A stretch of 64,000 bases of DNA, from NCBI RefSeq assembly GCF_001514065.1, contig NZ_KQ948432.1, forward strand, positions 203,632-267,631, in the 5' to 3' direction. A model generated the notes under the pieces. That model did not search any database. It saw nothing but the letters and a program-made list of their open reading frames with translations, and was not told the DNA's origin. Both the position numbers and the translations under genes were made by a program. The stretch is from Streptomyces antibioticus. GTDB lineage: Bacteria > Actinomycetota > Actinomycetes > Streptomycetales > Streptomycetaceae. This document shows, piece after piece, positions 1 through 64,000 of this stretch (the first letter of the stretch is position 1; each line of letters starts with the position of its first letter).

Positions 1-105
1 AGTGGCCGCCAGGAACTGGCCCTCACCGGCCTGCACCGCTCGGTCCACATCGTCGAGCCACGGGTGCGGAGCGGGATCGTGGGGATCGGGTGGGACTGGG
101 AGTAG
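1..105 (+). CDS. 3' end of an unidentified gene (partial)
   Basis: The window opens inside a reading frame that ends at the TAG at 103-105. The last 34 residues contain LALTGLHRSVHIVEPRV and finish in GWDWE. Codons in this frame mostly end in G or C, while the other frames look unnatural. The 5' part lies outside the window, so no function is assigned. It is followed by a LacI operator and a LacI/sugar-kinase pair, so a carbohydrate enzyme is a guess from context only. Confidence 0.6.
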   Translation, partial: SGRQELALTGLHRSVHIVEPRVRSGIVGIGWDWE

Positions 106-130
106 AGCGCGCCCGCTGACGTCCGATACT

Positions 131-162
131 GCGCGTAAACGCTTGCGCAAGCGTTTACGCGC
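131..162. promoter_or_regulatory. 32-bp perfect palindrome, probable LacI-family operator
   Basis: Positions 131-162 form a perfect inverted repeat centred on TTGCGCAA, with arms reading GCGCGTAAACGC. LacI/GalR operators typically have a central CG step with AAACG-type half sites, which fits. It lies 73 bp upstream of the LacI gene start, so autoregulation and control of the following kinase is the simplest reading. The binding itself is inferred. Confidence 0.75.
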
Positions 163-234
163 GGCTCCGGATGGGATACGTTCCCGGCCTGAAGGTGTCG
201 CCGGTTGCCGTCACCGGCTCGGAACGGGGGTGTC

Positions 235-1308
235 ATGCCGACCATGGCCGACGTGGCGCGCAGCGCGGGCGTCTCCGTGGCGACCGTCTCGCACGTGCTC
301 AACGGCACCCGGCCGGTCCTCCCCCACACCCGCCAGGCCGTCCTGGACGCCATGGAGGAGCTCGGCTACACGCCCAACACCCTCGCCCGTTCCCTGGTGA
401 CGTCCCGCACCCGGTCCATCGGCCTCGCGGTGTCGGCGATCAGCAACCCGTACTTCACGGAGATCCTCCAGGGCGTCGAGGCCGAGACCCTGCGGCACGG
501 CTACAGCCTCCTCATCGCCGACCCGCACGACGACCCCGTCCATGAGCGCAAGGTCGTCCAACTGCTGCACGAGCGGCGGGTGGACGGCCTGATCGTCGCG
601 CCCTCCGCGGACCCCGGCGACCTGCTCGCCTACCTCGACCGCCACCGAGTGCCGACCGTGCTCCTGGACCGGGTGGTCGACGGCCCGCCGCACTTCGACC
701 AGGTCTGCGCCGAGAACGCCGGGCCGACGAGCAGGCTCGTCACCCACCTCGCCGGACTCGGCCACCGGCGGATCGGCCTGGTCGCGGGCCTGCCGGGGCT
801 GAGCACCAGCGGCGAACGGCTCGCCGGGTACCGGTCCGGCCTCACGGCCGCCGGGCTGCCGTACGACGAACAGCTCGTCGCGTACGGCGACTCCGCGTCG
901 GCCGGTGCCGAGCGGGCGACCGCCGCGCTGCTGTCCCTCGCCGATCCGCCGACGGCCCTCGTCACGGCCAACAACGCGATGACCATCGGCGCCCTGCGCA
1001 CCCTGCGCGACCGTGGCCTGTCCGTGCCCGGCGACCTCGCGCTGTGCTGCTTCGACGACTTCGCCTGGGCGGACCTCTTCTCGCCCCGGCTCACCGCGAT
1101 CGCCCAGCCAAGCAAGGAGCTGGGCGCCGAGGCGGTCCGGGTGCTCCTGGCGCGGCTGGCCACCCCGGACCGGCCGGCCGAGACCGTGCGGCTGCCCTGC
1201 ACGTTCGTCCACCGCTGCTCGTGCGGCTGTCCCGAGACCACCGAGAAGTCCGAGCAGTTCGAGATGTTCGAGCAGCTCAAGAAGCCCGAGAAAGGACCCG
1301 ACTCGTGA
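235..1308 (+). CDS. LacI-family transcriptional regulator
   Basis: A 357-aa LacI/GalR-type repressor. Residues 4-23 form the N-terminal helix-turn-helix (ADVARSAGVSVATVSHVLN), followed by the hinge helix and a periplasmic-binding-protein-like ligand domain (SIGLAVSAISNPYF, VPTVLLDR, HRRIGLVAGLPG, DLALCCFDDF). Family members bind a sugar-type effector and release a palindromic operator; one lies just upstream at 131-162. The ATG at 235 follows a G-rich ribosome site; the ATG at 244 is an alternative. The stop overlaps the GTG of the downstream PfkB kinase by 4 nt, so the two are co-transcribed and translationally coupled. The effector is unknown; a fructose or glycoside derivative is plausible from the kinase. 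Confidence 0.9.
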   Translation: MPTMADVARSAGVSVATVSHVLNGTRPVLPHTRQAVLDAMEELGYTPNTLARSLVTSRTRSIGLAVSAISNPYFTEILQGVEAETLRHGYSLLIADPHDDPVHERKVVQLLHERRVDGLIVAPSADPGDLLAYLDRHRVPTVLLDRVVDGPPHFDQVCAENAGPTSRLVTHLAGLGHRRIGLVAGLPGLSTSGERLAGYRSGLTAAGLPYDEQLVAYGDSASAGAERATAALLSLADPPTALVTANNAMTIGALRTLRDRGLSVPGDLALCCFDDFAWADLFSPRLTAIAQPSKELGAEAVRVLLARLATPDRPAETVRLPCTFVHRCSCGCPETTEKSEQFEMFEQLKKPEKGPDS

Positions 1309-2216
1309 TCGTCGTCGCCGGTGAGGCCCTCATCGATCTGGTACCGCAGGGCACGGGCGCCCTGGCGGGGCTCACGCCGGCGCTCGGCGGCGGCCCGTAC
1401 AACACCGCCGTCGCCCTCGGCCGCCTCGGCTCCCCCACCGCCTTCTGCTCCCGTACGTCGTCCGACGCGTTCGGCGAGGCGCTGCTGGACGGGCTGCGGC
1501 GGGCGTCGGTGGACGTGTCGGCCGTCCAGCGCGGCCCGGAACCGACCACCCTGGCCGTGGCCACGATCGACGCACACGGCTCGGCCGCCTACTCGTTCTA
1601 CGTCGACGGCACCGCCGACCGCCTGTTCACAGCCCCCTCTCAACTCCCCGCCGGTACGCGCGCGGTGTCCTTCGGCACCTGTTCGCTGGTGCTGGAGCCA
1701 GGGGCGAGCGCCTACGAGGAGCTGATGCGGGCGGCGGCCGCGCAGGGCGTGTTCACCGCGCTCGACCCCAACATCCGCGCCGGGCTGATCCCGGACCCGG
1801 ACGCCTACCGGGCCCGGTTCAAGAGCTGGCTGCCGTCGGTGTCGCTGCTGAAGCTGTCCGAGGAGGACGCGCTGTGGCTGGGCGGCACCCCGCGCGAGTG
1901 GCTGGCCTCGGGTCCCTCGGCCGTGGTCGTCACGCAGGGCGGTGAGGGGCTGACCGCGTTCACCCGGGACGGGGGCGTGCACACGGTGCCGGGCGAGGAG
2001 GTCGAGGTCGTCGACACGATCGGCGCGGGCGACACCGTGAACGCGGCCCTGCTGCACGGGCTTTCCGCCCTCGACGCCCTGTCCGCGGAGGCGGTCGAGG
2101 CGCTGCGCCGGGACGACTGGACGCGGCTGCTGCGGTTCGCGGCACGTGCGGCGGCGGTCACCTGCTCACGGGCCGGGGCGGAGCCGCCGTACGCCGATGA
2201 GGTGGCGGGGATCTAG
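1305..2216 (+). CDS. PfkB-family carbohydrate kinase (fructokinase-like)
   Basis: A 303-aa ribokinase/PfkB-fold sugar kinase. The N-terminus VVAGEALIDLVPQG and the segment LGGGPYNTAVALGRLG form the sugar-binding start of the fold. Near the C-terminus DTIGAGDTVNAAL is the PfkB signature with the catalytic Asp and the anion hole. It should phosphorylate a sugar with ATP in the cytoplasm, and fructokinase is the usual annotation. The GTG start at 1305 overlaps the LacI stop by 4 nt. It converges on uvrA and is separated from it by a strong hairpin. Substrate specificity cannot be read from the sequence. Confidence 0.88.
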   Translation: MIVVAGEALIDLVPQGTGALAGLTPALGGGPYNTAVALGRLGSPTAFCSRTSSDAFGEALLDGLRRASVDVSAVQRGPEPTTLAVATIDAHGSAAYSFYVDGTADRLFTAPSQLPAGTRAVSFGTCSLVLEPGASAYEELMRAAAAQGVFTALDPNIRAGLIPDPDAYRARFKSWLPSVSLLKLSEEDALWLGGTPREWLASGPSAVVVTQGGEGLTAFTRDGGVHTVPGEEVEVVDTIGAGDTVNAALLHGLSALDALSAEAVEALRRDDWTRLLRFAARAAAVTCSRAGAEPPYADEVAGI

Positions 2217-2255
2217 CGGGCGGGCCGGATCCAACGGCCGGGGCCTGAAACGGCG

Positions 2256-2284
2256 CCGGGAGGCGGCTGTCGGCCGCCTCCCGG
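2256..2284. terminator. bidirectional hairpin terminator between pfkB and uvrA
   Basis: A 12-bp perfect stem (CCGGGAGGCGGC at 2256-2267 pairs with 2273-2284) closes a 5-nt loop. It lies between the convergent kinase and uvrA genes. There is no T-run, as is usual for Streptomyces terminators. Confidence 0.75.
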
Positions 2285-2304
2285 TTGTCCGGTGTTCTGC
2301 CCTG

Positions 2305-5300
2305 TCAGGCCTTACGGGCCCGGGTCGCCTTCTTCGCGGGAGCCGCCTTCTTCACGGAGGCCGCCTTCTTCGCGGTCGCGGTGCCCGTCTTGGCCGTCGC
2401 CGTCTTCTTCGCCGTCGACCTGGCCGCGACCGTCTTCTTGGCCGCCGCCTTCGTGGCCGCCGTCTTGCTGGCCGCCGTCTTCGTCGCCGTCCGGCGCGGG
2501 GCCTTCACCGAGGCTCCGTCGCTGATGCGGTCGGCTCCGAGGATCTCGCGGAGGAACTTGCCGGTGTGGCTGGCGGGGACTCCGGCGACCTCCTCGGGCG
2601 TGCCCTCGGCGACGACGAGTCCGCCGCCCGCGCCGCCCTCGGGACCCATGTCGACGACCCAGTCGGCGGTCTTGATCACGTCGAGGTTGTGCTCGATGAC
2701 GATGACCGTGTTGCCCTTGTCGACCAGGCCGGCGAGGACCTTCAGCAGCTTGCTGATGTCCTCGAAGTGCAGACCGGTGGTCGGCTCGTCGAGGACGTAG
2801 ACCGTGCGCCCGGTGGAGCGCTTCTGGAGCTCGCTGGCGAGCTTCACGCGCTGGGCCTCACCACCGGAGAGGGTCGTCGCGGACTGGCCGAGGCGGACAT
2901 AGCCCAGACCGACGTCGTTCAGCGTCTTCAGGTGGCGGTTGATCGCCGGGACGGCCTCGAAGAAGTTCATCGCTTCCTCGATGGGCATGTTCAGGACCTC
3001 GGCGATGGACTTGCCCTTGTAGTGGACCTCCAGGGTCTCCCGGTTGTACCGGGCGCCGTGGCAGACCTCGCACGGGACGTAGACGTCCGGGAGGAAGTTC
3101 ATCTCGATCTTGATGGTGCCGTCGCCCGCGCAGTTCTCGCAGCGGCCGCCCTTGACGTTGAAGGAGAAGCGGCCCGGCATGTAGCCGCGCACCTTCGCCT
3201 CGGTGGTCTCGGCGAACAGCTTGCGCACGTGGTCGAAGACGCCGGTGTACGTCGCCGGGTTGGACCGCGGGGTGCGGCCGATGGGCGACTGGTCGACGTG
3301 CACGACCTTGTCGACGAGGTCGTCGCCGTCCACGCGCGTGTGGCGTCCCGGAACGCTCCTGGCGCCGTTCAGCTCTCGGGCCAGGTGCGTGTACAGGATG
3401 TCGTTGACCAGGGTGGACTTGCCGGAGCCGGAGACGCCGGTGACCGCGGTGAAGACGCCGAGCGGGAACGAGACGTCGATGTCCTGGAGGTTGTTCTCCC
3501 GGGCGCCGTGCACGGTGAGCCGCCGGGACGGGTCGTGCGGGCGGCGGATGTCCGGGATCGGGATGGCCTTCTTGCCGGACAGGTACTGGCCCGTCATCGA
3601 CTCCGCGTTGGCGAGCAGCTCCTTCATGGAACCGCTGTGCACGACCTTGCCGCCGTGCTCGCCCGCGCCGGGGCCGATGTCGACGACCCAGTCGGCGACC
3701 TTGATGGTGTCCTCGTCGTGCTCGACGACGATGAGCGTGTTGCCCATGTCGCGCAGCCGGACGAGGGTCTCGATCAGCCGGTGGTTGTCGCGCTGGTGCA
3801 GACCGATGGACGGCTCGTCGAGGACGTACAGCACGCCGACGAGTCCGGAGCCGATCTGGGTGGCCAGACGGATGCGCTGGGCCTCGCCGCCGGAGAGGGT
3901 GCCGGCCGCGCGGTTGAGCGAGAGGTAGTCCAGGCCGACGTCGACCAGGAACTTCAGCCGCTCGTTGACCTCCTTCAGCACCCGCTCGGCGATCTTCTTG
4001 TCGCGGGCGTTGAGCTTGAGCTCGCCCAGGAAGTCCGCGCAGTCGCTGATGGACATGCCGGAGACCTCGGCGATCGACTTCCCCATGATCGTGACGGCGA
4101 GGACGATCGGCTTCAGGCGCGTGCCCTGACAGGTGGGGCAGGGCACCTCGCGCATGTAGCCCTCGAAGCGCTCGCGGCTGGCGTCGCTCTCGGACTCGCT
4201 GTGCCGGCGCTTGACGAAGGGGACGGCCCCTTCGAAGGGCGTCGTGTACACGCGCTCACGGCCGTACCGGTTGCGGTACCGCACCTCGATCTGCGTCTTG
4301 TGGCCGTAGAGCAGGGCCTTCTTGGCGCGCTGCGGCAGCCCGGCGAACGGGATGTCCGTCCGGAAGCCGAGCGCGTCCGCCAGGGCGCCGATCAGCCGGC
4401 CGAAGTAGTCCTTGGTGTGGCCGTGCGACCAGGGGTGGATGGCGCCCTCGTCGAGGGACTTGTCCTCGTCCGGGACGATCAGCTCCGGGTCGACCTCCAT
4501 GCGCGTGCCGATGCCCGTGCACTCGGGGCAGGCGCCGAAGGGGGAGTTGAAGGAGAAGGAGCGGGGCTCCAGCTCCTCGAAGGACAGGTCGTCGTAGGCG
4601 CAGTACAGGTGCTCCGAGTACATGCGCTCGCGCTCGGGGTCGTCGGCCGGGAGGTCGACGAAGTCGAGGACGACCATGCCGCCGGAGAGACCGAGGGCGG
4701 TCTCCACGGAGTCGGTGAGGCGGCGCTTGGCGGAGTCCTTCACCGTGAGCCGGTCGACGACCACCTCGATGGTGTGCTTCTCCTGCTTCTTCAGCGTGGG
4801 CGGCTCGGAGAGCTGGATGGTCTCGCCGTCCACCCGCGCGCGGGAGTAGCCCTTGGTCTGGAGGTCGGCGAAGAGGTCGACGAACTCGCCCTTGCGCTCG
4901 CGCACCAGCGGCGACAGCACCTGGAAGCGGCTCCCCTCCGGCAGCTCCAGGACCTTGTCGACGATGGCCTGCGGCGACTGGCGCGCGATGGGCCGGCCGC
5001 ACTCGGGGCAGTGCGGCTTGCCGATGCGGGCGAAGAGCAGGCGGAGGTAGTCGTAAACCTCGGTGATGGTGCCGACCGTCGAGCGCGGGTTGCGGGAGGT
5101 CGACTTCTGGTCGATCGAGACCGCCGGGGAGAGGCCCTCGATGAAGTCGACGTCCGGCTTGTCCATCTGGCCGAGGAACTGGCGGGCGTACGAGGAGAGC
5201 GACTCCACATAGCGACGCTGGCCCTCGGCGAAGATGGTGTCGAAGGCCAGGGAGGACTTGCCCGACCCGGACAGGCCCGTGAAGACGATGAGCGAGTCGC

Positions 5301-5370
5301 GTGGCAGGTCGAGCGAGACGTTCTTCAGGTTGTGCTCGCGCGCGCCACGGACGATGAGACGGTCGGCCAC
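2305..5370 (-). CDS. uvrA: Excinuclease ABC subunit A
   Basis: UvrA, the damage-recognition ATPase of nucleotide excision repair, which dimerises and loads UvrB. About 1021 aa. Both ABC domains are present, with Walker A motifs GLSGSGKSS near residue 35 and GVSGSGKST near 650, and two LSGGEAQR signatures. Zinc-binding cysteines appear in [22 protein letters not shown] and [10 protein letters not shown]. The GTG at 5370 ([12 protein letters not shown]) was chosen because AGAAAGG lies at good distance; an in-frame GTG at 5382 overlaps that site. The last ~65 residues are an unusual Lys/Ala/Thr-rich, histone-H1-like tail ([17 protein letters not shown]). A RecA-independent damage promoter lies at 5427-5449. 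Confidence 0.98.
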
Positions 5371-5426
5371 GCCGGTCCGCACCTTTCTTGAGAGAAGTGA
5401 CAGGGGCGAGGCCCCCGTGTCTTCTC

Positions 5427-5449
5427 ACACTAGGGGGAGCCACTGACAA
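5427..5449 (-). promoter_or_regulatory. RecA-independent DNA-damage (PafBC-type) promoter of uvrA
   Basis: On the minus strand the sequence reads TTGTCAGTG (5449-5441), an 8-nt spacer, then TAGTGT (5432-5427). This matches exactly the actinobacterial RecA-NDp motif tTGTCRgtg-N8-TAnnnT that PafBC recognises. It lies 57-79 nt upstream of the chosen uvrA start. Confidence 0.85.
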
Positions 5450-5594
5450 CGCCGGTCGGATTCCCGAATGGGAGAACAATCCCGGACCATCCAGCATGCC
5501 CGACGCCACGACCGACCATATAGCACGTGCATTCGATTTACGGCCCAGCTTCACCACCTTCACCCAAAGGTGTGGCGAGGCTAGGGTCAGCACC

Positions 5595-6281
5595 ATGATT
5601 GATCACGCGCATGACCTGGCGTCTGTACGTGACGCTACGGACCGACTGCTCACCGCAGTCGCCAAACTGGACAACGCGGCCGTGGCCGAGCCGTCACGGC
5701 TTCCAGGGTGGGACCGAGGTCACATCCTCGCCCACCTCGCCCGCAACGCGGACGCACTCGTGAACGTTCTGCGGGGCCTGCCCATGTACGCCTCCGGCGA
5801 CGCCCGGGACGCCGACATCGAGCGCGACGCCCCACGCCCCCTCGACGTCCAGCTCGGGGACGTCCGCGACAGCGCCGCCCGCTTCCAGGAGGCGGGGGCC
5901 GCGCCCGGTGACTGGTCCCGCACCGTCGAGCTGCGCAACGGCGTGACCGACTCGGCGTCCCGGGTGCCGTTCCGGCGGTGGGTGGAGGTGGAGTTGCACC
6001 ACGTGGACCTGGGGATCGGGTACGAGCTGGAGGACGTACCGGAGGCGTTCACGGAGCGGGAGATCGCCTTCCTCGCCGACCGCTTCAACGGGCACCCCGA
6101 CGTACCGCCGACACGGCTGACGGACGGCACGCGCGCGTGGACGACGGGCCGGGTGGGCGAAGCGGTCGCGGCCACCGTGACGGGGTCCCCCGCGGACCTG
6201 CTCGGATGGCTCGCCGGACGCCGGGACGGATCGACGCTGCGGGTGGCGGACGGGGAGTTGCCGAAGCTTCCTCCCCTGTGA
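5595..6281 (+). CDS. Maleylpyruvate isomerase family protein (mycothiol-dependent type)
   Basis: A 228-aa DinB/MDMPI-fold protein. The N-terminal helical bundle carries LPGWDRGHILAHLARNADAL, the usual metal-site region of mycothiol-dependent maleylpyruvate isomerases, and the C-terminal part (ADLLGWLAGR) is typical of the second domain. Members use a divalent metal, and several use mycothiol as cofactor. A true maleylpyruvate substrate is uncertain because no gentisate pathway genes are nearby. TAGGGT at 5582-5587 with TTCACC 17 nt upstream suggests a leaderless transcript starting at or near the ATG. It is divergent from uvrA and followed 20 nt later by a metallo-beta-lactamase-fold gene. 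Confidence 0.85.
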   Translation: MIDHAHDLASVRDATDRLLTAVAKLDNAAVAEPSRLPGWDRGHILAHLARNADALVNVLRGLPMYASGDARDADIERDAPRPLDVQLGDVRDSAARFQEAGAAPGDWSRTVELRNGVTDSASRVPFRRWVEVELHHVDLGIGYELEDVPEAFTEREIAFLADRFNGHPDVPPTRLTDGTRAWTTGRVGEAVAATVTGSPADLLGWLAGRRDGSTLRVADGELPKLPPL

Positions 6282-6301
6282 GCACGTCCTAGACTGACCG
6301 C

Positions 6302-6958
6302 ATGACGTACAGCGGACAGGTGACCGTCGGTGGCCCGGCGGACGTGCATGAGCTCAAGGACCTGATGATCACCAAGATCGCGGTCGGCCCGATGGACAAC
6401 AACGCCTATCTGCTGCGCTGCCGTGCCACCGACGAGCAGCTGCTGATCGACGCGGCCAACGACGCGGACACCCTCATCGGGATGATCGGTGACGACGGCA
6501 TCACCTCCGTCGTCACCACCCACCAGCACGGCGACCACTGGCAGGCGCTGGCCCGGGTCGTCGAGGCGACGGGCGCGCGCACGTACGCGGGCCGGGACGA
6601 CGCCGCCGGCATCCCTGTGCCGACCGATGTCCTCGTCGAGGACGGCGACACTCTCCGCGTCGGCCGTGTCGAGCTCACCGCCCGCCACCTGGTCGGCCAC
6701 ACGCCGGGCTCGATCGCCCTGGTCTACGACGACCCGCACGGCCACCCGCATGTCTTCACGGGTGACTGCCTGTTCCCCGGTGGCGTGGGCAACACCCGCA
6801 AGGACCCTGAGGCGTTCGCCAGTCTCATCCACGACGTGGAGACGAAGATCTTCGACGTCCTCCCCGACGAGACGTGGGTCTACCCGGGCCACGGAAACGA
6901 CACGAGTCTGGGCGCCGAACGACCGCACCTGCCGGAGTGGCACGCGCGCGGGTGGTGA
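6302..6958 (+). CDS. MBL-fold metallohydrolase (glyoxalase II-like)
   Basis: A 218-aa metallo-beta-lactamase superfamily hydrolase. The metal-binding motif THQHGDHWQ is near residue 80, followed by the later ligands in GHTPGS, FTGDCLFPGG and YPGHGND. This arrangement is that of glyoxalase II-like thioesterases, which hydrolyse thiol adducts. With the neighbouring mycothiol-isomerase-like gene, a role in low-molecular-weight thiol conjugate metabolism is a reasonable inference. TAGACT at 6290-6295 lies 6 nt before the ATG, so the gene may have its own leaderless promoter. Confidence 0.88.
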   Translation: MTYSGQVTVGGPADVHELKDLMITKIAVGPMDNNAYLLRCRATDEQLLIDAANDADTLIGMIGDDGITSVVTTHQHGDHWQALARVVEATGARTYAGRDDAAGIPVPTDVLVEDGDTLRVGRVELTARHLVGHTPGSIALVYDDPHGHPHVFTGDCLFPGGVGNTRKDPEAFASLIHDVETKIFDVLPDETWVYPGHGNDTSLGAERPHLPEWHARGW

Positions 6959-6999
6959 ACGCAGGGCCTGTCGAAGTGACACAGGCGCGGGTGGTGAAC
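6946..6999. repeat. 15-bp direct repeat at the end of the MBL gene
   Basis: GCGCGGGTGGTGAAC occurs at 6946-6960, across the stop codon of the MBL-fold gene, and again at 6985-6999. The rest of the 333-bp gap up to 7291 holds no gene I can support; it presumably contains the promoter of the amino acid transporter operon. Confidence 0.5.
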
Positions 7000-7291
7000 A
7001 ACAGGCGCGCGACGGCTCACGCGCGCCCCGTGTGAACCCTTCGCACACGCCGGTGTCATCCGCACGCTCCCGGCCTACGTTGTTGCGGGGTCAACTGGTG
7101 GCAGCCCCGCACAGGATGACGGCTCCTGCGCGGTACGGGCCGCCGGTCTTCCGATCCCCGCCCTCGACCGGCGGCCCCGGCGAACCGCCCGCACAGGGAA
7201 CGTTCACGAGAACGCAACACGCGTTCCCAGTATGCGGACAAAAGCCGACGTGACCTCGACAAACGGGGCGGCGTGCTGTCAATCTCCCGCC

Positions 7292-8179
7292 ATGCACCTC
7301 GCTCCTCGCGCCCTGCGCCGCGCCGTAGCCGCCGCAACGATAGCCCTCCTCGCCACCGCCGTCGGCTGTGCTCCGCAGCCCGAGGACGACTCCGCCGCCA
7401 AGCCGTCGGGGTCGACGACGGGCGCCGCGTGCGCCAAGGGCAAGCTCGCCACCAAGACGTCCGGCAAGCTGACGATCGCCACCGACGAGCCGGCGTACGA
7501 GCCCTGGTTCAAGGACGACAAGCCGGCCAATGGCAAGGGCTTCGAGTCCGCGGTCGCCTACGCCGTGGCCGAGCGGCTCGGTTACGACAAGAGCGCCGTC
7601 GTCTGGCAGAGCGTCCCCTTCAACAAGGCGTTCGCGCCCGGGGAGAAGACGTTCGACTTCGACATCAACCAGGTGTCGATCAGCCCTGAGCGCAAGAAGG
7701 CCGTGGACTTCTCGTCGGGCTACTACGACGTGCGTCAGGCCGTCATCGCCCTCAAGGACTCCAAGGCCGCGAAGGCGACGAGCATCGCGGACCTCAAGGG
7801 CCTCAAGCTGGGCGCCCAGGTCGGCACGACCAGCCTCAACTACATCGAGGACGTGGTGAAGCCGACGCAGGAAGCCGCGGCCTACGCCAAGAACGACCAG
7901 GCCAAGTCCGCCCTGAAGAACGGCCAGGTGGACGCCATCGTCGTCGACCTGCCGACCGCCTTCTACATCACCGCGGCCGAGGTGACGGACGCCAAGATCG
8001 TCGGCCAGTTCGAGAACCAGGGCGGAACCCCGGAGCAGTTCGGCCTCGTCCTCGACAAGGGCAGCGCGCTCACGTCCTGCGTGACCGGCGCCGTGGACGC
8101 CCTGCGCAAGGACGGCACACTGGCCAAGATCGAGCAGCAGTGGCTGTCCGAGGCCGTCGACGCCCCGGTCCTCAAGTGA
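7292..8179 (+). CDS. Amino acid ABC transporter, substrate-binding lipoprotein
   Basis: A 295-aa solute-binding protein of the polar amino acid family (SBP_bac_3). Residues 1-25 are a lipoprotein signal peptide ending in TAVGC, with lipid attachment expected on that Cys. The mature part has the family pattern KLTIATDEPAYEPWF, FDFDINQVSISPERKKAVDFSSGYY and LKLGAQVGTTSLNYIE. It should deliver a polar amino acid to the membrane complex encoded next. The ATG at 7292 gives the signal peptide directly. The stop overlaps the GTG of the permease by 4 nt, so the three genes form a tight operon. The ligand is not predictable from sequence. Confidence 0.93.
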   Translation: MHLAPRALRRAVAAATIALLATAVGCAPQPEDDSAAKPSGSTTGAACAKGKLATKTSGKLTIATDEPAYEPWFKDDKPANGKGFESAVAYAVAERLGYDKSAVVWQSVPFNKAFAPGEKTFDFDINQVSISPERKKAVDFSSGYYDVRQAVIALKDSKAAKATSIADLKGLKLGAQVGTTSLNYIEDVVKPTQEAAAYAKNDQAKSALKNGQVDAIVVDLPTAFYITAAEVTDAKIVGQFENQGGTPEQFGLVLDKGSALTSCVTGAVDALRKDGTLAKIEQQWLSEAVDAPVLK

Positions 8180-9072
8180 CGCTCACGAAGGACGAGTCCG
8201 GCGCGGAGACGCCGGACCCGCTCGACCCGTACACGCCCTCCGCGCGGCGGCTGGAGCGCGAGCGCCACAAGCGCGCCCGCTCCCGCCGCGCCACGGCGAT
8301 CGCGGCCGTCTCGACGCTCGCCACCGCGGTCGTGCTCTATCTGGTCGTCGTCAACGCGCCGGGCTGGCCGCGCACCAAGGAGACCTTCTTCAACGGGCAG
8401 TACGCGCGCGAGGCGCTGCCCAAGGTCCTCGAAGGGCTCTGGCTCAACGTCCGGCTGCTGCTGATCTGCGGTGTGGCCGTGCTCGTCCTCGGCATGCTCA
8501 TCGCCGTCGCCCGCACGCTGCGCGGCCCGGTGTTCTTTCCGCTGCGCTTCCTGGCCGCCGCCTACACGGACTTCTTCCGCGGGCTCCCGCTCATCATCAA
8601 CCTCATGATCGTCGTCCTGGGCGTCCCCGCGCTGCGGCTCCAGGGCGTGACGGTCGACCCGGTGTGGCTGGGCGGCACGGCGCTGACGCTGACGTACTCG
8701 GCGTACGTCGCCGAGGTGTTCCGCGCCGGCATCGAGTCCATCCACCCCTCGCAGCGCGCCGCGGCCCGTTCGCTCGGCCTCTCCAACCGGCAGGCGCTGC
8801 GGTACGTGGTGCTCCCGCAGGCGGTACGGCGCCAGGTGCCCCCGCTGCTCAACGACCTGGTGTCGCTGCAGAAGGACACCGGGCTCGTGTCGATCGGCGG
8901 CGCGGTGGACGCCGTACGGGCCGCCGACATCATCGTGGGCCGCAGCCTCAACTACACGCCGTACATCGTCGCGGGCCTGGTGTTCGTGGCGCTGACCATC
9001 CCGATGACCCGCTTCACGGACTGGGTGACGGCGCGGATGGACCGGCGGCGGGCCCAGGGAGGGATCGCATGA
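8176..9072 (+). CDS. Amino acid ABC transporter, permease
   Basis: A 298-aa inner-membrane permease of the His/Glu/Gln/Arg family. A cytoplasmic N-terminal stretch rich in Arg and Glu precedes the first membrane segment (ATAVVLYLVVVNAPGW). Several further helices follow, and the EAA loop that contacts the ATPase reads RAAARSLGLSNRQALRYVVL. It starts at the GTG overlapping the binding-protein stop and its own stop overlaps the ATPase ATG. A single permease gene is present, so the channel would be a homodimer. Confidence 0.93.
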   Translation: MTLTKDESGAETPDPLDPYTPSARRLERERHKRARSRRATAIAAVSTLATAVVLYLVVVNAPGWPRTKETFFNGQYAREALPKVLEGLWLNVRLLLICGVAVLVLGMLIAVARTLRGPVFFPLRFLAAAYTDFFRGLPLIINLMIVVLGVPALRLQGVTVDPVWLGGTALTLTYSAYVAEVFRAGIESIHPSQRAAARSLGLSNRQALRYVVLPQAVRRQVPPLLNDLVSLQKDTGLVSIGGAVDAVRAADIIVGRSLNYTPYIVAGLVFVALTIPMTRFTDWVTARMDRRRAQGGIA

Positions 9073-9827
9073 GCGACACGGACGCACCGGTGCTGCGGAT
9101 GGAGTCCGTCCGCAAGACCTTCGGCGGCTCGGTCGTGCTGCGGGACGTCGATCTGGAGGTCGCCCCGCACACGGTGACCGCGCTGATCGGCGCCTCCGGC
9201 TCCGGCAAGTCCACGCTGCTGCGCTGCGCGAACCTCCTGGAGGAGATCGACGACGGCGCGATCTGGCTGGACGGCGAGGAGATCACCGATCCACGCGTCG
9301 ACCAGGACGCGGTACGCCGCCGTATCGGCGTGGTCTTCCAGGCCTACAACCTCTTCCCGCACATGACCGTGCTGGAGAACATCACCCTCGCCCCGCGCCG
9401 GGTGCACGGTCTGTCCCGCGCGGAGGCCGAGGAGCGCGGCAGGGAGCTGCTGGAGCGGCTCGGGCTCGGCGGCAAGGCGGGCGAGTACCCGGACCGGCTG
9501 AGCGGCGGCCAGCAGCAGCGCGTGGCGATCGTGCGCGCGCTCGCCGTACGGCCCCGGCTGCTGCTGCTCGACGAGATCACGGCCGCCCTCGACCCGGAGC
9601 TGGTCGGCGAGGTGCTGAACGTCGTCCGTGACCTCAAGGGCGACGGCATGACCATGGTGCTGGCCACGCACGAGATGGGCTTCGCGCGGGACGTCGCCGA
9701 CCAGGTTTGTTTTCTGGACGGAGGGGTCGTGCTGGAGCGCGGGAGCGCCGAGCAGATCTTCGGCGACCCGCAGCAGGAGCGCACGCGGCGCTTCCTGCGG
9801 CGGATCGTGGAGGCGGGACGACTGTAA
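9069..9827 (+). CDS. Amino acid ABC transporter, ATP-binding protein
   Basis: A 252-aa ABC ATPase of the polar amino acid (GlnQ/HisP) class. Walker A is GASGSGKST near residue 40, the Q-loop is in VFQAYNLFPHMTV, the signature is LSGGQQQR and Walker B is LLLLDEI; the switch His is in ATHEMGFARDVAD. The motif ends in ITAALDPE, where most family members have TSALDPE. The ATG overlaps the permease stop by 4 nt. It energises the uptake system encoded by the two preceding genes. Confidence 0.95.
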   Translation: MSDTDAPVLRMESVRKTFGGSVVLRDVDLEVAPHTVTALIGASGSGKSTLLRCANLLEEIDDGAIWLDGEEITDPRVDQDAVRRRIGVVFQAYNLFPHMTVLENITLAPRRVHGLSRAEAEERGRELLERLGLGGKAGEYPDRLSGGQQQRVAIVRALAVRPRLLLLDEITAALDPELVGEVLNVVRDLKGDGMTMVLATHEMGFARDVADQVCFLDGGVVLERGSAEQIFGDPQQERTRRFLRRIVEAGRL

Positions 9828-9856
9828 GGGGCGCTCGCTTTGGCGGGCGGTCCTTA
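9825..9856. terminator. bidirectional terminator between the ABC operon and aroQ
   Basis: A hairpin begins at the stop codon of the ATPase. 9825-9838 pairs with 9843-9856 in 13 of 14 positions (two G-T wobbles) around a TTTG loop. AAGG...CCTT at the base gives short T-runs in both directions, which suits the convergent genes. Confidence 0.7.
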
Positions 9857-9878
9857 CCCGACACCCCGCGGCCGGGAC

Positions 9879-10352
9879 TCACGCCTCGGCCTGTGCCGCC
9901 CCCGCCAGCGCCGCGACCCGCTCCACCCCGAACACGTACCCCTGCACCCCGCAGCCCGCGATGACACCGTCGGCGCGCAGGGAGACGTACGAGTGGTGCC
10001 GGAAGCTCTCGCGCTGGTGGATGTTGGAGATGTGGACCTCCAACACCGGCAGTCCGTCGCAGGTGTTGAGCGCGTCCAGGATGGCGACCGAGGTGTGCGA
10101 GTAGGCGCCGGGGTTGATGACGATGCCGCAGTGGTTGAGGCGCGCCTCGTGGATCCAGTCGACCAGTTCCCCCTCGTGGTTGGACTGGCGGAAGTCCACC
10201 GTGCCGCCGTGCGCGGCCGCCGCCTTGGCGCACAGGGCCTCGACGTCGGCCAGGGTGTCCTTGCCGTAGATCTCCGGCTGACGCTGCCCGAGCAGGTTCA
10301 GGTTGGGGCCGTTGAGGATCATGATCGGGGCGTTGGCCAGGGTGCGGGGCAC
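9879..10352 (-). CDS. aroQ: 3-Dehydroquinate dehydratase, type II
   Basis: A 157-aa type II dehydroquinase of the shikimate pathway, which converts 3-dehydroquinate to 3-dehydroshikimate as a dodecamer. The diagnostic motifs are [19 protein letters not shown] (with the catalytic Tyr), [28 protein letters not shown] and [13 protein letters not shown] (with the catalytic His). Length is normal. No other aro genes are nearby. Confidence 0.97.
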
Positions 10353-10455
10353 GGTTCCTCCGGTCCGGTGACGGGTGGGCGGTCCATTGAAGACCGCTGC
10401 TCAGACCCGGTTTATCACGGTGCGCCGGACGCGGTGCGGCCCGTACCCTCCCCGA

Positions 10456-11502
10456 ATGACGACGATCTCGTACCCGCCCAAGCCCTCCCCCGGTGACCGC
10501 ATAGCCGTCATCTCGCCCGGCGCCGGGTTGCCCGGGCTCTTCCCGCGCCCCTTCGAACTGGGCCTGGAGCGGCTGCGCAAGGAGTTCGGCCTCGAACCCG
10601 TCGAGTACCCGACGACCCGCACGATGGGTGCGACCCCGCAGGAACGGGCCGCCGACGTCAACGCCGCCTTCGCCGACCCGGACATCAAGGTGATCATGGC
10701 CTCGATCGGCGGCGACGACCAGATCACCGTACTGCCGTTCCTGGACCGGGAGTTGATTCGCGCGAACCCGAAGCCGTTCTTCGGGATGAGCGACAACACG
10801 AACCTGCTGGCCTTCCTGAGCAACACCGGGATCGTCGGCTATCACGGCGCGACCGTGATGGTGCAGCTCGGACGGCCCGTCGCCATGGACCCGTTGACCG
10901 CCGAGTCGCTGCGGGCGGCGCTGTTCACCTCGGGCGCCTACGAACTCCGGCCCGCCGAGCGCTGGAACGACGTCAACCGGGACTGGGCCGACCCGGCGAC
11001 CTTCGATGCGGAGCCGGAGACCAGGCCCGGCGACGGCTGGACCTGGGTGAACCCCGACCGGGTGATCGAGGGCCGCAGTTGGGGCGGTTGTCTGGAGATC
11101 CTGGGCTGGCTGCTGATGGCCGACCGCGAGATCGCCCGCGACCTGAGCGAGTACGACGGCGGCGTGCTGCTCCTGGAGACCTCCGAGGACATGCCGAGCG
11201 GTACGGAGGTCTTCCGGACCCTGCGGAACATGGGCGAACGCGGTCTGCTCAAGCGCTTCTCCGCGCTCCTGATGGGCCGCCCCAAGACCTGGTCCTTCGA
11301 GCAACCCAACAGCCCCGGGGAAGGCGCCCGTTACGCCGCCGAGCAGCGCGAGGCCGTCCTGCGCGCGATGCGGACGTACGCCCCCGACACCACGATCGTC
11401 CTCGACGTCGACTTCGGCCACACCGACCCCCAACTGGTCATCCCCTACGGCGGACTCGTCCGAGTCGACGGACCCGCCCGGCGCATCACGGTCACCTACT
11501 GA
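10456..11502 (+). CDS. S66-family LD-carboxypeptidase / MccF-like peptidase
   Basis: A 348-aa serine peptidase of family S66. The N-terminal segment GDRIAVISPGAGLPG and the nucleophile region GMSDNTNLLAFLSNTG (Ser in GMSDNT) define the family, and the C-terminal domain carries the Glu and His of the triad (LLLETSEDMPSG, VDFGHTDPQL). Family members are LD-carboxypeptidases that trim the D-Ala of peptidoglycan tetrapeptides, or MccF enzymes that hydrolyse microcin C-type acyl-adenylates. No signal peptide is seen, which favours a cytoplasmic recycling or self-immunity role. It is divergent from aroQ. Confidence 0.88.
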   Translation: MTTISYPPKPSPGDRIAVISPGAGLPGLFPRPFELGLERLRKEFGLEPVEYPTTRTMGATPQERAADVNAAFADPDIKVIMASIGGDDQITVLPFLDRELIRANPKPFFGMSDNTNLLAFLSNTGIVGYHGATVMVQLGRPVAMDPLTAESLRAALFTSGAYELRPAERWNDVNRDWADPATFDAEPETRPGDGWTWVNPDRVIEGRSWGGCLEILGWLLMADREIARDLSEYDGGVLLLETSEDMPSGTEVFRTLRNMGERGLLKRFSALLMGRPKTWSFEQPNSPGEGARYAAEQREAVLRAMRTYAPDTTIVLDVDFGHTDPQLVIPYGGLVRVDGPARRITVTY

Positions 11503-11523
11503 ACCTCCCGTACGCCCCCGTAA

Positions 11524-11540
11524 CCCACGGTCACCGTGGG
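11524..11540. promoter_or_regulatory. 17-bp palindrome upstream of the MFS gene
   Basis: CCCACGGTCACCGTGGG is a perfect inverted repeat with 8-bp arms. It lies 13 bp before the MFS start and 21 bp after the S66 stop. It could be an operator or a short terminator stem; nothing else distinguishes the two. Confidence 0.4.
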
Positions 11541-11553
11541 TAGTTGACGCGGC

Positions 11554-12857
11554 ATGCACGACGTACGCACCGTAAGGGCGCCCTCCATGCCGCGGCTCGC
11601 GGCCGCCTCGCTCGCCGGGACGGCCATCGAGTTCTACGACTTCTTCGTCTACGGGACCGCGGCGGCACTGGTCCTGGGGCCGCTGTTCTTCCCGACGTTC
11701 TCGCCGCTGGCCGGGACGCTGGCGGCGTTCGGCACGTTCGGGGTGGGGTTCGTCGCCCGGCCGCTGGGGTCGGTGCTGTTCGGGCACATCGGCGACCGGC
11801 ACGGCGGCGGCCCGTCCTCGTGCTGTCGCTGCTGCTCACCGGCGGTGCCACGGTCGCGGTCGGCTGCGTGCCGACGTACGGCTCGATCGGAGTGGCCGCT
11901 CCCCTGCTGCTGCTCGTGCTCCGGTTCCTTCAGGGGCTGGGGCTCGGCGGGGAGTGGGGCGGGGCGGTGCTGCTGACGGCGGAGCACGCGCCGGCCGGGC
12001 GGCGCGGGCTGTGGTCGAGCTTCCCGCAGGTCGGGCCCGCGCTGGGCTTCCTGCTCGCCAACGGCGTGATGCTGGTGCTGTCGGCGACCCTGACGGAGGC
12101 GCAGTTCGCGTCGTGGGGGTGGCGGGTACCGTTCTGGGCGGCGGGGGTGCTGGCCCTGGCGGGGCTGTGGCTGCGGTCGTCGCTCGCCGAGAGCCCGTCC
12201 TTCCTCGCACTCGACGACCACGCGCGCGTGCCGCTCGTCGAGGTCGCGCGCGACCACTGGCGGCTCGTCCTGCTGACGGCCGGCGGACTCGCGGTCGGGT
12301 ACGCGATCTTCTACGCCGTGACGACCTGGTCCCTCGCCTACGGCACGGAACGGCTGGGCGTCAGCCGTACGGTGATGCTGGCCTGCATCATGGCGGCGGT
12401 CCTGGTGAAGGGCTCGCTCACGCCGCTGGTGGCGCTGCTCGGCGACCGGTACGGGCGGCGGCCGCTGTGCCTGACCGGGTGTGCGGCGGCGGCTCTGTGG
12501 ATGTTCCCCCTGGTCGCGCTGCTCTCGACCGGTGAACCCCTGCTGATGTTCCTGGGTTTCCTCGGCGCGATGCTCGCGTTCATCACCATGTTCGCGGTGA
12601 TCGCCGCGTATCTGCCGGAGCTGTACGAACCGCGGGTGCGCTGCACCGGTGCCGCCGTCGGCTACAACCTCGGCGGGGTCCTCGGGGGCGCGCTCACACC
12701 GATCGTGGCCACGGCACTGGCCGAACACGGGGGCCGGGTGCCGTGGGGAGTGGGGGCGTATCTGACGGGGATCGCGCTGCTCAGTCTGGGGTGCTTCGCG
12801 CTGCTGCCGGAGACGCGGCCGGTGACGGTCGCCGCCGCCGAGCCGGTCATGGATTGA
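11554..12857 (+). pseudogene. MFS transporter (MHS/proline-betaine type) with a one-base frameshift
   Basis: A metabolite:H+ symporter of the major facilitator superfamily, in two frames. The first frame gives the opening helices (AGTAIEFYDFFVYGTAA, GFVARPLGSVLFGHIGDRHG); the second frame continues with LVLSLLLTGGATVAVG and the remaining helices to the stop at 12857. The family loop GDRxGRRPxL is broken at GDRHG. Adding one G near 11803-11810 restores GRRPVLVLSLLL and gives one 434-aa protein, because 1304 nt plus one is a multiple of three. It is either a real inactivating deletion in a GC-rich run or a sequencing error. The last 11 nt overlap the convergent antiporter gene. Confidence 0.85.
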
Positions 12858-13947
12858 TCGCCAGCTCCAGATACGCCGCGAACAGCACCAGATGCACGCC
12901 GCCCTGGAGCGGGGTGGCCCGACCGGGCACCACGGTCAGAGAACTCACGACCACGGTGAGGGCGAGCAGCACCATGTGGGTGGCGCCGAGGCCGAGGACC
13001 AGAGGGCCCGAGAGCCAGACGGAGGCCAGCGCGACCGCGGGGATCGTCAGGCCGATGCTGGCCATCGCCGAACCGAGCGCGAGGTTGAGGCTGGTCTGCA
13101 CACGGTCGCGGCGCGCCGAGCGCAGCGCGGCGATGGTCTCGGGGAGCAGCACCAGCAGGGCGATGATCACGCCGACGACGGCATGCGGCAGCCCGGCGGC
13201 CTCCACGCCCGACTCGATGGTGGGCGACACACCCTTGGCCAGACCTACGACGCCGATCAGGGCGAGACCCAGCAGGCCCAGGCTGATCAGGGCGGTGCGG
13301 GCGGAGGGCGCGTCGGCGTGGTCGTCGGCGGCGATGACCTCGCCCTGGCGGGTGATGGGGAGGAAGTAGTCACGGTGCCGTACGGTCTGCGTCGCGACGA
13401 ACAGGCCGTACAGGACCAGTGAGGACAGTGCGGCGAAGGTCAGCTGGACGCCGGAGAACTCCGGCCCCGGCTTGCTCGTCGTGAACGTCGGCAGCACCAG
13501 GCTGAGGGTGGCCAGGGTGGCGACGGTCGCGAGGGCGGCGCCGGTGCCCTCGGGGTTGAAGACCGCGAGGCCGTGGCGCAGTGAGGCGACCAGGAGGCAG
13601 ATGCCGACGATGCCGTTGCAGGTGATCATGACGGCCGCGAAGACCGTGTCCCGGGCGAGCGTCGAGCTCTTGTCGCCGCCGTCGGCCATGAGTGTGACGA
13701 TCAGCGCGACCTCGATGATGGTGACGGCCACGGCGAGGACGAGCGAGCCGAAGGGTTCACCGACCCGGTGGGCGACGACCTCGGCGTGATGCACGGCCGC
13801 CAGCACCGCCCCCGCGAGGACCAGCGTCACCAGGGCGACGACCGCGCCCGGCAGGTCACGTCCCCAGGTGAACGCCAGGAGGACGACCGCGAGCACCGGC
13901 ACGAGGAACGTCCACTGGGTGGTGAGCGACCTGAGCCGAACGATCAT
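12847..13947 (-). CDS. chaA: Calcium/proton antiporter, ChaA type
   Basis: A 366-aa CaCA-superfamily cation/proton exchanger with about 11 membrane helices. The two alpha repeats carry the ion-binding acidic residues: AVAVTIIEVALIVTLM in the first half and LLVLLPETIAALR with LNLALGSAMASIGLTIP in the second. It would export Ca2+ (or Na+/K+) in exchange for protons. GGGAGG lies 8 nt before the ATG. It is separated from the upstream gene on the same strand by a hairpin at 13971-14001. With TerC nearby, this looks like a small cation-export neighbourhood. Confidence 0.93.
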   Translation of the reverse strand: MIVRLRSLTTQWTFLVPVLAVVLLAFTWGRDLPGAVVALVTLVLAGAVLAAVHHAEVVAHRVGEPFGSLVLAVAVTIIEVALIVTLMADGGDKSSTLARDTVFAAVMITCNGIVGICLLVASLRHGLAVFNPEGTGAALATVATLATLSLVLPTFTTSKPGPEFSGVQLTFAALSSLVLYGLFVATQTVRHRDYFLPITRQGEVIAADDHADAPSARTALISLGLLGLALIGVVGLAKGVSPTIESGVEAAGLPHAVVGVIIALLVLLPETIAALRSARRDRVQTSLNLALGSAMASIGLTIPAVALASVWLSGPLVLGLGATHMVLLALTVVVSSLTVVPGRATPLQGGVHLVLFAAYLELAINP

Positions 13948-13970
13948 GCAGGGATCCTCCCAAAGGTACA

Positions 13971-14001
13971 GAGGCCCCGCATTTTGGCGCCGCGGGGCCT
14001 C
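13971..14001 (-). terminator. hairpin terminator
   Basis: A 10-bp perfect stem, GAGGCCCCGC at 13971-13980 with its complement at 13992-14001, around an 11-nt loop. It sits just past the stop of the minus-strand gene at 14017-14319 and before the antiporter start. Confidence 0.7.
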
Positions 14002-14016
14002 ATACGGCGGTTCGCG

Positions 14017-14319
14017 CTACTTCAGCTCGCGCGACTCCAGCAGGTCGCAGTTGACGAAGCGTGGCGCCCGGGTACACAACTCGGCCAACTGCTCGGCCAT
14101 CTTGCTCGTCTCGGGGCGTTCGCTGTTGCGCATGGCCTCCTCGAAGGACTCGAACTCGATCACGGCGAGATAGCGTCCGGGCGTGTCGCGGTCCTTCAGC
14201 AGGATGCGGTGGGTGGGGCCGCCTTCCTGGCCCTCCAAGCGCTGCCTGGCGCCTTCCATCACCTGCTCCATCTCGTCGAAGCGCTCCGTTTCGAAGTCGA
14301 TGATCTGCACGAACTTCAT
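14017..14319 (-). CDS. Small dimeric alpha/beta-barrel protein (monooxygenase-like)
   Basis: A 100-aa protein with the ferredoxin-like, dimeric alpha/beta-barrel pattern seen in antibiotic biosynthesis monooxygenase-like and EthD-like small proteins: MKFVQIIDFET, then HRILLKDRDTPGRYLAVIEFESFEEA. The C-terminus has CTRAPRFVNCDLLESRE. The ATG at 14319 is preceded by a strong GGAGGCAGCC site. No catalytic residues can be assigned, so an enzymatic role is unproven. It is flanked by hairpins on both sides and is probably transcribed alone. Confidence 0.75.
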   Translation of the reverse strand: MKFVQIIDFETERFDEMEQVMEGARQRLEGQEGGPTHRILLKDRDTPGRYLAVIEFESFEEAMRNSERPETSKMAEQLAELCTRAPRFVNCDLLESRELK

Positions 14320-14375
14320 GGCTGCCTCCGTCGGCCTGGGCGTCCCCGGGCGGGGAACGCGCTCAGAACAAAGCA

Positions 14376-14424
14376 AGCACCGGGAACGGTGGGCGGCAAT
14401 CGGCCATACGCCGCTCCCGGTGCT
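14376..14424 (-). terminator. hairpin downstream of terC
   Basis: AGCACCGGGA at 14376-14385 pairs perfectly with 14415-14424, with a further short GGCG/CGCC pairing inside. It follows the terC stop (14448) on the minus strand. Confidence 0.6.
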
Positions 14425-14447
14425 GGTTGTTCCTACGTCCGACGTGG

Positions 14448-15449
14448 TCAGGCGTCGATGCTGTCCTTCGGAGCGCCATCGCTCCGCGTCTGCGCCGCCT
14501 CGGCCGCCGCCTGCTTCTTGGAGGCGCGGAGGCTGGTGATCGTGGTGACGATCAGGACACCGCAGATCACGCCGAGGGAGACCGGGATGCTGATCTCGGG
14601 GACGTGGACCCCGGACTCGTGCAGCGCGTGCAGGACCAGCTTGACGCCGATGAAGCCGAGGATGATCGACAGACCGTAGCTGAGGTGGACCAGCTTCTTG
14701 AGCAGGCCGCCGATGAGGAAGTACAGCTGGCGCAGGCCCATCAGGGCGAACGCGTTGGCCGTGAAGACGATGTACGGGTCCTGGGTCAGGCCGAAGATCG
14801 CGGGGATGGAGTCGAGGGCGAAGAGCACGTCGGTGGTGCCGATCGCGAGCATCACGACCAGCATCGGGGTCATGACCCGCTTGCCGTTCTGCTCGATCCA
14901 CAGCTTGGTGCCGTGGTAGCGGTCGGCGACGCCGAAGCGGCGCTCGACGGCCTTGAGGAGCTTGTTCTCCTCGAACTCCTCGTCGTCCTCGTCGGCGCGG
15001 GCCTCCTGGATGAGCTTCCAGGCGGTCCAGATCAGGAAGGCGCCGAAGAGGTAGAAGACCCAGGCGAAGCTGGCGAGGATGGCGGCGCCCGCGGCGATGA
15101 AGATCGCCCGCAGGACCAGGGCTATGAGAACGCCGACGAGGAGCACCCGCTGCTGGTACTGCGAGGGCACCGAGAACTTCGCCATGATCAGGACGAAGAC
15201 GAAGAGATTGTCGACGCTCAGCGACTTCTCGGTGATGAAGCCCGCGAAGAACTCTCCACCGGCCTGGCCGCCGCCGAAGATCAGCAGGCCGAGGCCGAAG
15301 AGGCCGGCCAGGGCGATCCACACGACCGTCCAGATTCCGGCTTCCTTGATGGACACGTCGTGCGGCTTGCGGCCGATGAAGAAGTCGACCGCGATGAGGG
15401 CGGCGAGGCCCACGATGGTCAGGACCCACAGGGTCACGGAAACATCCAC
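14448..15449 (-). CDS. terC: TerC-family integral membrane protein, manganese-riboswitch controlled
   Basis: A 333-aa TerC/Alx-family membrane protein with about nine helices. Conserved acidic residues lie in membrane segments: ALIAVDFFIG, LSVDNLFVFVLIMAKF and IGTTDVLFALDSIPAIFGLTQDPYIVF. TerC proteins are linked to tellurite resistance and, for Alx/MeeF/MeeY relatives, to manganese efflux and metalation of exported proteins. The GTG at 15449 was chosen because GGAGG lies just upstream and translation then begins VDVSVTLWVL. Residues ~155-170 form an acidic cytoplasmic loop (ADEDDEEFEENK). The 5' leader holds a yybP-ykoY-type aptamer, so expression should rise with Mn2+. Confidence 0.95.
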   Translation of the reverse strand: MDVSVTLWVLTIVGLAALIAVDFFIGRKPHDVSIKEAGIWTVVWIALAGLFGLGLLIFGGGQAGGEFFAGFITEKSLSVDNLFVFVLIMAKFSVPSQYQQRVLLVGVLIALVLRAIFIAAGAAILASFAWVFYLFGAFLIWTAWKLIQEARADEDDEEFEENKLLKAVERRFGVADRYHGTKLWIEQNGKRVMTPMLVVMLAIGTTDVLFALDSIPAIFGLTQDPYIVFTANAFALMGLRQLYFLIGGLLKKLVHLSYGLSIILGFIGVKLVLHALHESGVHVPEISIPVSLGVICGVLIVTTITSLRASKKQAAAEAAQTRSDGAPKDSIDA

Positions 15450-15497
15450 TGATCCTCCGGCATTACGTAACGGCAAATAACCAGCGTCGTCGCGCTG

Positions 15498-15604
15498 CCG
15501 GAGGTCTCTTCCACCCAAGGTGGGCCGACGCCCCGGGAGCAGATCCATGGGGATCTGTTCCGTATTGACGGGTACGCCGCATCGACAGGGAGTACTCCCC
15601 TCCG
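15498..15604 (-). promoter_or_regulatory. yybP-ykoY manganese riboswitch upstream of terC
   Basis: On the minus strand the leader contains CGGAGGGGAGTACTCCC, then CCCGTCAATACGG, then AGAGACCTCCGGC. These are the diagnostic GGGGAGUA, CCGUCAAnAC and AGACCU elements of the yybP-ykoY aptamer (Rfam RF00080), in order. P1 forms between CGGAGG (15604-15599) and CCTCCG (15504-15499). The P1 3' strand CCTCCGGC (15504-15497) is also the exact complement of GCCGGAGG (15461-15454), the terC Shine-Dalgarno. This predicts a translational ON switch with Mn2+. The aptamer identity is recognised by motif; the switching model is inference. Confidence 0.88.
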
Positions 15605-15684
15605 TGAGGAAAACGGTACCCCAATCACCAAGGAAAGGTAAAGCGATTGGCAAAAGAGAGGTCAAAGAGCCTGATCAGAGGCCT

Positions 15685-17694
15685 TTACGTGTACTTGGTG
15701 CGGGCCGCCGCCACCTGATTGAGCACCTGCTGGAGCACCTGGCTGCCCTGCGGCACGAGCGAGGGCTCGTACGTCCAGGCGTGCCCCACCCACGGGTCGG
15801 CGAGATGGTCGTCGGGCACCGGGCTCAGTCGCAGCAGCGAACGCCACAGCGGGTCGAGCAACGGGCCGTACGCGGAGGCCTCCTCCCGGTCCGCGACCAT
15901 CATCAGATGGACGCCGACCGCCGGGCCCTCGTCGGCGAGGTAGCGCAGCTGGTTGACGGCGCGGTCGTCGAAGCCGTGCGGGAAGTCGTTGACGATCAGC
16001 AGCTGCTCGGAGGTGTCGAAGCCCGGCGGGAGCGCGTCGGGCGCCCCTCCGCGCACCGCCATCTGCACCAGGTCGACGCGCTGCGTGAGGCGGGCCAGGA
16101 CGTCCACGACACCGGCCGCGCCGAGGGCCGGCGGGCCGGCGAGCACACCGGTCTGCACCAGCGGGACGAGCGCCTGTCCTCCGGAGCCGGCCGGGTCGAT
16201 GACGTGCACGGTGAACTCGCCCGCCGGATAGACGGCGAGCAGCCGGGCCGCGTGCGCCACCGCCGACTCCATCGCCAGCCGCTTGAGTTCATGGGAGTCG
16301 GTGAAGGAGCCGTCGAGCGAGTCGGCCCGTCCGCTGTCGATCCACAGCCCGCGCTCCAGCGGCAGCCTGACCAGCATCGGGATACGCAGCTGCGGGGCCT
16401 CGGGAAGATGCAGGTCGCCCAGGCGCAGGGCCATCGGGATCTCCATCGGCACCCGGTAGCCGTGCCAGACGGGGTTGTCCCAGCGGGCGTAGGCCGCGGG
16501 CAGCGCGGGCTCGACGACGTCGGCCTCGGCGGTGAGCTGGGCGAGGTCCCGGTCCAGAGCCGTACGGGCCTGGTCGACGAGCTGGGTGTGCTTGGCGCGG
16601 GCCGCCTCGCGCGCGGCGTCGCTCTGACCGCCGATCCGGCTGCGCGGGTCGGACAGGGCCTGGTCGAGTTCCTTCTCCATACGCGAGTCGGCGAAGTCGA
16701 CGGCGCTGCGGTACGCGGCCATGGTGCGGGCCAGGTCCTCGAACATGCCCCACACCTGGTTGTAGAGCCGCTCGTCCATGGACCAGCCGGTCGCGTCCCC
16801 TGCGACGGGCTGCGCGGGCTGTCCGGGCTGGGCCGGGGGCGCGGTCGGCGGGGGTGGCGGCGGGGCGGTGGTCTGGCGGCGCGGGTGGCTGTAGTCGACG
16901 GGACCGCCGGTGGTGGAGCCGGGCTGCGGGGCGGCGGACGGGTCCGTGGCGGCCGGGGTGCCGTAAGGCGAGGCCGGTGGCTGGCCGGGGACGCCCGGTG
17001 CCGGGGTGCCGTAAGGCGACACGGGCGGGGGCGGTACGGCCCCCTGAGCCGCAGCGCCGCCCTGGTCGGCACCGAGGGTCGGGGCCGCCGCGTGCCGGGT
17101 GCGGTCGCCATCGGTCGTGCGGGGCGCCTGCACCGAGCGGGCGAGGCCCTGGGCGACGGCGTCGTTGATACCGGCGGCCAGTTGCCGGGCCTCGGGCAGG
17201 CCCTGGTCGGCGAAGAGGTCGGCGAGACCGCCCGCGTATCCCTGGCCGACGGCACGGACCTTCCAGGCGCCCTGGCGACGGTAGAGCTCCAAGGCGACGA
17301 CGGCGGACTCGGCCTCCAGGCCGGTGATGGTGTAGTTGGCGACCTCGGAGCCGTCGAGGCCGGTGACCGCGAGGAAGGGGGCGGCGAGGCCGCCGAAGCT
17401 GACAGGCCCGCCCACCCCGGTGGGCAGGGCGATCAGCACGCTGATCCGGTGCACGGCCTCCGGCATGGCGCCGAGGTCCACCGCGAGACGGTGGGCGGCG
17501 GCGGCCTGCCGGGAGACCTCCAGGCCCGGCAGGGTGGGGGCGCCCGGGTGGGCCACCCACTCCACGCCGTGGACCTTGCCGTGCTCGTCGCTGAGCGTCG
17601 CGCCCGCCACGACCGGCTGGCCGGCCGAGACCCGGATCTCGAGGCGGGCCTGGGAGAGCGGGTGGTTCTGCCCCCGCACCAGCTCGGCCGTCAT
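15685..17694 (-). CDS. TerD-domain protein with C-terminal FtsK/HerA-like ATPase-fold region lacking a P-loop
   Basis: A 669-aa two-part protein. Residues 1-180 form a TerD/CABP-type domain (LEIRVSAGQPVVAGATL, GLDGSEVANYTITGLEAE, ALELYRRQGAWKVRAVGQGYAGGL). A Pro/Gly/Thr-rich linker (~195-295) follows. The C-terminal half has a helical segment, then GDLHLPEAPQLRIPMLVRLPLERGLWIDSG, and a Walker B-like LLIVNDFPHGF. This resembles FtsK/SpoIIIE-type ATPases, but the expected GxxxxGK[ST] is absent at the ~400 position. TerD proteins are Ca2+-binding stress proteins that work with TerC and TerB. A strong hairpin separates it from the next terD. Confidence 0.75.
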   Translation of the reverse strand: MTAELVRGQNHPLSQARLEIRVSAGQPVVAGATLSDEHGKVHGVEWVAHPGAPTLPGLEVSRQAAAAHRLAVDLGAMPEAVHRISVLIALPTGVGGPVSFGGLAAPFLAVTGLDGSEVANYTITGLEAESAVVALELYRRQGAWKVRAVGQGYAGGLADLFADQGLPEARQLAAGINDAVAQGLARSVQAPRTTDGDRTRHAAAPTLGADQGGAAAQGAVPPPPVSPYGTPAPGVPGQPPASPYGTPAATDPSAAPQPGSTTGGPVDYSHPRRQTTAPPPPPPTAPPAQPGQPAQPVAGDATGWSMDERLYNQVWGMFEDLARTMAAYRSAVDFADSRMEKELDQALSDPRSRIGGQSDAAREAARAKHTQLVDQARTALDRDLAQLTAEADVVEPALPAAYARWDNPVWHGYRVPMEIPMALRLGDLHLPEAPQLRIPMLVRLPLERGLWIDSGRADSLDGSFTDSHELKRLAMESAVAHAARLLAVYPAGEFTVHVIDPAGSGGQALVPLVQTGVLAGPPALGAAGVVDVLARLTQRVDLVQMAVRGGAPDALPPGFDTSEQLLIVNDFPHGFDDRAVNQLRYLADEGPAVGVHLMMVADREEASAYGPLLDPLWRSLLRLSPVPDDHLADPWVGHAWTYEPSLVPQGSQVLQQVLNQVAAARTKYT

Positions 17695-17732
17695 GCCTTC
17701 GTCCCCCTGTGTCGCTTTCGGTGTCGGGTGCC

Positions 17733-17776
17733 GCCAGGGCCCGTCCGCCGGATCATGCCGGCGGACGGGCCCTGGC
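17733..17776 (-). terminator. strong 19-bp hairpin terminator between the two terD-type genes
   Basis: 17733-17751 and 17758-17776 are perfectly complementary (arms contain CAGGGCCCGTCCGCCGG) with a 6-nt loop ATCATG. It lies 9 nt after the downstream end of the next open reading frame region and would end the terD transcript before the 669-aa gene, although some read-through is possible. Confidence 0.8.
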
Positions 17777-17784
17777 CGGGCGGC

Positions 17785-18363
17785 CTACAGGTGCGGCAGG
17801 ATCGCCGGCATCAGGTCCTGGAAGGTACGGCCGTTGGCCGGGGTGCCGAGCGCCGTCATCGTCCAGCCGGCGCCGGTGCGGTGCACCTTCGCCATGATCT
17901 GGGCCGTGTAGGCGCCGCCGCCCGCGAGCGTGTAGCGGGCCAGCTCCTGGCCGTTGGTCTCGTCGACCAGACGGCAGAACGCGTTCTGCACTTCCTGGAA
18001 GGTCTGGCCCGTGAAGGAGTTCACGGTGAAGACGATCTGGTCGATGTGGACCGGGACGCGCGCGAGGTCGACGAGGATCGCCTCGTCGTCGCCGCCCTGG
18101 CCGACACCGCCGACCAGGTTGTCGCCGGTGTGACGCACCGAGCCGTCGTCGCTCACCAGGTGGCGGAAGAAGACGACGTCGACCGGCTGCTTGTCCGCGA
18201 ACAGCACGGCGGAGGCGTCCAGGTCGATCTCGCGGGTGCGCGAACCGAACAGGCCGCGACGGGGGGCCGCCTGCCAGCCGAGACCCATGCGCACCGCGGT
18301 CAGGCTGCCGCCGTCGTTCTTCTGCAGACTGATGGCCTGACCCTTGGTCATGTTGACGGTCAC
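17785..18363 (-). CDS. terD: TerD-family stress protein
   Basis: A 192-aa single-domain TerD/TerE-type protein, the normal length. It has KGQAISLQKNDGG at the start and the Ca2+-binding pattern HTGDNLVGGVGQGGDDEAILVDL in the middle, followed by VPVHIDQIVFTVNSF and the C-terminal GWTMTALG. These proteins bind Ca2+ and act in tellurite, oxidative and envelope-stress responses as part of membrane-associated Ter complexes. The minus-strand promoter at 18421-18443 has a near-perfect DNA-damage (PafBC) motif, giving a leader of about 55 nt. uvrB lies immediately upstream. Confidence 0.93.
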   Translation of the reverse strand: MTVNMTKGQAISLQKNDGGSLTAVRMGLGWQAAPRRGLFGSRTREIDLDASAVLFADKQPVDVVFFRHLVSDDGSVRHTGDNLVGGVGQGGDDEAILVDLARVPVHIDQIVFTVNSFTGQTFQEVQNAFCRLVDETNGQELARYTLAGGGAYTAQIMAKVHRTGAGWTMTALGTPANGRTFQDLMPAILPHL

Positions 18364-18420
18364 GCGCTGATTCCCCTCTCGAACTGTCCCCTGTTGCCGC
18401 GGAGTCCGCGGTTGACCAGA

Positions 18421-18443
18421 ACCCTACGCAGGAGCACTGACAG
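18421..18443 (-). promoter_or_regulatory. RecA-independent DNA-damage-type promoter of terD
   Basis: On the minus strand CTGTCAGTG (18443-18435), an 8-nt spacer and TAGGGT (18426-18421). This fits tTGTCRgtg-N8-TAnnnT except for the first, weakly conserved base. The terD start is 58 nt downstream of the -10. Confidence 0.65.
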
Positions 18444-18515
18444 TGCCGCTACCCGGGGCCGTACTTTGTGTCGGTCTTGCAACACTGCGCGTACAACAGG
18501 GGCGTCGCGTGTCCG

Positions 18516-20651
18516 TCAGGCGATGCCCGCCTCCCGCATCTGGCGCAGTTCCTTCTTCATCTCGGAGACCTCGTCGCGCAGCCGGGCCGCGACCTCGAAC
18601 TGGAGGTCCGCGGCGGCGGCGCGCATCCGCGCGGTCATCTCCTCGATCTGCTCGGCCAGCTCGGCCGCGGGCCGGTCGGTCGGCACGGTCTCCTTGGATT
18701 TGCCCTTCGCCGCCTTGCCGCCCGCCGCCTTGCCTCCGAGGGAGGGCACGGGGGCCTTGGCGCCCTTGCCGTCCTTCTGCTTGCGGTAGCCGGAACCGAG
18801 CAGCTGCTCGGTGTCGACGTCCTCACGGGCGATCTGGGCCACGATGTCGTTGATCTTCTTGCGGAGCGGCTGGGGGTCGATCCCGCGCTCGGTGTTGTAC
18901 GCGACCTGCTTCTCCCGGCGTCGGTTGGTCTCGTCGATGGCCTTCTCCATCGCCGGGGTGATCTTGTCGGCGTACATGTGGACCTGGCCGGAGACGTTGC
19001 GCGCCGCGCGGCCGATGGTCTGGATCAGTGAGGTGCCGGAGCGCAGGAAGCCCTCCTTGTCGGCGTCGAGGATGGCCACCAGGGACACCTCGGGCAGGTC
19101 CAGGCCCTCGCGGAGGAGGTTGATGCCGACCAGGACGTCGAACTCACCGGAGCGCAGTTCGCGCAGCAGCTCGATACGGCGCAGGGTGTCGACGTCGCTG
19201 TGGAGGTAGCGGACCTGGATGCCGAGTTCCAGGAAGTAGTCCGTGAGGTCCTCGGCCATCTTCTTGGTAAGCGTGGTGACCAGGACGCGCTCGTCCTTCT
19301 CGGTGCGGGTGCGGATCTCGTGCACCAGGTCGTCGATCTGGCCTTCGGTGGGCTTGACCACGACCTCGGGGTCGACCAGGCCGGTCGGGCGGATGATCTG
19401 CTCGACGACGCCGTCCGCCCGGGAGAGCTCGTACTTGCCCGGAGTGGCCGACAGGTAGACGGCCTGCCCGATGCGCTCCTGGAACTCCTCCCACTTCAGT
19501 GGGCGGTTGTCCAGCGCGGACGGGAGCCGGAAGCCGTGGTCGACAAGGGTGCGCTTGCGGGAGGCGTCGCCCTCGTACATGGCACCGATCTGCGGGACCG
19601 TGACATGCGACTCGTCGATGACCAGCAGGAAGTCGTCCGGGAAGTAGTCCAGCAGGGTGTTGGGCGGGGAGCCCGGCTGGCGGCCGTCGAAGTGCATCGA
19701 GTAGTTCTCGACGCCGGAGCAGGAGCCGATCTGGCGGAGCATCTCCAGGTCGTACGTGGTGCGCATGCGCAGCCGCTGGGCCTCGAGGAGCTTGCCCTGC
19801 TTCTCCAGCTCGGCGAGGCGCTCCCCCAGCTCCTTCTCGATGTCGTTGACGGCCCGCTCCATGCGCTCGGGACCGGCGACGTAGTGGGAGGCCGGGAAGA
19901 CGTACAGCTGCTGGTCGTCGCTGATGATCTCGCCGGTCAGCGGGTGGAGCGTGGACAGCGCCTCGATCTCGTCGCCGAACATCTCGATGCGGACGGCGAG
20001 CTCCTCGTAGACCGGGAAGATCTCGATGGTGTCGCCGCGGACCCGGAAGGTGCCCCGGGTGAAGGCCAGGTCGTTGCGCGTGTACTGGATGTCCACGAAG
20101 CGGCGCAGCAGCTCGTCGCGGTCGAGTTCGTCGCCGACCCTGAGCGGGACCATCCGGTCCACGTACTCCTGGGGGGTACCGAGGCCGTAGATGCAGGAGA
20201 CCGAGGCGACCACAACGACGTCACGGCGGGTGAGCAGCGAGTTGGTCGCGGAGTGGCGCAGGCGCTCGACCTCCTCGTTGATCGAGGAGTCCTTCTCGAT
20301 GTAGGTGTCCGACTGCGGGACGTAGGCCTCGGGCTGGTAGTAGTCGTAGTACGAGACGAAGTACTCGACGGCGTTGTTGGGCAGGAGCTCCCGGAACTCG
20401 TTCGCCAGCTGGGCGGCGAGGGTCTTGTTCGGGGCCATCACCAGGGTGGGCCGCTGGAGCTTCTCGATCATCCACGCGGTGGTGGCGGACTTGCCGGTGC
20501 CGGTCGCGCCGAGGAGGACGACGTCCTTCTCACCGGCCTCGACGCGCTTGGCCAGCTCGGCGATGGCCGCCGGCTGGTCACCGCTGGGCTGGTAGGGGCT
20601 GACGACCTCGAAGGGCGCCACCGTGCGTTCGATGTGGGAAACGGGCCGCAT
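18516..20651 (-). CDS. uvrB: Excinuclease ABC subunit B
   Basis: UvrB, the helicase-like damage-verification subunit of nucleotide excision repair. 711 aa. Walker A GATGTGKS near residue 50; the beta-hairpin region includes [15 protein letters not shown]; helicase motifs follow ([41 protein letters not shown]). The C-terminal UVR motif ([27 protein letters not shown] in part) binds UvrC. A Gly/Lys/Ala-rich linker ([16 protein letters not shown]) sits before the UVR motif. The -10 TACGGT of a PafBC-type promoter ends 6 nt before the ATG, so the mRNA is probably leaderless. Confidence 0.98.
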
Positions 20652-20657
20652 GCAACC

Positions 20658-20680
20658 ACCGTACGACCCCCCACTGACAA
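20658..20680 (-). promoter_or_regulatory. RecA-independent DNA-damage (PafBC-type) promoter of uvrB
   Basis: On the minus strand TTGTCAGTG (20680-20672), an 8-nt spacer and TACGGT (20663-20658). It is an exact match to tTGTCRgtg-N8-TAnnnT. The -10 ends 6 nt before the uvrB ATG at 20651, implying a leaderless transcript. Confidence 0.85.
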
Positions 20681-20690
20681 CGCGGTCCGA

Positions 20691-21560
20691 TCAGCGGTTC
20701 TGCGGGGTGCGGGAGCTTCGGTGGCCGACGCCGCGGCGGGTGCGCATCGTCGGGCGGCGGGCGGTGTGTGCGGCCTCGGCGTGAGCCGGGATACCTGGCT
20801 TGTTCTCGACGGGGGACCAGTCGGGTTTGCCCATGACCATCAGCGGGTCGAACATCACGACGACGCCGGCGATCAGCAGGAAGGCGAGCGGGCCGACCAT
20901 CATGGGCGCCAGCAGTTCCGCGGGTGAGTCGCCCGAGGACGGGGCGGCGGAGCTGCCGTGCAGATGAACGCTGAGGGCGGCCATGCCCGTGTAGTGCATG
21001 CCGCTGACGGCGAGCCCCATGACGAGGCTCGCGCCCACGCTCCACATCAGCCCCCTGACCTGGCCGGCCGCCCACAGCGCGGCCGTGGCAGCGCCCATGG
21101 CTATGACGACGGAGGCGGTGACGGTGAGCGTGTTGTACTCCAGGTTCCCGTTGAGCCGCATGCCGGCCATGCCCAGGTAGTGCATGGAGGCGACGCCGAG
21201 CCCGGTGATGGTGCCCCCGGTGAACAGGGCCGTTCCCCTCGCGCCCTTGTAGCCGACGATGAAGACCCCGACGCCCACCATGACGATCGCGACGCCGAGG
21301 CTCGCGAACGTCGTCGGCTTGTCGTAGTGGATCGGGGCGCCCTTGACGGTGAACCCCATCATGGCGACGAAATGCATGGTCCATATGCCGGAGCCGATCG
21401 CGGCGGCGCCGAGGGCCAGCCAGCCCGGGCGCCAGGAGTTCGACACCAGCATGGATCTGGTGGTGCAGCGCAGGCCGAGGGCGCCTCCCAGGCAAGCCAT
21501 GAGGTAGGCCACCAGCGGTGTGACGAGTCCGTAACTGAATCCGTCGACCGTGCCTTGCAT
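20691..21560 (-). CDS. MHYT-domain membrane sensor protein
   Basis: A 289-aa integral membrane protein with about seven helices. Three MHYT-type motifs lie at the outer faces of helices: MHFVAMMGF, MHYLGMAGM and MHYTGMAAL. This repeat is thought to bind copper or another metal and to sense a diatomic gas or redox signal. There is no attached GGDEF, EAL or kinase domain; the C-terminus is a basic tail with many Arg and Thr. The ATG at 21560 has GGAAGGG upstream. The signal and output partner are unknown. Confidence 0.9.
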   Translation of the reverse strand: MQGTVDGFSYGLVTPLVAYLMACLGGALGLRCTTRSMLVSNSWRPGWLALGAAAIGSGIWTMHFVAMMGFTVKGAPIHYDKPTTFASLGVAIVMVGVGVFIVGYKGARGTALFTGGTITGLGVASMHYLGMAGMRLNGNLEYNTLTVTASVVIAMGAATAALWAAGQVRGLMWSVGASLVMGLAVSGMHYTGMAALSVHLHGSSAAPSSGDSPAELLAPMMVGPLAFLLIAGVVVMFDPLMVMGKPDWSPVENKPGIPAHAEAAHTARRPTMRTRRGVGHRSSRTPQNR

Positions 21561-21743
21561 GCGCGGCTACCCTTCCGCCTTCTTGCGTCCCGGAATGTGC
21601 TGAAAAGCGCCCCTTCCCAGGACCGCTGGAGCGGTCAGGGTTGAGGCGAAGAGTATGACCCCCACCGGAATGGTCGAACGATTTTCCGGCAAAGAAACAC
21701 GCCCTTGCCACGCCGTTGCCGCAGTTGTGCGGCGCCCGTGAGC

Positions 21744-21759
21744 GGAGTTGGGCAACTCC
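21744..21759. promoter_or_regulatory. 16-bp inverted repeat in the divergent MHYT/GDPD region
   Basis: GGAGTTGGGCAACTCC has 7-bp perfect arms around GG. It lies between the divergent MHYT and glycerophosphodiesterase genes (290 bp gap) and is a candidate operator. No coding sequence is supported in the gap. Confidence 0.35.
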
Positions 21760-21850
21760 ATTCAATCTGTGGCCATTCTGTACTCCGCTGCTGTTGACCC
21801 TCTGCTGTCACAGTGGAGCTGTCCGTGCACGCTCGACGCAAGGAGTACGC

Positions 21851-22726
21851 ATGCACGCGCGCGCTGTTGCCGCCACGACCACCGCGCTTCTGGGGACCGC
21901 CGCCCTCCTGCTGCCTTCCTCCGACGTCCGGGCCGCCGAGGACGGCGAACCGCCCACGGTCATCGCCCACCGGGGCGCCTCCGCCTACGCTCCGGAGAAC
22001 ACCCTGGCCGCCGTCGACGCGGCGGCCGGGCTGGGCATCCACTGGGTCGAGAACGACGTCCAGCGCACCAAAGACGGCGAGCTGGTCGTCATCCACGACG
22101 ACAGTCTCCAGCGCACCACCGACGTCGAGGAGGTGTTCCCCGGCCGGGCGCCCTGGAAGGTGAAGGACTTCACCGCCGCCGAGATCGCGCGCCTCGACGC
22201 GGGCAGCTGGTTCGGCGCCGCCTACGCGGGCGCGCGCGTGCCGACCCTGAAGCAGTACATGCGGCGGGTCGAGCGCAACCACCAGAACCTGCTCCTGGAG
22301 ATCAAGAACCCCGCCCTCTACCCGGGCATCGAGCAGCAGACCCTGAAGGTCCTCTCCAACGAGGGCTGGCTCGACCAGGCGCACCTCGCGAGCCGGCTGA
22401 TCGTGCAGAGCTTCAGCGTGGACAGCGTGCGCACCGTCCACGCCCTGAAGCCCGGCGTGCAGACCGCCATCCTCGGCACGCCGTCCGTCGCGAACCTGTC
22501 GACGTACGCGACGTTCACCGACCAGATCAACCCGTCGTACAGCACCATCTCCCCCGGGTACGTCGCCACGGTCCACGCCTTCGACGGGGCGCACGACAAA
22601 CCGCTGAAGGTCTTCGCCTGGACCGTCAACGACGCGGACACGGCCCGCCGGGTCGCCGGGTACGGCGTCGACGGCATCATCAGCAACAAGCCGGACGTGG
22701 TGCGGGACGCGACCGGCGGGTCCTGA
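21851..22726 (+). CDS. Secreted glycerophosphodiester phosphodiesterase
   Basis: A 291-aa GDPD-family enzyme that hydrolyses glycerophosphodiesters to glycerol-3-phosphate and an alcohol. Residues 1-28 form a Sec signal peptide ending in VRAAED. The active-site motifs are IAHRGASAYAPENT and ENDVQRTKDGELVVIHDD with the catalytic His residues, LLLEIKNP and VFAWTVNDAD. AAGGAG lies about 6 nt before the ATG. It may scavenge phosphate from phospholipid or teichoic acid breakdown outside the cell. Confidence 0.93.
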   Translation: MHARAVAATTTALLGTAALLLPSSDVRAAEDGEPPTVIAHRGASAYAPENTLAAVDAAAGLGIHWVENDVQRTKDGELVVIHDDSLQRTTDVEEVFPGRAPWKVKDFTAAEIARLDAGSWFGAAYAGARVPTLKQYMRRVERNHQNLLLEIKNPALYPGIEQQTLKVLSNEGWLDQAHLASRLIVQSFSVDSVRTVHALKPGVQTAILGTPSVANLSTYATFTDQINPSYSTISPGYVATVHAFDGAHDKPLKVFAWTVNDADTARRVAGYGVDGIISNKPDVVRDATGGS

Positions 22727-22731
22727 GACGC

Positions 22732-22794
22732 AGCGGACCGGGCAGGCCCCGCGCCGCCCGGCACCGGGTGGGCCCCGAGGCCCGCGGGTCCGCT
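22732..22794 (+). terminator. possible terminator after the GDPD gene
   Basis: AGCGGACC at 22732-22739 is the exact complement of 22787-22794, enclosing a GC-rich segment that can fold further. It follows the GDPD stop and precedes the ogt promoter. The long loop makes this weak. Confidence 0.4.
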
Positions 22795-22804
22795 CTGCGG
22801 GGCG

Positions 22805-22827
22805 TTGTCAGTGGTGGCCCGTACGGT
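22805..22827 (+). promoter_or_regulatory. RecA-independent DNA-damage (PafBC-type) promoter of ogt
   Basis: TTGTCAGTG (22805-22813), 8-nt spacer, TACGGT (22822-22827): an exact tTGTCRgtg-N8-TAnnnT match. The -10 ends 6 nt before the ATG at 22834, so the transcript is probably leaderless. Confidence 0.85.
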
Positions 22828-22833
22828 GGGCGC

Positions 22834-23388
22834 ATGGACAGCCATGGGCAGAACGAGCAGCAGGTCGTATGGGCCGTCGTCGGGACCGACATCGGCCCCC
22901 TGCTGCTGGCCGCGACCCGCGAGGGCCTCGTCAACGTCGTGTTCCACGCCACCGACCCGGTGCGCGACAAGGCGCTCGACCGGCTCGCCTCCCGTCTGGG
23001 CAGCGAGCCCGTCGAGGCGCCCGGCTCCCCGCTGCTGGCCGAGCCGATACGCCAGGTCGAGGCGTACTTCGCGGGTCGTCGGCGCGACTTCGAGCTGCCC
23101 CTGGACTGGTCGCTGATCGCCGGCTTCAACCGGCAGGTGCTGCGCGAGCTGGCGGCCGGGGTTCCGTACGGCAGTGTCGTGGGGTACGGCGACCTGGCCG
23201 GCCGGGTCGGTCAGCCGGGCGCGGCGCAGGCGGTCGGGGTGGCGATGGGCTCCAACCCGTTGCCGGTCGTCGTGCCCTGCCACCGGGTCGTGGAGAGCGA
23301 CGGCGGGATCGGCGGGTTCGGGGGCGGCCTGGAGACCAAGCGGAAGCTGCTCGCCCTGGAGGGCGTGCTCCCCGAACCGCTGTTCTAG
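22834..23388 (+). CDS. ogt: Methylated-DNA--[protein]-cysteine S-methyltransferase
   Basis: A 184-aa O6-alkylguanine-DNA alkyltransferase, which removes methyl groups from O6-methylguanine in a suicidal transfer to its own cysteine. The active-site motif PVVVPCHRVVESDGGIGGF is near residues 143-161. The helix-turn-helix region FNRQVLRELAAGVPYGSVVGYGDLA precedes it. Length matches Ogt rather than the longer Ada. The start at 22834 fits a leaderless transcript from the damage promoter 6 nt upstream. Confidence 0.96.
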   Translation: MDSHGQNEQQVVWAVVGTDIGPLLLAATREGLVNVVFHATDPVRDKALDRLASRLGSEPVEAPGSPLLAEPIRQVEAYFAGRRRDFELPLDWSLIAGFNRQVLRELAAGVPYGSVVGYGDLAGRVGQPGAAQAVGVAMGSNPLPVVVPCHRVVESDGGIGGFGGGLETKRKLLALEGVLPEPLF

Positions 23389-23594
23389 GAGAGGACCGAC
23401 CGCGCCACCGGTTCACCACCGGACAGTGCCCGGTGAAGAGGTACCACCGGGGCCTGATGATGGCGACCTTCGACAGGACGCGAGCCGCAAGTACGTGCTC
23501 GACCCGCGCGGGGCGCTCAAGGACGTACAACCGGTCTGAGACCGACCTGTCACCCGAGGAGGGGCGCACGCGCGTGTGGGCCCCTCGCACGCGG

Positions 23595-23690
23595 TCAGTC
23601 GTAGTGCCGTACCCCGTAGAAGTCGGCCGACGCCACCGGGTCCCGCACCCAGAGGACGAGATGGTCGAGACGTGCAGAATTGCCCGTCAT
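23595..23690 (-). pseudogene. Truncated VOC/glyoxalase-family gene remnant
   Basis: On the minus strand an ATG at 23690 opens a 31-aa frame reading MTGNSARLDHLVLWVRDP, then VASADFYG and a stop at 23595. This is the first beta-alpha unit of a vicinal-oxygen-chelate (glyoxalase-like) protein; such proteins are normally about 120-150 aa. No continuation was found in any frame between 23389 and 23594. The 200-bp stretch between ogt and psuG therefore looks like a decayed gene. Confidence 0.6.
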
Positions 23691-23789
23691 GCACCCTTGG
23701 CGGGTGTCGTCTCCCACGGCTCGCAAGGGTTTGGCCGGGTGTGCCGCCCGCCAGAGATGAGGGAAGGACGATCGACAGGAGGCAGGCGC

Positions 23790-24704
23790 GTGGTACTGGT
23801 GGTTTCCGAAGAAGTGCGCGAGGCGATCGACGCGCGTCGACCCGTGGTGGCCCTGGAGTCCACGATCATCGCGCACGGGCTGCCGCGGCCGCGCAATCTC
23901 CAGGTGGCGCTGGAGCTGGAGGACGTCGTACGGCGCGAGGGCGCCGTTCCCGCGACGATCGCGGTGCTGGACGGACGGCCCCATGTCGGCCTGGACAAGC
24001 AGCAGTTGGAGCGGGTCGCGAACGAGGACGGCATCCGCAAGCTGGGCCATCGCGATCTGCCGCTCGCGGTGGCCGCCGGGGCCAGCGGGGCGACCACGGT
24101 GTCGGCGACCGCGCTGCTGGCGGCGCTGGCGGGCGTCCGGGTGTTCGCGACGGGCGGGCTCGGCGGGGTGCACCGGGAGTGGACGGTGACGCAGGACGAA
24201 TCGGCCGACCTGGGGCTGCTGGCGCGGACGCGGATCACGGTGGTGTGCGCGGGCGTGAAGTCGATCCTGGACGTACCGGCGACCCTGCAACGGCTGGAGA
24301 CGCTGGGTGTCGCGGTGGCCGGGTACGGCACGGACCGGTTCCCCGGCTTCTATCTGTCGGACTCGGGCCATCCGGTGGACTGGACGCTGGAGTCCCCGGA
24401 GCAGGTGGCGGCGGTAATGCGGGCTCAGGATGCCGTGGCCGGACCGGAGTCGGCGCTCATCGTCGCCAACCCCGTACCCGAGGCCGAGCAGTTGGATCCC
24501 GACCTGCACGCGCGCGTACTGGCCGACGCCCTGCACGCGTGCGAGGAACGGGGCATCACGGGCCAGGGCGTCACCCCGTTCCTTCTCGACTACCTGGTAC
24601 GCCACACCGACGGCGCCTCGCTGGAGGCCAACCTGGCGGCGGTACGGGGCAATGTGCGGTTGGCGGGGCGGATCGCGGCGGCCTGGGCTTGGGCCGGGGC
24701 GTAG
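23790..24704 (+). CDS. psuG: Pseudouridine-5'-phosphate glycosidase
   Basis: A 304-aa PsuG/IndA-family enzyme that reversibly cleaves pseudouridine 5'-phosphate to uracil and ribose 5-phosphate. Key segments are VVALESTIIAHGLPRP (with the conserved Glu), GVRVFATGGLGGVHR, VVCAGVKSILDVPATLQRLE (with the catalytic Lys) and ITGQGVTPFLLDYL. The GTG at 23790 lies 7 nt after an AGGAGG site; in-frame upstream codons lack such a site. The kinase gene starts 2 nt after the stop, giving a pseudouridine catabolism pair. Confidence 0.94.
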   Translation: MVLVVSEEVREAIDARRPVVALESTIIAHGLPRPRNLQVALELEDVVRREGAVPATIAVLDGRPHVGLDKQQLERVANEDGIRKLGHRDLPLAVAAGASGATTVSATALLAALAGVRVFATGGLGGVHREWTVTQDESADLGLLARTRITVVCAGVKSILDVPATLQRLETLGVAVAGYGTDRFPGFYLSDSGHPVDWTLESPEQVAAVMRAQDAVAGPESALIVANPVPEAEQLDPDLHARVLADALHACEERGITGQGVTPFLLDYLVRHTDGASLEANLAAVRGNVRLAGRIAAAWAWAGA

Positions 24705-24706
24705 GG

Positions 24707-25897
24707 GTGAGCGTGGGGAGGGCCGGGGGCGAGGCGGTGTCCGGGGGGTCGGGCGAGGAGGCGGGGGACGCAGGGGCATCTGCCGGTCCGCGCGAGAAGG
24801 CCGGGGACAAGGCGGCGTCCGCCGCATCACCCGCGAAGGCCGGGGACAAAGTGACGTCCGCCGCATCACCCGCGAAGGCCGGAGGCGAGGTGACGTCCGC
24901 CGGATCGCACAGGGCGGCCGGGGGCGGAGGAGTGTCCGTCGGCTCGGCCGCGAGAGGTGACGGCGAGGCAGAGGGTTCCGGATCGGCAGCCGGGGCGTTG
25001 CTGGTTGTCGGGGACGTCATCACCGACATCGTCGCCCGGCATCGGGGGCCGCTCGCGGCGCGTACGGACACCGTCGCGGCGATTCGGACGCTGCCCGGTG
25101 GGGCCGGTGCCAACGTGGCTTGCTGGGCGGCCCATTGGGGTGGCGGCGAGGTCCGGTTGCTCGGTCGGGTGGGCGCGGACGCGGTGGCCTGGCACGAGCG
25201 GGAGCTGACGGCGTGCGGGGTACGCCCTCGGCTCGTCGTCGACCCGGAGGCGCCGACCGGCACGGTGATCTGTCTCGTCGACACGAGCGCCGCCGCCGAG
25301 CGGACGTTGGTCACGGACAGCGGGGCGTCGCTGCGGCTCGCTCCGGACGACTGGTCGGACACGCTGCTCGACGGGGTGACCTGGCTGCACCTGTCGGGGT
25401 ATCTGCTGTTCTCCGCGGGGAGCCGGGCGTTCGTGGAGGTGGCTCTGGAGGCGGCACGCGCGCGTGGGGTGCCGGTGAGCCTGGATCCGGCGTCGGCGGG
25501 CTTCCTTGTGGAGCTGGGCGTCGACCGGTTCCTCGCGCTCGTGGAGGGGATCGACGTCCTCCTGCCCAGCCTCGACGAGGCCTGCCTGCTGACGGGGCTG
25601 CCCGACGCGGAGGACGCGGCGGCCAAGCTCAGCCGTCATGTTCCGCTGGTGGTCACCAAGCTGGGCGCGGACGGTGCGCTGGTGGCCCGCTCGGGCACCG
25701 TGCCCGCCCGCATCCCCGCGGTCCCGGCCACCCCCACGGACACGACCGGGGCCGGCGACGCCTTCACCGGTGCCTTCCTCGCCACCCTCCTCACGGGCAC
25801 CGATCCCGAGGACGCGGCGCGGGAAGGATGCCGGGCGGGGGCGAGGGCGGTCGAGACGACAGGAGGCCGGCCACCGGCGACGCACCGGCCCGCATAG
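24707..25897 (+). CDS. PfkB-family kinase, probable pseudouridine kinase, with repetitive N-terminus
   Basis: A 396-aa PfkB-fold kinase. The catalytic core starts near residue 97 (ALLVVGDVITDIV), with TLPGGAGANVACWAA, LDPASAGFL, LLPSLDEACLLTGL and the signature DTTGAGDAFTGAF. Next to psuG it most likely phosphorylates pseudouridine, although ribokinase-like specificity cannot be excluded. The first ~96 residues are low-complexity Gly/Ala/Ser/Lys sequence with a 13-aa repeat (KAGDKVTSAASPA), encoded by a 39-bp tandem repeat. The GTG at 24707 is 2 nt after psuG; a start near 24931 would skip the repeats. Confidence 0.85.
   Translation: MSVGRAGGEAVSGGSGEEAGDAGASAGPREKAGDKAASAASPAKAGDKVTSAASPAKAGGEVTSAGSHRAAGGGGVSVGSAARGDGEAEGSGSAAGALLVVGDVITDIVARHRGPLAARTDTVAAIRTLPGGAGANVACWAAHWGGGEVRLLGRVGADAVAWHERELTACGVRPRLVVDPEAPTGTVICLVDTSAAAERTLVTDSGASLRLAPDDWSDTLLDGVTWLHLSGYLLFSAGSRAFVEVALEAARARGVPVSLDPASAGFLVELGVDRFLALVEGIDVLLPSLDEACLLTGLPDAEDAAAKLSRHVPLVVTKLGADGALVARSGTVPARIPAVPATPTDTTGAGDAFTGAFLATLLTGTDPEDAAREGCRAGARAVETTGGRPPATHRPA
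24797..24913 (+). repeat. 39-bp tandem repeat, three copies, inside the kinase gene
   Basis: Units lie at 24797-24835, 24836-24874 and 24875-24913, the first two nearly identical and the third more diverged. The period is a multiple of three, so copy-number change would keep frame. It encodes KAGDKAASAASPA-type peptides. Confidence 0.85.
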
Positions 25898-26111
25898 CAC
25901 CGACGGAACGCCCCACCCGGCGGGCGGGGGTGACCCGCTCCCCGAGCGTGGGACACCCCCGGCTCGCTTCCGTCCGGGCCGCCACCCCAGCTCGCCTTCG
26001 TCCGGATCACCTCAGCCCGACTCCACCCGGGCCACCCCAGCCGCCCCGGCCCTCCTCAGCCCAACTCCCCTCCACCGACTCCCCCTCCGCCCGCCCCCTT
26101 CCAGCCACCCC

Positions 26112-26939
26112 TTACACCTTCCGCCCCCACGCAGAAATCATCGGCGCCGTAGCCAGATCCATCGCCCCGGACTCGACGTTCGCCAGATGCCGGTCGATCT
26201 CCTCGTCCGTGGCCAGGCCCGCCGTGACGAGGTCGGTGCGGACCTGGCGGATCGTGGCGGACTCCAGGGCCGCGCAGGCGGGTGAGGTCAACGGGAAGTA
26301 CGCGTCGGCCTCCACGCGACGCAGACCGGCCTCCCGCAGCAGGCGTGGGAGTCGGCGCCCGTACGAGAGGTCGGCGCCGCGGTCGGCAAGGAGCCGGCGG
26401 AAGCCGGTGCGCAGCCGGTTCGCCAACTGCTCGGCGGGACCGTGTTCGTCGGGACAGGTCAGCGGTTGCAGCGCGGGGTCGGCGTCCTCGATCAGCAGCC
26501 GTCCGCCGGGGCGCAGGGACTCCACCATCGACCGCAACGCCCGTTCCCGGTCCGGTACATGGACGAGTACGAGCCTCGCGTGCACGACGTCGAAGCCCTC
26601 CCCCGGCGGCTCCTCCGTACCGACGTCGTGGACCCGCACCTCCACCGGCGGCCGACCGGCCGGGGCGACCCGGGAGGTGTCGATGTCGGTCGCGACGACC
26701 CTGCCGGTCGGCCCCACCTTCTTGGCGAGCCAGGACACGACGGACGTACCGCCGGCCCCGACCTCCCAGCAGCGCCAGCCGGGTCCGACACCGAACCCTT
26801 CGAGGTGCCGGAACGTCGTGGGATCGAAGAGGGAGGCGAAGGCGTCGAAGCGCTCTCCGGCCTCGGTCTGCCGGTTGTCGAGGAGATACCCGTCGGTTCG
26901 CATCATGTCGGGATCATCCCAGTCGTCCCGCTTGTCCAT
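26112..26939 (-). CDS. SAM-dependent methyltransferase
   Basis: A 275-aa class I methyltransferase. Motif I is WEVGAGGTSVVSWLA near residue 57, the acidic residue after strand 2 is in VVATDIDTSRV, and motif III is LRPGGRLLIEDAD. The substrate is unknown; similar Streptomyces proteins are often annotated as methyltransferase type 11/25. The ATG at 26939 begins MDKRDDWDDPD. It converges on the kinase gene; the 214-bp gap between them holds no gene. It is divergent from corA across 234 bp. Confidence 0.85.
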   Translation of the reverse strand: MDKRDDWDDPDMMRTDGYLLDNRQTEAGERFDAFASLFDPTTFRHLEGFGVGPGWRCWEVGAGGTSVVSWLAKKVGPTGRVVATDIDTSRVAPAGRPPVEVRVHDVGTEEPPGEGFDVVHARLVLVHVPDRERALRSMVESLRPGGRLLIEDADPALQPLTCPDEHGPAEQLANRLRTGFRRLLADRGADLSYGRRLPRLLREAGLRRVEADAYFPLTSPACAALESATIRQVRTDLVTAGLATDEEIDRHLANVESGAMDLATAPMISAWGRKV

Positions 26940-27173
26940 GGTGGTCGACGCTCCGATACGACGGCTACGACAGCTGCGACAGCACGGCGACCGCAACTCT
27001 ACGAGGGGGGTACCCGAGTGTCCCGCGCCGCGCCGGAAACCCGTCGTCCACAGGCGGGAACAAAGCGGAATGCCCTGTTCCCACAGGCTTACCCGCGTTT
27101 CACGCAGGGCTGGCACACTGGCACGCCAGGGCGCAGCAATGCGGCGAGCGGGGATCCACGCAAGGAGATCCAG

Positions 27174-28301
27174 ATGTCCATGGCAGGGAATCTGCGGAAG
27201 GTCACGAGCCTCGGCAAGGTCGGCGGCCTCCGCAGGGTGGCAAGGCTGGCGCGGCGCCGCCCGCGTGTGGACCTGAGCCATCCCGCCCGGTCGCCACTGG
27301 GCTCCTCGGTGGTGAACTGCGTGTCGTACCGGGACGGGGCCAGGGTCCCGGGCGGCGGTGACCTGGTCGACACCGTGGAACGGGTGCGCAAGCACGGGGA
27401 CGGTTTCGTGTGGCTCGGCCTCCATGAGCCGACGGACCAGGAGTTCGCGGGCATCGCGGAGCTGTTCGAACTGCACCCGCTGGCGGTGGAGGACGCGATC
27501 GAGGCGCATCAGCGTCCGAAGCTGGAGCGGTACGACGACACGCTGTTCGCGGTGTTCAAGACCGTCTGCTACGTGGAGCACGAGGAGCTCACGGCGACGA
27601 GCGAGGTGGTGAACACCGGCGAGATCATGGTGTTCGTCGGCGAGGACTTCGTCATCACCGTGCGCCACGGGATGCACGGCTCGCTGGGCCCGCTGCGCGA
27701 GGAACTCGAGGCGGACCCCCAGCAACTGGCCAAGGGACCGGCCGCGGTCCTGCACGCGGTCGCGGACCATGTGGTGGACGACTATCTGAGCGTCACGGAC
27801 GCGGTCCAGGCGGACATCGACCAGGTCGAGACGGACGTCTTCTCGCCGGACGGCGCGCGGACCGACCCGGGCCGTATCTACCAGCTCAAGCGCGAACTCC
27901 TCGAACTGAAGCGGGCCGTGGTGCCGCTGGCCCGTCCGATCGAGGAGTTGTCCACGCGTCCGATACGGGTGGTGAGCTCGGAGATACAGGCGTACTTCCG
28001 CGACGTCTCGGACCATCTGCTGCGCGCCAAGGAGCAGATCTCCGCCTTCGACGAACTCCTCAACTCGATCCTCCAGGCATACCTCGCCCAGGTGACGGTC
28101 GCGCAGAACGAGGACATGCGGAAGATCACGGCCTGGGCGGCGATCGTCGCCGTGCCGACGATGGTCTGCGGCGTGTACGGCATGAACTTCGAGCACATGC
28201 CGGAGCTGCGCTGGACGTTCGGCTACCCCATGGTCCTCGGCGTCATATCCGTGGCGTGCCTGGTGCTGCACCGCGGCTTCCGGCGCAACGGCTGGCTCTG
28301 A
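27174..28301 (+). CDS. corA: CorA-family magnesium/cobalt transporter
   Basis: A 375-aa CorA channel for Mg2+ uptake, functioning as a pentamer. The large cytoplasmic domain ends with a long helix (ISAFDELLNSILQAYLAQVTVAQNEDMRKITAWAA in part), followed by two membrane helices. The signature YGMNF follows the first helix (VPTMVCGVYGMNFEHMPEL). AAGGAG lies 6 nt before the ATG. The N-terminus has an extra basic segment (RRVARLARRRPR). No magnesium riboswitch was recognised in its leader. Confidence 0.95.
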   Translation: MSMAGNLRKVTSLGKVGGLRRVARLARRRPRVDLSHPARSPLGSSVVNCVSYRDGARVPGGGDLVDTVERVRKHGDGFVWLGLHEPTDQEFAGIAELFELHPLAVEDAIEAHQRPKLERYDDTLFAVFKTVCYVEHEELTATSEVVNTGEIMVFVGEDFVITVRHGMHGSLGPLREELEADPQQLAKGPAAVLHAVADHVVDDYLSVTDAVQADIDQVETDVFSPDGARTDPGRIYQLKRELLELKRAVVPLARPIEELSTRPIRVVSSEIQAYFRDVSDHLLRAKEQISAFDELLNSILQAYLAQVTVAQNEDMRKITAWAAIVAVPTMVCGVYGMNFEHMPELRWTFGYPMVLGVISVACLVLHRGFRRNGWL

Positions 28302-28335
28302 GCACGCCCGAAGACGGCGCGCCCGTGAACGGCGG

Positions 28336-28764
28336 TCAGCGCGTCGCGCTCTTCGCGTAGACGCTCTCGGCCCAGGCCGCGATCTGGTCCTCCGTCAGAT
28401 GGTGGGCGAGGTCGGCCTCGCTGATCATGCCGACCAGGCGCTTGTTCTCGATGACGGGCAGCCGGCGGATCTGGTGGTCCTGCATCTCCCGGAGCACGTC
28501 GCTGACATCGGCGTCAGCGTCGATCCAGCGAGGTGTCCCCTGGGCCATCTCACCGGCGGTGACCTTGGCCGGGTCGTGCCCCACGGCCACGCATCCCACG
28601 ACGATGTCGCGGTCGGTGAGAATGCCGCAGAGCCGTTCGTTCGCGTCGCTGATGGGCAGGGCTCCGACATTGAGCTCACGCATCAGCTGGGCGGCGCGGT
28701 CCAGGGTCTCGTGCGCGGGGATCCACTGGGCGCCACGGTGCATGATGTCTCCGGCGGTGGTCAT
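28336..28764 (-). CDS. Tandem CBS-domain protein
   Basis: A 142-aa protein made of two CBS domains: IMHRGAQWIPAHETLDRAAQLM with LCGILTDRDIV, and PRWIDADADVSDVLREM with LVGMISEADLA. Such stand-alone Bateman modules bind adenine nucleotides and act as energy or redox sensors. The ATG has GGGAGG 6 nt upstream. It converges on corA. The effector target is unknown. Confidence 0.92.
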   Translation of the reverse strand: MTTAGDIMHRGAQWIPAHETLDRAAQLMRELNVGALPISDANERLCGILTDRDIVVGCVAVGHDPAKVTAGEMAQGTPRWIDADADVSDVLREMQDHQIRRLPVIENKRLVGMISEADLAHHLTEDQIAAWAESVYAKSATR

Positions 28765-28888
28765 GAAGTACCTCCCGGTGCCGGACGGCCGGCGCGGAGC
28801 GGGAGTGCTCCGCTGGTCCCGGCGCCGTTCATTCTCGCCGCGCCCGGCCGCCGCCGCACCCGGAGGCGAGCGCCGGGAGCGGGGTGGC

Positions 28889-29302
28889 TCAGACGGAGAA
28901 GCCCACGATCTTCCGCGGGACGACGCGGATGATCACTCGGGTCTCGTCCTCCTTCTCTGCGGGCGGGTCGATGCCCAGGTACTTGTGCGCGAGGTCGTGC
29001 GGGAGGCGCTTGTCGGGGTCCGGGAGGATCTCGGCGGTGCCGCGGATCTCGACCGAGGTGTAGGGGTTGGCCAGGTCGTAGACCGAGACGCTGATGCGGG
29101 GGTCGCGGCGGAGGTTGCGGATCTTCTGGCGGTTGTCGATGGAAGAGAAGAGGACGGCGTCGCCTTCGCGTTTGATCCAGACCACGGAGTTCTGCGGAGC
29201 GCCGTCGGGGCCGAGGGTGGCGACGCTGGCGAAGTTCTTGCCGTCGAGGAGGGCGCGGACGGAGTCGTCGAAAGAGAGCTGACCGCTCGTGGAAGTCGTC
29301 AT
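28889..29302 (-). CDS. PPOX-class F420-dependent enzyme
   Basis: A 137-aa split-barrel flavin/deazaflavin protein. ALLDGKNFASVATLGPDGAPQNSVVWI with SSIDNRQKIRNLRRDPRISVSVYD is the pattern of actinobacterial PPOX-class F420-dependent oxidoreductases. These reduce or oxidise small substrates such as biliverdin or quinones using F420. The ATG at 29302 is preceded by a 20-bp AT-edged palindrome at 29317-29336, which overlaps the likely -10 (TATAAC). The leader would be very short. Confidence 0.88.
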   Translation of the reverse strand: MTTSTSGQLSFDDSVRALLDGKNFASVATLGPDGAPQNSVVWIKREGDAVLFSSIDNRQKIRNLRRDPRISVSVYDLANPYTSVEIRGTAEILPDPDKRLPHDLAHKYLGIDPPAEKEDETRVIIRVVPRKIVGFSV

Positions 29303-29316
29303 GGGGCCCAGCGTAG

Positions 29317-29336
29317 TTATATGCGCGCGCATATAA
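29317..29336. promoter_or_regulatory. 20-bp perfect palindrome over the PPOX promoter
   Basis: TTATATGCGCGCGCATATAA is a perfect inverted repeat 15 bp upstream of the PPOX start. Its AT-rich ends stand out in this GC-rich genome. On the minus strand it includes TATAAC, a likely -10. It is probably the operator of a TetR/MarR/PadR-type dimer, but no such gene is adjacent. Confidence 0.6.
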
Positions 29337-29381
29337 AAGTGGTTTCGTGGATCTTCCGGAAACAAACCTCCGGGAGCCCGG

Positions 29382-30023
29382 TCAGCCCCGCCACGCCGGG
29401 TGCCGAGGGTCATCGGCACGCACCAGGACGTCGGCGGTGCCCGCGGGGTCGGTCTCGCGCTCGTAGCGCTCGAAGGCTTCCAGGGTCCACTGCTCGGGCT
29501 CGGGAGTGCGGCGGCGCAGCGCCCCCGGGGAGAGGAGGACGTGGACGGTCAGGTCGAAGGGGAACCAGTGGCGCAGCAGGAGGGGGCCGTGCAGCAACAG
29601 GAAACCGCCGGGCGGGAGTTGGACGTAGGGACTGCGGGTGGCGCGGTCGGTGCCGGGGTCCCAGAGGTCGGGCAGGACACGGCCGTCGCCGCCGGGTTCG
29701 AGGGGGCCGAAGACCTCGCGCCACAGGGCACCGGTGTCGAACCAGCCGTCGTAATAGGCCTCCACGTCCTGGTGGCCGTACTCGAAGCGGAGCGAGGCGG
29801 GGCGCAGGAAGCCCTGGGTGCCGACGACGAGAGAGGGGCGGCCTCGTACGCGGAGCGCTTCCGCGACGCGTTCGGCGAGGTCCTCGGGTCGGGCCGCCGG
29901 GGCGCCGTCGAAGGCGATGCGCGGCCAGGGGCCGCCGTCGGCCGGCTTCAGGTCGAGAAGGCGGTCGGCGAGGAGGTCGCCGAGCCGGTCCCAGGTGATC
30001 GCTTCGAGTCGCACAGGGCCCAT
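29382..30023 (-). CDS. Uridine kinase-like protein without a recognisable P-loop
   Basis: A 213-aa protein matching the group usually annotated as uridine kinase in Streptomyces: RIAFDGAPAARPEDLAERVAEAL, GFLRPASLRFEYGHQDVEAYYDGWFD, FDLTVHVLLSPGALRRRT and a C-terminal RYERETDP. The place of Walker A reads RIAFDGAPAARPEDL, which has no GKS/GKT. Phosphotransfer from ATP is therefore doubtful on sequence alone. It follows the frameshifted HxlR gene on the same strand by 47 nt. Confidence 0.7.
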   Translation of the reverse strand: MGPVRLEAITWDRLGDLLADRLLDLKPADGGPWPRIAFDGAPAARPEDLAERVAEALRVRGRPSLVVGTQGFLRPASLRFEYGHQDVEAYYDGWFDTGALWREVFGPLEPGGDGRVLPDLWDPGTDRATRSPYVQLPPGGFLLLHGPLLLRHWFPFDLTVHVLLSPGALRRRTPEPEQWTLEAFERYERETDPAGTADVLVRADDPRHPAWRG

Positions 30024-30070
30024 GATGCGTCAACCGGCGGCGGGGACGCGCCCCCGCGTGGGACCGGCGG

Positions 30071-30477
30071 TCAGGACGCGTCCCGCTCGTGGGACCGGCG
30101 GGCGGCGAGCAGGTGCGGGAGGTGGGTCGCGCTCCAGGCGCGGGCGGCGTCGAGGAGGGGGATCAGGGTGCGACCGAGAGGAGTGAGGGCGTATTCGACA
30201 CGGGGCGGATTCTCGTCGTACGCGGTGCGGGTGAGCAGGCCGTCGCGCTCCATCGCGCGCAGGGTCTCGCTGAGGACCTTGGGGGTGACGGCCCGGAGCG
30301 GGGCGCGGAGTTCGGTGAAGCGGCGCGGGCCGCCCTCCAGGCAGCGGATGACCATGCCGGTCCACTTGTCGCCGACGCGGAAGGGCATCGCGGAGGAGGG
30401 GCAGAGGGGGTCGAAATGTCGGGGTCGAGCGGGGCCAGCCGACGAGTGCCGTCCGCGGGAGGAGTGGGAACGGTCAT
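30071..30477 (-). pseudogene. HxlR-family transcriptional regulator with a one-base frameshift
   Basis: An HxlR/MarR-like winged-helix regulator. The ATG at 30477 opens MTVPTPPADGTRRLAPLDPD, which then leaves frame. The conserved body is in another frame: FDPLCPSSAMPFRVGDKWTG, FTELRAPLRAVTPKVLSETL and VEYALTPLGRTLIPLL. Adding one T to the T-run at 30414-30416 (minus strand ATTTC to ATTTTC) joins them as DPDIFDPLCPSS and gives 135 aa. Translation could restart at an internal ATG but would lose the conserved Cys region. It is divergent from a reductase gene it would normally control. Confidence 0.8.
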
Positions 30478-30576
30478 GGGTCGAGGCTAGCGCCGATACC
30501 GTTGAAGTAACCGGGGCTTGTGACTCTAACGTCCAGGTCAGGCACCGAACGGCGGTGTCGGGCAAGGAGGTTGGCC

Positions 30577-31275
30577 ATGGGTGACGGGATCGTCGTCTTC
30601 GGGGGCGGTGGGCGTGCGGGGCGAGCGGTCACGGCGGAGGCGCGGCGGCGCGGGTACGAGGTGACGGCCGTGGTGCGGGAGCCGGCCCGGTATCCGGAGC
30701 TGGGCGCGGAGGGGGTGGCGGTCGTCCGGGGTGATGTGACCGATCCGGGCTCCGTCCGTGCCGTGGCGGGCGGGCATGTGGCCGCCGTGCATGCGGTGTC
30801 GCCGTTCAGCGGGCCGGAACAGGGATTCGACGCGCTCGATCCGGACTTCTTCGGGACGGCCGCGGACGCGCTGCTGGGCGGGCTTTCCGCGGCGGGTGTG
30901 CGGCGGCTGGTGGCCGTGGGGCTGTTCGCGAACCTGCTCGGGGCGGACGGGCGGCCGGTGATGGACGACCCCGCGATGTTCCCGCCGGAGATCCGGCCGT
31001 TCGCCCGGGCGCACACGGCGGGGCTGGACCGGCTGCGCGCACACGCGGCCGGAGAGGACGCGATCGACTGGGTGATGCTCACCCCGGGAGGAGGACTGGA
31101 GCAGGGCGCGGCGCGCACCGGACGTTTTGCGATCGGCGGTGAGCAGGTGCCGGAGGGGACGGTGGCGACGCTGTCGTATGCGGACCTCGCGGTGGCGGTG
31201 GTCGACGAGATCGAGCGGCCGACGCTGCATCGGACGCGGGTGTCGGTGACGGGCACGGAGTCAGGCACGGAGTAA
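30577..31275 (+). CDS. NAD(P)-binding atypical short-chain reductase (NmrA/YwnB-like)
   Basis: A 232-aa Rossmann-fold protein of the NAD(P)H-binding, NmrA/YwnB-like group. The dinucleotide motif is VVFGGGGRAGRAVTAEARRRG, then VTAVVREPARY and VVRGDVTDPGSV. The strong AAGGAGG site lies 8 nt before the ATG. The gene is divergent from an HxlR regulator, a common pairing in actinomycetes where the regulator senses an electrophile or oxidant and controls the reductase. The IS element inserted just after its stop. Confidence 0.85.
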   Translation: MGDGIVVFGGGGRAGRAVTAEARRRGYEVTAVVREPARYPELGAEGVAVVRGDVTDPGSVRAVAGGHVAAVHAVSPFSGPEQGFDALDPDFFGTAADALLGGLSAAGVRRLVAVGLFANLLGADGRPVMDDPAMFPPEIRPFARAHTAGLDRLRAHAAGEDAIDWVMLTPGGGLEQGAARTGRFAIGGEQVPEGTVATLSYADLAVAVVDEIERPTLHRTRVSVTGTESGTE

Positions 31276-31303
31276 GGCCGGCAGGGAGCCAGGCGCGGAG
31301 TAA

Positions 31304-32189
31304 GAGGTCCTAACAGAAGTCGGTTGATCATGTGACTGTCGGTGCGGTGGTTCGTTGGTTCGGTCGTGGGGAAGCGCCAGCCGAGGCCGTGGATCGTCTC
31401 GGATGAACTGTGGTCGTTGATCGAGCCGTTGCTGCCCGAACCGGGTCCGAAGTTGGTGGCGGGCCGGCCTCGGGTTCCGGACCGGCAGGCGCTGTGCGGG
31501 ATCCTGTTCGTGCTGCATACCGGGATCCAGTGGGAGTACCTGCCGCAGGAGCTGGGTTTCGGCTCGGGTATGACCTGTTGGCGTCGCCTGGCGGCGTGGA
31601 ACGAGGCGGGCGTGTGGGATCAGCTGCATCTGGTGCTGCTGCGGAAGCTGCGGTCGGCGAAGAAGCTGGACTGGTCGCGGGCGGTGATCGACTCCTCTCA
31701 CGTGCGGGCGGTCCGGCGCGGCCCAAAAGCGGTCCCAGCCCGGTCGACCGCGCACGGCCGGGCAGCAAACACCACGTCCTCACCGACGGGCAGGGCATTC
31801 CGCTTGCGGTGTCGCTGACCGGCGGCAATCGCAACGACGTGACTCAGTTGCTGGCGTTGCTGGACAAGGTCCCGGCCGTGGCCGGCGTCGTGGGCCGGCC
31901 CAGACGCCGGCCCGACATGCTGTTCGCCGACCGCGGCTACGACCACGACAAGTACCGGCGGCTGCTGTGGCAGCGCGGCATCCGCCCCGTCATCGCTGCA
32001 CGCGGGCATCAACACGGCACCGGCCTGGGCAGCTTCCGCTGGGTGGTCGAACGGACCATCTCCTGGCTCCACGGCTTCCGCCGCCTGCGGATCCGCTGGG
32101 AGAGACGAGACGACATCCACGAAGCCTTCCTCGGCATCGCCACCTGCCTCATCACGCACCGCCACGTCCAACGCCTTTGTTAGGACCTC
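31304..32189 (+). mobile_element. Complete IS5-family (IS427-type) insertion sequence
   Basis: An 886-bp element bounded by 12-bp perfect terminal inverted repeats, GAGGTCCTAACA at 31304-31315 and its complement at 32178-32189. A TAA target duplication flanks it (31301-31303 and 32190-32192). The pre-insertion site can be rebuilt: GCGGAG-TAA-GGCCGGCAGGG joins across the element and matches a second nearby copy of the same sequence at 31268-31286. It carries a two-frame transposase with intact DDE residues, so it may be active. Confidence 0.93.
31342..32183 (+). CDS. IS5/IS427-type DDE transposase, made by -1 frameshifting
   Basis: About 280 aa if a -1 shift occurs. The first frame (GTG at 31342, or GTG at 31366) gives the DUF4096-type N-terminus WIVSDELWSLIEPLLPEP and the first catalytic Asp in RAVIDSSHVRA. 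At 31722-31728 the heptamer C-CCA-AAA is a classic slippery site. Slipping back one base joins RGPK to SGPSPVDRARPGSKHH in the second frame, which holds the second Asp (LFADRGYDHDKY) and the Glu (VVERTISWLHGFRRLRIRWERR in part). The two-frame layout is normal for the IS427 group. Confidence 0.9.
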
Positions 32190-32261
32190 TAAGGCCGGCA
32201 GGGTGGCTGCGGAGTAGGGCCAACGGGTGGTTCGTGGCCCCTGCACGGGAATGAACCCCCT

Positions 32262-32936
32262 ATGGCACACCTGGCAACTCCCCCGCACCGCACTGGGCTT
32301 CTCGTCTTCCAGCCCGTCAAGCGGAAGCAGTGCGCCGAGTGCCGGGGCGGGCCGTTGGCGATGCTGGTCCTGGAGGAGGGGGCGCCCCGGTGCCTGGACT
32401 GCGCCGACCTCGGCCACCTGGTGTTCCTGCCGCGCGGCGACACCGCGCTGACGCGCAGGTCGCGGGAGGAGAGCGGGCTGTCGGCGGTGGTCGTGCGGTT
32501 CAACCGGCGCAAGGGGCGCTACGAACGGCAGGGCGTCCTCGTCGAGGAAGGGGCGCTGGCCCGGGCGGAGGCGCGGTGTCTGGCGGATGCCGAGGCACGG
32601 CGGCGCCGCCGGGTGCGGGACGCCCGGCGGCGGGCGGTCGAGGACGTGCGGTTCACGGAGGCGTTCGCGGCGGAGATCCGTCGGCTGTTTCCCGGCTGCC
32701 CTGCCGATCGGGCCCGCGGGATCGCCGCGCACGCGTCGCTGCGGGGCAGCGGGCGGGTGGGGCGGAGTGCGGCGGGGCGGGCCTTGTCGGAGGGGGCCGT
32801 CGTCTCGGCGGTGGTGGCGTCCGTACGGCATCTGGACACGTCGTACGACCAGTTGCTGATGAGCGGGGTACCTCGGCATGAGGCCCGGCGGAGGATCGCG
32901 GTGGCGGTGGAAGGAGTGCTGGGCGGGTGGCGGTGA
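32262..32936 (+). CDS. DUF2293-like protein
   Basis: A 224-aa protein with no membrane segment. The N-terminal part has a possible zinc site (CAECRGGP, then CLDCADLGH), followed by an Arg/Ala/Glu-rich helical middle (ARAEARCLADAEARRRRRVRDARRR in part). The C-terminal half resembles the DUF2293 pattern: FAAEIRRLFPGCPADRARGIAAHAS, then VVASVRHLDTSYDQLLMSGVPRHEARRRI. Function is unknown. A nucleic-acid-binding role is only a guess from the basic helices and cysteines. Confidence 0.7.
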   Translation: MAHLATPPHRTGLLVFQPVKRKQCAECRGGPLAMLVLEEGAPRCLDCADLGHLVFLPRGDTALTRRSREESGLSAVVVRFNRRKGRYERQGVLVEEGALARAEARCLADAEARRRRRVRDARRRAVEDVRFTEAFAAEIRRLFPGCPADRARGIAAHASLRGSGRVGRSAAGRALSEGAVVSAVVASVRHLDTSYDQLLMSGVPRHEARRRIAVAVEGVLGGWR

Positions 32937-33134
32937 CTCGCCGGCGCGGTGGACGGAAGGAAGCGGAGCCGTATCGGGAGAAAAGAGGAAGGAGACGTCC
33001 ACGGACGCCTGCCTGGACGCCTGCGTATGTGTCCGCGTCGATCGGCCATGGTGACGCGTCCCGTACGGGAATTCACTTGTGGTGACGGTGGGTGCCGGGC
33101 AGGATCTCGGCTCGATGCGGGAGTTGACGTTGAG

Positions 33135-33614
33135 ATGATCGCTGGACCGTACTTCGTACTGACGGTGCTGGGCGTACTGGGGACCGGCCTGGTGGCGGGG
33201 GTGTTCTGCGCGTTCTCGACCTTCGTGATGAAGGGGCTCGCCGCGCTGCCGCCCGCGCAGGGGGTCGCCGCGATGAAGGCGATCAACGTGACCGCGCTGC
33301 GGCCCGCGTTCATGCTCGTGTTCGTCGGCTCGGCGGTGCTGTCCGCGGTGCTCGCGGTGGTGACGTTCGTGCTGCTGCCGGACGACGGCACGGTGGAGCT
33401 GCTGGTGGGCAGTGCGCTGTATCTGGTCGGCTCGTTCGGGGTCACCATGGTGGCGAACGTGCCGCGCAACGAGACCCTGCTCAAGCTGGACGCCGGCACT
33501 CCCGAAGCGGCCGCGTACTGGCCGACGTACGTGCGCGAGTGGACGCTGTGGAACCACGTCCGCATGGTCGCCTCGGGTGCGGCGGCGGTGGCGTACGTGC
33601 TGGCCCTCACCTGA
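33135..33614 (+). CDS. DUF1772-type membrane protein (anthrone oxygenase-like)
   Basis: A 159-aa protein with four predicted membrane helices: TVLGVLGTGLVAGVFCAF, LVFVGSAVLSAVLAVVTFVLL, LLVGSALYLVGSFGVTMVANVP and a C-terminal MVASGAAAVAYVLAL. The NVPRNE and WxxYVREWTLWNHVR motifs are those of DUF1772, which includes fungal anthrone oxygenase-like proteins. Its bacterial role is unknown. The 198-bp gap upstream holds a short GGACGCCTGC direct repeat (33003 and 33015) and no gene. Confidence 0.82.
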   Translation: MIAGPYFVLTVLGVLGTGLVAGVFCAFSTFVMKGLAALPPAQGVAAMKAINVTALRPAFMLVFVGSAVLSAVLAVVTFVLLPDDGTVELLVGSALYLVGSFGVTMVANVPRNETLLKLDAGTPEAAAYWPTYVREWTLWNHVRMVASGAAAVAYVLALT

Positions 33615-33761
33615 CCGCAGGGCGGTCCCCGAGGTCGGCCCCAGCCCGCCGAGAAAGCGCTGTCCCCCACTCTGCGGGTGCGGCCCGGGCGACGTATCGT
33701 GGCCGAAAGAGTGCCGCCCGATGACGCACGGCCCGTCGATGCGAACGCAAGGAAGACGGCC

Positions 33762-35249
33762 ATGGCCGATCCCAAGGGATTCATGACCACCCCTCGCCAG
33801 GACTGGCCCCGTCGGCCGGTCGAGGAGCGGGTCCGGGACTGGGACGAGGTGTACGTCCCGGGGGCGTTGCTGCCCATCATCAACAAGCAGGCGGACCGGT
33901 GCATGGACTGCGGCATCCCGTTCTGCCACGACGCCTGTCCGCTCGGGAACCTCATCCCCGAGTGGAACGACCTCGTCTCCCGGGACGACTGGCGGGCCGC
34001 CGCCGACCGGCTGCACGCCACCAACAACTTCCCCGAGTTCACCGGCCGGTTGTGCCCGGCGCCGTGCGAGGCGGGGTGCGTGCTCGCCATCAACCAGCCC
34101 GCGGTCACCATCAAGAACGTCGAGGTGGCCATCGCCGACCGGGCCTGGGAGCTCGGTTTCGCGCCACCGCGGCCGCCGGACCGGCTGTCCGGGCGGACCG
34201 TCGCCGTCATCGGCTCGGGACCGACGGGACTGGCCGCGGCCCAGCAGCTGACGCGGGCGGGCCACACGGTCGCCGTGTTCGAGAAGGACGACCGGCTCGG
34301 CGGGCTGATGCGGTACGGCATCCCCGCGTTCAAGATGGAGAAGCACCATGTGGAGCGCCGCATCGCGCAGATGCGGGCCGAGGGGACGAAGTTCCGTACG
34401 TCCACGGCGGTCGGGCGGGACATCGGCGCGGCCGAGCTGCGGTCGCGCTACGACGCGGTCGTGATCGCCACCGGCGCGACCGCCTGGCGTGAACTGGACG
34501 TACCGGGGCGGGAGTTGGCCGGCATCCACCAGGCCATGGAGTATCTGCCGCTGGCCAACCGGGTGTGCGAGGGGGATCTGGACGTCTCCCCGATGTCCGC
34601 CACCGGGAAGCACGTCGTCATCGTCGGCGGCGGTGACACGGGCGCCGACTGTCTGGGCACCGCGGTGCGTGAAGGCGCCGCGTCCGTCACGCAGTTGGAC
34701 ATCTACGCCCAGCCCGGCGCCGAGCGCGACGAGGACACCGAGCCCTGGCCGACGTACCCGAAGATCTACCGGCTGTCGGCCGCGCACGAGGAGGCCGGTG
34801 CGCTGGGGACCGCCCCGGCGGCGGACGCGGACGCGCGGCTGTTCGCGGCGTCCACGCTCCGCTTCGCCGGTGACGCCGACCGGCAGGTGAAGTCGCTGCA
34901 CCTGGTCGAGGTCGACGCGGAGCGGCGGCCCGTGTCGGGGACCGGGCGGACGCTCCCCGCCGACCTCGTCCTGCTCGCCCTCGGCTTCTCCGGGCCCGAC
35001 CGCACCGACGGGCTCGTCGACCAGCTCGGGCTGGCCATGGAGCCGCGCGGCACGATCGCGCGGGACGCCGGGTTCGCGACGAGCGCCCCCGGCGTGTTCG
35101 CCGCGGGGGACGCCGCGCGCGGGCAGTCGCTGATCGTGTGGGCGATCGCCGAGGGGCGGGCGGTGGCGGCGGCCGTCGACCGTCATCTGACGGGGAGTTC
35201 ACGGCTGCCGGCGCCGATCGGGCCGCACGACCGGCCGATGACCGTCTGA
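33762..35249 (+). CDS. gltD: Glutamate synthase (NADPH) small subunit-like oxidoreductase
   Basis: A 495-aa GltD-type flavoprotein. The N-terminus has the two cysteine clusters for [4Fe-4S] centres (CMDCGIPFCHDACPLGN, CPAPCEAGC). The FAD site is VAVIGSGPTGLAAAQQL and the NADPH site VVIVGGGDTGADCLG; the second FAD contact is PGVFAAGDAARGQS. In glutamate synthase it passes electrons from NADPH to the large subunit. No gltB is adjacent on either side, so this may be a paralogue that serves another acceptor. AAGGAAG precedes the ATG. Confidence 0.93.
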   Translation: MADPKGFMTTPRQDWPRRPVEERVRDWDEVYVPGALLPIINKQADRCMDCGIPFCHDACPLGNLIPEWNDLVSRDDWRAAADRLHATNNFPEFTGRLCPAPCEAGCVLAINQPAVTIKNVEVAIADRAWELGFAPPRPPDRLSGRTVAVIGSGPTGLAAAQQLTRAGHTVAVFEKDDRLGGLMRYGIPAFKMEKHHVERRIAQMRAEGTKFRTSTAVGRDIGAAELRSRYDAVVIATGATAWRELDVPGRELAGIHQAMEYLPLANRVCEGDLDVSPMSATGKHVVIVGGGDTGADCLGTAVREGAASVTQLDIYAQPGAERDEDTEPWPTYPKIYRLSAAHEEAGALGTAPAADADARLFAASTLRFAGDADRQVKSLHLVEVDAERRPVSGTGRTLPADLVLLALGFSGPDRTDGLVDQLGLAMEPRGTIARDAGFATSAPGVFAAGDAARGQSLIVWAIAEGRAVAAAVDRHLTGSSRLPAPIGPHDRPMTV

Positions 35250-35310
35250 CGGGGACACCGGCCGACCTACGACCGTCTGACGCACCGCCCACCGCAGGAC
35301 CCTGGCCGCG

Positions 35311-35790
35311 TCATCCCCGTTCGTCGGTCCCCGCCACCTTCTGCGTCGCCAGGGCCACCCTGTTCCAGGTGTTGATGGCGAAGATCAGCGCCAGCACCTG
35401 GGCCAGCTCCCGCTCCTCGAACTGAGCGGCGGCCTGCGCGTACACCTCGTCCGGGACTCCCCCGTCGGCGACCAGCGTCACGGCCTCGGTCAGGGCCAGC
35501 GCCGCCTGCTCCTTGTCCGTGAAGAAGTGCCGGGCCTCGCGCCAGACGGCGACCATGTGCAGCCGGTCCTCGCTCTCGCCGGCCTTGCGGGCGTCGTTGG
35601 TGTGCATGTGCAGGCAGTACGCGCAGTGGTTGAGGTGCGAGGCGCGGATCTGGATCAGCTCGACCAGGGCCGGGTCGAGGCCCTCGCGGGCGGCGGCGTC
35701 GAAGCCGATGAGGGCGCGGAAGACCTTCGGGGCGGACTTGGCGAAGTTGAGGCGGGTCGTCGGGGCGGAAGCGATCGTGTTCGTCGTCAT
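35311..35790 (-). CDS. AhpD/carboxymuconolactone decarboxylase-family protein
   Basis: A 159-aa all-helical AhpD-like protein. The redox motif is ELIQIRASHLNHCAYCLHMHTNDARKAGE, in which the Glu, CxxC and His match the AhpD alkylhydroperoxidase proton-relay site. Such proteins reduce peroxides with thiol partners. The ATG at 35790 has GGAGG very close; a TTG nine nt upstream is an alternative. It is divergent from a MocR regulator across 47 bp that contain a shared inverted repeat. Confidence 0.88.
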   Translation of the reverse strand: MTTNTIASAPTTRLNFAKSAPKVFRALIGFDAAAREGLDPALVELIQIRASHLNHCAYCLHMHTNDARKAGESEDRLHMVAVWREARHFFTDKEQAALALTEAVTLVADGGVPDEVYAQAAAQFEERELAQVLALIFAINTWNRVALATQKVAGTDERG

Positions 35791-35799
35791 GTCCTCCAA

Positions 35800-35827
35800 C
35801 CTACGATCGGAAAAGACCGGTTGTAGG
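35800..35827. promoter_or_regulatory. Inverted repeat between the divergent AhpD-like and MocR genes
   Basis: CCTACGATCGG (35800-35810) and CCGGTTGTAGG (35817-35827) are inverted copies matching at 9 of 11 positions, separated by AAAAGA. The site lies 10 bp from both start codons. It is the likely binding site of the MocR protein and would control both genes. Confidence 0.6.
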
Positions 35828-35837
35828 GTTCATTTCC

Positions 35838-37310
35838 ATGACGAGATCGTGGGTCAATTCCGCCGAGGGGCTCGGCTCCGACCTTCACCTGGAGCTCAAC
35901 GGACCGGGCGGCAGGCGGGCCGCGCTCGGCGATGCCCTGCGGGACGCGGTACGGAGTGGCAGGCTCGCCCCCGGCACCCGGCTGCCGCCCTACCGGTCGC
36001 TCGCCGCCGACCTCGGCGTGGCCCGCAACACGGTGGCCGACGCCTACGCGGAACTCGTCGCGGAGGGGTGGCTCACCGCACGCCAGGGGTCGGGGACGCG
36101 GGTGGCGGAGCGGACCGAGCCATTGCGGGCCGCCGGGCACGCGCGCGTGCCCAGGAAGTCGCCGTCACGCGCGCGTGGACCGCGGCACGACCTGCGGCAG
36201 GGCACGCCGGACCGGTCGGCGTTCCCGCGGGCGGCCTGGCTGGCCTCCTACCGGCGGGCCCTTCAGCAGGCGCCCGACGAGGCGTTCGGGCCCGGTGACC
36301 CCGCCGGGCGCCTGGAGCTGCGGGAGGCGCTCGCGGAGTATCTGGCACGCGCGCGTGGAGTGCGTACCGAACCCGGCCGGATCGTGATCTGCTCCGGCTT
36401 CGCGCACGCCCTGCGGCTGCTCTTCCAGAACGCCCACGTCCTCAGGGGCCCCCTGGCCGTGGAGGCGTACGGCCTGCCGTTCCACCGTGAGCTGCTCGCG
36501 GGCGCCGGCGTGCGGACCGTACCGCTGCCGCTGGACGAACAGGGCGCCGACGTCGGGCGGTTGACGCGCGAGCGGGCCGTGCTGCTCACCCCGGCGCACC
36601 AGTTCCCGACCGGCGGCCCGCTGCACGCCGGACGGCGGGCCGCGGCCGTCGACTGGGCACGCGCGCGTGACGGCGTGGTGCTGGAGGACGACTACGACGG
36701 CGAGTTCCGCTACGACCGCAAGCCCGTCGGGGCGGTCCAGGGGCTCGATCCGGAGCGGGTGATCTACCTCGGCTCGGTGAGCAAGAGCCTGTCGCCCGCG
36801 GTGCGGCTGGGATGGATGGTGCTGCCGGAGCGGTACGTCGACGGCGTGCTCGCGGCCAAGGGCGAGCGGGAGGCCTGGGCGAGCGTCCTCGATCAGCTGG
36901 CCCTCGCCGACTTCCTCGTCTCCGGCGCGTACGACCGTCACGTGCGGCGCATGCGGCAGCGGTACCGGAGCCGCCGCGACCGGCTCGTCGCGGCGCTCGC
37001 CGCGCACGCGCCGCACGTCGAGGTCAGCGGCGTCGCGGCCGGGCTGCACGCGGTGCTGAGGCTGCCGCCCGGGACCGAGCGGTCGGCCGTCAAGGCGGCC
37101 GTGTGGCAAGGTATCGCGCTCGACGGCCTTGCGGAGTTCCGGCATCCGGAGGCCTCGACGGCGGACATGCCCGCCCGGGACGGCCTGGTCGTCGGGTACG
37201 CGACCCCGTCCGAGGCAGCGTACGGGGCGGCGCTGGAGGCCCTGTGCGCGTCACTTCCCCCGACCGCCCCTACCGCCTCTGTCGGCGTCCCTCCCGGTTC
37301 TCACCAATAG
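35838..37310 (+). CDS. MocR/PdxR-family regulator (GntR helix-turn-helix fused to aminotransferase domain)
   Basis: A 490-aa MocR-type protein. Residues ~25-90 form a GntR winged helix (ALGDALRDAVRSGRLAPGTRLPPYRSLAADLGVARNTVADAY in part). The rest is a fold-type I aminotransferase domain, with PLP-site segments EDDYDGEFRYDRKPVG and YLGSVSKSLSPAVRLGW (the Schiff-base Lys in SVSKS). Family members sense PLP or an amino compound and control PLP, GABA or related genes. Here the divergent target is an AhpD-like gene. The gene contains four copies of the 12-bp palindrome CACGCGCGCGTG. Confidence 0.92.
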   Translation: MTRSWVNSAEGLGSDLHLELNGPGGRRAALGDALRDAVRSGRLAPGTRLPPYRSLAADLGVARNTVADAYAELVAEGWLTARQGSGTRVAERTEPLRAAGHARVPRKSPSRARGPRHDLRQGTPDRSAFPRAAWLASYRRALQQAPDEAFGPGDPAGRLELREALAEYLARARGVRTEPGRIVICSGFAHALRLLFQNAHVLRGPLAVEAYGLPFHRELLAGAGVRTVPLPLDEQGADVGRLTRERAVLLTPAHQFPTGGPLHAGRRAAAVDWARARDGVVLEDDYDGEFRYDRKPVGAVQGLDPERVIYLGSVSKSLSPAVRLGWMVLPERYVDGVLAAKGEREAWASVLDQLALADFLVSGAYDRHVRRMRQRYRSRRDRLVAALAAHAPHVEVSGVAAGLHAVLRLPPGTERSAVKAAVWQGIALDGLAEFRHPEASTADMPARDGLVVGYATPSEAAYGAALEALCASLPPTAPTASVGVPPGSHQ

Positions 37311-37366
37311 TTCTCATCGATTAAGCACTGCGACAAGGAAGTTCAAGCCCGCGTCGGACCAACACG

Positions 37367-37621
37367 TCACGACAGCAGGAAGTCCGCCTCCCCCGCCTTC
37401 GCGCCCTCGATGAACGCCGTCATCTCGTCGGTGGTGTAGATCAGCGCCGGACCGTCCGGATCGGTCGACTGACGGACGGCGATCCGGCCGTCGGCCAGCT
37501 TCATCGCCTCCAGGCAGTTGCCGCCGTTGCCGCCGCTCCACGGCTTGTGCCAGCCCTCGCTGCCCAACTCCCGCGCGGGCATGCCGTTGTAGACCGGTAT
37601 GCGCGGCTTGATGCGATCCAT
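37367..37621 (-). CDS. DUF397 protein, WhiJ-type partner
   Basis: An 84-aa DUF397 protein. The signature is WHKPWSGGNGGNCLEAMKLADGRIAVRQSTDPDGPALIY in part, ending with FIEGAKAGEADFLLS. These small acidic proteins are encoded next to WhiJ/Scr1-type regulators and are thought to antagonise them, in a toxin/antitoxin-like arrangement. The ATG directly abuts the TGA of the upstream regulator with no gap, so the two are translationally coupled. Confidence 0.92.
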   Translation of the reverse strand: MDRIKPRIPVYNGMPARELGSEGWHKPWSGGNGGNCLEAMKLADGRIAVRQSTDPDGPALIYTTDEMTAFIEGAKAGEADFLLS

Positions 37622-38482
37622 TCACAGCTCCTTGCGGAGATCCCGGAGGATCTCCTTCGTGCGATGTGCCGTAGCGGCCTGCGCCGCCGTGCGGTCCATG
37701 ACCTCGAGGTGGGTCGCCACCTCCGCGCGCGCGTCCAGGTAGACGGCGCCGGTCAGGTACTCGCTGTAAACCATGTCCGGAAGCTCCGGCACGGCGAATC
37801 GGAACAGCACGAAGGGCCCGTACGTGCCGGGGTGCGGCCCGTTGGCGAACGGGGCGACCTGCAACGTCACGTTGGGCAGCTTCGTGGCCTCGAGCAGTCG
37901 GTCGATCTGGGCACGCATCACCTCCGGGCCGCCCACCGGGCGGCGCAGCGCGGTCTCGTCGATGACCGCCCAGAAACGGGGGGCATCGGGACGGGTGAGC
38001 AGTTCCTGACGTTGTACGCGCAGAGCGACGTGCCGCTCGATGTCTTCCGGCCGCGTCTGGCCGATGGCTCCGGACTTCAGCACACCGCGGGCGTAGTCCT
38101 CGGTCTGGAGCAGCCCGGGCACGAAGTGCGGGTCGTAGGACCGGATGAGGCTGGCGGCGCCTTCGAGGCTCACGTACATCGAGAACCAGCCGGGCAGGAT
38201 GTCGTGGTACCGCTGCCACCAGCCGGGTTTGTTGGCCTCCTCGGCCAGCTGCACGAAGGCGTCGGCCTCCTCGTCGGAGACGCCGTAGGACTTCAGGAGC
38301 AGCTGGAGGTACGGGATCTTGAGGCCGACCTCGGCCATCTCCATGCGGCGGACGGTGGCGGGGGCGACGCGGAGGACCTTGGCGGCCTCCTCGCGCTTGA
38401 GACCGGCGCGCTCACGCAGGTCCAGCAGGCGCCGACCGAGGACGACCTGGCCGACCGTCGGCGCGGACCGCGGCTCGCTCAC
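37622..38482 (-). CDS. WhiJ/Scr1-type helix-turn-helix regulator (DUF5753)
   Basis: A 286-aa regulator. An XRE-type helix-turn-helix near residues 20-70 (LRERAGLKREEAAKVLRVAPATVRRMEMAE in part) precedes a DUF5753 domain (EASLIRSYDPHFVPGLLQTEDYAR has the family sense, here GAASLIRSYDPHF). The C-terminus includes VYLDARAEVATHLEVMDR. The GTG at 38482 follows GGAGG. Relatives in S. coelicolor (whiJ and the Scr1/Scr2 pair) affect sporulation and antibiotic production. It forms an operon with the DUF397 gene and is divergent from a HATPase gene. Confidence 0.9.
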   Translation of the reverse strand: MSEPRSAPTVGQVVLGRRLLDLRERAGLKREEAAKVLRVAPATVRRMEMAEVGLKIPYLQLLLKSYGVSDEEADAFVQLAEEANKPGWWQRYHDILPGWFSMYVSLEGAASLIRSYDPHFVPGLLQTEDYARGVLKSGAIGQTRPEDIERHVALRVQRQELLTRPDAPRFWAVIDETALRRPVGGPEVMRAQIDRLLEATKLPNVTLQVAPFANGPHPGTYGPFVLFRFAVPELPDMVYSEYLTGAVYLDARAEVATHLEVMDRTAAQAATAHRTKEILRDLRKEL

Positions 38483-38682
38483 CCTCCACCTCCTGGACGT
38501 CCCGTGGGTCCGGGGACCCGTGGAAACCTGTACGGAAACCTGTGCAAAAGAATCCTGGCAGCCCGACGGCGCCATTCGAAGACCTATTCGAAGACCTGGT
38601 CGGATCTCCGGTGATCTCAACTGGCGCCGCTCGACATGCTTGTTGCGAGCAGTGTGCCACGGCCTTCCAGACCGTCACACAG

Positions 38683-38718
38683 CACTCTGCAATTTTCAGA
38701 GTGACACTTGCCAAGTGT
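38683..38718. promoter_or_regulatory. Two inverted repeats in the WhiJ-type/HATPase divergent region
   Basis: CACTCTG (38683-38689) and CAGAGTG (38697-38703) are perfect inverted copies, followed at once by ACACTTGCCAAGTGT (38704-38718), a 6-3-6 palindrome. Both sit ahead of the HATPase start and are good candidates for regulator binding. The wider 252-bp gap holds no gene. Confidence 0.5.
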
Positions 38719-38734
38719 TCACGGCGGGGCGATA

Positions 38735-39775
38735 GTGGCAAGCGTGATTCCGTCCGCGCCCTTAGGAACAGACGCCGCAGGCCCCCACAGCCTCGGTGCC
38801 GCATCGGGAGCAGGCCGCCCTTCGGGGCCCGCTGCCGAGCGCCGGTTCCGGTTCGAGCTGGCCGCACATCCGGGTTCCGCCGCGCAGGCCAGACGGCTGA
38901 CGCGGGCCCGGCTGAACGGCTGGGCGGTCTGCGAGGACACCTGCGACACGGCGGCCCTGGTGGTCTCCGAGCTCGTCACCAACGCCATCGTGCACACCGC
39001 GAGCAGACACATAGTCTGCGAGCTGCACGACGGCGACGACCTGGTGCGCATAGCCGTGCGTGACGAGGGCTGCGCCCCGGGCGAGCCGCACCCGTGCTCG
39101 CCGCGCGGTGAGGAGGAGCACGGGAGGGGATTGCTCCTCGTCGACGCCCTGTGTCACTCGTGGGGCACCCACGAGCACGGCCCGGGCCTCCTGGTCTGGG
39201 CGGACCTGCCCCGCGAGAGCGACACCGCGGGAACCGGCACCGGCCCGCACAACGACCTCGGCTGGGGAGCCCGCCCCAAGCCCGGCCCGGCCGGCGGCTC
39301 GGGCGACGAGGACGACGCGGCGGACGCCCTGCACAAGGCCGACGCACGGTACGACACCGAGCGCCACGACGTCGACTCCGACCCACGTCACGACACCGAC
39401 GCCCGCCACCACGCGATACCCGGGCACGGCGACGCGATACCCGACCACGTCCCCGGAGCATCGCGGCACACCGACGCGATCACCGACCACCACCCCGGCA
39501 TACCCCGCCCCGACACGGCGAGAGCCGCCCGGCACGACGCAACCCCCCGGCACGACGGCACCCCCCGCCACACCGGCGGCGAGCCCTGGCACCTCGGCGC
39601 CGAGACCTGGCACCTCGGAAGGCCCCGGCGCGACGGCGGCGACACCCTGCACTACGGGGCGCCCTGGCACGACGGCACGGAAGTCCGGTACGACGGGGCG
39701 GAAGCCCGCCACCACGGCACATCCCGGCACCACGGATCGGCGCCGCACCACGGGACGGGGGGCCCATGGCTCTGA
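38735..39775 (+). CDS. HATPase_c_2 (anti-sigma-factor-like) protein with long His/Asp-rich tail
   Basis: A 346-aa protein. Residues ~40-155 are a GHKL ATPase domain of the SpoIIAB/RsbW-like HATPase_c_2 type: N-box ALVVSELVTNAIVHT, G1 box VRDEGCAPGEP and G2 box HGRGLLLVDALCHSWG. This domain accompanies WhiJ/DUF397 clusters in Streptomyces. The last ~180 residues are a repetitive, His/Asp/Arg/Gly-rich tail (RHDATPRHDGTPRHTGG, ARHHGTSRHHGS) unlike a normal family member. The GTG at 38735 is favoured; the GTG at 38744 would suit a leaderless mRNA from TTGCCA-N16-GATAGT. Confidence 0.85.
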   Translation: MASVIPSAPLGTDAAGPHSLGAASGAGRPSGPAAERRFRFELAAHPGSAAQARRLTRARLNGWAVCEDTCDTAALVVSELVTNAIVHTASRHIVCELHDGDDLVRIAVRDEGCAPGEPHPCSPRGEEEHGRGLLLVDALCHSWGTHEHGPGLLVWADLPRESDTAGTGTGPHNDLGWGARPKPGPAGGSGDEDDAADALHKADARYDTERHDVDSDPRHDTDARHHAIPGHGDAIPDHVPGASRHTDAITDHHPGIPRPDTARAARHDATPRHDGTPRHTGGEPWHLGAETWHLGRPRRDGGDTLHYGAPWHDGTEVRYDGAEARHHGTSRHHGSAPHHGTGGPWL

Positions 39776-40206
39776 AGGCTGCGACCGGTGGCCAGGTCAT
39801 GAACCTGGACACGCTGGTCCGCCTCCGACGGGGACTGCACACGCCGGTCATCCCCCGACGGCTCCCCGTACCCGACGGCATGACGGCCCCGCTGGGCTGC
39901 GACGCGGTGGCGGTACCCGCCCGCTTCGGTCCGCTGGTGATGCCCCGGCTGCCCCGCGTCGGATGCGTGTACGCCGATGAGGCGCACTGGTGGTGGATCG
40001 TTCCGTCGGACTCCGACTACGCCCTGGAGTGGCCCGCGCCCGCGCGCTACGCCACCGGAGCGATCGTCCCCGACGCCCCCGGCGTCCCCGGCCTGATCCA
40101 CAAGCCGGAGGGAACGGTCCCCTACACCCCGCCGATCCCCCTGTATCTGGCCCTGTGCCGGCTGACGGGGACGACACCCGCCTGGTCCCGCCCGGTCAGC
40201 GCCTGA
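39766..40206 (+). CDS. Conserved hypothetical protein linked to the HATPase gene
   Basis: A 146-aa protein that I do not recognise as a named domain. It starts at the ATG at 39766, overlapping the HATPase stop by 10 nt; an ATG at 39799 (MNLDTLVRLRRG) is an alternative. Notable parts are GCVYADEAHWWWIVPSDSDYALEWP and PYTPPIPLYLALCRLTG. It has no membrane segment. Overlap with the ATPase gene implies coupling and a role in the same WhiJ-type system. Confidence 0.75.
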   Translation: MALKAATGGQVMNLDTLVRLRRGLHTPVIPRRLPVPDGMTAPLGCDAVAVPARFGPLVMPRLPRVGCVYADEAHWWWIVPSDSDYALEWPAPARYATGAIVPDAPGVPGLIHKPEGTVPYTPPIPLYLALCRLTGTTPAWSRPVSA

Positions 40207-40333
40207 GCCTCCGTCTCCCCGCGGGCCGTACAGGCGTACGCCCGCGCGCAACCCCGGCCGGTCCCCGCGCCCTGCCCCTCACGTCCCCCTCCCGCGATAG
40301 TGGCCCTCCGACCACGATCGGGGGAGGCCGTCG

Positions 40334-42265
40334 GTGGGGAAGAAGCGCGACGCCGAAGAGCCTGACGTGTCGGAGTCGGAGCGGCTGCTCTTCGGCGGGC
40401 CGCTGCGCTACGACATGGGCTGGAACAGTCACTCCGACGCCCGGCTCCGGCTGAACTTCCGGGAACTGCTGCGGCAGCTGCCCGCGCTGCTCTCGCTCAG
40501 CTTCCGGCTCGCCTGGCAGGCCGACCGGCGGGCCGCGAAGGTCGTGCTCGGCGCCGAGGCGGGCCGGGGCGCGGCGCAGGCGGTGAGTCTGCTGGCCGTG
40601 AACAGTGTGCTGGGGCGGCTGATCGGCGGCGGGACGATCGAGGAGCGGTTACGGGGTGCCGTCCCCGCCCTCGTCGCGATGGCCTCGGTCATGCTGGTGG
40701 CCGCGCTGCTGCGGGCCGCGTCGACGTACGCCACCGGACGCCTGGAACCGAAGGTGGAGCGGGTGGCGACCGAGCGCTATCTGGAGCGGGCGGCCGCCGT
40801 GGAGCTGGCCGCGATCGAGGACCACGCCTTCCACAAACTGCTGGACACCGCGCAGTACGGCGCCACGTCCGCCCGGCGCATGATCGCCTACGCCACCCGG
40901 GTCATGAACGCGGCGATCTCGCTGGTCGCGGCGGCCGGCGTCCTGACCGTGCTGCATCCGGCGCTGCTGCCGCTGCTGGTGACCATGACCCTGCCCAGCG
41001 CGTGGAGCGCCCTGACGATCGCCCGGCGCCGGTACGAGTCCTTCCACACCTGGGTGCAGCACGCCCGCGCCGGTCATCTGCTCAGCGAGCTGCTCACCGA
41101 ACCGACCGCGGCACCGGAGATCCGGGTGCACGGCGTCGGCCCCTTCCTGCTGCACCACTACCGGGCCATGTCGGAGGTCGCGGAGGCGGAACAGGCCCGG
41201 CTGGCCCGGCTCGCGGCCCGTACCGGGCTGATCGCGGCGTTCTGGACGGGCCTCGCGACGGTGGCGACGTACGCGACGCTCGGCGGGCTGCTGCTCGCCG
41301 GGGCGATGGCGCTGTCGGTGGCGGGCACGGCGGTGATCGCGATCCGCTCGGGCTCCGCCAGCCTGGACAGCCTGGTCCTGGAGATGAACCAGCTCCACCA
41401 GGAGGCCCTCTTCGTCGGCGATCTGCAACGGCTGTACGTCGAGGCCGAGCAGCGCGCGATCCCGGTCGGCGGACGGGAGCTGCCCGAGGACCCGCGGGAG
41501 ATCCGCTTCGAGAACGTCACCTTCAGCTATCCGGGTGAGTCCACGCACCCGGCCCTGGACGACGTGACGCTCACGCTCCCGCTCGGCCGGATCGTGGCGC
41601 TGGTCGGCGAGAACGGCTCGGGCAAGACGACCCTGGTGAAGCTGCTGGCCGGGCTCTACAAGCCGGACCGGGGCCGCATCCTGTGGGACGGCGTGGACGC
41701 GGCGGACGCGGATCGGCACCTGCTCGCCGAGCGGATCGCGATGGTGGCGCAGGACTTCAAGCGCTGGCCGTTCACGGCCCGCGTCAATGTGGCGGTCGGC
41801 CGGTCGGCGGCGCCGCTGACCGAGGAGCGGATGGCCGAGTCGATCGCCGAGGCCGGCGCCCAGGACGTGGTGGCGGATCTGCCGCGTGGCCTGGACACCC
41901 TGCTGGCCCGCCATTTCAGCGGCGGGCACGAGCTGTCCGGCGGGCAGTGGCAGCGCCTGGGCATCGCGCGGGCGGCCTACCGGCGCGGCCGCATCCTGAT
42001 CGTGGACGAGCCGACGGCGGCGCTGGACGCGCGCGCCGAGCTGGAGGTCTTCGAGAAGATCCGCGCGCTGGCGGGCAGCGGGCAGACGGTCGTCCTGATC
42101 ACCCACCGGCTGGCGTCCGTACGCCATGCCGACCTGGTGCACGTCCTGGAGCAGGGCCGGCTCGTCGAGTCCGGCACGCCCGAGGAACTGCTGGCGACCG
42201 GCGGTGTCTACGCCGAGCTGTACTCGCTCCAGGCGGACCAGTTCACGGCACCGAAGGCGAGCTGA
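40334..42265 (+). CDS. ABC transporter, fused permease and ATP-binding protein
   Basis: A 643-aa half-transporter of the exporter type. Residues ~45-330 hold about five or six membrane helices (AAQAVSLLAVNSVLGRLIGG, ALVAMASVMLVAALLRA, ISLVAAAGVLTVLHPALLPLL, GLLLAGAMALSVAGTAVIA). The ATPase domain has Walker A GENGSGKTT near 435, signature LSGGQWQR and Walker B RILIVDEP. It would act as a homodimer. It resembles Streptomyces exporters near peptide or lantibiotic loci, but no precursor gene is seen beside it. The GTG start follows GGGGGAGG. Confidence 0.92.
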   Translation: MGKKRDAEEPDVSESERLLFGGPLRYDMGWNSHSDARLRLNFRELLRQLPALLSLSFRLAWQADRRAAKVVLGAEAGRGAAQAVSLLAVNSVLGRLIGGGTIEERLRGAVPALVAMASVMLVAALLRAASTYATGRLEPKVERVATERYLERAAAVELAAIEDHAFHKLLDTAQYGATSARRMIAYATRVMNAAISLVAAAGVLTVLHPALLPLLVTMTLPSAWSALTIARRRYESFHTWVQHARAGHLLSELLTEPTAAPEIRVHGVGPFLLHHYRAMSEVAEAEQARLARLAARTGLIAAFWTGLATVATYATLGGLLLAGAMALSVAGTAVIAIRSGSASLDSLVLEMNQLHQEALFVGDLQRLYVEAEQRAIPVGGRELPEDPREIRFENVTFSYPGESTHPALDDVTLTLPLGRIVALVGENGSGKTTLVKLLAGLYKPDRGRILWDGVDAADADRHLLAERIAMVAQDFKRWPFTARVNVAVGRSAAPLTEERMAESIAEAGAQDVVADLPRGLDTLLARHFSGGHELSGGQWQRLGIARAAYRRGRILIVDEPTAALDARAELEVFEKIRALAGSGQTVVLITHRLASVRHADLVHVLEQGRLVESGTPEELLATGGVYAELYSLQADQFTAPKAS

Positions 42266-42434
42266 CCGCGCCGTCCGCGGGGACGACGACCAGGAACGCG
42301 TCCGTCGCGAGGTCCATCACGACCTCGGCGGGCGTGCCCTCCATACGCCGTGCGTGCGCGAACTCCTCCGCGGGCCAGGAGCCACGCGGGCCACCGGCGG
42401 GAAAGCGCTCGAGCACCTTTCGCCCGTTCACCAT
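42243..42434 (-). CDS. Small conserved hypothetical protein
   Basis: A 63-aa protein starting MVNGRKVLERFPAGG, with RRMEGTPAEVVMDLATDAFLVVV near the end. The strong GGAGGTGCAGG site directly before the ATG and the coding-like composition support it as real. I recall similar short proteins in other Streptomyces but no assigned function. Its 3' end overlaps the convergent ABC transporter gene by 23 nt. Confidence 0.75.
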   Translation of the reverse strand: MVNGRKVLERFPAGGPRGSWPAEEFAHARRMEGTPAEVVMDLATDAFLVVVPADGAVSSPSVP

Positions 42435-42610
42435 CCTGCACCTCCGATCAAGCGTCCTTCTGTTAGGAGTTAACGCTCTGGAGGGCCGGAACGGCTCGCT
42501 GAGTTGCGCGACTGAGACGTAGTTGACACCGGTTCAGCGCGCAGCGTGAGAAGTTGGTTACCGAACGGTCACTTCCGTTACCTTTCGTGTCGTTTCCTGC
42601 ACGCTCCGCG

Positions 42611-43300
42611 TCAATCCTCGTACTCGTCGTGGTAGCGGACACGCTCACTCCCCGCGGGCGCCCCCAGCGCCGACGCGCGCCCCTCGGGCTCCTCCCACTC
42701 CTCCTGCCGGCCCAGCGCGGTCAGGTCCAGGAGGCTGGTCGTCGAGCCGAGCCCGTCCAGGCCGCGCTCGTACGTCGAGTACGTGTGGAAGACGCGGTCC
42801 CGCTCCCGCAGGAAGCAGCTGATGCCGGGCCGCTCGACGAGTTCCCCCTCGTGCACGAGGGTCGCCTCGAAGTCGCGGTTGAAGTCGGCGCCGTACGCCG
42901 AGTACCAGGGCACGGTCCATCCCATCCGCGCCTTGAACGGCAGGATCTTCGTGTATGGCGCCCGGGACACCGCCGCGAACGTGGTGCCCCGCGCCTTCAG
43001 GTGCGCCGGATGCCCGATCTGGTCGAGGAACGCCGAGCAGCTGCGGCAGCCCGCGTCCCACTCCGGCGCGAACATGAAGTGGTAGACGACGAGCTGGGAC
43101 CGTCCTTCGAAGAGGTCGAGCAGCGTCGCCTTGCCGTCGCCGCCCTCGAAGAGGTACTCCTCCTCGATCTCCACCATGGGCAGTCGGCGCCGCTCGGCGT
43201 TGAGCGCGTCCCGCGCCCGTGTGGCCGCCTTCTCCCTGACCAGCAGTTCCCCGCGCGCCGCGCGCCACTCCGCACGCGAGACGACCTCCGGAAGTGACAT
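42611..43300 (-). CDS. DUF899-family thioredoxin-like protein
   Basis: A 229-aa DUF899 protein. VVYHFMFAPEWDAGCRSCSAFLDQIG gives a thioredoxin-like fold with a CRSC pair at the active position, followed by FAAVSRAPYTKI and a C-terminal GLDGLGSTTSLLDLTALGRQ. Members are believed to be dithiol-disulfide oxidoreductase-like, but no substrate is known. AGGAGGGCTC precedes the ATG. The 176-bp gap to the 63-aa gene has no coding sequence. Confidence 0.88.
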   Translation of the reverse strand: MSLPEVVSRAEWRAARGELLVREKAATRARDALNAERRRLPMVEIEEEYLFEGGDGKATLLDLFEGRSQLVVYHFMFAPEWDAGCRSCSAFLDQIGHPAHLKARGTTFAAVSRAPYTKILPFKARMGWTVPWYSAYGADFNRDFEATLVHEGELVERPGISCFLRERDRVFHTYSTYERGLDGLGSTTSLLDLTALGRQEEWEEPEGRASALGAPAGSERVRYHDEYED

Positions 43301-43402
43301 GAGCCCTCCTGTGCAACGGTCCGTTCGAGGTGGTGACCGAGGGCGGGGACGGAACTCATCGCTGTGCCGGAGAATTTTTTCGTCGTGGCTTTCCGGCGGC
43401 TC

Positions 43403-44746
43403 TCAGGTGTCGTACTCCTGGATCCGCCCGCCGTGACTCCGGTCCAGGAGCGCGGGCATCCGCTCCCCCAACTCCCTGACGACACCGGGCACATCGATGG
43501 TCAGCAGCTCCCGGTCGCGCATCAGGACCCGGCCGTCGACGATGGTCGTGCGCACGTCGGAGGAGCGGGCGCTGTGCACGAGGGTGGCGGCGAGGTCGTG
43601 GACGGGCTGGGTGTGCGGGCCGCTGAGGTCGACGAGGACGATGTCGGCGCGGCGGCCGGGGGCGAGGGTGCCGAGGGTGTCGCCGAGTCCGACCGCTCGG
43701 GCGCTCTGGAGGGTGGCGTGGTGCAGGGCCTGGCGGGACGTCAGCCAACGCGGGTCGCCGGTCGTGGACTTCTGGATCAGCGCGGTGAGCGCCATCGACT
43801 CCCATACGTCGAGGGAGTTGTTGGAGGCAGCGCCGTCCGTGGCGAGGCCGACGGGGATGCCGAGGTCGCGCAGGGCGCGGACGGGCGTGGTGGTGGGCCA
43901 GGCGAACTTGAGGTAGCCACGGGGTGCGGTGGCGACGGAGACACGGCCTCCGGCCGCCGCGAGCACGGGCAGGTCGCGGTCGAGGATGCCGGTGCCGTGA
44001 GCGATGAGGACATCGGTGTCGAGGATGCCGGTGCGGGCCAGCACCTCGACGGGGGTGACGCCGTGGCGTTCGAGGCTGGTGTCGGCCTGGTCGCGGTTCT
44101 CGGCGGCGTGCAGATGGACGGGGAGACCGTGGGCTCGGGCCAGTTCGGCGGTGGCGGCGAGGTCGGCGTCGTCGACGGTGTAGGGGGCGTGCGGGGCGAG
44201 GGCGGTGGTGATGCGACCGGCGGCGCCGCCGCGGTGCCGGAGCGCGAACTCCAGTGATTTCTCCCGCCCTTGGGGCCCCTGGGAGGAGAAGTACGCCTCC
44301 CCGAGATGGGCCCGGATGCCGCACTCCTCGACCACCGCGGCGACGGCGTCCATCGAGAAGTAATGGTCGGCGAAGCAGGTGACGCCCCCGCGGATCATCT
44401 CCGCGCAGGCGAGCCAGGCACCCAACTCCACATCTCTTTCGATGAGGTTGGACTCGACGGGCCAGACCACGTCGTTGAACCACTCCTCGGTGGGCAGGTC
44501 CTCGGCGACCCCGCGCAGGGCGACCATCGGGGCGTGGGTGTGGCAGTTGACGAGCCCGGGCAGGGCCACCTGCCCACGGGCGTCGATGTGTTCGACGGCG
44601 GGCGGAGGATCGGCCGCCGTGAGGGACTCGATGACACCTCCCCGTACGACGATGGTGGCGTTCTCCTCGAACCCGATGCGCTCCTCGTCGTCGTGGACGA
44701 GGGCGGTGCATCCGGTGATGACGAGGTCGGCGGGAGAGTCGGTCAT
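43403..44746 (-). CDS. Amidohydrolase (MtaD/8-oxoguanine deaminase-like)
   Basis: A 447-aa metal-dependent deaminase of the amidohydrolase superfamily. The metal ligands appear in LPGLVNCHTHAPM, then the later His residues in LAPHAPYTVDD, GLPVHLHAAENR and LIAHGTG, and the catalytic Asp in GLATDGAASNN. This matches S-adenosylhomocysteine/methylthioadenosine deaminases and related chlorohydrolases. The ATG at 44746 was chosen; a GTG one codon upstream also exists. No strong ribosome site is visible. It may work on a modified purine nucleoside. Confidence 0.88.
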   Translation of the reverse strand: MTDSPADLVITGCTALVHDDEERIGFEENATIVVRGGVIESLTAADPPPAVEHIDARGQVALPGLVNCHTHAPMVALRGVAEDLPTEEWFNDVVWPVESNLIERDVELGAWLACAEMIRGGVTCFADHYFSMDAVAAVVEECGIRAHLGEAYFSSQGPQGREKSLEFALRHRGGAAGRITTALAPHAPYTVDDADLAATAELARAHGLPVHLHAAENRDQADTSLERHGVTPVEVLARTGILDTDVLIAHGTGILDRDLPVLAAAGGRVSVATAPRGYLKFAWPTTTPVRALRDLGIPVGLATDGAASNNSLDVWESMALTALIQKSTTGDPRWLTSRQALHHATLQSARAVGLGDTLGTLAPGRRADIVLVDLSGPHTQPVHDLAATLVHSARSSDVRTTIVDGRVLMRDRELLTIDVPGVVRELGERMPALLDRSHGGRIQEYDT

Positions 44747-44871
44747 CACGCCAACGTACGGCGTGGTCGTCGGGTCGTGTGAGCCGAACCGCGCATCATG
44801 TCCCTGCTCTGTCGCGGCGTCGTCCGGACGAGCACGCTTGCCTCATGACACCGCCCGGAAGGGGGACCGGC

Positions 44872-45825
44872 ATGCTCATCGGCACCTGGAACCTGGAGAA
44901 CCTGTACCGCCCCGGCGGCCCGTTCGGCCCGGCCGACAAGGCCGCGTACGAGACGAAGCTCGCCGCCCTGGCCGGCACGATCACGGCACTCGACCCGACG
45001 CTGCTGGGCGTGCAGGAGGTAGGTGAGCCGGAGGCGCTGGGGGACCTGGTCGGCATGCTGGAGGGCGACTGGCACACCGCGCTGTCCGGGCACCCGGACG
45101 GCCGGGGCATCCGGGTCGGCTTCCTCAGCCGGGTCCCGTTGGAGGTGCTGTCCGACACGAACGCGTTCCCGGCACGGCTGCGTCCGGTGCAGGCGGACGA
45201 CGAGGGCGGCGTGTCCGCGGAGGCGGGCCGCGGCTTCCTGGCGGTGGAGGCGGCGACGGAGGCCGGCCCGGTGCGGGCGGCGGTCTGCCATCTGAAGTCG
45301 AAGCTGCTGTCGTATCCGGGCGGCCGGTTCCTGCCCCGCGACGAGGGCGAACGGGCGCGCTACGGGGCGTACGCGCTGTACCGGCGGGCGGCGGAGGCGA
45401 CGGCGTTGCGCGCGCTGGCCGATGTGTTGCTGGCGGGGGACGGGCGGGAGCGGGACGTGGTGGTGCTGGGTGATCTCAACGACGAGGTGCAGGCGGCGAC
45501 CACGCAGATCCTGCTCGGCCCGCCCGGTTCGGAGATCGGCACGCCCGGCTTCGACCGGCCGGACGGCGGCGACGCGTTGCGCCTGTGGGACGTGGCCCCG
45601 CTCATCCCCGCCGAGCAGCGCTTCTCCCGCGTCAACTCCGGGCGCCGCGAACTGATCGACCACATCCTGCTGAGCCACCACCTGGTCCACCGGGTGACGG
45701 CGGCGGGCACCGGCCTGCCGGACGAGGCGGCGCCGGACCTGCCGTCCGTGGACCCGGAGCGTCCGGCGGCGCGACGGGAGGCGCGGGGTTCGGACCATGC
45801 CCCGGTGTGGGTGCGGATCGGCTAG
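44872..45825 (+). CDS. Endonuclease/exonuclease/phosphatase-family protein
   Basis: A 317-aa EEP-superfamily hydrolase. The catalytic motifs are TWNLENLY, GVQEV (metal-binding Glu), VCHLKSKL, VVLGDLNDE (Asp and Asn) and GSDHAPVWV (Asp-His pair). No signal peptide is present, so it is cytoplasmic. The ATG at 44872 follows GGAAGGGGG; an ATG at 44845 is less likely. It could act on nucleic acids or phosphoesters; the substrate is not clear. It converges with and overlaps the FUSC gene by 4 nt. Confidence 0.88.
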   Translation: MLIGTWNLENLYRPGGPFGPADKAAYETKLAALAGTITALDPTLLGVQEVGEPEALGDLVGMLEGDWHTALSGHPDGRGIRVGFLSRVPLEVLSDTNAFPARLRPVQADDEGGVSAEAGRGFLAVEAATEAGPVRAAVCHLKSKLLSYPGGRFLPRDEGERARYGAYALYRRAAEATALRALADVLLAGDGRERDVVVLGDLNDEVQAATTQILLGPPGSEIGTPGFDRPDGGDALRLWDVAPLIPAEQRFSRVNSGRRELIDHILLSHHLVHRVTAAGTGLPDEAAPDLPSVDPERPAARREARGSDHAPVWVRIG

Positions 45826-47684
45826 ACGGCGACGGGGAGTTCGGGCAGCCGCACCCGCAAGTGGGCGCGATCCCGCTCGAGTTCGTGCGCCAGCTCTGCG
45901 AGCCGCTGGGTGTGCCGGGAGGTGAGCCCGCCCGAGTCGTCGAGATGCACGGCGCATGCCGTGGTCGTGTCGACGAGCTCCTCCAGTACGGCGACCACCT
46001 CGCCCGCGTCCGCCGAGTGCCGGGCGAGCGGCGGGAGTTCGGCGGCGGCGAGGGCGATGGCGGTACGGGCCTCGGCGAGCGTGCGATAGGCCTCGCGGCG
46101 CAGGGTCCAGCGGACGCGACGGCTGTCGGCGTCCGGGTCCGTCTCGTGCAGGACGTGGGTGAGATAGGCCTGGGCGGCCTCGCTCGCCGCGCCGAGCCGG
46201 GCCCGGACTCCCCCGCCGCGCTGCCCGGGCATCGGCAGATGACCGACGACGAGCACGAGCGCGCACGCCAGCAGCGTCTCGCCGATCCGGCTCACGGAGG
46301 CCTGCGGTTCGCCGCCGACCATCACCAGGGCGAGCACCAGGACGGTGACCACGGCGGTCTGGGCGGCGAAGTGCCGGGTGGCGACGGGGATGAGCGCCCC
46401 GCTCACGGCGACGAGCGCGATGAGCCCTTCGGGCCGTGGCAGTACGGCGGCGAAGGCGGCGAACACGAGCGCGCCGAGGACGGTCCCCGCGGCCCGGCAC
46501 AGCACCCGCGACACCAGCGGCCCGAGATCGGGCTTGACGAGGAAGACGGCGGTGGCGGGCAGCCAGTACCAGTGCTGGTGCTGCCCGTACCAGTGGGAGT
46601 GGTGCAGGCCCTGGGCGATGGCGGCGCTGGCGCCGAAGCAGAGGGCGACCCGCAGCCCGTACTCGCGCCCGCCGCTGCCGAACGCGGCCCGCAGCAGATC
46701 CCCGGCCGCCCGCCGGCGGGTGTGCAGATCGCCGCCCTTGCCCCGGTCGAAGGCCTCGGCGGCGTGCAGCAGGGCGTCGTCGAGCGCGCGCAGGGCGGGG
46801 GCGGACCGGGTGGGCGCGGGCAGCGGCCCGGTGTGCGTGTTCTCGCGTACGGCGGTGGCGAGCCGGCGGGGCCCGGCCGAGGCCCGCCCGGTCAGGGGTT
46901 CACCGGCCCAGGCGAGCGCGGTGGCGGCCTCGGCGAGCGGGAGGGCGGCGGCGTACTGGGCGTGCAGCCTCCGCTCCGCGGCGGAACTGGCGTAACGCCG
47001 CAGGCGGGGCCCGGCGAGGGCGTCCTGGGCATGGTCGAGAGCGGCCGTGAGGGCGGCGCGGCGGGCGGTGGCGTGGTCGGCGCCGACCGCGTCGAGGAGG
47101 TCGGCGACGGCGTCGTACACCCGCGCGACCGCCTCCCGTTCCCCGTCGAACCGGAAGTCACCGGCGAGCGAGCCGGGCGTGGGCAGGGCCAGTCTCAGCC
47201 CGAGCAGCCAGGCCGCACCGGCGAGATAGGCGAGCGCCCGCGCGGGGCCCGGCTCCGGCAGCGGCATCCCGGCCCCGATCGCGGAGGCGACGAGCAGCTG
47301 CGTCCCTGCCCCGGAGGCGACCGGCCCGATGGCACTCATGCCGCCCGCGACCAGCCCGAGCCCGGTGAGAAGAAGGGTGAGGGGGAGAGCGGACACATGT
47401 TGTCCGGCGTACGTCCCGACGAGCATCCCCAGCGCCCCGGCCACCGCCGGGACCCCGAGCCGCTGGACGGAGGCCCGCCGGCTGCCGGGCCGGTCGTTGA
47501 TCCCGGCGAGCATCGCGGCGATGGCGGCGACGACACCGAGGGAGGTGCGGTCGGCGAGCACGGCGACGAGCAGAAGGGGGCCGGCGGAGAGGGCGCCGCG
47601 CAGGACGGCGTTCCAGGGGACGGGGCCGCGCTGGGTGCGGAGGGTGTGGGCGAGCCAGGGCGGGAGGTCGAGCGGGCGTGGCAC
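45822..47684 (-). CDS. FUSC-family membrane protein (aromatic acid exporter-like)
   Basis: About 620 aa with two sets of membrane helices. The N-terminal set includes GPLLLVAVLADRTSLGVVAAIAAMLAG, and the C-terminal FUSC module includes ALCFGASAAIAQGLHHSHWYGQHQHWYWLPATAVFLVKPD with further helices. These proteins resemble AaeB-type aromatic acid efflux or YccS-type proteins. The GTG at 47684 (VPRPLDLPPWLAH) is chosen because AGGAG lies close; the frame is open to a GTG at 47756, which lacks a site. The end overlaps the EEP gene by 4 nt. Confidence 0.85.
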   Translation of the reverse strand: MPRPLDLPPWLAHTLRTQRGPVPWNAVLRGALSAGPLLLVAVLADRTSLGVVAAIAAMLAGINDRPGSRRASVQRLGVPAVAGALGMLVGTYAGQHVSALPLTLLLTGLGLVAGGMSAIGPVASGAGTQLLVASAIGAGMPLPEPGPARALAYLAGAAWLLGLRLALPTPGSLAGDFRFDGEREAVARVYDAVADLLDAVGADHATARRAALTAALDHAQDALAGPRLRRYASSAAERRLHAQYAAALPLAEAATALAWAGEPLTGRASAGPRRLATAVRENTHTGPLPAPTRSAPALRALDDALLHAAEAFDRGKGGDLHTRRRAAGDLLRAAFGSGGREYGLRVALCFGASAAIAQGLHHSHWYGQHQHWYWLPATAVFLVKPDLGPLVSRVLCRAAGTVLGALVFAAFAAVLPRPEGLIALVAVSGALIPVATRHFAAQTAVVTVLVLALVMVGGEPQASVSRIGETLLACALVLVVGHLPMPGQRGGGVRARLGAASEAAQAYLTHVLHETDPDADSRRVRWTLRREAYRTLAEARTAIALAAAELPPLARHSADAGEVVAVLEELVDTTTACAVHLDDSGGLTSRHTQRLAELAHELERDRAHLRVRLPELPVAV

Positions 47685-47835
47685 GGGGCTCCTGTCGTCT
47701 GGTCGAGGGCGGGGGGTGTGCCTTCGGGCGACGGTGGCCGGGCGGTAGGTGTCCACGGTAGATCGCGTGGGAGGAGAAGTTGGGGCGGCCGTATTTCGGG
47801 GATGTGACGGTTGGCCCGAAGGCCGCTTTCTTTAT

Positions 47836-47906
47836 GAACGCAACTGCCCACGGGCTCCGGAAACGACGGAAACGATGAACTCAACTGCCCGCGGGCACCG
47901 GAAACG
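47836..47906. repeat. 30-bp direct repeat pair in a non-coding gap
   Basis: 47836-47865 and 47877-47906 match at 27 of 30 positions (shared core CAACTGCCC, then GGGC and CCGGAAACG). Each copy contains a GCCC/GGGC inverted repeat. They lie in the ~570-bp gap between the FUSC gene and the 243-aa gene. No protein-coding sense is seen. Confidence 0.6.
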
Positions 47907-47911
47907 GGAGC

Positions 47912-47942
47912 GGGCCCGGGGGCGTAGCCTGCCCCCGGGCCC
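47912..47942. terminator. 12-bp hairpin
   Basis: GGGCCCGGGGGC (47912-47923) pairs perfectly with 47931-47942 around GTAGCCT. It is terminator-like but it is not directly after any confident gene. Confidence 0.5.
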
Positions 47943-47998
47943 TGTGTGATGCCGTCCATTTCGCACGCCGGCACGCTTGAGAACCCAGATCAATCATC

Positions 47999-48118
47999 AT
48001 GTCGTCGCGTCCTGCCTTTGGACCACCACACATCGAGCTGTGCGGACTGGACTTGAACCAGCATCTCGACGCCCTGGGCCTGGGCCCGGTCGATCCGGCG
48101 ATCGACGGCGAATACTGA
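47999..48118 (+). CDS. Possible small ORF, 39 aa
   Basis: An ATG at 47999 opens a 39-residue frame ending GLGPVDPAIDGEY. From codon 11 on, 24 of 28 codons end in G or C, which looks coding, but the first ten do not. No ribosome site is visible and I recognise no homologue. The end HIELCGLDLNQHLDALGLGP might be a small peptide or the tail of a decayed gene. Confidence 0.3.
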   Translation: MSSRPAFGPPHIELCGLDLNQHLDALGLGPVDPAIDGEY

Positions 48119-48214
48119 ATCTGGAGCGAGAGTCTGAGATTGACCGCGGCCGGTTCTCGGACCTGACACCGCTTCATCACGACAAGCTTCAGTTTCAGCT
48201 TGCGCTCCTCGCGC

Positions 48215-48245
48215 ACCCCGGCGGCAAAGCGCCGGGGGGTCTTTG
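48215..48245 (-). terminator. terminator of the 243-aa gene
   Basis: CCCCGGCG and CGCCGGGG form an 8-bp stem with a 6-nt loop, extended past a small bulge by AC/GT. It starts about 8 nt after the TAA stop at 48253-48255 on the minus strand. Confidence 0.65.
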
Positions 48246-48252
48246 ACGTTAC

Positions 48253-48984
48253 TTATCCGAAGAGGTAACCGAACACGGCGTCCCCGACCCGCCGGTCGAC
48301 GACATCCGCGCCATTGGCCTCTTCCCTGGCGAACTTCACGGCCTGCTGCAACTTCTCGACACGGCCGAGGAGTTCATTGACCCGCCGGGCGGGGAGGGCG
48401 CCGGAGAACTTCACCGTGGTCCAGTACCCGATGGGGATGTCCTCGTAATAGACCTCGACCTGGGCGGGATGCTTCTCGGTCGCCTCGGCCTTCACATGAT
48501 TACGGGGCACCTTCTTGGTACGAAGGGTCCGCACCGGCTCCGTCTTCCAGGAGTCGGTCGACGGATCCTGCGTCCACGCCTCGGAGGCGTCGAGAACGGG
48601 CAGCTTCCGCACGAAGGTATTGATATCGACGAGCTGCTTCTCGAGAAAGAGCAGATAGGACACGGGAACGTCGGCGACCAGCACGCGCCCGTCCACGGTC
48701 ACGTCCGCACGGGCCTCGCAATTCGCCCAGTCCTTGGTGGCGGTCACATCGAACAGCCGCGTCAGCGTGGCCGCGGTCTCCCGCAGCACGTCCTCCGCCT
48801 TCACCTGGACCCGCGTCGACTCGGGCGGCAACTGCTCGCCCTCCTCGTCCTTCGGCTGATACGTACGCGAGATACCGGCCAGCAACGCGGGCTTCTGCAG
48901 GCCGTGATGAGCGGCCGTCAGGTCCTGGTGCGCCTTGGACTTGACGCCTTTCTCGACTGCGATGATCTGGTTGAGTTTTGCCAC
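48253..48984 (-). CDS. Conserved hypothetical protein, 243 aa
   Basis: Starts at a GTG (VAKLNQIIAVEKGVKSK). It is soluble, with a helical N-terminus (HQDLTAAHHGLQKPALLAGISRTYQP), a middle part with VLRETAATLTRLFDVTATKDWANCEA and a C-terminal VEVYYEDIPIGYWTTVKFSGALPARRVNELLGRVEKLQ. I know of homologues annotated only as hypothetical. The codon use has more A/T-ending codons than its neighbours and the stop is TAA, which hints at relatively recent acquisition. No function is proposed. Confidence 0.8.
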   Translation of the reverse strand: MAKLNQIIAVEKGVKSKAHQDLTAAHHGLQKPALLAGISRTYQPKDEEGEQLPPESTRVQVKAEDVLRETAATLTRLFDVTATKDWANCEARADVTVDGRVLVADVPVSYLLFLEKQLVDINTFVRKLPVLDASEAWTQDPSTDSWKTEPVRTLRTKKVPRNHVKAEATEKHPAQVEVYYEDIPIGYWTTVKFSGALPARRVNELLGRVEKLQQAVKFAREEANGADVVDRRVGDAVFGYLFG

Positions 48985-49057
48985 GAGAGGGACGTTAGCA
49001 GCGACAAGGCCGCCTTTTCGAAGGATTATTCGGGGGCTCTCGGGTACGAGGGCGATG

Positions 49058-50260
49058 TCAGCTGTGCGCGCGGGCGGTGAGATAGGGATCCCGGCGGAGA
49101 ACTTCCCGGCTCCCGAGGAGAGTTCCGGCGGCAAGCCCGACACCGGGCAGCAGGAGCGCCGCAACTGCCCACCCCGGACCGGGCAACGCATCCGGAACGG
49201 TGATGGGCAGACCGAGAACATCGCTGAGCGGACCGGCGAGCACGAGGGACACCCCCGTACCGACCAACGCCCCCACCGCCCCCGCCACTCCCCCGGACAA
49301 CGCGGCCTCACCAAACAGAATCCGCCGCAGTTCGGCGCGCCCGGACCCGAGAACCCGCAGAATCGCGAACTGCCCGATCCGCGCCCGCGCACTGTCGGCG
49401 GCCCGGACGGCACCGAGCCAGACGGCACCAAGTGCCAGGACGAGCACACCGATACGCATCGCGAGATCGGCGGCACCGAAGAGGCCGGGCAGGTTCCGCA
49501 CCCGGTCGGACACGGCGGAGGCGGAGAACCCGTCGCCCTGCAGCGCCTTGACCACGGACGCCACCCGCGCCTGATGCTCGACCACGACGACGGCCGACTG
49601 GGCACCCTCCTTGGCCCGGAAGGTGTCCGTCTCCTGCCCGGCGCGTGCTGCGGCGAGGACGGCGGCAGTGCCCTCGGAGAGATACGCGACGCCCGGCCCG
49701 TCCGCCTGCCAACTCGGGTCGTACAGCGCCGCGATCGTCAGCTTCATCACGGCGGTGGTACCGGAGGCGGCGCCGGTCCCGGTCGCCTTGGTGTACCCGA
49801 AGGTGACGGTACGGCCGAGCAGCGGGGCGAAGTCGGTGCCCTGGGCGGACGCCGGCAACACGACCTGATCCCGGCCGAGTTCGGCGGGGAGGACACCCTT
49901 GGTGATGGGCAGGTCGTCGCCCGGAGTGAGGGTGCGGCTGGTGAGGTCGTACGTTCCTTCGTCCTCCGCGTACAGGGTGGCGGGGTAGTCGGCGACGACC
50001 CGGCGGACGCCAGGTGTCTGTTGTACGTCCCGCAGTGCGGAGTCGGTGAGCGGCCGAACGGAGTCGTCCCCCTCGAACGACGACAGCTCGACCTGGGTGA
50101 GCCCGCCCGAGCCGAGCACGTCCCGCTCCACGGCCCCGGCGGCGCCGGCGGCCACGCCCGCGGCGGTGGTGAGCAGCGCGGCCATGACGGCGAGGGTGGG
50201 CAGCGCGCGGCGCAGCGAACGCCTGTCCCGCTTCCAGGTGTAGAGGCTCCAACGGCTCAT
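49058..50260 (-). CDS. FtsX-like ABC transporter permease
   Basis: A 400-aa MacB/FtsX-type permease. An N-terminal membrane helix (LPTLAVMAALLTTAAGVAAGAAG) is followed by a large extracytoplasmic domain and three C-terminal helices (IGVLVLALGAVWLGAVRAADSAR, FGEAALSGGVAGAVGALVGTGVSLVL and a last one near 380), with the FAILRVLGSGRAELRRILFGE loop that is typical of the family. GGAGGGCCCGGC precedes the ATG. It overlaps the ATPase gene by 4 nt and works with it; such pairs transport peptides or lipids or respond to envelope stress. Confidence 0.9.
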   Translation of the reverse strand: MSRWSLYTWKRDRRSLRRALPTLAVMAALLTTAAGVAAGAAGAVERDVLGSGGLTQVELSSFEGDDSVRPLTDSALRDVQQTPGVRRVVADYPATLYAEDEGTYDLTSRTLTPGDDLPITKGVLPAELGRDQVVLPASAQGTDFAPLLGRTVTFGYTKATGTGAASGTTAVMKLTIAALYDPSWQADGPGVAYLSEGTAAVLAAARAGQETDTFRAKEGAQSAVVVVEHQARVASVVKALQGDGFSASAVSDRVRNLPGLFGAADLAMRIGVLVLALGAVWLGAVRAADSARARIGQFAILRVLGSGRAELRRILFGEAALSGGVAGAVGALVGTGVSLVLAGPLSDVLGLPITVPDALPGPGWAVAALLLPGVGLAAGTLLGSREVLRRDPYLTARAHS

Positions 50261-50970
50261 GCCGGGCCCTCCTTGCGGGTGCTGACGCTGCGGGCGTTCT
50301 CCATGGAAGCGGCGGACAGCACTCCCCCGTCGAGCGCGTATCGCCGACCGCAGGTCTCGGCGACGCCGCGATCGTGGGTGACGAGCAGTACGGCAGCGCC
50401 CTGCGCGGCACACGAGCGCAGGGAGCCCATCACGAGGTCGGCGTTCTTCGGGTCGAGCCCCGAGGTCGGCTCGTCGGCCAGGACGAGCACGGGTTGCTTC
50501 ACGGCGGCCCGAGCGACGGCGACGCGCTGCCGCTGCCCACCGGAGAGCTCGGCGACCGGCCGGTCGGCCAGTTCCGCCATTCCGAGGTCACCGAGCAGAT
50601 CTCGGGCGTTGCTGCGATGCCGACCGAGCCTCGGCCCGAAAGCGGCGGCGACGTTCTCCCACGCGTTGAGGAACGTCAGGAGCCCGAGATCCTGAAGAAC
50701 GATCCCGATCTCCCGCCGCCGCAGCAGATCCCGCTCACTCGGTGCGAGAGCGCCGGTGTCCGTCCCGCCGATGCACAGGGAGCCGGCGGCCGGCGTGAGG
50801 ATCAGACCGAGAAGGGCGAGCAGGGTGCTCTTGCCGGAGCCTGAAGGGCCTTCTACGGCGGCCGTCTCTCCCGGTGCGAGGACGAGGTCGGCACGCTTCA
50901 GGCCGGCGCCGGACGCGTAGGTGAAGGCCAGCCGTTGGGCGACCAAGGCGACTTGGGGAGAGGTGGTCAC
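50257..50970 (-). CDS. ABC transporter ATP-binding protein (MacB/LolD-like)
   Basis: A 237-aa ATPase. Walker A GPSGSGKST, Q-loop VLQDLGLLTFLNAWENV, signature LSGGQRQR, Walker B VLVLADEPTSGLDP and H-loop VTHDRG. The GTG at 50970 (VTTSPQVALVAQRLAF) has AAGGAG 11 nt upstream; the frame is open further to 51078 without a site. The stop overlaps the FtsX-like permease ATG. The 396 bp upstream (50971-51366) show no gene I can support. Confidence 0.9.
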   Translation of the reverse strand: MTTSPQVALVAQRLAFTYASGAGLKRADLVLAPGETAAVEGPSGSGKSTLLALLGLILTPAAGSLCIGGTDTGALAPSERDLLRRREIGIVLQDLGLLTFLNAWENVAAAFGPRLGRHRSNARDLLGDLGMAELADRPVAELSGGQRQRVAVARAAVKQPVLVLADEPTSGLDPKNADLVMGSLRSCAAQGAAVLLVTHDRGVAETCGRRYALDGGVLSAASMENARSVSTRKEGPA

Positions 50971-51366
50971 GGGTGGACTGCTCCTTCGGCGGGCGGATGC
51001 CGGGCGGGAAGGAGGCAGTCCACGCCACCTCGTCGGACCAACCGGCCCACGGACCGTACAAGTTGCGCCCCGATTCAAGATCGGCTGAAAGAGCCCACTG
51101 TCATCTGCCCTGTTGACCGCTCGCTGCTCTGGTCTCTCCGGTTCGGCGGCGGCCGCCGAGAGCCCCGGCGGCTCGGTCGAGCCCGAAGCGGGTTCGCCAG
51201 AAGGCGTGTTCCGGCCATCCGGGGCCGGTTGAGTTCACACCGAAGCGTGAGGGGACGGTCACCGGGGAGCGACGGCGTCATCCCGCCGCTGCTGTCGCAG
51301 GCTTCTGCGACCACACCTCACGCATGAGGGCCCGACGTTCCCGTTGTTCCTGCGCTTCCTGCCCTC

Positions 51367-52161
51367 CTAGAGATCCGCGGCGCTGCCCCGGCTCGCTGTC
51401 TCGAAGATTGCCTCGGCCCGGGTGACCGTCTGGATCAGGGAATCCGAGGGCGCTTCCTCGGAGAGTGACGCGACGACGCCGTCCACGGTTCGCAGCCCGG
51501 CCCTTTCCAGGAGCCGCTTCTCGTTGGTCACCCACTCGCCCCGGGACGCCATCACCCCGTGTGCCGTCTGGACGGCGGCCGTGGCGATCGCGCCGGCGAG
51601 TTCGGTGACGCGGCCGGCGGTGGTGTGGGCGGCCTTGGCGTAGGAGAGGGTGGCGCGGGCGGTGCCGTACCAGCGGTCGCCGGCCGTGCGGCGCAACTTC
51701 GCGGGGTAACAGTCCAGGCGCGGCAATTCACCCCGCAGCACCTCATTGATCGCCAACTCGGCCACCGCCAAGTAGCTGGGAATCCCCGCGAGATGGAAGA
51801 GCAACGGCTCCACATGGAACCGCCCCTCCTCCGCCTCCGCCAACTCGTGTTCCACGACGTCGAGATCGCGGTAGTGGACGTCGACGCGTCGCCCGTCGAC
51901 GGTCAGCCATGCGCCGCCGTTGAAGACGCCCCCGCCCCAGCCGCCGACGTCCGACACCTCGCCCTCCCAGCCGACAGCGCGCAGGTCGGCGGGGTTGAAG
52001 GGCCCGCGGTAGTACACCGCCAAGTCCCAGTCACTGTCGGGGCGGTGTGTGCCCTGGGCGCGCGAGCCGCCGAGGGCCACGGCCTGGACGGTGGGGAGCG
52101 CGGCGAGGCGGTCGGCGGTGGTGTCGAGGAAGGCAGCGTCGGAGAGGGTGGTGGGGGGCAT
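51367..52161 (-). CDS. Nucleotidyltransferase-domain protein
   Basis: A 264-aa protein with the polymerase-beta-like nucleotidyltransferase motif GGSRAQGTHRPDSDWDLAVYY (GS followed by DxD) near residues 30-50, and a third Asp in RRVDVHYRDLD. A helical C-terminal part with GDRWYGTARATLSYAKAAH follows. Similar stand-alone proteins are resistance-type adenylyltransferases or uncharacterised. Upstream in-frame codons to 52218 lack a site; the ATG at 52161 (MPPTTLSDAAF) was chosen. Confidence 0.82.
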   Translation of the reverse strand: MPPTTLSDAAFLDTTADRLAALPTVQAVALGGSRAQGTHRPDSDWDLAVYYRGPFNPADLRAVGWEGEVSDVGGWGGGVFNGGAWLTVDGRRVDVHYRDLDVVEHELAEAEEGRFHVEPLLFHLAGIPSYLAVAELAINEVLRGELPRLDCYPAKLRRTAGDRWYGTARATLSYAKAAHTTAGRVTELAGAIATAAVQTAHGVMASRGEWVTNEKRLLERAGLRTVDGVVASLSEEAPSDSLIQTVTRAEAIFETASRGSAADL

Positions 52162-52256
52162 GGGGGCAGCGTACGAAGCCGGGTGGCGCACTTCCATGCG
52201 ATTACGCGCCGCCACCACCTGGAAGGCCGCATCCGCCGCCTCCCGGAGACGATGCG

Positions 52257-52407
52257 GTGACGTAGGAGAGGGAGTGGGAACACGCGGGCGCGCTGCGTGA
52301 GCGGATCGGCGAGGTCTGCCGGACCCTGGTCTCGCCGCGTGAAGTCACGCTCGGAGGCAGGAGGTTCGGCCTCGTGGCCGGAACGGCAGCCGTCCGGCAC
52401 GGGGATC
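52257..52407 (+). pseudogene. Gene remnant with a stop at codon 3
   Basis: A GTG at 52257, 8 nt after CGGAG, is followed by ACG and then TAG. Beyond that the same frame reads EREWEHAGALRERIGEV and CRTLVSPREVTLGGRRFGL, which has a natural composition. It dissolves near 52400 into the 3' end of a convergent gene. It looks like the start of a small gene killed by a nonsense change and a 3' deletion. The family is not recognised. Confidence 0.45.
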
Positions 52408-52422
52408 ACGCTCGGGCCAGGC

Positions 52423-52800
52423 CTACCAGAGGTCCTGGTGCCGATGCCGAGTCGGTGGATGGTCGAGGTCCTCGGCCCACTGGAGCAGCGCCTGCGCGGG
52501 AGCGGCACGCAACTCGAGGCGGGCGGCGGACCGAAAGGCCTGGAGAGCGGCTCGGGCGCGGCGCTCGTACGGGCTGAACACCCGGTCGTTCATCGCCCGG
52601 GGGAACGTGTACGAGGTGAAGCTCCGCACGACTCGCCTCGGCATGGGGCGACGGCCCTCCCGGCGGGCGCGGGTCAACTCCTCGTACGTGTAGCGGAGTT
52701 CAGGGACGTCATTGCCGGTCCAGGGGCCCTGCAAGCCCAGCGCCCAGAACGCGGGGTGGGTGCGGTGCCGGCTGGGGACGTGGTGGGCGGTGCGGGACAC
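52423..52800 (-). CDS. Conserved hypothetical protein, 125 aa
   Basis: Starts at a GTG at 52800 (VSRTAHHVPSRHRTHPAFW) with GGGAGG 7 nt upstream. It contains GLQGPWTGNDVPELRYTYEELTRARREG and FTSYTFPRAMNDRVFSPYERRAR, and ends in AEDLDHPPTRHRHQDLW. The pattern LQGPWT...LRY...RRVVRSF...PRA.N is one I have seen in Streptomyces hypothetical proteins. It is basic and soluble; no function is known. The frame is open 210 nt further upstream, over repeat sequence. Confidence 0.7.
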   Translation of the reverse strand: MSRTAHHVPSRHRTHPAFWALGLQGPWTGNDVPELRYTYEELTRARREGRRPMPRRVVRSFTSYTFPRAMNDRVFSPYERRARAALQAFRSAARLELRAAPAQALLQWAEDLDHPPTRHRHQDLW

Positions 52801-52902
52801 GCATGAGCCTCCCGGGAGCGAGTGCACCTTGCGGCTGCCGAGGCCCGTCGGGCGAAGCGCCGTCCGAAGAAGGCTGGCAGCGGCCGCCCCGTTCCGTCGA
52901 CC

Positions 52903-52983
52903 GGTTATCCAGAGGAGGCCGCTGCCTCGGGGTATGCACAGGAAGCCGGTGCCTCGGGTTATGCACAGGCGGCCGGCGTCTCG
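52903..52983. repeat. 27-bp tandem repeat, three copies, with DnaA-box-like 9-mers
   Basis: Units are 52903-52929, 52930-52956 and 52957-52983, sharing a GCC-rich core and ending CTCG. The 9-mers at the start of each are TTATCCAGA, GTATGCACA and TTATGCACA, against the classic DnaA box TTATnCACA. The third is a perfect match and the others have one mismatch. The period keeps codon frame (GYAQEAGAS-like peptide) but no gene is supported here. Confidence 0.7.
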
Positions 52984-53018
52984 GGCGATTGTCAGTGGGA
53001 CGCGCTTCAATGGAATGT

Positions 53019-53039
53019 GTCGTCACAGAGCGTGACGAC
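53019..53039. repeat. 8-bp stem hairpin in the non-coding gap
   Basis: GTCGTCAC (53019-53026) pairs with GTGACGAC (53032-53039) around AGAGC. It lies after the 27-bp repeats and before the HTH-like remnant. The role is unknown. Confidence 0.5.
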
Positions 53040-53083
53040 GGGCCGTGGCCGGAAGGCCGCGGTGGGCCACGGGGGAGGCAGCG

Positions 53084-53401
53084 ATGGCGCGTGTGGGTCG
53101 CGGGGAGCATGAAGAGGACGGGCGGCGGTACGTCTCCTTGGCCGGACTGCGCATGCGGGGCTGGGCCGGAGGCATGGTGCACCGGCTGCTCGGGCCGCCG
53201 GACCGGCTGAGTGTGAATCCGCGGGTCAGAGCGGCTCCCCCGGTGCGGCTCTATCGCGTCGAGCGGGTCGAGGCGGCGGAGCGGGGGCGCGGGCTTCGGC
53301 CGGGGCGGACGGCCCTGCCGGAAAAAGTGGATGCGCTGCCCAACCGCCCCTTGGATGATCGCCGGGTTGTCCGTCCACCGTCCAGCATCTCGGGAGCCCC
53401 T
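53084..53401 (+). pseudogene. Remnant of a helix-turn-helix-like hypothetical gene running into ridA
   Basis: An ATG at 53084 gives RRYVSLAGLRMRGWAGGMVHRLLGPPDRL and VRLYRVERVEAAERG, the N-terminal part of a Streptomyces hypothetical family in which longer Arg/Ala-rich sequence normally follows. Here it has lost its own stop and the frame reads through directly into the ridA-type gene. It is more likely a truncated remnant than a true fusion, since ridA has its own ATG and ribosome site. Confidence 0.5.
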
Positions 53402-53812
53402 ATGATCCGGCGCGTCACCGCCCCCGCCCTCTTCCCACCACCCACCTACTCCCACGCCTCCGTCGTCGAGGCCGGCACGAAGCTCGCGTTTCTCGCCGGG
53501 TCCGTGCCGCTGGACGCCCAGGGCGACCTCGTCGGCGAAGGGGACCCGGTGCGGCAGGCCGAGCAGGTGATCGCGAATCTGGAGGAGCAACTACGGCAGA
53601 TCGGCAGCGACTTGGCCCATGTGCTCGCCACCGACGTGTACGTGGTGAGCCAAGAGACCTCGGTTCTCTCCGCCGTCTGGGAGGTGGTGGAGGCGTCCGG
53701 ACTCAGCACCGGACCACACTCGTCGACGCTGATCGGTGTGGCCTGCCTCGGGTACAGCGGGCAGTTGGTGGAGATCACGGCGACGGCCGCGATCCCGGAG
53801 GAGGCGCGATGA
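53402..53812 (+). CDS. RidA/YjgF-family enamine/imine deaminase
   Basis: A 136-aa RidA-like protein. Members hydrolyse reactive enamine/imine intermediates released by PLP enzymes, as trimers. The conserved parts are YSHASVVEAGTKLAFLAGSVPLD, QAEQVIANLEEQLRQIGSDLAHV and the C-terminal GQLVEITATAAIP (Glu near the active site). GGGAG lies 5 nt before the ATG. The usual Arg of the active site is not obvious, so it may belong to a non-RidA subgroup. It overlaps the GNAT gene by 4 nt. Confidence 0.85.
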   Translation: MIRRVTAPALFPPPTYSHASVVEAGTKLAFLAGSVPLDAQGDLVGEGDPVRQAEQVIANLEEQLRQIGSDLAHVLATDVYVVSQETSVLSAVWEVVEASGLSTGPHSSTLIGVACLGYSGQLVEITATAAIPEEAR

Positions 53813-54282
53813 ACGACGACGCGCCGGGCGTCACGATTCGGCGCGCCACCCCCGCCGACGCCGCCGCGGCGGCCGACGTCTGGCTGCGGTCGTTCGACGC
53901 CGCCCTGCCGACCGTCGTCAGGCCGCGATCCGACGACGAGGTGCGGGCCTACATCCGGGACGTGGTCGTGCCGCTGCGGGAGACATGGATCGCGGAGGAG
54001 ACGGGCCCGCAGGGGCTCAGGATCGTGGGGATCATGGTGCTCAACGGCGACCTGCTCTCCCAGCTCTATCTCGCCCCGGACCGACGCGGGCAGGGCATCG
54101 GGGACCGGTTCGTCGCGCTCGCCAAGGACCGCAGTCCACAGGGGCTGCACCTGTGGACCTTTCAGGTCAACAAGCCCGCCCACCGCTTCTACGAGCGGCA
54201 TGGCTTCGTCGCGGTCGAGTACACGGACGGGAGGGGGAACGAGGAGCGGGAGCCGGACGTGCGGTACGTATGGCGGCCGTGA
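53809..54282 (+). CDS. GNAT-family N-acetyltransferase
   Basis: A 157-aa acetyltransferase. The acetyl-CoA loop is LAPDRRGQGIGDRFVALAK, followed by a strand and LHLWTFQVNKPAHRFYERHGF, the final GNAT motif B. The ATG overlaps the RidA stop (ATGA), so the two are co-translated. Substrate unknown. It converges on the GH6 gene. Confidence 0.9.
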   Translation: MNDDAPGVTIRRATPADAAAAADVWLRSFDAALPTVVRPRSDDEVRAYIRDVVVPLRETWIAEETGPQGLRIVGIMVLNGDLLSQLYLAPDRRGQGIGDRFVALAKDRSPQGLHLWTFQVNKPAHRFYERHGFVAVEYTDGRGNEEREPDVRYVWRP

Positions 54283-54297
54283 GCGCGCTGGTGAGCC

Positions 54298-55269
54298 TCA
54301 GCGGACGGCGTTCCGGGCCAGTTCCAGCGCGTACGACGGCCACCAGCTGCCCGCCGCCGGCCCGCCCCGGCAGGTGCCGTCGGACTCGCCGGGGCGCTTG
54401 ATCCAGAGGTAGGCGTCCAGGCGGGGGTTGCCCGTCTGCGTCGTCGGGGCTTCGCCGAGGGCTCGGCCGGGCGGGTTGCACCAGCTGTCGGTGCCGGAGT
54501 ACGGCCCGTTGCCGTTGCGGCTGGTGTCGATGACATAGTGCGTGCCGCCGAGGTCCGCCGACAGCCAGTCGCCGTACGCGGAACTGGCCGCGTTCGTCTG
54601 GAAGTTGGAGACGTTGAGCACGAAGCCGTCGGCTTCGGCGATGCCCGCTGCCGCGAGCGCGTCGACCAGGCGCCAAGCCTCCGGGATCCAGCCGGAGTTG
54701 CCCGCGTCGAGGTACACGTGGGTGTTCGGGCTGCTCGTGAAGCGGTCGACGGCGTAGGCGAGCAAGGCGTAGCGGTCCTCCGCGACGACCTGGGTGCAGC
54801 CCGCCACCACCTGGGCGACGGCGTCGGGTTCGACGATCACGTAGGCACCGCGGTCGCCGAGGGCGTCGGCGAACTCGTCGACCCACGCGCGGTAGTCGGC
54901 CGCGCTCGGGGCGCCTCCGGTGGAGTACAGGCCGCAGTCGCGGTGGGGGATGTAGTACGCCACGAGTACGGCGGTCCGGCCGGCCAGGGCGGCATCGGTG
55001 GTGCGGGCGCGGACCACCGGGCCGGGGTTCGGGCCGTGCAGCCACTCGGCCTGCGGACGCGTCGCGATGCGGTCCATCAACGCGGCGTCCATGTCCCGCC
55101 CCGCCAGCCTCCACTCGGCGGCCTGCTGAGCGGCCGGGGAATCGGGGTTCGTCCAGAACGGCTCGGCCTCGCCTCCGGCGGCGCCGGTGCAGCTCCATCC
55201 GACGAGCAGCAGGGCGGCGAGCACGGTACGCGGAGCCCGGCCACCGGCCACCGACGACCACCTGAACAC
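54298..55269 (-). CDS. Secreted glycoside hydrolase family 6 (endoglucanase/cellobiohydrolase)
   Basis: A 323-aa secreted GH6 beta-1,4-glucanase. Residues ~10-35 are a signal peptide (TVLAALLLVGWSCTGAAG). The catalytic features are VAYYIPHRDCG, YVIVEPDAVAQ (the catalytic acid in the EPDA motif), VYLDAGNSGWIP, FVLNVSNFQTN and VIDTSRNGNGP. No carbohydrate-binding module is present. The GTG at 55269 follows GGGAGGCGCCG; the frame is open further upstream through repeat sequence. It should cleave cellulose or a similar glucan outside the cell. Confidence 0.93.
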   Translation of the reverse strand: MFRWSSVAGGRAPRTVLAALLLVGWSCTGAAGGEAEPFWTNPDSPAAQQAAEWRLAGRDMDAALMDRIATRPQAEWLHGPNPGPVVRARTTDAALAGRTAVLVAYYIPHRDCGLYSTGGAPSAADYRAWVDEFADALGDRGAYVIVEPDAVAQVVAGCTQVVAEDRYALLAYAVDRFTSSPNTHVYLDAGNSGWIPEAWRLVDALAAAGIAEADGFVLNVSNFQTNAASSAYGDWLSADLGGTHYVIDTSRNGNGPYSGTDSWCNPPGRALGEAPTTQTGNPRLDAYLWIKRPGESDGTCRGGPAAGSWWPSYALELARNAVR

Positions 55270-55400
55270 CGGCGCCTCCCGTTCCCGCCGCCGAGCATCA
55301 GGAGGTGTGGGAGACGCGGGGGCGGCGCCACGTCCCGACGGAAGTGTGCGGTCGTACCGCCCCTGCCTCCGGCGCACCGCCGACCGGACCATGCCAGGAT

Positions 55401-55502
55401 CACCCCGACGGCGGCCTCTCAGCGGCTCGATGCGCCGCGGCATCGCCGACGCACCCCGACGGCGGCCCCGCACCGGCTCGATGCGCCGCGGCGTCGTCGG
55501 CC
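55401..55502. repeat. 51-bp tandem repeat, two copies
   Basis: 55401-55451 and 55452-55502 share CACCCCGACGGCGGCC, CGGCTCGATGCGCCGCGGC and a CATCGCC/CGTCGTC end. They lie upstream of the GH6 gene, in a gap with no supported gene (55270-55597, 328 bp). Confidence 0.8.
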
Positions 55503-55511
55503 TCGGGCCCC

Positions 55512-55595
55512 CTGGCAGGGCCGCGGCATCGCAAGGCTCGGCCGCTGGCAGGGCCGCGGCATCGCCGGGCTCGCCCCCTGGCGGGGCCGCACACC
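55512..55595. repeat. 33-bp tandem repeat, about 2.6 copies
   Basis: Units start at 55512, 55545 and 55578 with CTGGCAGGGCCGCGGCATCG (the third is partial and has CTGGCGGGGCCGC). The array ends 3 bp before the downstream end of the racemase gene. It adjoins the 51-bp array. Confidence 0.8.
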
Positions 55596-55597
55596 CC

Positions 55598-56317
55598 TCA
55601 CCCCGCTCCCCTCCCCCAGACCCGCCCCTTGGGCAACGGCCGCGCATATCCGCCCACCCGGCTCGTCCCCAGCCCCAACCCCACCAGCGACTCCGCCAGC
55701 TTCACCGCGGCCCCGACCCCGTCGACGACCGGCAGCCCGAGCTTCTCCCCCACCGCCCGTTGCAGCCCCGTCATCCCGGCGCAGCCCAGCACCAGCACCT
55801 CGGCACCCGCGGCGATGGCCCGCTCCGCGGCGGCCACGAAGGCGGCCTCCGTGCGTTCGGCGTCGCCGAGTTCGAGGACGTTCAGCCCCGTTCCGACCAC
55901 CGCTGCGCAGTTGCGGCCCACGCCGGCGAGTTCCAGGCTGTCCTCGATCTGGCCGCAGGAGCGTTCCAGGGTGGTGACCACCCCGTAGCGCCGGCCGAGC
56001 AGACAGGCCAGATGGGCCGCGGCCTCGGTGATGTCGACGACGGGGACGTCGACCAGCTCCCGGACGCCTTCCCGTCCGTGTTCGCCGAATCCGGCCATGA
56101 CGACCGCGTCGTACGCGGGGCCCTCGTAGGTCCGCAGGAGGTCGATCACCGCGGCCGCCGACAGGTAGCTGTCGAGCCAGCCCTCGGCCGACTCGGGCCC
56201 CCACTGCGGCGTCAGCCCGGTCACGGCGGTGCCCGGGCCTGCCGCGGCCCGGGCACCTCGTACGATCTCCTCGGTCATCTCCTGCGTGGTGTTGCAGTTG
56301 GTGACGACGATCCGCAC
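55598..56317 (-). CDS. Hydantoin/aspartate racemase-family protein
   Basis: A 239-aa Asp/Glu/hydantoin racemase-superfamily protein. The two cysteine acid-base positions lie in VVTNCNTT...(position equivalent) and VLVLGCAGMTGL; AVVMAGFGEHG, VVDITEAAAHLACLLG and GVVTTLERS are family segments. Hydantoin racemases invert 5-substituted hydantoins. The GTG at 56317 follows GGAGG with 10 nt spacing. The NCS1 transporter stop is 5 nt upstream, so both are one operon likely handling hydantoin or allantoin. Confidence 0.88.
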   Translation of the reverse strand: MRIVVTNCNTTQEMTEEIVRGARAAAGPGTAVTGLTPQWGPESAEGWLDSYLSAAAVIDLLRTYEGPAYDAVVMAGFGEHGREGVRELVDVPVVDITEAAAHLACLLGRRYGVVTTLERSCGQIEDSLELAGVGRNCAAVVGTGLNVLELGDAERTEAAFVAAAERAIAAGAEVLVLGCAGMTGLQRAVGEKLGLPVVDGVGAAVKLAESLVGLGLGTSRVGGYARPLPKGRVWGRGAG

Positions 56318-56322
56318 GTCCG

Positions 56323-57786
56323 TCAGACCTCCACAGCCTTGGTGGCGGCGGTGCGCTCGTCCCGGCACAGCAGCGCGTACAGCCCGGCCGCCAGGGCGGT
56401 GCCGATGAACCAGGAGTACGGGGCCACGTCGCTGAACGTCTTCACGAGGGCGAGGACGGCCGCGACGCCCGCCGACGGCAGGAACGCCCACAGCGCCTTG
56501 GGGTTGACGCCCTTCTTGTAGTAGTAGCGGGAGCCGGGGGCGCCGGAGAACAACTCGTCGACGTCCACGCGACCCTTCTTGATCCAGTAGTAGTCGAGCA
56601 TGATCACGCCGAACAGCGGTCCCAGGAAGGCACCGAGGCCGCCGAGGAAGTAGTTGACGACGGTCGGGTTGGAGAAGAGGTTCCAGGGGGTCACGACCAG
56701 CGCGGCGACCGTGCTGATCATGCCGCCGACCCTGAAGCTGATCTTCTGCGGCCAGACGTTGGCGAGGTCGTACGCCGGTGAGACGAAGTTGGCGACGATG
56801 TTGACGCCCATGGTGGCGATCGCGAAGGTCAGCGCGGCGACGACCAGGACCCAGGTGTTGCCGACCTTGGCCACCAGCTCCGCCGGGTCGGTGATGGCCT
56901 CGCCGAACACCTCCAGCGAGCCGGCCGTGACGATGACCGAGACGACCACGAACGCCGTGGAGTTGATGGGCAGGCCCCAGAAGTTGCCGCGGCGGACGGT
57001 CTTGTAGTCCGGCGCGAAGCGGGAGAAGTCGCAGAAGTTGAGCATCAGCGTGCCGTAGGTGGCGAGGATCAGGCCGATCGCGCCGAACCACTGCCGCCAC
57101 TGCTCGCCGACCGACACCGGGTGCGGGGTGGTGGTGAGGGAGATGGTCCAGTCGGCCTTGGCCAGCACCCAGACCGCGAGCGCGATCATGACGATCCAGA
57201 TCGCCGGACCGCAGAAGTCCTGGAACTTCCGTACCGACTCCATGCCCTGGCTGATGATCAGCGCCTGGATCAGCCACAGGGAGAGGAAGGAGAGCCAGCC
57301 CAGCGCGTCGAGTCCCAGGAAGGAGCTGTGCGTCCAGGACTCCAGGCCCGGCCAGGCGGCGAGCAGCATCACGTTCACCGCGACCGAGGCCAGATACGTC
57401 TGGATGCCGTACCACATGATGGCGATCACGGCCCGGATGAGGGCCGGGATGTTGGCACCCCACACGCCGAAGCTGATGCGGCTGACGACCGGGAAGGGGA
57501 CGCCGTGGCGCTGGCCGATCTTCCCCATCCAGTTCATGCCGATGTAGATGAGCACGAAGCCGACGAGCAGCGAGGTGAAGACCTGCCACACGTTCATGCC
57601 GAGGACGAGCAGACCGGCGGCGAACGTGTAGTTGCCCAGGTTGTGGACGTCGGACATCCACATCGCGAAGAGGTCGAAGACCTTCCAGTTCCGCTTCTCG
57701 GCGGGCGCGAGGTCTTCGTTGGTGAGGCGCGGGTCGGGGACGAACGCTGGGGCGCCGGTGGCTGTGGCGCGGTCGGCGAGGGACAC
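56323..57786 (-). CDS. NCS1-family nucleobase/hydantoin transporter
   Basis: A 487-aa nucleobase:cation symporter-1 protein with 12 helices. Family landmarks are NEDLAPAEKRNWKVFDLFAMWMSDVHNLGNYTFAAGLL at the N-terminus (in part), GQRHGVPFPVVSRISFGVWGANIPALIRA, and LNFCDFSRFAPDYKTVRRGNFWGLP. It is closest in style to Mhp1/PucI-like transporters of hydantoin, allantoin or cytosine. The GTG at 57786 follows GGAGGCCTC. A GntR operator palindrome lies at 57845-57860. Confidence 0.93.
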   Translation of the reverse strand: MSLADRATATGAPAFVPDPRLTNEDLAPAEKRNWKVFDLFAMWMSDVHNLGNYTFAAGLLVLGMNVWQVFTSLLVGFVLIYIGMNWMGKIGQRHGVPFPVVSRISFGVWGANIPALIRAVIAIMWYGIQTYLASVAVNVMLLAAWPGLESWTHSSFLGLDALGWLSFLSLWLIQALIISQGMESVRKFQDFCGPAIWIVMIALAVWVLAKADWTISLTTTPHPVSVGEQWRQWFGAIGLILATYGTLMLNFCDFSRFAPDYKTVRRGNFWGLPINSTAFVVVSVIVTAGSLEVFGEAITDPAELVAKVGNTWVLVVAALTFAIATMGVNIVANFVSPAYDLANVWPQKISFRVGGMISTVAALVVTPWNLFSNPTVVNYFLGGLGAFLGPLFGVIMLDYYWIKKGRVDVDELFSGAPGSRYYYKKGVNPKALWAFLPSAGVAAVLALVKTFSDVAPYSWFIGTALAAGLYALLCRDERTAATKAVEV

Positions 57787-57844
57787 GAGGCCTCCATGAG
57801 CCGGGGACGGAGGAGGGTGGCCGGATGCGGCCGCCTGGAACGCC

Positions 57845-57860
57845 GTTTGGTATACCAAAC
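57845..57860. promoter_or_regulatory. 16-bp palindrome, probable GntR/FadR-type operator
   Basis: GTTTGGTATACCAAAC is a perfect palindrome between the divergent NCS1 and GntR genes. It contains TGGTATACCA, matching the TnGTnnnACnA type of site used by FadR-subfamily regulators. Confidence 0.75.
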
Positions 57861-57951
57861 TGCGGTCATAGTCCTCCCGTCAAGCGTTCCGACCGATGTC
57901 GCGCCCGTTAACGCCCGGTAAAACACCTCCGGAGTCGGCGAAGATGGCCCC

Positions 57952-58611
57952 ATGAGCTCCACGACGAAGATCGAACCCCTCGGCGCCATCCGCGAACGCG
58001 TCCTGGCCTCGCTACGGCAGGAGATCATCGCGGGCGGGCTGCGCCCCGGCGACCGACTCGTCGAACGGGAGCTCGCCGAGCGCTTCGGCGTCTCCCGGGT
58101 GCCGGTCCGCGAGGCGATCCGCGCCTTGGTCGCCGAGGGCTTCGTCCACTTCGAGACCCCGCGCCGGACCGTCGTACGCCGGCTGAACCCGCGGGACGTC
58201 AAGGAGCTCTTCGAACTGCGCGAGGCGCTGGAGGTCTACGCGGCGGGGCTGGCCGCGGCCCGCGCGACACCGCAGGACCTCGCCGAGGTCGAGCGCCTCC
58301 TCGACGAGGCGGCGGCCGCGACCGAGGCGGGCGACGCGGAGACGATCACGGACATCAACAGCCGGCTGCACGACCGCATCATCGCCATGGCCGACAACGC
58401 CCTGCTGATCGAAGCCCTCGAACCGGTCGCAGGCCGACTGCGCTGGATGACCCGGCGGAACGAGGAGTGGCCCCAACTCCTCATAGAACACCGCGAGTTG
58501 TACGAGGCGATCGCCTCCGGCGACCCGGAGCGGGCCCGCGCGCACGCCCTCGCCCACGTGCGGACCAACTACGAGTCGACGGTACGACAGCTGTTCGAGG
58601 AACCCAGCTGA
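57952..58611 (+). CDS. GntR-family (FadR subfamily) regulator
   Basis: A 219-aa regulator. The N-terminal winged helix is IIAGGLRPGDRLVERELAERFGVSRVPVREAIRALVAEGFV (in part), and the C-terminal FCD domain has LFELREALEVYAAGLAA and the metal-site His positions in DINSRLHDRIIAMADN and IEHRELYEAI. It is divergent from the NCS1/racemase operon and most likely represses it through the palindrome at 57845-57860. A hydantoin/allantoin-type effector is inferred. Confidence 0.93.
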   Translation: MSSTTKIEPLGAIRERVLASLRQEIIAGGLRPGDRLVERELAERFGVSRVPVREAIRALVAEGFVHFETPRRTVVRRLNPRDVKELFELREALEVYAAGLAAARATPQDLAEVERLLDEAAAATEAGDAETITDINSRLHDRIIAMADNALLIEALEPVAGRLRWMTRRNEEWPQLLIEHRELYEAIASGDPERARAHALAHVRTNYESTVRQLFEEPS

Positions 58612-58612
58612 C

Positions 58613-59290
58613 TCAATCGACGGCCGCCGCCGTGCGCAGCACGTCCCGGAGCATCTGCGGGGTCAGGCGGCCGGTGAAGGTGTTGCGCTGGCTGACGTGG
58701 AAGCAGCCGAACAGCTCGATCCCGTCGAGCGGTACGCGCACTCCGTGCCCGAAGGCGGGCCGCGGCCGGGGCACGTCCCACCCCGCCGCCGTCAGCGCGG
58801 GCAGCGTGGCCTGCCAGCCGAAGGCGCCCAGCACCACCACCGACCGCAGCGTCGGCCGCAACAGCCTCAGCTCCTGCACCAGCCAGGGGCGGCAGGTGTC
58901 CCGCTCCCCCGGGGTGGGCTTGTTGGCGGGCGGGGCGCAGTGCACGGGCGAGGTGACGCGGACGCCATGCAGCTCAAGGCCGTCGTCGATGCTCACCGCC
59001 GTGGGCTGCGAGGCCAGGCCGACGTCGTACAGCGCCTGGTACAGCACGTCTCCGGAGCGGTCGCCGGTGAACATCCGGCCGGTGCGGTTGCCGCCGTGGG
59101 CGGCGGGGGCGAGGCCGACGATCAGCATCCGGGCGTCCGACGGCCCGAATCCCGGCACCGGGCGGCCCCAGTACGTCTGGTCGGCGAAGGCGGCCCGTTT
59201 CGTACGGGCCACCTCCTCCCGCCAGTCGACCAGACGGGGGCAGGCGCGGCAGCCCGCGATACGCCGGTCCAGGTCGTCGAGAGCGTTCAC
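58613..59290 (-). CDS. Uracil-DNA glycosylase, family 5 (UDGb)
   Basis: A 225-aa family 5 uracil-DNA glycosylase. Motif 1 is IVGLAPAAHGGNRTGRMFTGDRSGD (in part), and the C-terminal HVSQRNTFTGRL is motif 3. Cysteines for a [4Fe-4S] cluster are CRACPRL, the C in SPVHCAPP and the C of ERDTC. These enzymes excise uracil and hypoxanthine from DNA and lack the usual motif-1 Asp. The GTG at 59290 lies 6 nt after TACGGT (59297-59302), so the transcript may be leaderless, but there is no damage -35 element. It converges 1 nt from the GntR gene. Confidence 0.93.
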   Translation of the reverse strand: MNALDDLDRRIAGCRACPRLVDWREEVARTKRAAFADQTYWGRPVPGFGPSDARMLIVGLAPAAHGGNRTGRMFTGDRSGDVLYQALYDVGLASQPTAVSIDDGLELHGVRVTSPVHCAPPANKPTPGERDTCRPWLVQELRLLRPTLRSVVVLGAFGWQATLPALTAAGWDVPRPRPAFGHGVRVPLDGIELFGCFHVSQRNTFTGRLTPQMLRDVLRTAAAVD

Positions 59291-59402
59291 GTCACCACCG
59301 TACGGCCGTGTCCTCGCCGCCCCGGAATCAGGAGCGGCGGGGGGCGAGGGCGGTGCGGAAATGGCGTCGGGGTGGGCGGCGGCGGGCGGCTAAGGTCGAG
59401 GC

Positions 59403-60035
59403 ATGGCTGCTGAACGTGGGGAAGGCGCGGCGGGCGAGGGCAGGGACGCCGTCGCGGCCGCTCGGAGCGGTGCCGAGGGCGCGCCGGCGGCTGCCGGAGC
59501 GGAGTCGGCCGGTCCGGAGGGCGGTGCGAACGGGTCCGGGCCGGACCCGCAGGTTGCTGCCGCTGTGGCTGCCGCCGAGGCCGCTGGGCCGCAGCAGGGC
59601 GAGACGGTTCGCGTCGACAGCTGGATCTGGTCCGTGCGGCTGGTCAAGACCCGGTCCGCCGGTGCGGCGGCCTGCAAGGGCGGTCATGTCCGGGTGAACG
59701 GTGAGCGGGTCAAGCCGGCCCACTCCGTCCGGGTCGGTGACGAAGTCCGTCTGGTGCATGAGGGGCGGGAGCGGATCGTCGTCGTCAAGCGGCTCATCCG
59801 GAAGCGGGTGGGGGCTCCTGTCGCGGTGCAGTGCTATGTCGACAACAGTCCGCCGCCTCCGCCTCGTGAGGCGGTTGCTCCGGCCGGTATCCGTGACCGA
59901 GGTGCCGGGCGGCCGACCAAGCGGGACCGGCGGGACATGGAGCGCTTGCGGGGGATGGGTGGGGGGCCCGGGGGACCCGGGGTGCCGGGTGGACGTAAGG
60001 GTGGAAGCGCGGGGGGCCGCACGGGCGGGCGGTGA
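59403..60035 (+). CDS. S4-domain RNA-binding protein (HslR-like)
   Basis: A 210-aa protein with an S4 RNA-binding domain at ~70-125: VRVDSWIWSVRLVKTRSAGAAACKGGHVRVNGERVKPAHSVRVGDEVRL (in part). HslR-like proteins bind stalled 50S subunits. The first ~65 residues are Gly/Ala/Glu-rich and low complexity, and the C-terminal tail is basic and Gly-rich. The usual Hsp15 is about 130 aa, so both tails are additions. Role in ribosome rescue is inferred from family. The ATG at 59403 is used. Confidence 0.85.
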   Translation: MAAERGEGAAGEGRDAVAAARSGAEGAPAAAGAESAGPEGGANGSGPDPQVAAAVAAAEAAGPQQGETVRVDSWIWSVRLVKTRSAGAAACKGGHVRVNGERVKPAHSVRVGDEVRLVHEGRERIVVVKRLIRKRVGAPVAVQCYVDNSPPPPPREAVAPAGIRDRGAGRPTKRDRRDMERLRGMGGGPGGPGVPGGRKGGSAGGRTGGR

Positions 60036-60103
60036 CCGACGGGTTCTTCTCGCTCCCGCGGCCGAGAGATGTCGGCCCACAGTGAGCCGGCGACGGCCGA
60101 CCT

Positions 60104-60146
60104 CAAACCCCGGACCGACTGGGTTGGCCAGTCCGCCCGGGGTTTG
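60104..60146. terminator. bidirectional terminator between the S4 and DoxX genes
   Basis: CAAACCCCGG (60104-60113) pairs with 60137-60146, with an inner GACTGG/CCAGTC pairing. AAA at one foot and TTT at the other give short U-tracts in both directions. Confidence 0.8.
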
Positions 60147-60165
60147 CAGGCTGCCGCAGCCGCTG

Positions 60166-60636
60166 TCACGAGCGGTGTCGCAGGAGCCGCAGCAGCTGGG
60201 CGTTCTGACCGCGGCGGGCCCAGGCGATCAGGGCCAGCGGGATGATCAGGATCAGCGGCGTCGCGGCGTTCTCCCCGTCGAAGTAGGAGACCTGGACCAC
60301 GAACGCGCCCACCATCAGCCCGCTCAGCGCCACCGCCGCCACGGACTGCAGTACCGGGACCAACAGCGCGATCGCACCGGCGAGTTCGAGCGCGCCGATG
60401 GTGTACATCCCCGCGTTGCCCCAGCCCATCTCGGCGAAGGCGTCGGCGGCCGTGGGGTGCGCGATCAGCTTGGGCAGCGCGCTCGCGAACGCGTAGAACA
60501 GGGCGAGCAGCACCTGAATGGTGCGCAGGGCGATCCTGGCGCGGCGCCCACGGGCGGTCGCGGACTCGGCGACGACGGTGCCGGTACCGGAGTGGGCGGA
60601 CGCGGCGGCGGTGGCGGATACGGTGGTCTCGGACAT
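60166..60636 (-). CDS. DoxX-family membrane protein
   Basis: A 156-aa DoxX-like protein with four membrane helices: RTIQVLLALFYAFASALPKLIA, GMYTIGALELAGAIALLVPVL, VAAVALSGLMVGAFVVQVSYF and TPLILIIPLALIAWARR. Such proteins are associated with redox stress and thiosulfate:quinone oxidoreductase. The N-terminus is a disordered Ala/Thr-rich segment. AGGAGCCC lies before the ATG at 60636. Confidence 0.88.
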   Translation of the reverse strand: MSETTVSATAAASAHSGTGTVVAESATARGRRARIALRTIQVLLALFYAFASALPKLIAHPTAADAFAEMGWGNAGMYTIGALELAGAIALLVPVLQSVAAVALSGLMVGAFVVQVSYFDGENAATPLILIIPLALIAWARRGQNAQLLRLLRHRS

Positions 60637-60745
60637 CGGGGGCTCCTGTGGGATGCGGTCCGTTGTGCTGTCACAGAGATAGACCGACCCCCGCACCGAA
60701 ACTCATCGCCGCCAGGCGAACATTCCCTCACATCCGCGCGGCCGT

Positions 60746-61462
60746 CTACGCAGCCCCAGCCGTCTCCTCATCCACCGCCCGCACCGTTCGCACCCATATC
60801 CGGTCCTCCGTCAGATACTTGTCCACCCGCAGGCCCGCCTCCCCCAACGCCTCCTCGAACTGTTCCCTCGTCAGCGGCCGGGCCAGGAACGTCTGGGTCC
60901 ATACCGCGTCCGGGAACTCGTACTCCGCGCGTACCGAGTTCACCCCGTCACCGACCGGTTCTGCCGACACCATGCGGAGGGTGAAGCCGCTGGGGTCGAC
61001 GCGCTCGCGTGGCAGGTTGGTGTGGTAGTCCTCGCCCTCCCGCTGGATCAGTACGCATCCGCCCTCCGCGACATGCCGGGCGCAGGCGCGCAGCATCCCG
61101 CGTCGCACCTCGGCGTCGCCGGTGTGCACGAGGAACGACGCGAGCATCACCACGTCGAACCTCTCGGGCAGGTCGAGATCCTCGACCGTACTGCGTATCG
61201 TGCGCGCCCCTTGGACGCGGGCCAGCATTTCCGGGGACTCGTCCACCGCCGTGACCTTGAAGCCCCGTTCCAGCAGCGGGTGGGTCATCCGGCCTACACC
61301 GCAGCCCAGTTCCAGAATGTGCGCCCCCGCCGGCACGGCCGCGGCGATGATGTCCGGCTCGTCGTACACCGGCAACCGCGAGTACAGCTCCACGGCGCAG
61401 CCGTCCGGAGTGATCGCCCCCGGTCCCGTCCCCTCGTACCCCTCACGCATTTTCAGTTCCAT
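60746..61462 (-). CDS. SAM-dependent methyltransferase
   Basis: A 238-aa class I methyltransferase. Motif I is ILELGCGVGRMTHPLLERG near residue 49, post-I acidic VTAVDESPEML, motif II FDVVMLASFLVH, and motif III HVAEGGCVLIQREGED. The substrate is unknown. The ATG at 61462 (MELKMREGYEG) is used; the frame is open further upstream over a Phe/Arg/Gly repeat with no site. It follows the acyltransferase-like gene on the same strand. Confidence 0.88.
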   Translation of the reverse strand: MELKMREGYEGTGPGAITPDGCAVELYSRLPVYDEPDIIAAAVPAGAHILELGCGVGRMTHPLLERGFKVTAVDESPEMLARVQGARTIRSTVEDLDLPERFDVVMLASFLVHTGDAEVRRGMLRACARHVAEGGCVLIQREGEDYHTNLPRERVDPSGFTLRMVSAEPVGDGVNSVRAEYEFPDAVWTQTFLARPLTREQFEEALGEAGLRVDKYLTEDRIWVRTVRAVDEETAGAA

Positions 61463-61511
61463 GCCCGTCCAACGGCCCGCATCCGCAAGGCCGTTCCCCA
61501 CTCGAACACAT

Positions 61512-62501
61512 TCACCCGTCCGAGGGACGAAGCCCCTCCTGAGACCCCGCCTGAAGCCCCTCCTCAAGCCCCGCCTGAAGCCCCTCATGGGGCAGCGGAA
61601 ACCACCCGTACTCGATGTACCAGTGCCCACCCGACCGCAGATGGTCCCCCACCGCCCGCTCCACCGACGTACGCCGAGGCAGCCCCGCCACCGGCAACTC
61701 GGGGTCCCCGAACACGAACTGGACCGGCTCGGTGTCGGCCGACTCGGCGTCTCGCGGCGCGATCCGGAACCGCTCCTGGAAGCGGACGATGTTGGAGTCG
61801 GCGGGCAGGTACCGCTTCAACTGCGGGTCCAGCAGCCAGGAGTGGCACATCGCGGCCCGGTACTCCTCCTCGGGGTAGTGCTTCGCGAAGAACTCGCCCG
61901 CCAGCGCCACCGCCCGGTCGCACGCGGCCGGCGTCAGCGGGCCGAGGAAGTCGGGGATGTGCAGGGCCAGACAGAGCGTGCCCGCGGTCGCCGGCATCCC
62001 CGCCGCCGCCAGCCCCCGTGCCGCCCGCGACCAGAGCCGCGCCCGCTGGAAGTGCAGTCTCCCCAACTGGTAGATCTCACCGCGGAAATGCAGCACCAGC
62101 CACTGCGGGGACTGGATTCCCGCCGTCCCGTACCGCCTGCGGTGGACGGCCATGTTCCGTCCCAGGTCGGTAAGGGTGCGCCGGGACACCTCGGCGGGCA
62201 CCCCCCGCGCCCGGTGGTACGCGCGCGTGTGCGGAAGCGCCGCGGCGAACACGTACGCGGGGAAGATCGGGCGCAGCGCCGCCGGTGCCTCGGCGGTCCG
62301 CGCGGTCAGCTGCAAGCCGTCGCCGTACTCGACGATCTCCCCCATGTCGCGCACCAGCGCCTCGACGCACTCCGTCACCAGCCGCATCGCTCCGGCGTCG
62401 GCCGTCAGGGCCCGCCGCCGGGCCACGAGCTCGTTGATGTCCTCATGGGGTACCGCGAGGTCGAGCAGCACCTCGGCGAGCTCATCGGTGTCCGGCAGCA
62501 C
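61512..62501 (-). CDS. Acyltransferase-domain protein (DUF5596-like)
   Basis: A 329-aa soluble protein of a family annotated in Streptomyces as acyltransferase domain-containing. It has an N-terminal helical domain (LAEVLLDLAVPHEDINELV, VVRDMGEIVEYGD in sense) and a GNAT-like C-terminal domain. Typical stretches are WLVLHFRGEIYQLGRLHFQRARL, ALHIPDFLGPLTPAACDRAVALAGEFFAKHYPEE (in part) and RYLPADSNIVRFQERFRI. The C-terminus carries a short repeat (EGLQAGLEEGLQAGSQEGL). The GTG at 62501 has GGAGGGC upstream. Substrate unknown. Confidence 0.78.
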   Translation of the reverse strand: MLPDTDELAEVLLDLAVPHEDINELVARRRALTADAGAMRLVTECVEALVRDMGEIVEYGDGLQLTARTAEAPAALRPIFPAYVFAAALPHTRAYHRARGVPAEVSRRTLTDLGRNMAVHRRRYGTAGIQSPQWLVLHFRGEIYQLGRLHFQRARLWSRAARGLAAAGMPATAGTLCLALHIPDFLGPLTPAACDRAVALAGEFFAKHYPEEEYRAAMCHSWLLDPQLKRYLPADSNIVRFQERFRIAPRDAESADTEPVQFVFGDPELPVAGLPRRTSVERAVGDHLRSGGHWYIEYGWFPLPHEGLQAGLEEGLQAGSQEGLRPSDG

Positions 62502-62557
62502 GCGCCCTCCAGGAAGGAGTACGAGGAGTAAGTTGACAGAGAGGAGTGGTGATCCCG

Positions 62558-62893
62558 ATGCGTACGGGCAGTGAGCCGACGACCGCGCGCAGTGCGCTGC
62601 GGGCCCGGTTCTGGCTGAGCGTGTGGGGGCTGGTCTGGGCGGTCTTCGGGACAGCCGCGTTCGCCCTCGCGGGCCGCCCCGGGTGGGCCGCCGCCTGCGG
62701 GGTGCTCTGGCTGGTCGTCACCGTCGATCTGATCCTGATCCTTCGGCACATCCGACAGGGCCCGCACTACCAGCCGGGCCCGGACGTCCCACCGTACCGG
62801 CCGGCGGAGCACCGGCCACCGCGCGGGTCACCGGGGCAGCGGCCGCCGTACCGACGACCGGGGAACCGGCCCCCGGACCGGCCCGCGCCCTGA
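62558..62893 (+). CDS. Small two-helix membrane protein with Pro-rich tail
   Basis: A 111-aa protein. Two membrane helices (FWLSVWGLVWAVFGTAAFAL and AACGVLWLVVTVDLILIL) are followed by a Pro/Arg-rich cytoplasmic or extracellular tail (PPRGSPGQRPPYRRPGNRPP). GAGGAG lies 11 nt before the ATG; a GTG at 62549 is also possible. TTGACA at 62533-62538 is nearby. It resembles the general class of small Streptomyces membrane proteins of unknown role. Confidence 0.65.
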   Translation: MRTGSEPTTARSALRARFWLSVWGLVWAVFGTAAFALAGRPGWAAACGVLWLVVTVDLILILRHIRQGPHYQPGPDVPPYRPAEHRPPRGSPGQRPPYRRPGNRPPDRPAP

Positions 62894-62897
62894 GCCG

Positions 62898-63278
62898 TCA
62901 CGCGTCGAACCGCGCCGCCTTCAGGTACTGGGGGTTCGGGTCCAGGGCGGCGGCCAGCCGGAAGTGGCGTTTGGCCTGGTCGGGGCGGGCCTGACGCTCG
63001 TAGGTGCGGGCGAGCGCGAAGTGCGCGAACGCGTTGTCCGGTTCGCGCTCCAGGACGATGGTGAACTCCAGCTCCGCGGGCCGCAGTTGGGCGGCCGCGA
63101 AGAAGGCACGCGCACGCAGCAGGCGGGCGGCGGTGTTCTCGGGGTGCGCGGCGATCACCTGGTCGAGCAGCTTCACCGCGCCCTGCGGGTCCCGTGCGGC
63201 GAGCAACTGCTCGGCGGCACGGAAGTCGATGACATGCGTCTCCGGAGTACGTCCGGTCGAACCGCTGGTCTCGGGCAC
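62898..63278 (-). CDS. Tetratricopeptide-repeat protein
   Basis: A 126-aa protein containing about three TPR units: AEQLLAARDPQGAVKLLDQVIAAHPEN, LLRARAFFAAAQLRPAELEFTIVLEREPDN and FAHFALARTYERQARPDQAKRHFRLAAALDPN (each given in part). Such proteins act as scaffolds for protein complexes. Partner unknown. It precedes coaE on the same strand, separated by 50 nt. Confidence 0.9.
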   Translation of the reverse strand: MPETSGSTGRTPETHVIDFRAAEQLLAARDPQGAVKLLDQVIAAHPENTAARLLRARAFFAAAQLRPAELEFTIVLEREPDNAFAHFALARTYERQARPDQAKRHFRLAAALDPNPQYLKAARFDA

Positions 63279-63328
63279 GGCAGAGTCCTTCCCTCGCTGG
63301 AAGGGTTCAACGCCCGGACGAGGGGCCG

Positions 63329-63958
63329 CTATTCCTGAGACGCCTGGGACGCGTCACGGGGCGCGCGGGCTCTTCGTACGAGCTCGTCCCATACGTCCGT
63401 CACGCGTCGCCGCAGGTCTTCCAGGGGTACGTCGTTGTCGATGACGATGTCCGCGATCTCCCGGCGCTTCTCCCGCGTCGCCTGGGCGGCCATCCGCGCG
63501 CGTGCGTCGTCCTCGGTCATGCCGCGCAGCCTGACGAGACGGTCGAGCTGGGTCTCCGGGGCGGCGTCGACGACGACCACGACGTCGTAGAGCGGGGCGA
63601 GGCCGTTCTCGGTGAGCAGCGGGACGTCATGGACGACGACCGCGTCCTCGTCGGCGGCGGATTCGAGGGCGCGGGAGCGGGCGCCCACCAAGGGGTGCAC
63701 GATCGAGTTCAGCACGGCGAGCTTCTCGGGGTCGGCGAACACGATCGACCCCAGCTTGGGGCGGTCTAGGCTGCCGTCCTCGGCGAGCACACCGGCCCCG
63801 AAGGCCTCCACGACCGCGGCCAGCCCGGGCGTACCGGGCGCGACGACCTCGCGCGCGATACGGTCCGCGTCGATCAGCACGGCCCCCCGCTCGACGAGCA
63901 GCCGCGACACCTCACTCTTGCCGGCGCCGATCCCACCGGTCAGACCCACCTTCAGCAT
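63329..63958 (-). CDS. coaE: Dephospho-CoA kinase
   Basis: A 209-aa dephospho-CoA kinase, the last step of coenzyme A biosynthesis, which phosphorylates the 3'-hydroxyl of dephospho-CoA. The P-loop is [13 protein letters not shown] at the N-terminus, followed by [31 protein letters not shown] and [16 protein letters not shown]. Length is typical. The -10 TAAGCT of a PafBC-like promoter ends 7 nt before the ATG, so the mRNA is probably leaderless. Confidence 0.96.
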
Positions 63959-63965
63959 GAGCCGC

Positions 63966-63988
63966 AGCTTAGGCCGTGCCGCTGACAA
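63966..63988 (-). promoter_or_regulatory. RecA-independent DNA-damage-type promoter of coaE
   Basis: On the minus strand TTGTCAGCG (63988-63980), an 8-nt spacer and TAAGCT (63971-63966). It differs from the tTGTCRgtg-N8-TAnnnT consensus at one position (C for T in the gtg part). The -10 ends 7 nt before the coaE ATG. Confidence 0.7.
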
Positions 63989-64000
63989 CGCACCCCACCG

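Follow-up and report, generated by a model that had tools for sequence, protein, structure and literature searches.

The window, a stretch of 64,000 nucleotides from Streptomyces antibioticus, contains a terC gene whose leader (15604–15498, minus strand) is flanked by a TerD-domain gene (15685–17694, PF02342) and by terC itself (14448–15449). A sequence-only reading of the window had described this leader as a manganese riboswitch made up of five short elements, and all five were found again in place. The features of the locus are as follows, from the promoter to the gene.

15613..15642, minus strand: probable promoter, with TTTACC at 15642–15637, an 18-nt spacer and TACCGT at 15618–15613; inferred from sequence and present in most of the terC upstream regions compared
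15498..15604, minus strand: yybP-ykoY (Mn2+) aptamer in a three-way-junction form, from covariance model R1 and covariation in relatives, without a match to RF00080
15599..15604, minus strand: P1 5' strand CGGAGG; P1 pairs kept in 97.5% of cells
15600–15593, minus strand: GGGGAGTA, re-read from the window
15593..15598, minus strand: L1 5' strand GGAGTA (GGAGUA), identical in 87 of 87 aligned elements
15589..15591, minus strand: P1.2 5' strand TCC, with its partner GGA at 15512–15510; 99.6% of cells paired
15580..15588, minus strand: single-stranded linker at the position of P2 in classical members
15526..15579, minus strand: P3 arm, with CGGCG 15579–15575/CGTCG 15530–15526 and CCCG 15572–15569/CGGG 15535–15532, then L3 and P3.2
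15571–15562, minus strand: CCGTCAATAC, re-read from the window
15562..15568, minus strand: L3 TCAATAC (UCAAUAC), 7 nt; CA at positions 2–3 in 87 of 87 aligned elements
15513..15525, minus strand: P4 hairpin, GCCCA 15525–15521/TGGGT 15517–15513
15505..15509, minus strand: L1 3' strand AGAGA
15507–15502, minus strand: AGACCT, re-read from the window
15504–15497, minus strand: CCTCCGGC, re-read from the window
15496..15504, minus strand: switch strand CCTCCGGCA, whose ON partner is the P1 5' strand and whose OFF partner is 15462–15454
15482..15497, minus strand: small hairpin CAGCG/CGCTG, lying after the switch strand and before the ribosome site; its pattern resembles a terminator, but its T run is poor
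15454..15462, minus strand: TGCCGGAGG, the ribosome-binding site (GGAGG 15458–15454) and OFF-state partner
15461–15454, minus strand: GCCGGAGG, re-read from the window
15449–15447, minus strand: GTG start codon of terC, re-read from the window
14448..15449, minus strand: terC, 333 amino acids, GTG start, TGA stop (Pfam PF03741, E=9.5e-53)

Judging from the promoter-like sequence, transcription probably starts at about 15606–15604, at the 5' edge of P1. A scan for the sigma-70 consensus gave 0 sites. The stretch TTTACCTTTCCTTGGTGATT (15642–15613) occurs once in the window and recurs with small changes upstream of the leader in many relatives. Its conservation exceeds what a plain promoter needs, and it is possibly the site of a regulator.

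The yybP-ykoY class of manganese riboswitches was reportedly defined by two papers in 2015. It is already known that RNAs of this class precede terC genes. One before terC is described for Vibrio (PMC13274385), and PMC3766115, which covers Corynebacteriaceae and Mycobacteriaceae among other groups, places tellurium-resistance-type genes in yybP-ykoY regulons. An article about ANTAR RNAs mentions in passing that sequencing found yybP-ykoY riboswitches in Corynebacterium and Streptomyces, citing studies of C. glutamicum and S. coelicolor (PMC8164766). No paper devoted to the Streptomyces terC switch was found in the literature searched, a body that has most subscription journals outside it. A Mn2+ homeostasis gene downstream is a trait of the class, and in the window this gene is terC, with its PF03741 domain.

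The sequence-only reading had proposed a search with the Rfam model RF00080 and had named the lack of a hit as one of two outcomes that would speak against it. RF00080 had no match in the window at its gathering score, none in the 1.3 kb around the leader (14900–16200) at E<=10, and none in nine actinobacterial loci at E<=1. The E. coli controls fared little better – at E<=1 the alx leader went unreported, and mntP scored 41.6 bits against a cut-off of 45. Because of these two controls, the miss was read as a weakness of the model and not as a lack of kinship.

A second covariance model, R1, was built from the terC leaders of 17 relatives only. R1 matches the aptamer of the window, which is itself within the training set, with 92.6 bits (E=3.9e-16), and it recovers the E. 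coli alx leader with 41.9 bits (E=4.1e-7); in E. coli mntP there was no match at E<=10. Ten loci have sub-threshold matches to RF00080, and R1 recovers all of them except L044 and L046, with E between 6e-8 and 2.4e-5. Comparison with reference proteins assigned six of the genes after these eight loci to the UPF0016 type and one to the cation exchangers; the gene after L037 is of the Na_Ca_ex family. Two weak RF00080 matches in the genome of the window (L001 and L002, E 3.0 and 4.1), without an R1 match at E<=10, were dropped. With the terC-leader model recovering alx, and with helices, L1 and L3 in agreement with the published aptamer, the earlier identification of the aptamer is supported.

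R1 matches 143 of the 246 genomes of the class sampled (actinomycetes), each with a best E of 2.4e-4 or lower, while RF00080 has 0 matches over its cut-off and 10 at E<=0.01 in the same genomes, a comparison that is not even-handed because R1 was trained on the actinomycete group. The present RF00080 model has a blind spot for actinomycete members, as these searches show. R1 also matches 34 of the 198 genomes in a sample of the phylum, 21 of these 34 outside the class, and the evidence for a spread beyond Actinomycetota comes from E. coli and one Halotalea locus. A pattern scan of contigs matched at least 120 stretches. From the many further R1 matches in the class, 40 were hand-picked for their spread over genomes, and four loci (L056, L059, L061, L064) were left out as the same places as L007, L013, L010 and L014. 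The large alignment holds 87 R1 matches, 86 of them distinct (one duplicate was left out).

P1 is closed by GAGACC in the window, and the arrangement of GGAGUA on the 5' side of L1 and (A)GACC on its 3' side, next to P1, is the pattern expected of the class. The 3' strand of L1 is AGAGA in 60 of the 87 aligned elements, GGAGA in 13, CGAGA in 11 and GAAGA in 2, with one gapped. Helices P1, P3 and P4 are likewise class traits, and all three are supported. For the 86 distinct elements, in a test that favours the structure because the alignment was fitted to the model, 24 of 29 pairs have changes on both sides (P1 4 of 6, P1.2 3 of 3, P4 5 of 5), 96.3% of cells are paired versus 34.3–54.3% for slid structures, and 0 of 500 shuffles reach any of five covariation measures. 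A MAFFT alignment of the 17 terC leaders has two-sided changes in 10 of 29 pairs and 96.3% of cells paired (at most 52.7% when slid); 0 of 500 shuffles reached four of the five measures and 9 of 500 the fifth. P1 and P1.2 are invariant in this set of 17 and so are uninformative on covariation there.

One trait of the classical members, a four-way junction with a hairpin P2, was not found, a point on which the sequence-only reading did not remark. The linker from P1.2 to P3 is 4–13 nt long in the 73 terC elements (median 5), and in none of the 73 does it fold a hairpin of at least 3 bp. Among 14 elements not associated with terC, one (L037) has a P2, and the alignment shows a P2 in mntP. Published aptamers are drawn as a four-way junction, in the portion available of PMC11087558, and a review, likewise in part, gives a three-way junction for the Streptococcus pneumoniae mgtA member (PMC9495176). 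The trait is not strictly defining: alx, as we read it, also lacks P2 and a three-way junction is reported for mgtA, so there are precedents for this variant. One gammaproteobacterial locus, L122 of Halotalea alkalilenta, has the exact actinobacterial pattern with the same type of L3, a 6-bp P2 and a CCTCCGG/CCGGAGG switch; this likeness is possibly due to transfer or to deep conservation.

The window element resembles the E. coli alx leader in having the same L1, the GAGACC strand, P1 as the switch helix and a gene of the TerC family downstream. The two also share a type of L3 (UCAUUAC in alx, UCAAUAC in the window) and, by our own reading of the alx sequence, which has a linker of 4 nt at that place, the lack of P2. 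They differ in the sequence of P1, P3 and P4 and in GC content; in alx the P4 region is long and the expression platform longer, whereas the window element has a 9-bp helix between the P1 3' strand and the ribosome site. Corynebacterium glutamicum, also an actinobacterium, has before its terC gene cg2157 a yybP-ykoY leader that is described as predicted and as transcribed. This leader passed an older Rfam model, with 49.13 bits for RF00080 (PMC3890552), whereas the Streptomyces element fails the present one. The S. pneumoniae mgtA element is similar in its three-way junction, as the partial text of the review has it (PMC9495176), but controls an ATPase.

With the Lactococcus lactis and Xanthomonas oryzae riboswitches, which have crystal structures, the window element shares the docking of L1 and L3, an L3 of 7 nt whose third position is an invariant adenosine, and a switch helix (P1.1); they differ from it by their four-way junction with P2 and by their action on transcription (PMC6754395 and PMC11087558). 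L3 is ACAUACU in X. oryzae and UCAAUUC in L. lactis. PMC6754395 gives the L. lactis L3 sequence in part, and in its available sections the Mn2+ contact in the solved aptamers is the A of the CA in L3, A41 in L. lactis and A48 in X. oryzae. A15566 in the window corresponds to this adenosine.

The sensing of another divalent ion, or of pH, in place of Mn2+ is unlikely. The element is known from sequence alone, alx responds also to alkaline pH (PMC9603457, in part), and the streptococcal mgtA member binds Ca2+ tighter than Mn2+ according to the review excerpt (PMC9495176). However, the element keeps L1 and L3 and has the Mn2+-contacting adenosine in its place (PMC6754395), and the gene downstream belongs to the TerC family, some members of which are Mn exporters (PMC10550928).

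The sequence-only reading had also pointed out that the 3' strand of P1 is complementary to the Shine-Dalgarno sequence of terC. This is true, and the complementary stretch is in fact 9 bp long, CCTCCGGCA against TGCCGGAGG, with 4 nt between GGAGG and the GTG codon. The 8-mer alone proves little because it is not rare in the window, where it has 15 copies compared to 11.8 expected (19 of 100 shuffles reach 15). It is the position of the complement, recurring from relative to relative, that goes beyond chance. Among 72 distinct terC loci, the switch strand can form 6 or more Watson-Crick pairs with a site 4–16 nt ahead of a start codon in 62, 7 or more in 58 and 8 or more in 45. In 100 shuffles of the downstream regions of these loci, at least 6 pairs were reached by a mean of 4.5 loci (maximum 9) and at least 7 pairs by a mean of 1.4 (maximum 4). 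The other 10 of the 72 fall short of 6 pairs; a switch at these loci would have to operate in some other way, if it operates.

Since any GGAGG can pair with CCTCC, loci with unlike 8-mers also had their partners exchanged as a further control. The switch strand has a mean of 7.71 pairs with its own partner and 5.82 with a swapped one, and the maximum of 200 swaps was 6.17. Sixteen loci have an unusual P1 strand; set against the usual strand, their own is the better partner in 8 cases, the poorer in 5 and an equal one in 3. Examples of the better pairing are L099 (CCTCGAAC/GTTCGAGG) and L107 (CCTTCGGCAGC/GCTGCCGAAGG). The P1 5' strand and the ribosome site compete for one 3' strand by a pairing that is conserved and co-varies, and the switch that had been proposed is borne out to that extent. 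This competing pairing, the conserved aptamer fold and the kinship to the alx leader are all computed directly.

In the window the switch strand has two possible partners, the P1 5' strand (6 bp, −9.4 kcal/mol for the duplex) and the ribosome site (9 bp, −17.7 kcal/mol). Folded without ligand, in an energy model that has no tertiary contacts and no ion, the OFF state is the minimum (−81.4 kcal/mol versus −72.6 with P1 forced, a gap of 8.8), and the GGAGG bases are paired with a probability of 0.99–1.0. A gap of this size suggests that Mn2+ would have to act during synthesis of the RNA, at a time when the ribosome site has yet to emerge.

It is highly probable that the leader is a yybP-ykoY manganese riboswitch that turns on the translation of terC. 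We infer Mn2+ as the ligand, the direction of the switch, control of translation over transcription, and kinetic control during transcription. Transcription would begin at about P1. At low Mn2+, the P1 3' strand CCTCCGGCA would pair with TGCCGGAGG and the ribosome site would be hidden; with enough Mn2+, the docking of L1 and L3 around the ion would keep P1 closed, leaving the ribosome site free so that TerC would be made. E. coli mntP is reported to be turned on in this way, by Mn2+ closing P1 and so leaving the ribosome site free, and a translational alx-lacZ reporter rose 3- and 6.5-fold with 1 and 2 mM Mn (PMC9603457 for both). Counted against this explanation are the RF00080 miss, the miss of mntP by R1, the 10 of 72 terC loci without the pairing, the mixed outcome in the 16 loci with an unusual P1 strand, the 13 of 30 terC loci of the family that do without the aptamer, and an OFF state 8.8 kcal/mol below the P1-closed state, which is much for one ion at equilibrium. 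The two complementary 8-mers offer a clean target for a mutational test.

A manganese riboswitch could also act on transcription, with the hairpin at 15497–15482 or Rho stopping the polymerase at low Mn2+. A scan for terminator-like patterns found one in the window leader (shuffle mean 0.3), namely this hairpin, and in another actinobacterial branch, L039, which precedes a UPF0016 gene, a strong hairpin and T run by our reading follow the aptamer. The hairpin of the window, however, has a poor T tail (GTTATTTGCC) and can form alongside P1, and the competition that is conserved concerns the ribosome site. Since the sole terminator-like hairpin has a poor T run, the transcriptional version is the less likely one, and we consider it improbable.

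The leader could alternatively be coding, as an N-terminal extension of TerC to a TTG at 15665, and the ORF 14448–15665 is indeed open through it. But just 33 of 73 relatives have a terC frame that stays open across the aptamer, which excludes a coding origin for practical purposes; the length of the aptamer modulo 3 is spread over 27, 26 and 20 loci, the conserved pairs co-vary as RNA, and we give this reading the slimmest of chances. A chance line-up of motif words and an 8-mer in GC-rich DNA, where the 8-mer is common and RF00080 has no match, is refuted by the comparative data, as R1 matches 92 of the 101 Streptomyces genomes sampled and both the helices and the switch strand co-vary.

By the preferred explanation, terC would be under the control of Mn2+ in most Streptomyces, given the R1 matches in that genus. 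A wider proposal is conceivable but rather doubtful: that E. coli alx and the actinobacterial terC leaders form one TerC-linked subclass of Mn2+ riboswitches without P2 (a three-way junction), with an L3 of UCANNAC type, largely missed by the present Rfam model. Its switch strand and the ribosome site would have evolved together throughout a bacterial class, its far stabler OFF helix would place the decision during transcription, and, like alx, it might respond to alkaline pH as well.

Most of the class-search R1 matches examined (61 of 67) precede terC. Other genes found after R1 matches include those of PGPGW-family and GreA/GreB-family proteins and proteins without a Pfam match. Three matches (L071, L085, L093) precede genes of about 280–290 amino acids that have no Pfam family and are not terC, and these are possibly a new Mn-related gene. 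A copy of the leader with 73% identity lies at 8517–8664 in a 23-kb plasmid record of Streptomyces clavuligerus, NZ_CP065251.1, at a place with no annotated feature.

TerC was found in 59 of the 61 genomes of the family sample. The aptamer was present by a strict pattern in 17 of 30 terC loci of the family and absent in 13, which is not a frequency, the 30 loci being the best TerC matches; terC can thus do without the aptamer. Twelve of the 13 aptamer-less loci (L015, L019, L020, L022–L025, L027–L029, L034, L036) keep a promoter-like TTTAC/TTGG, and in these twelve the leader is short or the start is nearly at the gene, as with ...GTACCGTTCCGGGGATGGACG in L023. They are apparent natural losses of the riboswitch, and loci with a lost leader would serve as natural controls. 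Upstream of terC in L017, CGGAGGGG, CTCCTCCGG and GCCGGAGG remain and L1, L3 and GAGACC are gone, with no R1 match at E<=10; this is a decayed leader, perhaps a half-lost switch. The genome of the window has a second terC copy (L003, C6:177924–178880), 79% identical and without an R1 match in its piece, so that a constitutive and a Mn-controlled copy may stand side by side.

Six loci (L041, L042, L043, L045, L039, L040) form a second type of actinobacterial Mn riboswitch, with an L3 like ACANNCU/ACAUACU and a P1 of GAAGG, before genes for UPF0016-type exporters. The L039 leader has a hairpin with a T run at its end, which suggests transcriptional control at that locus.
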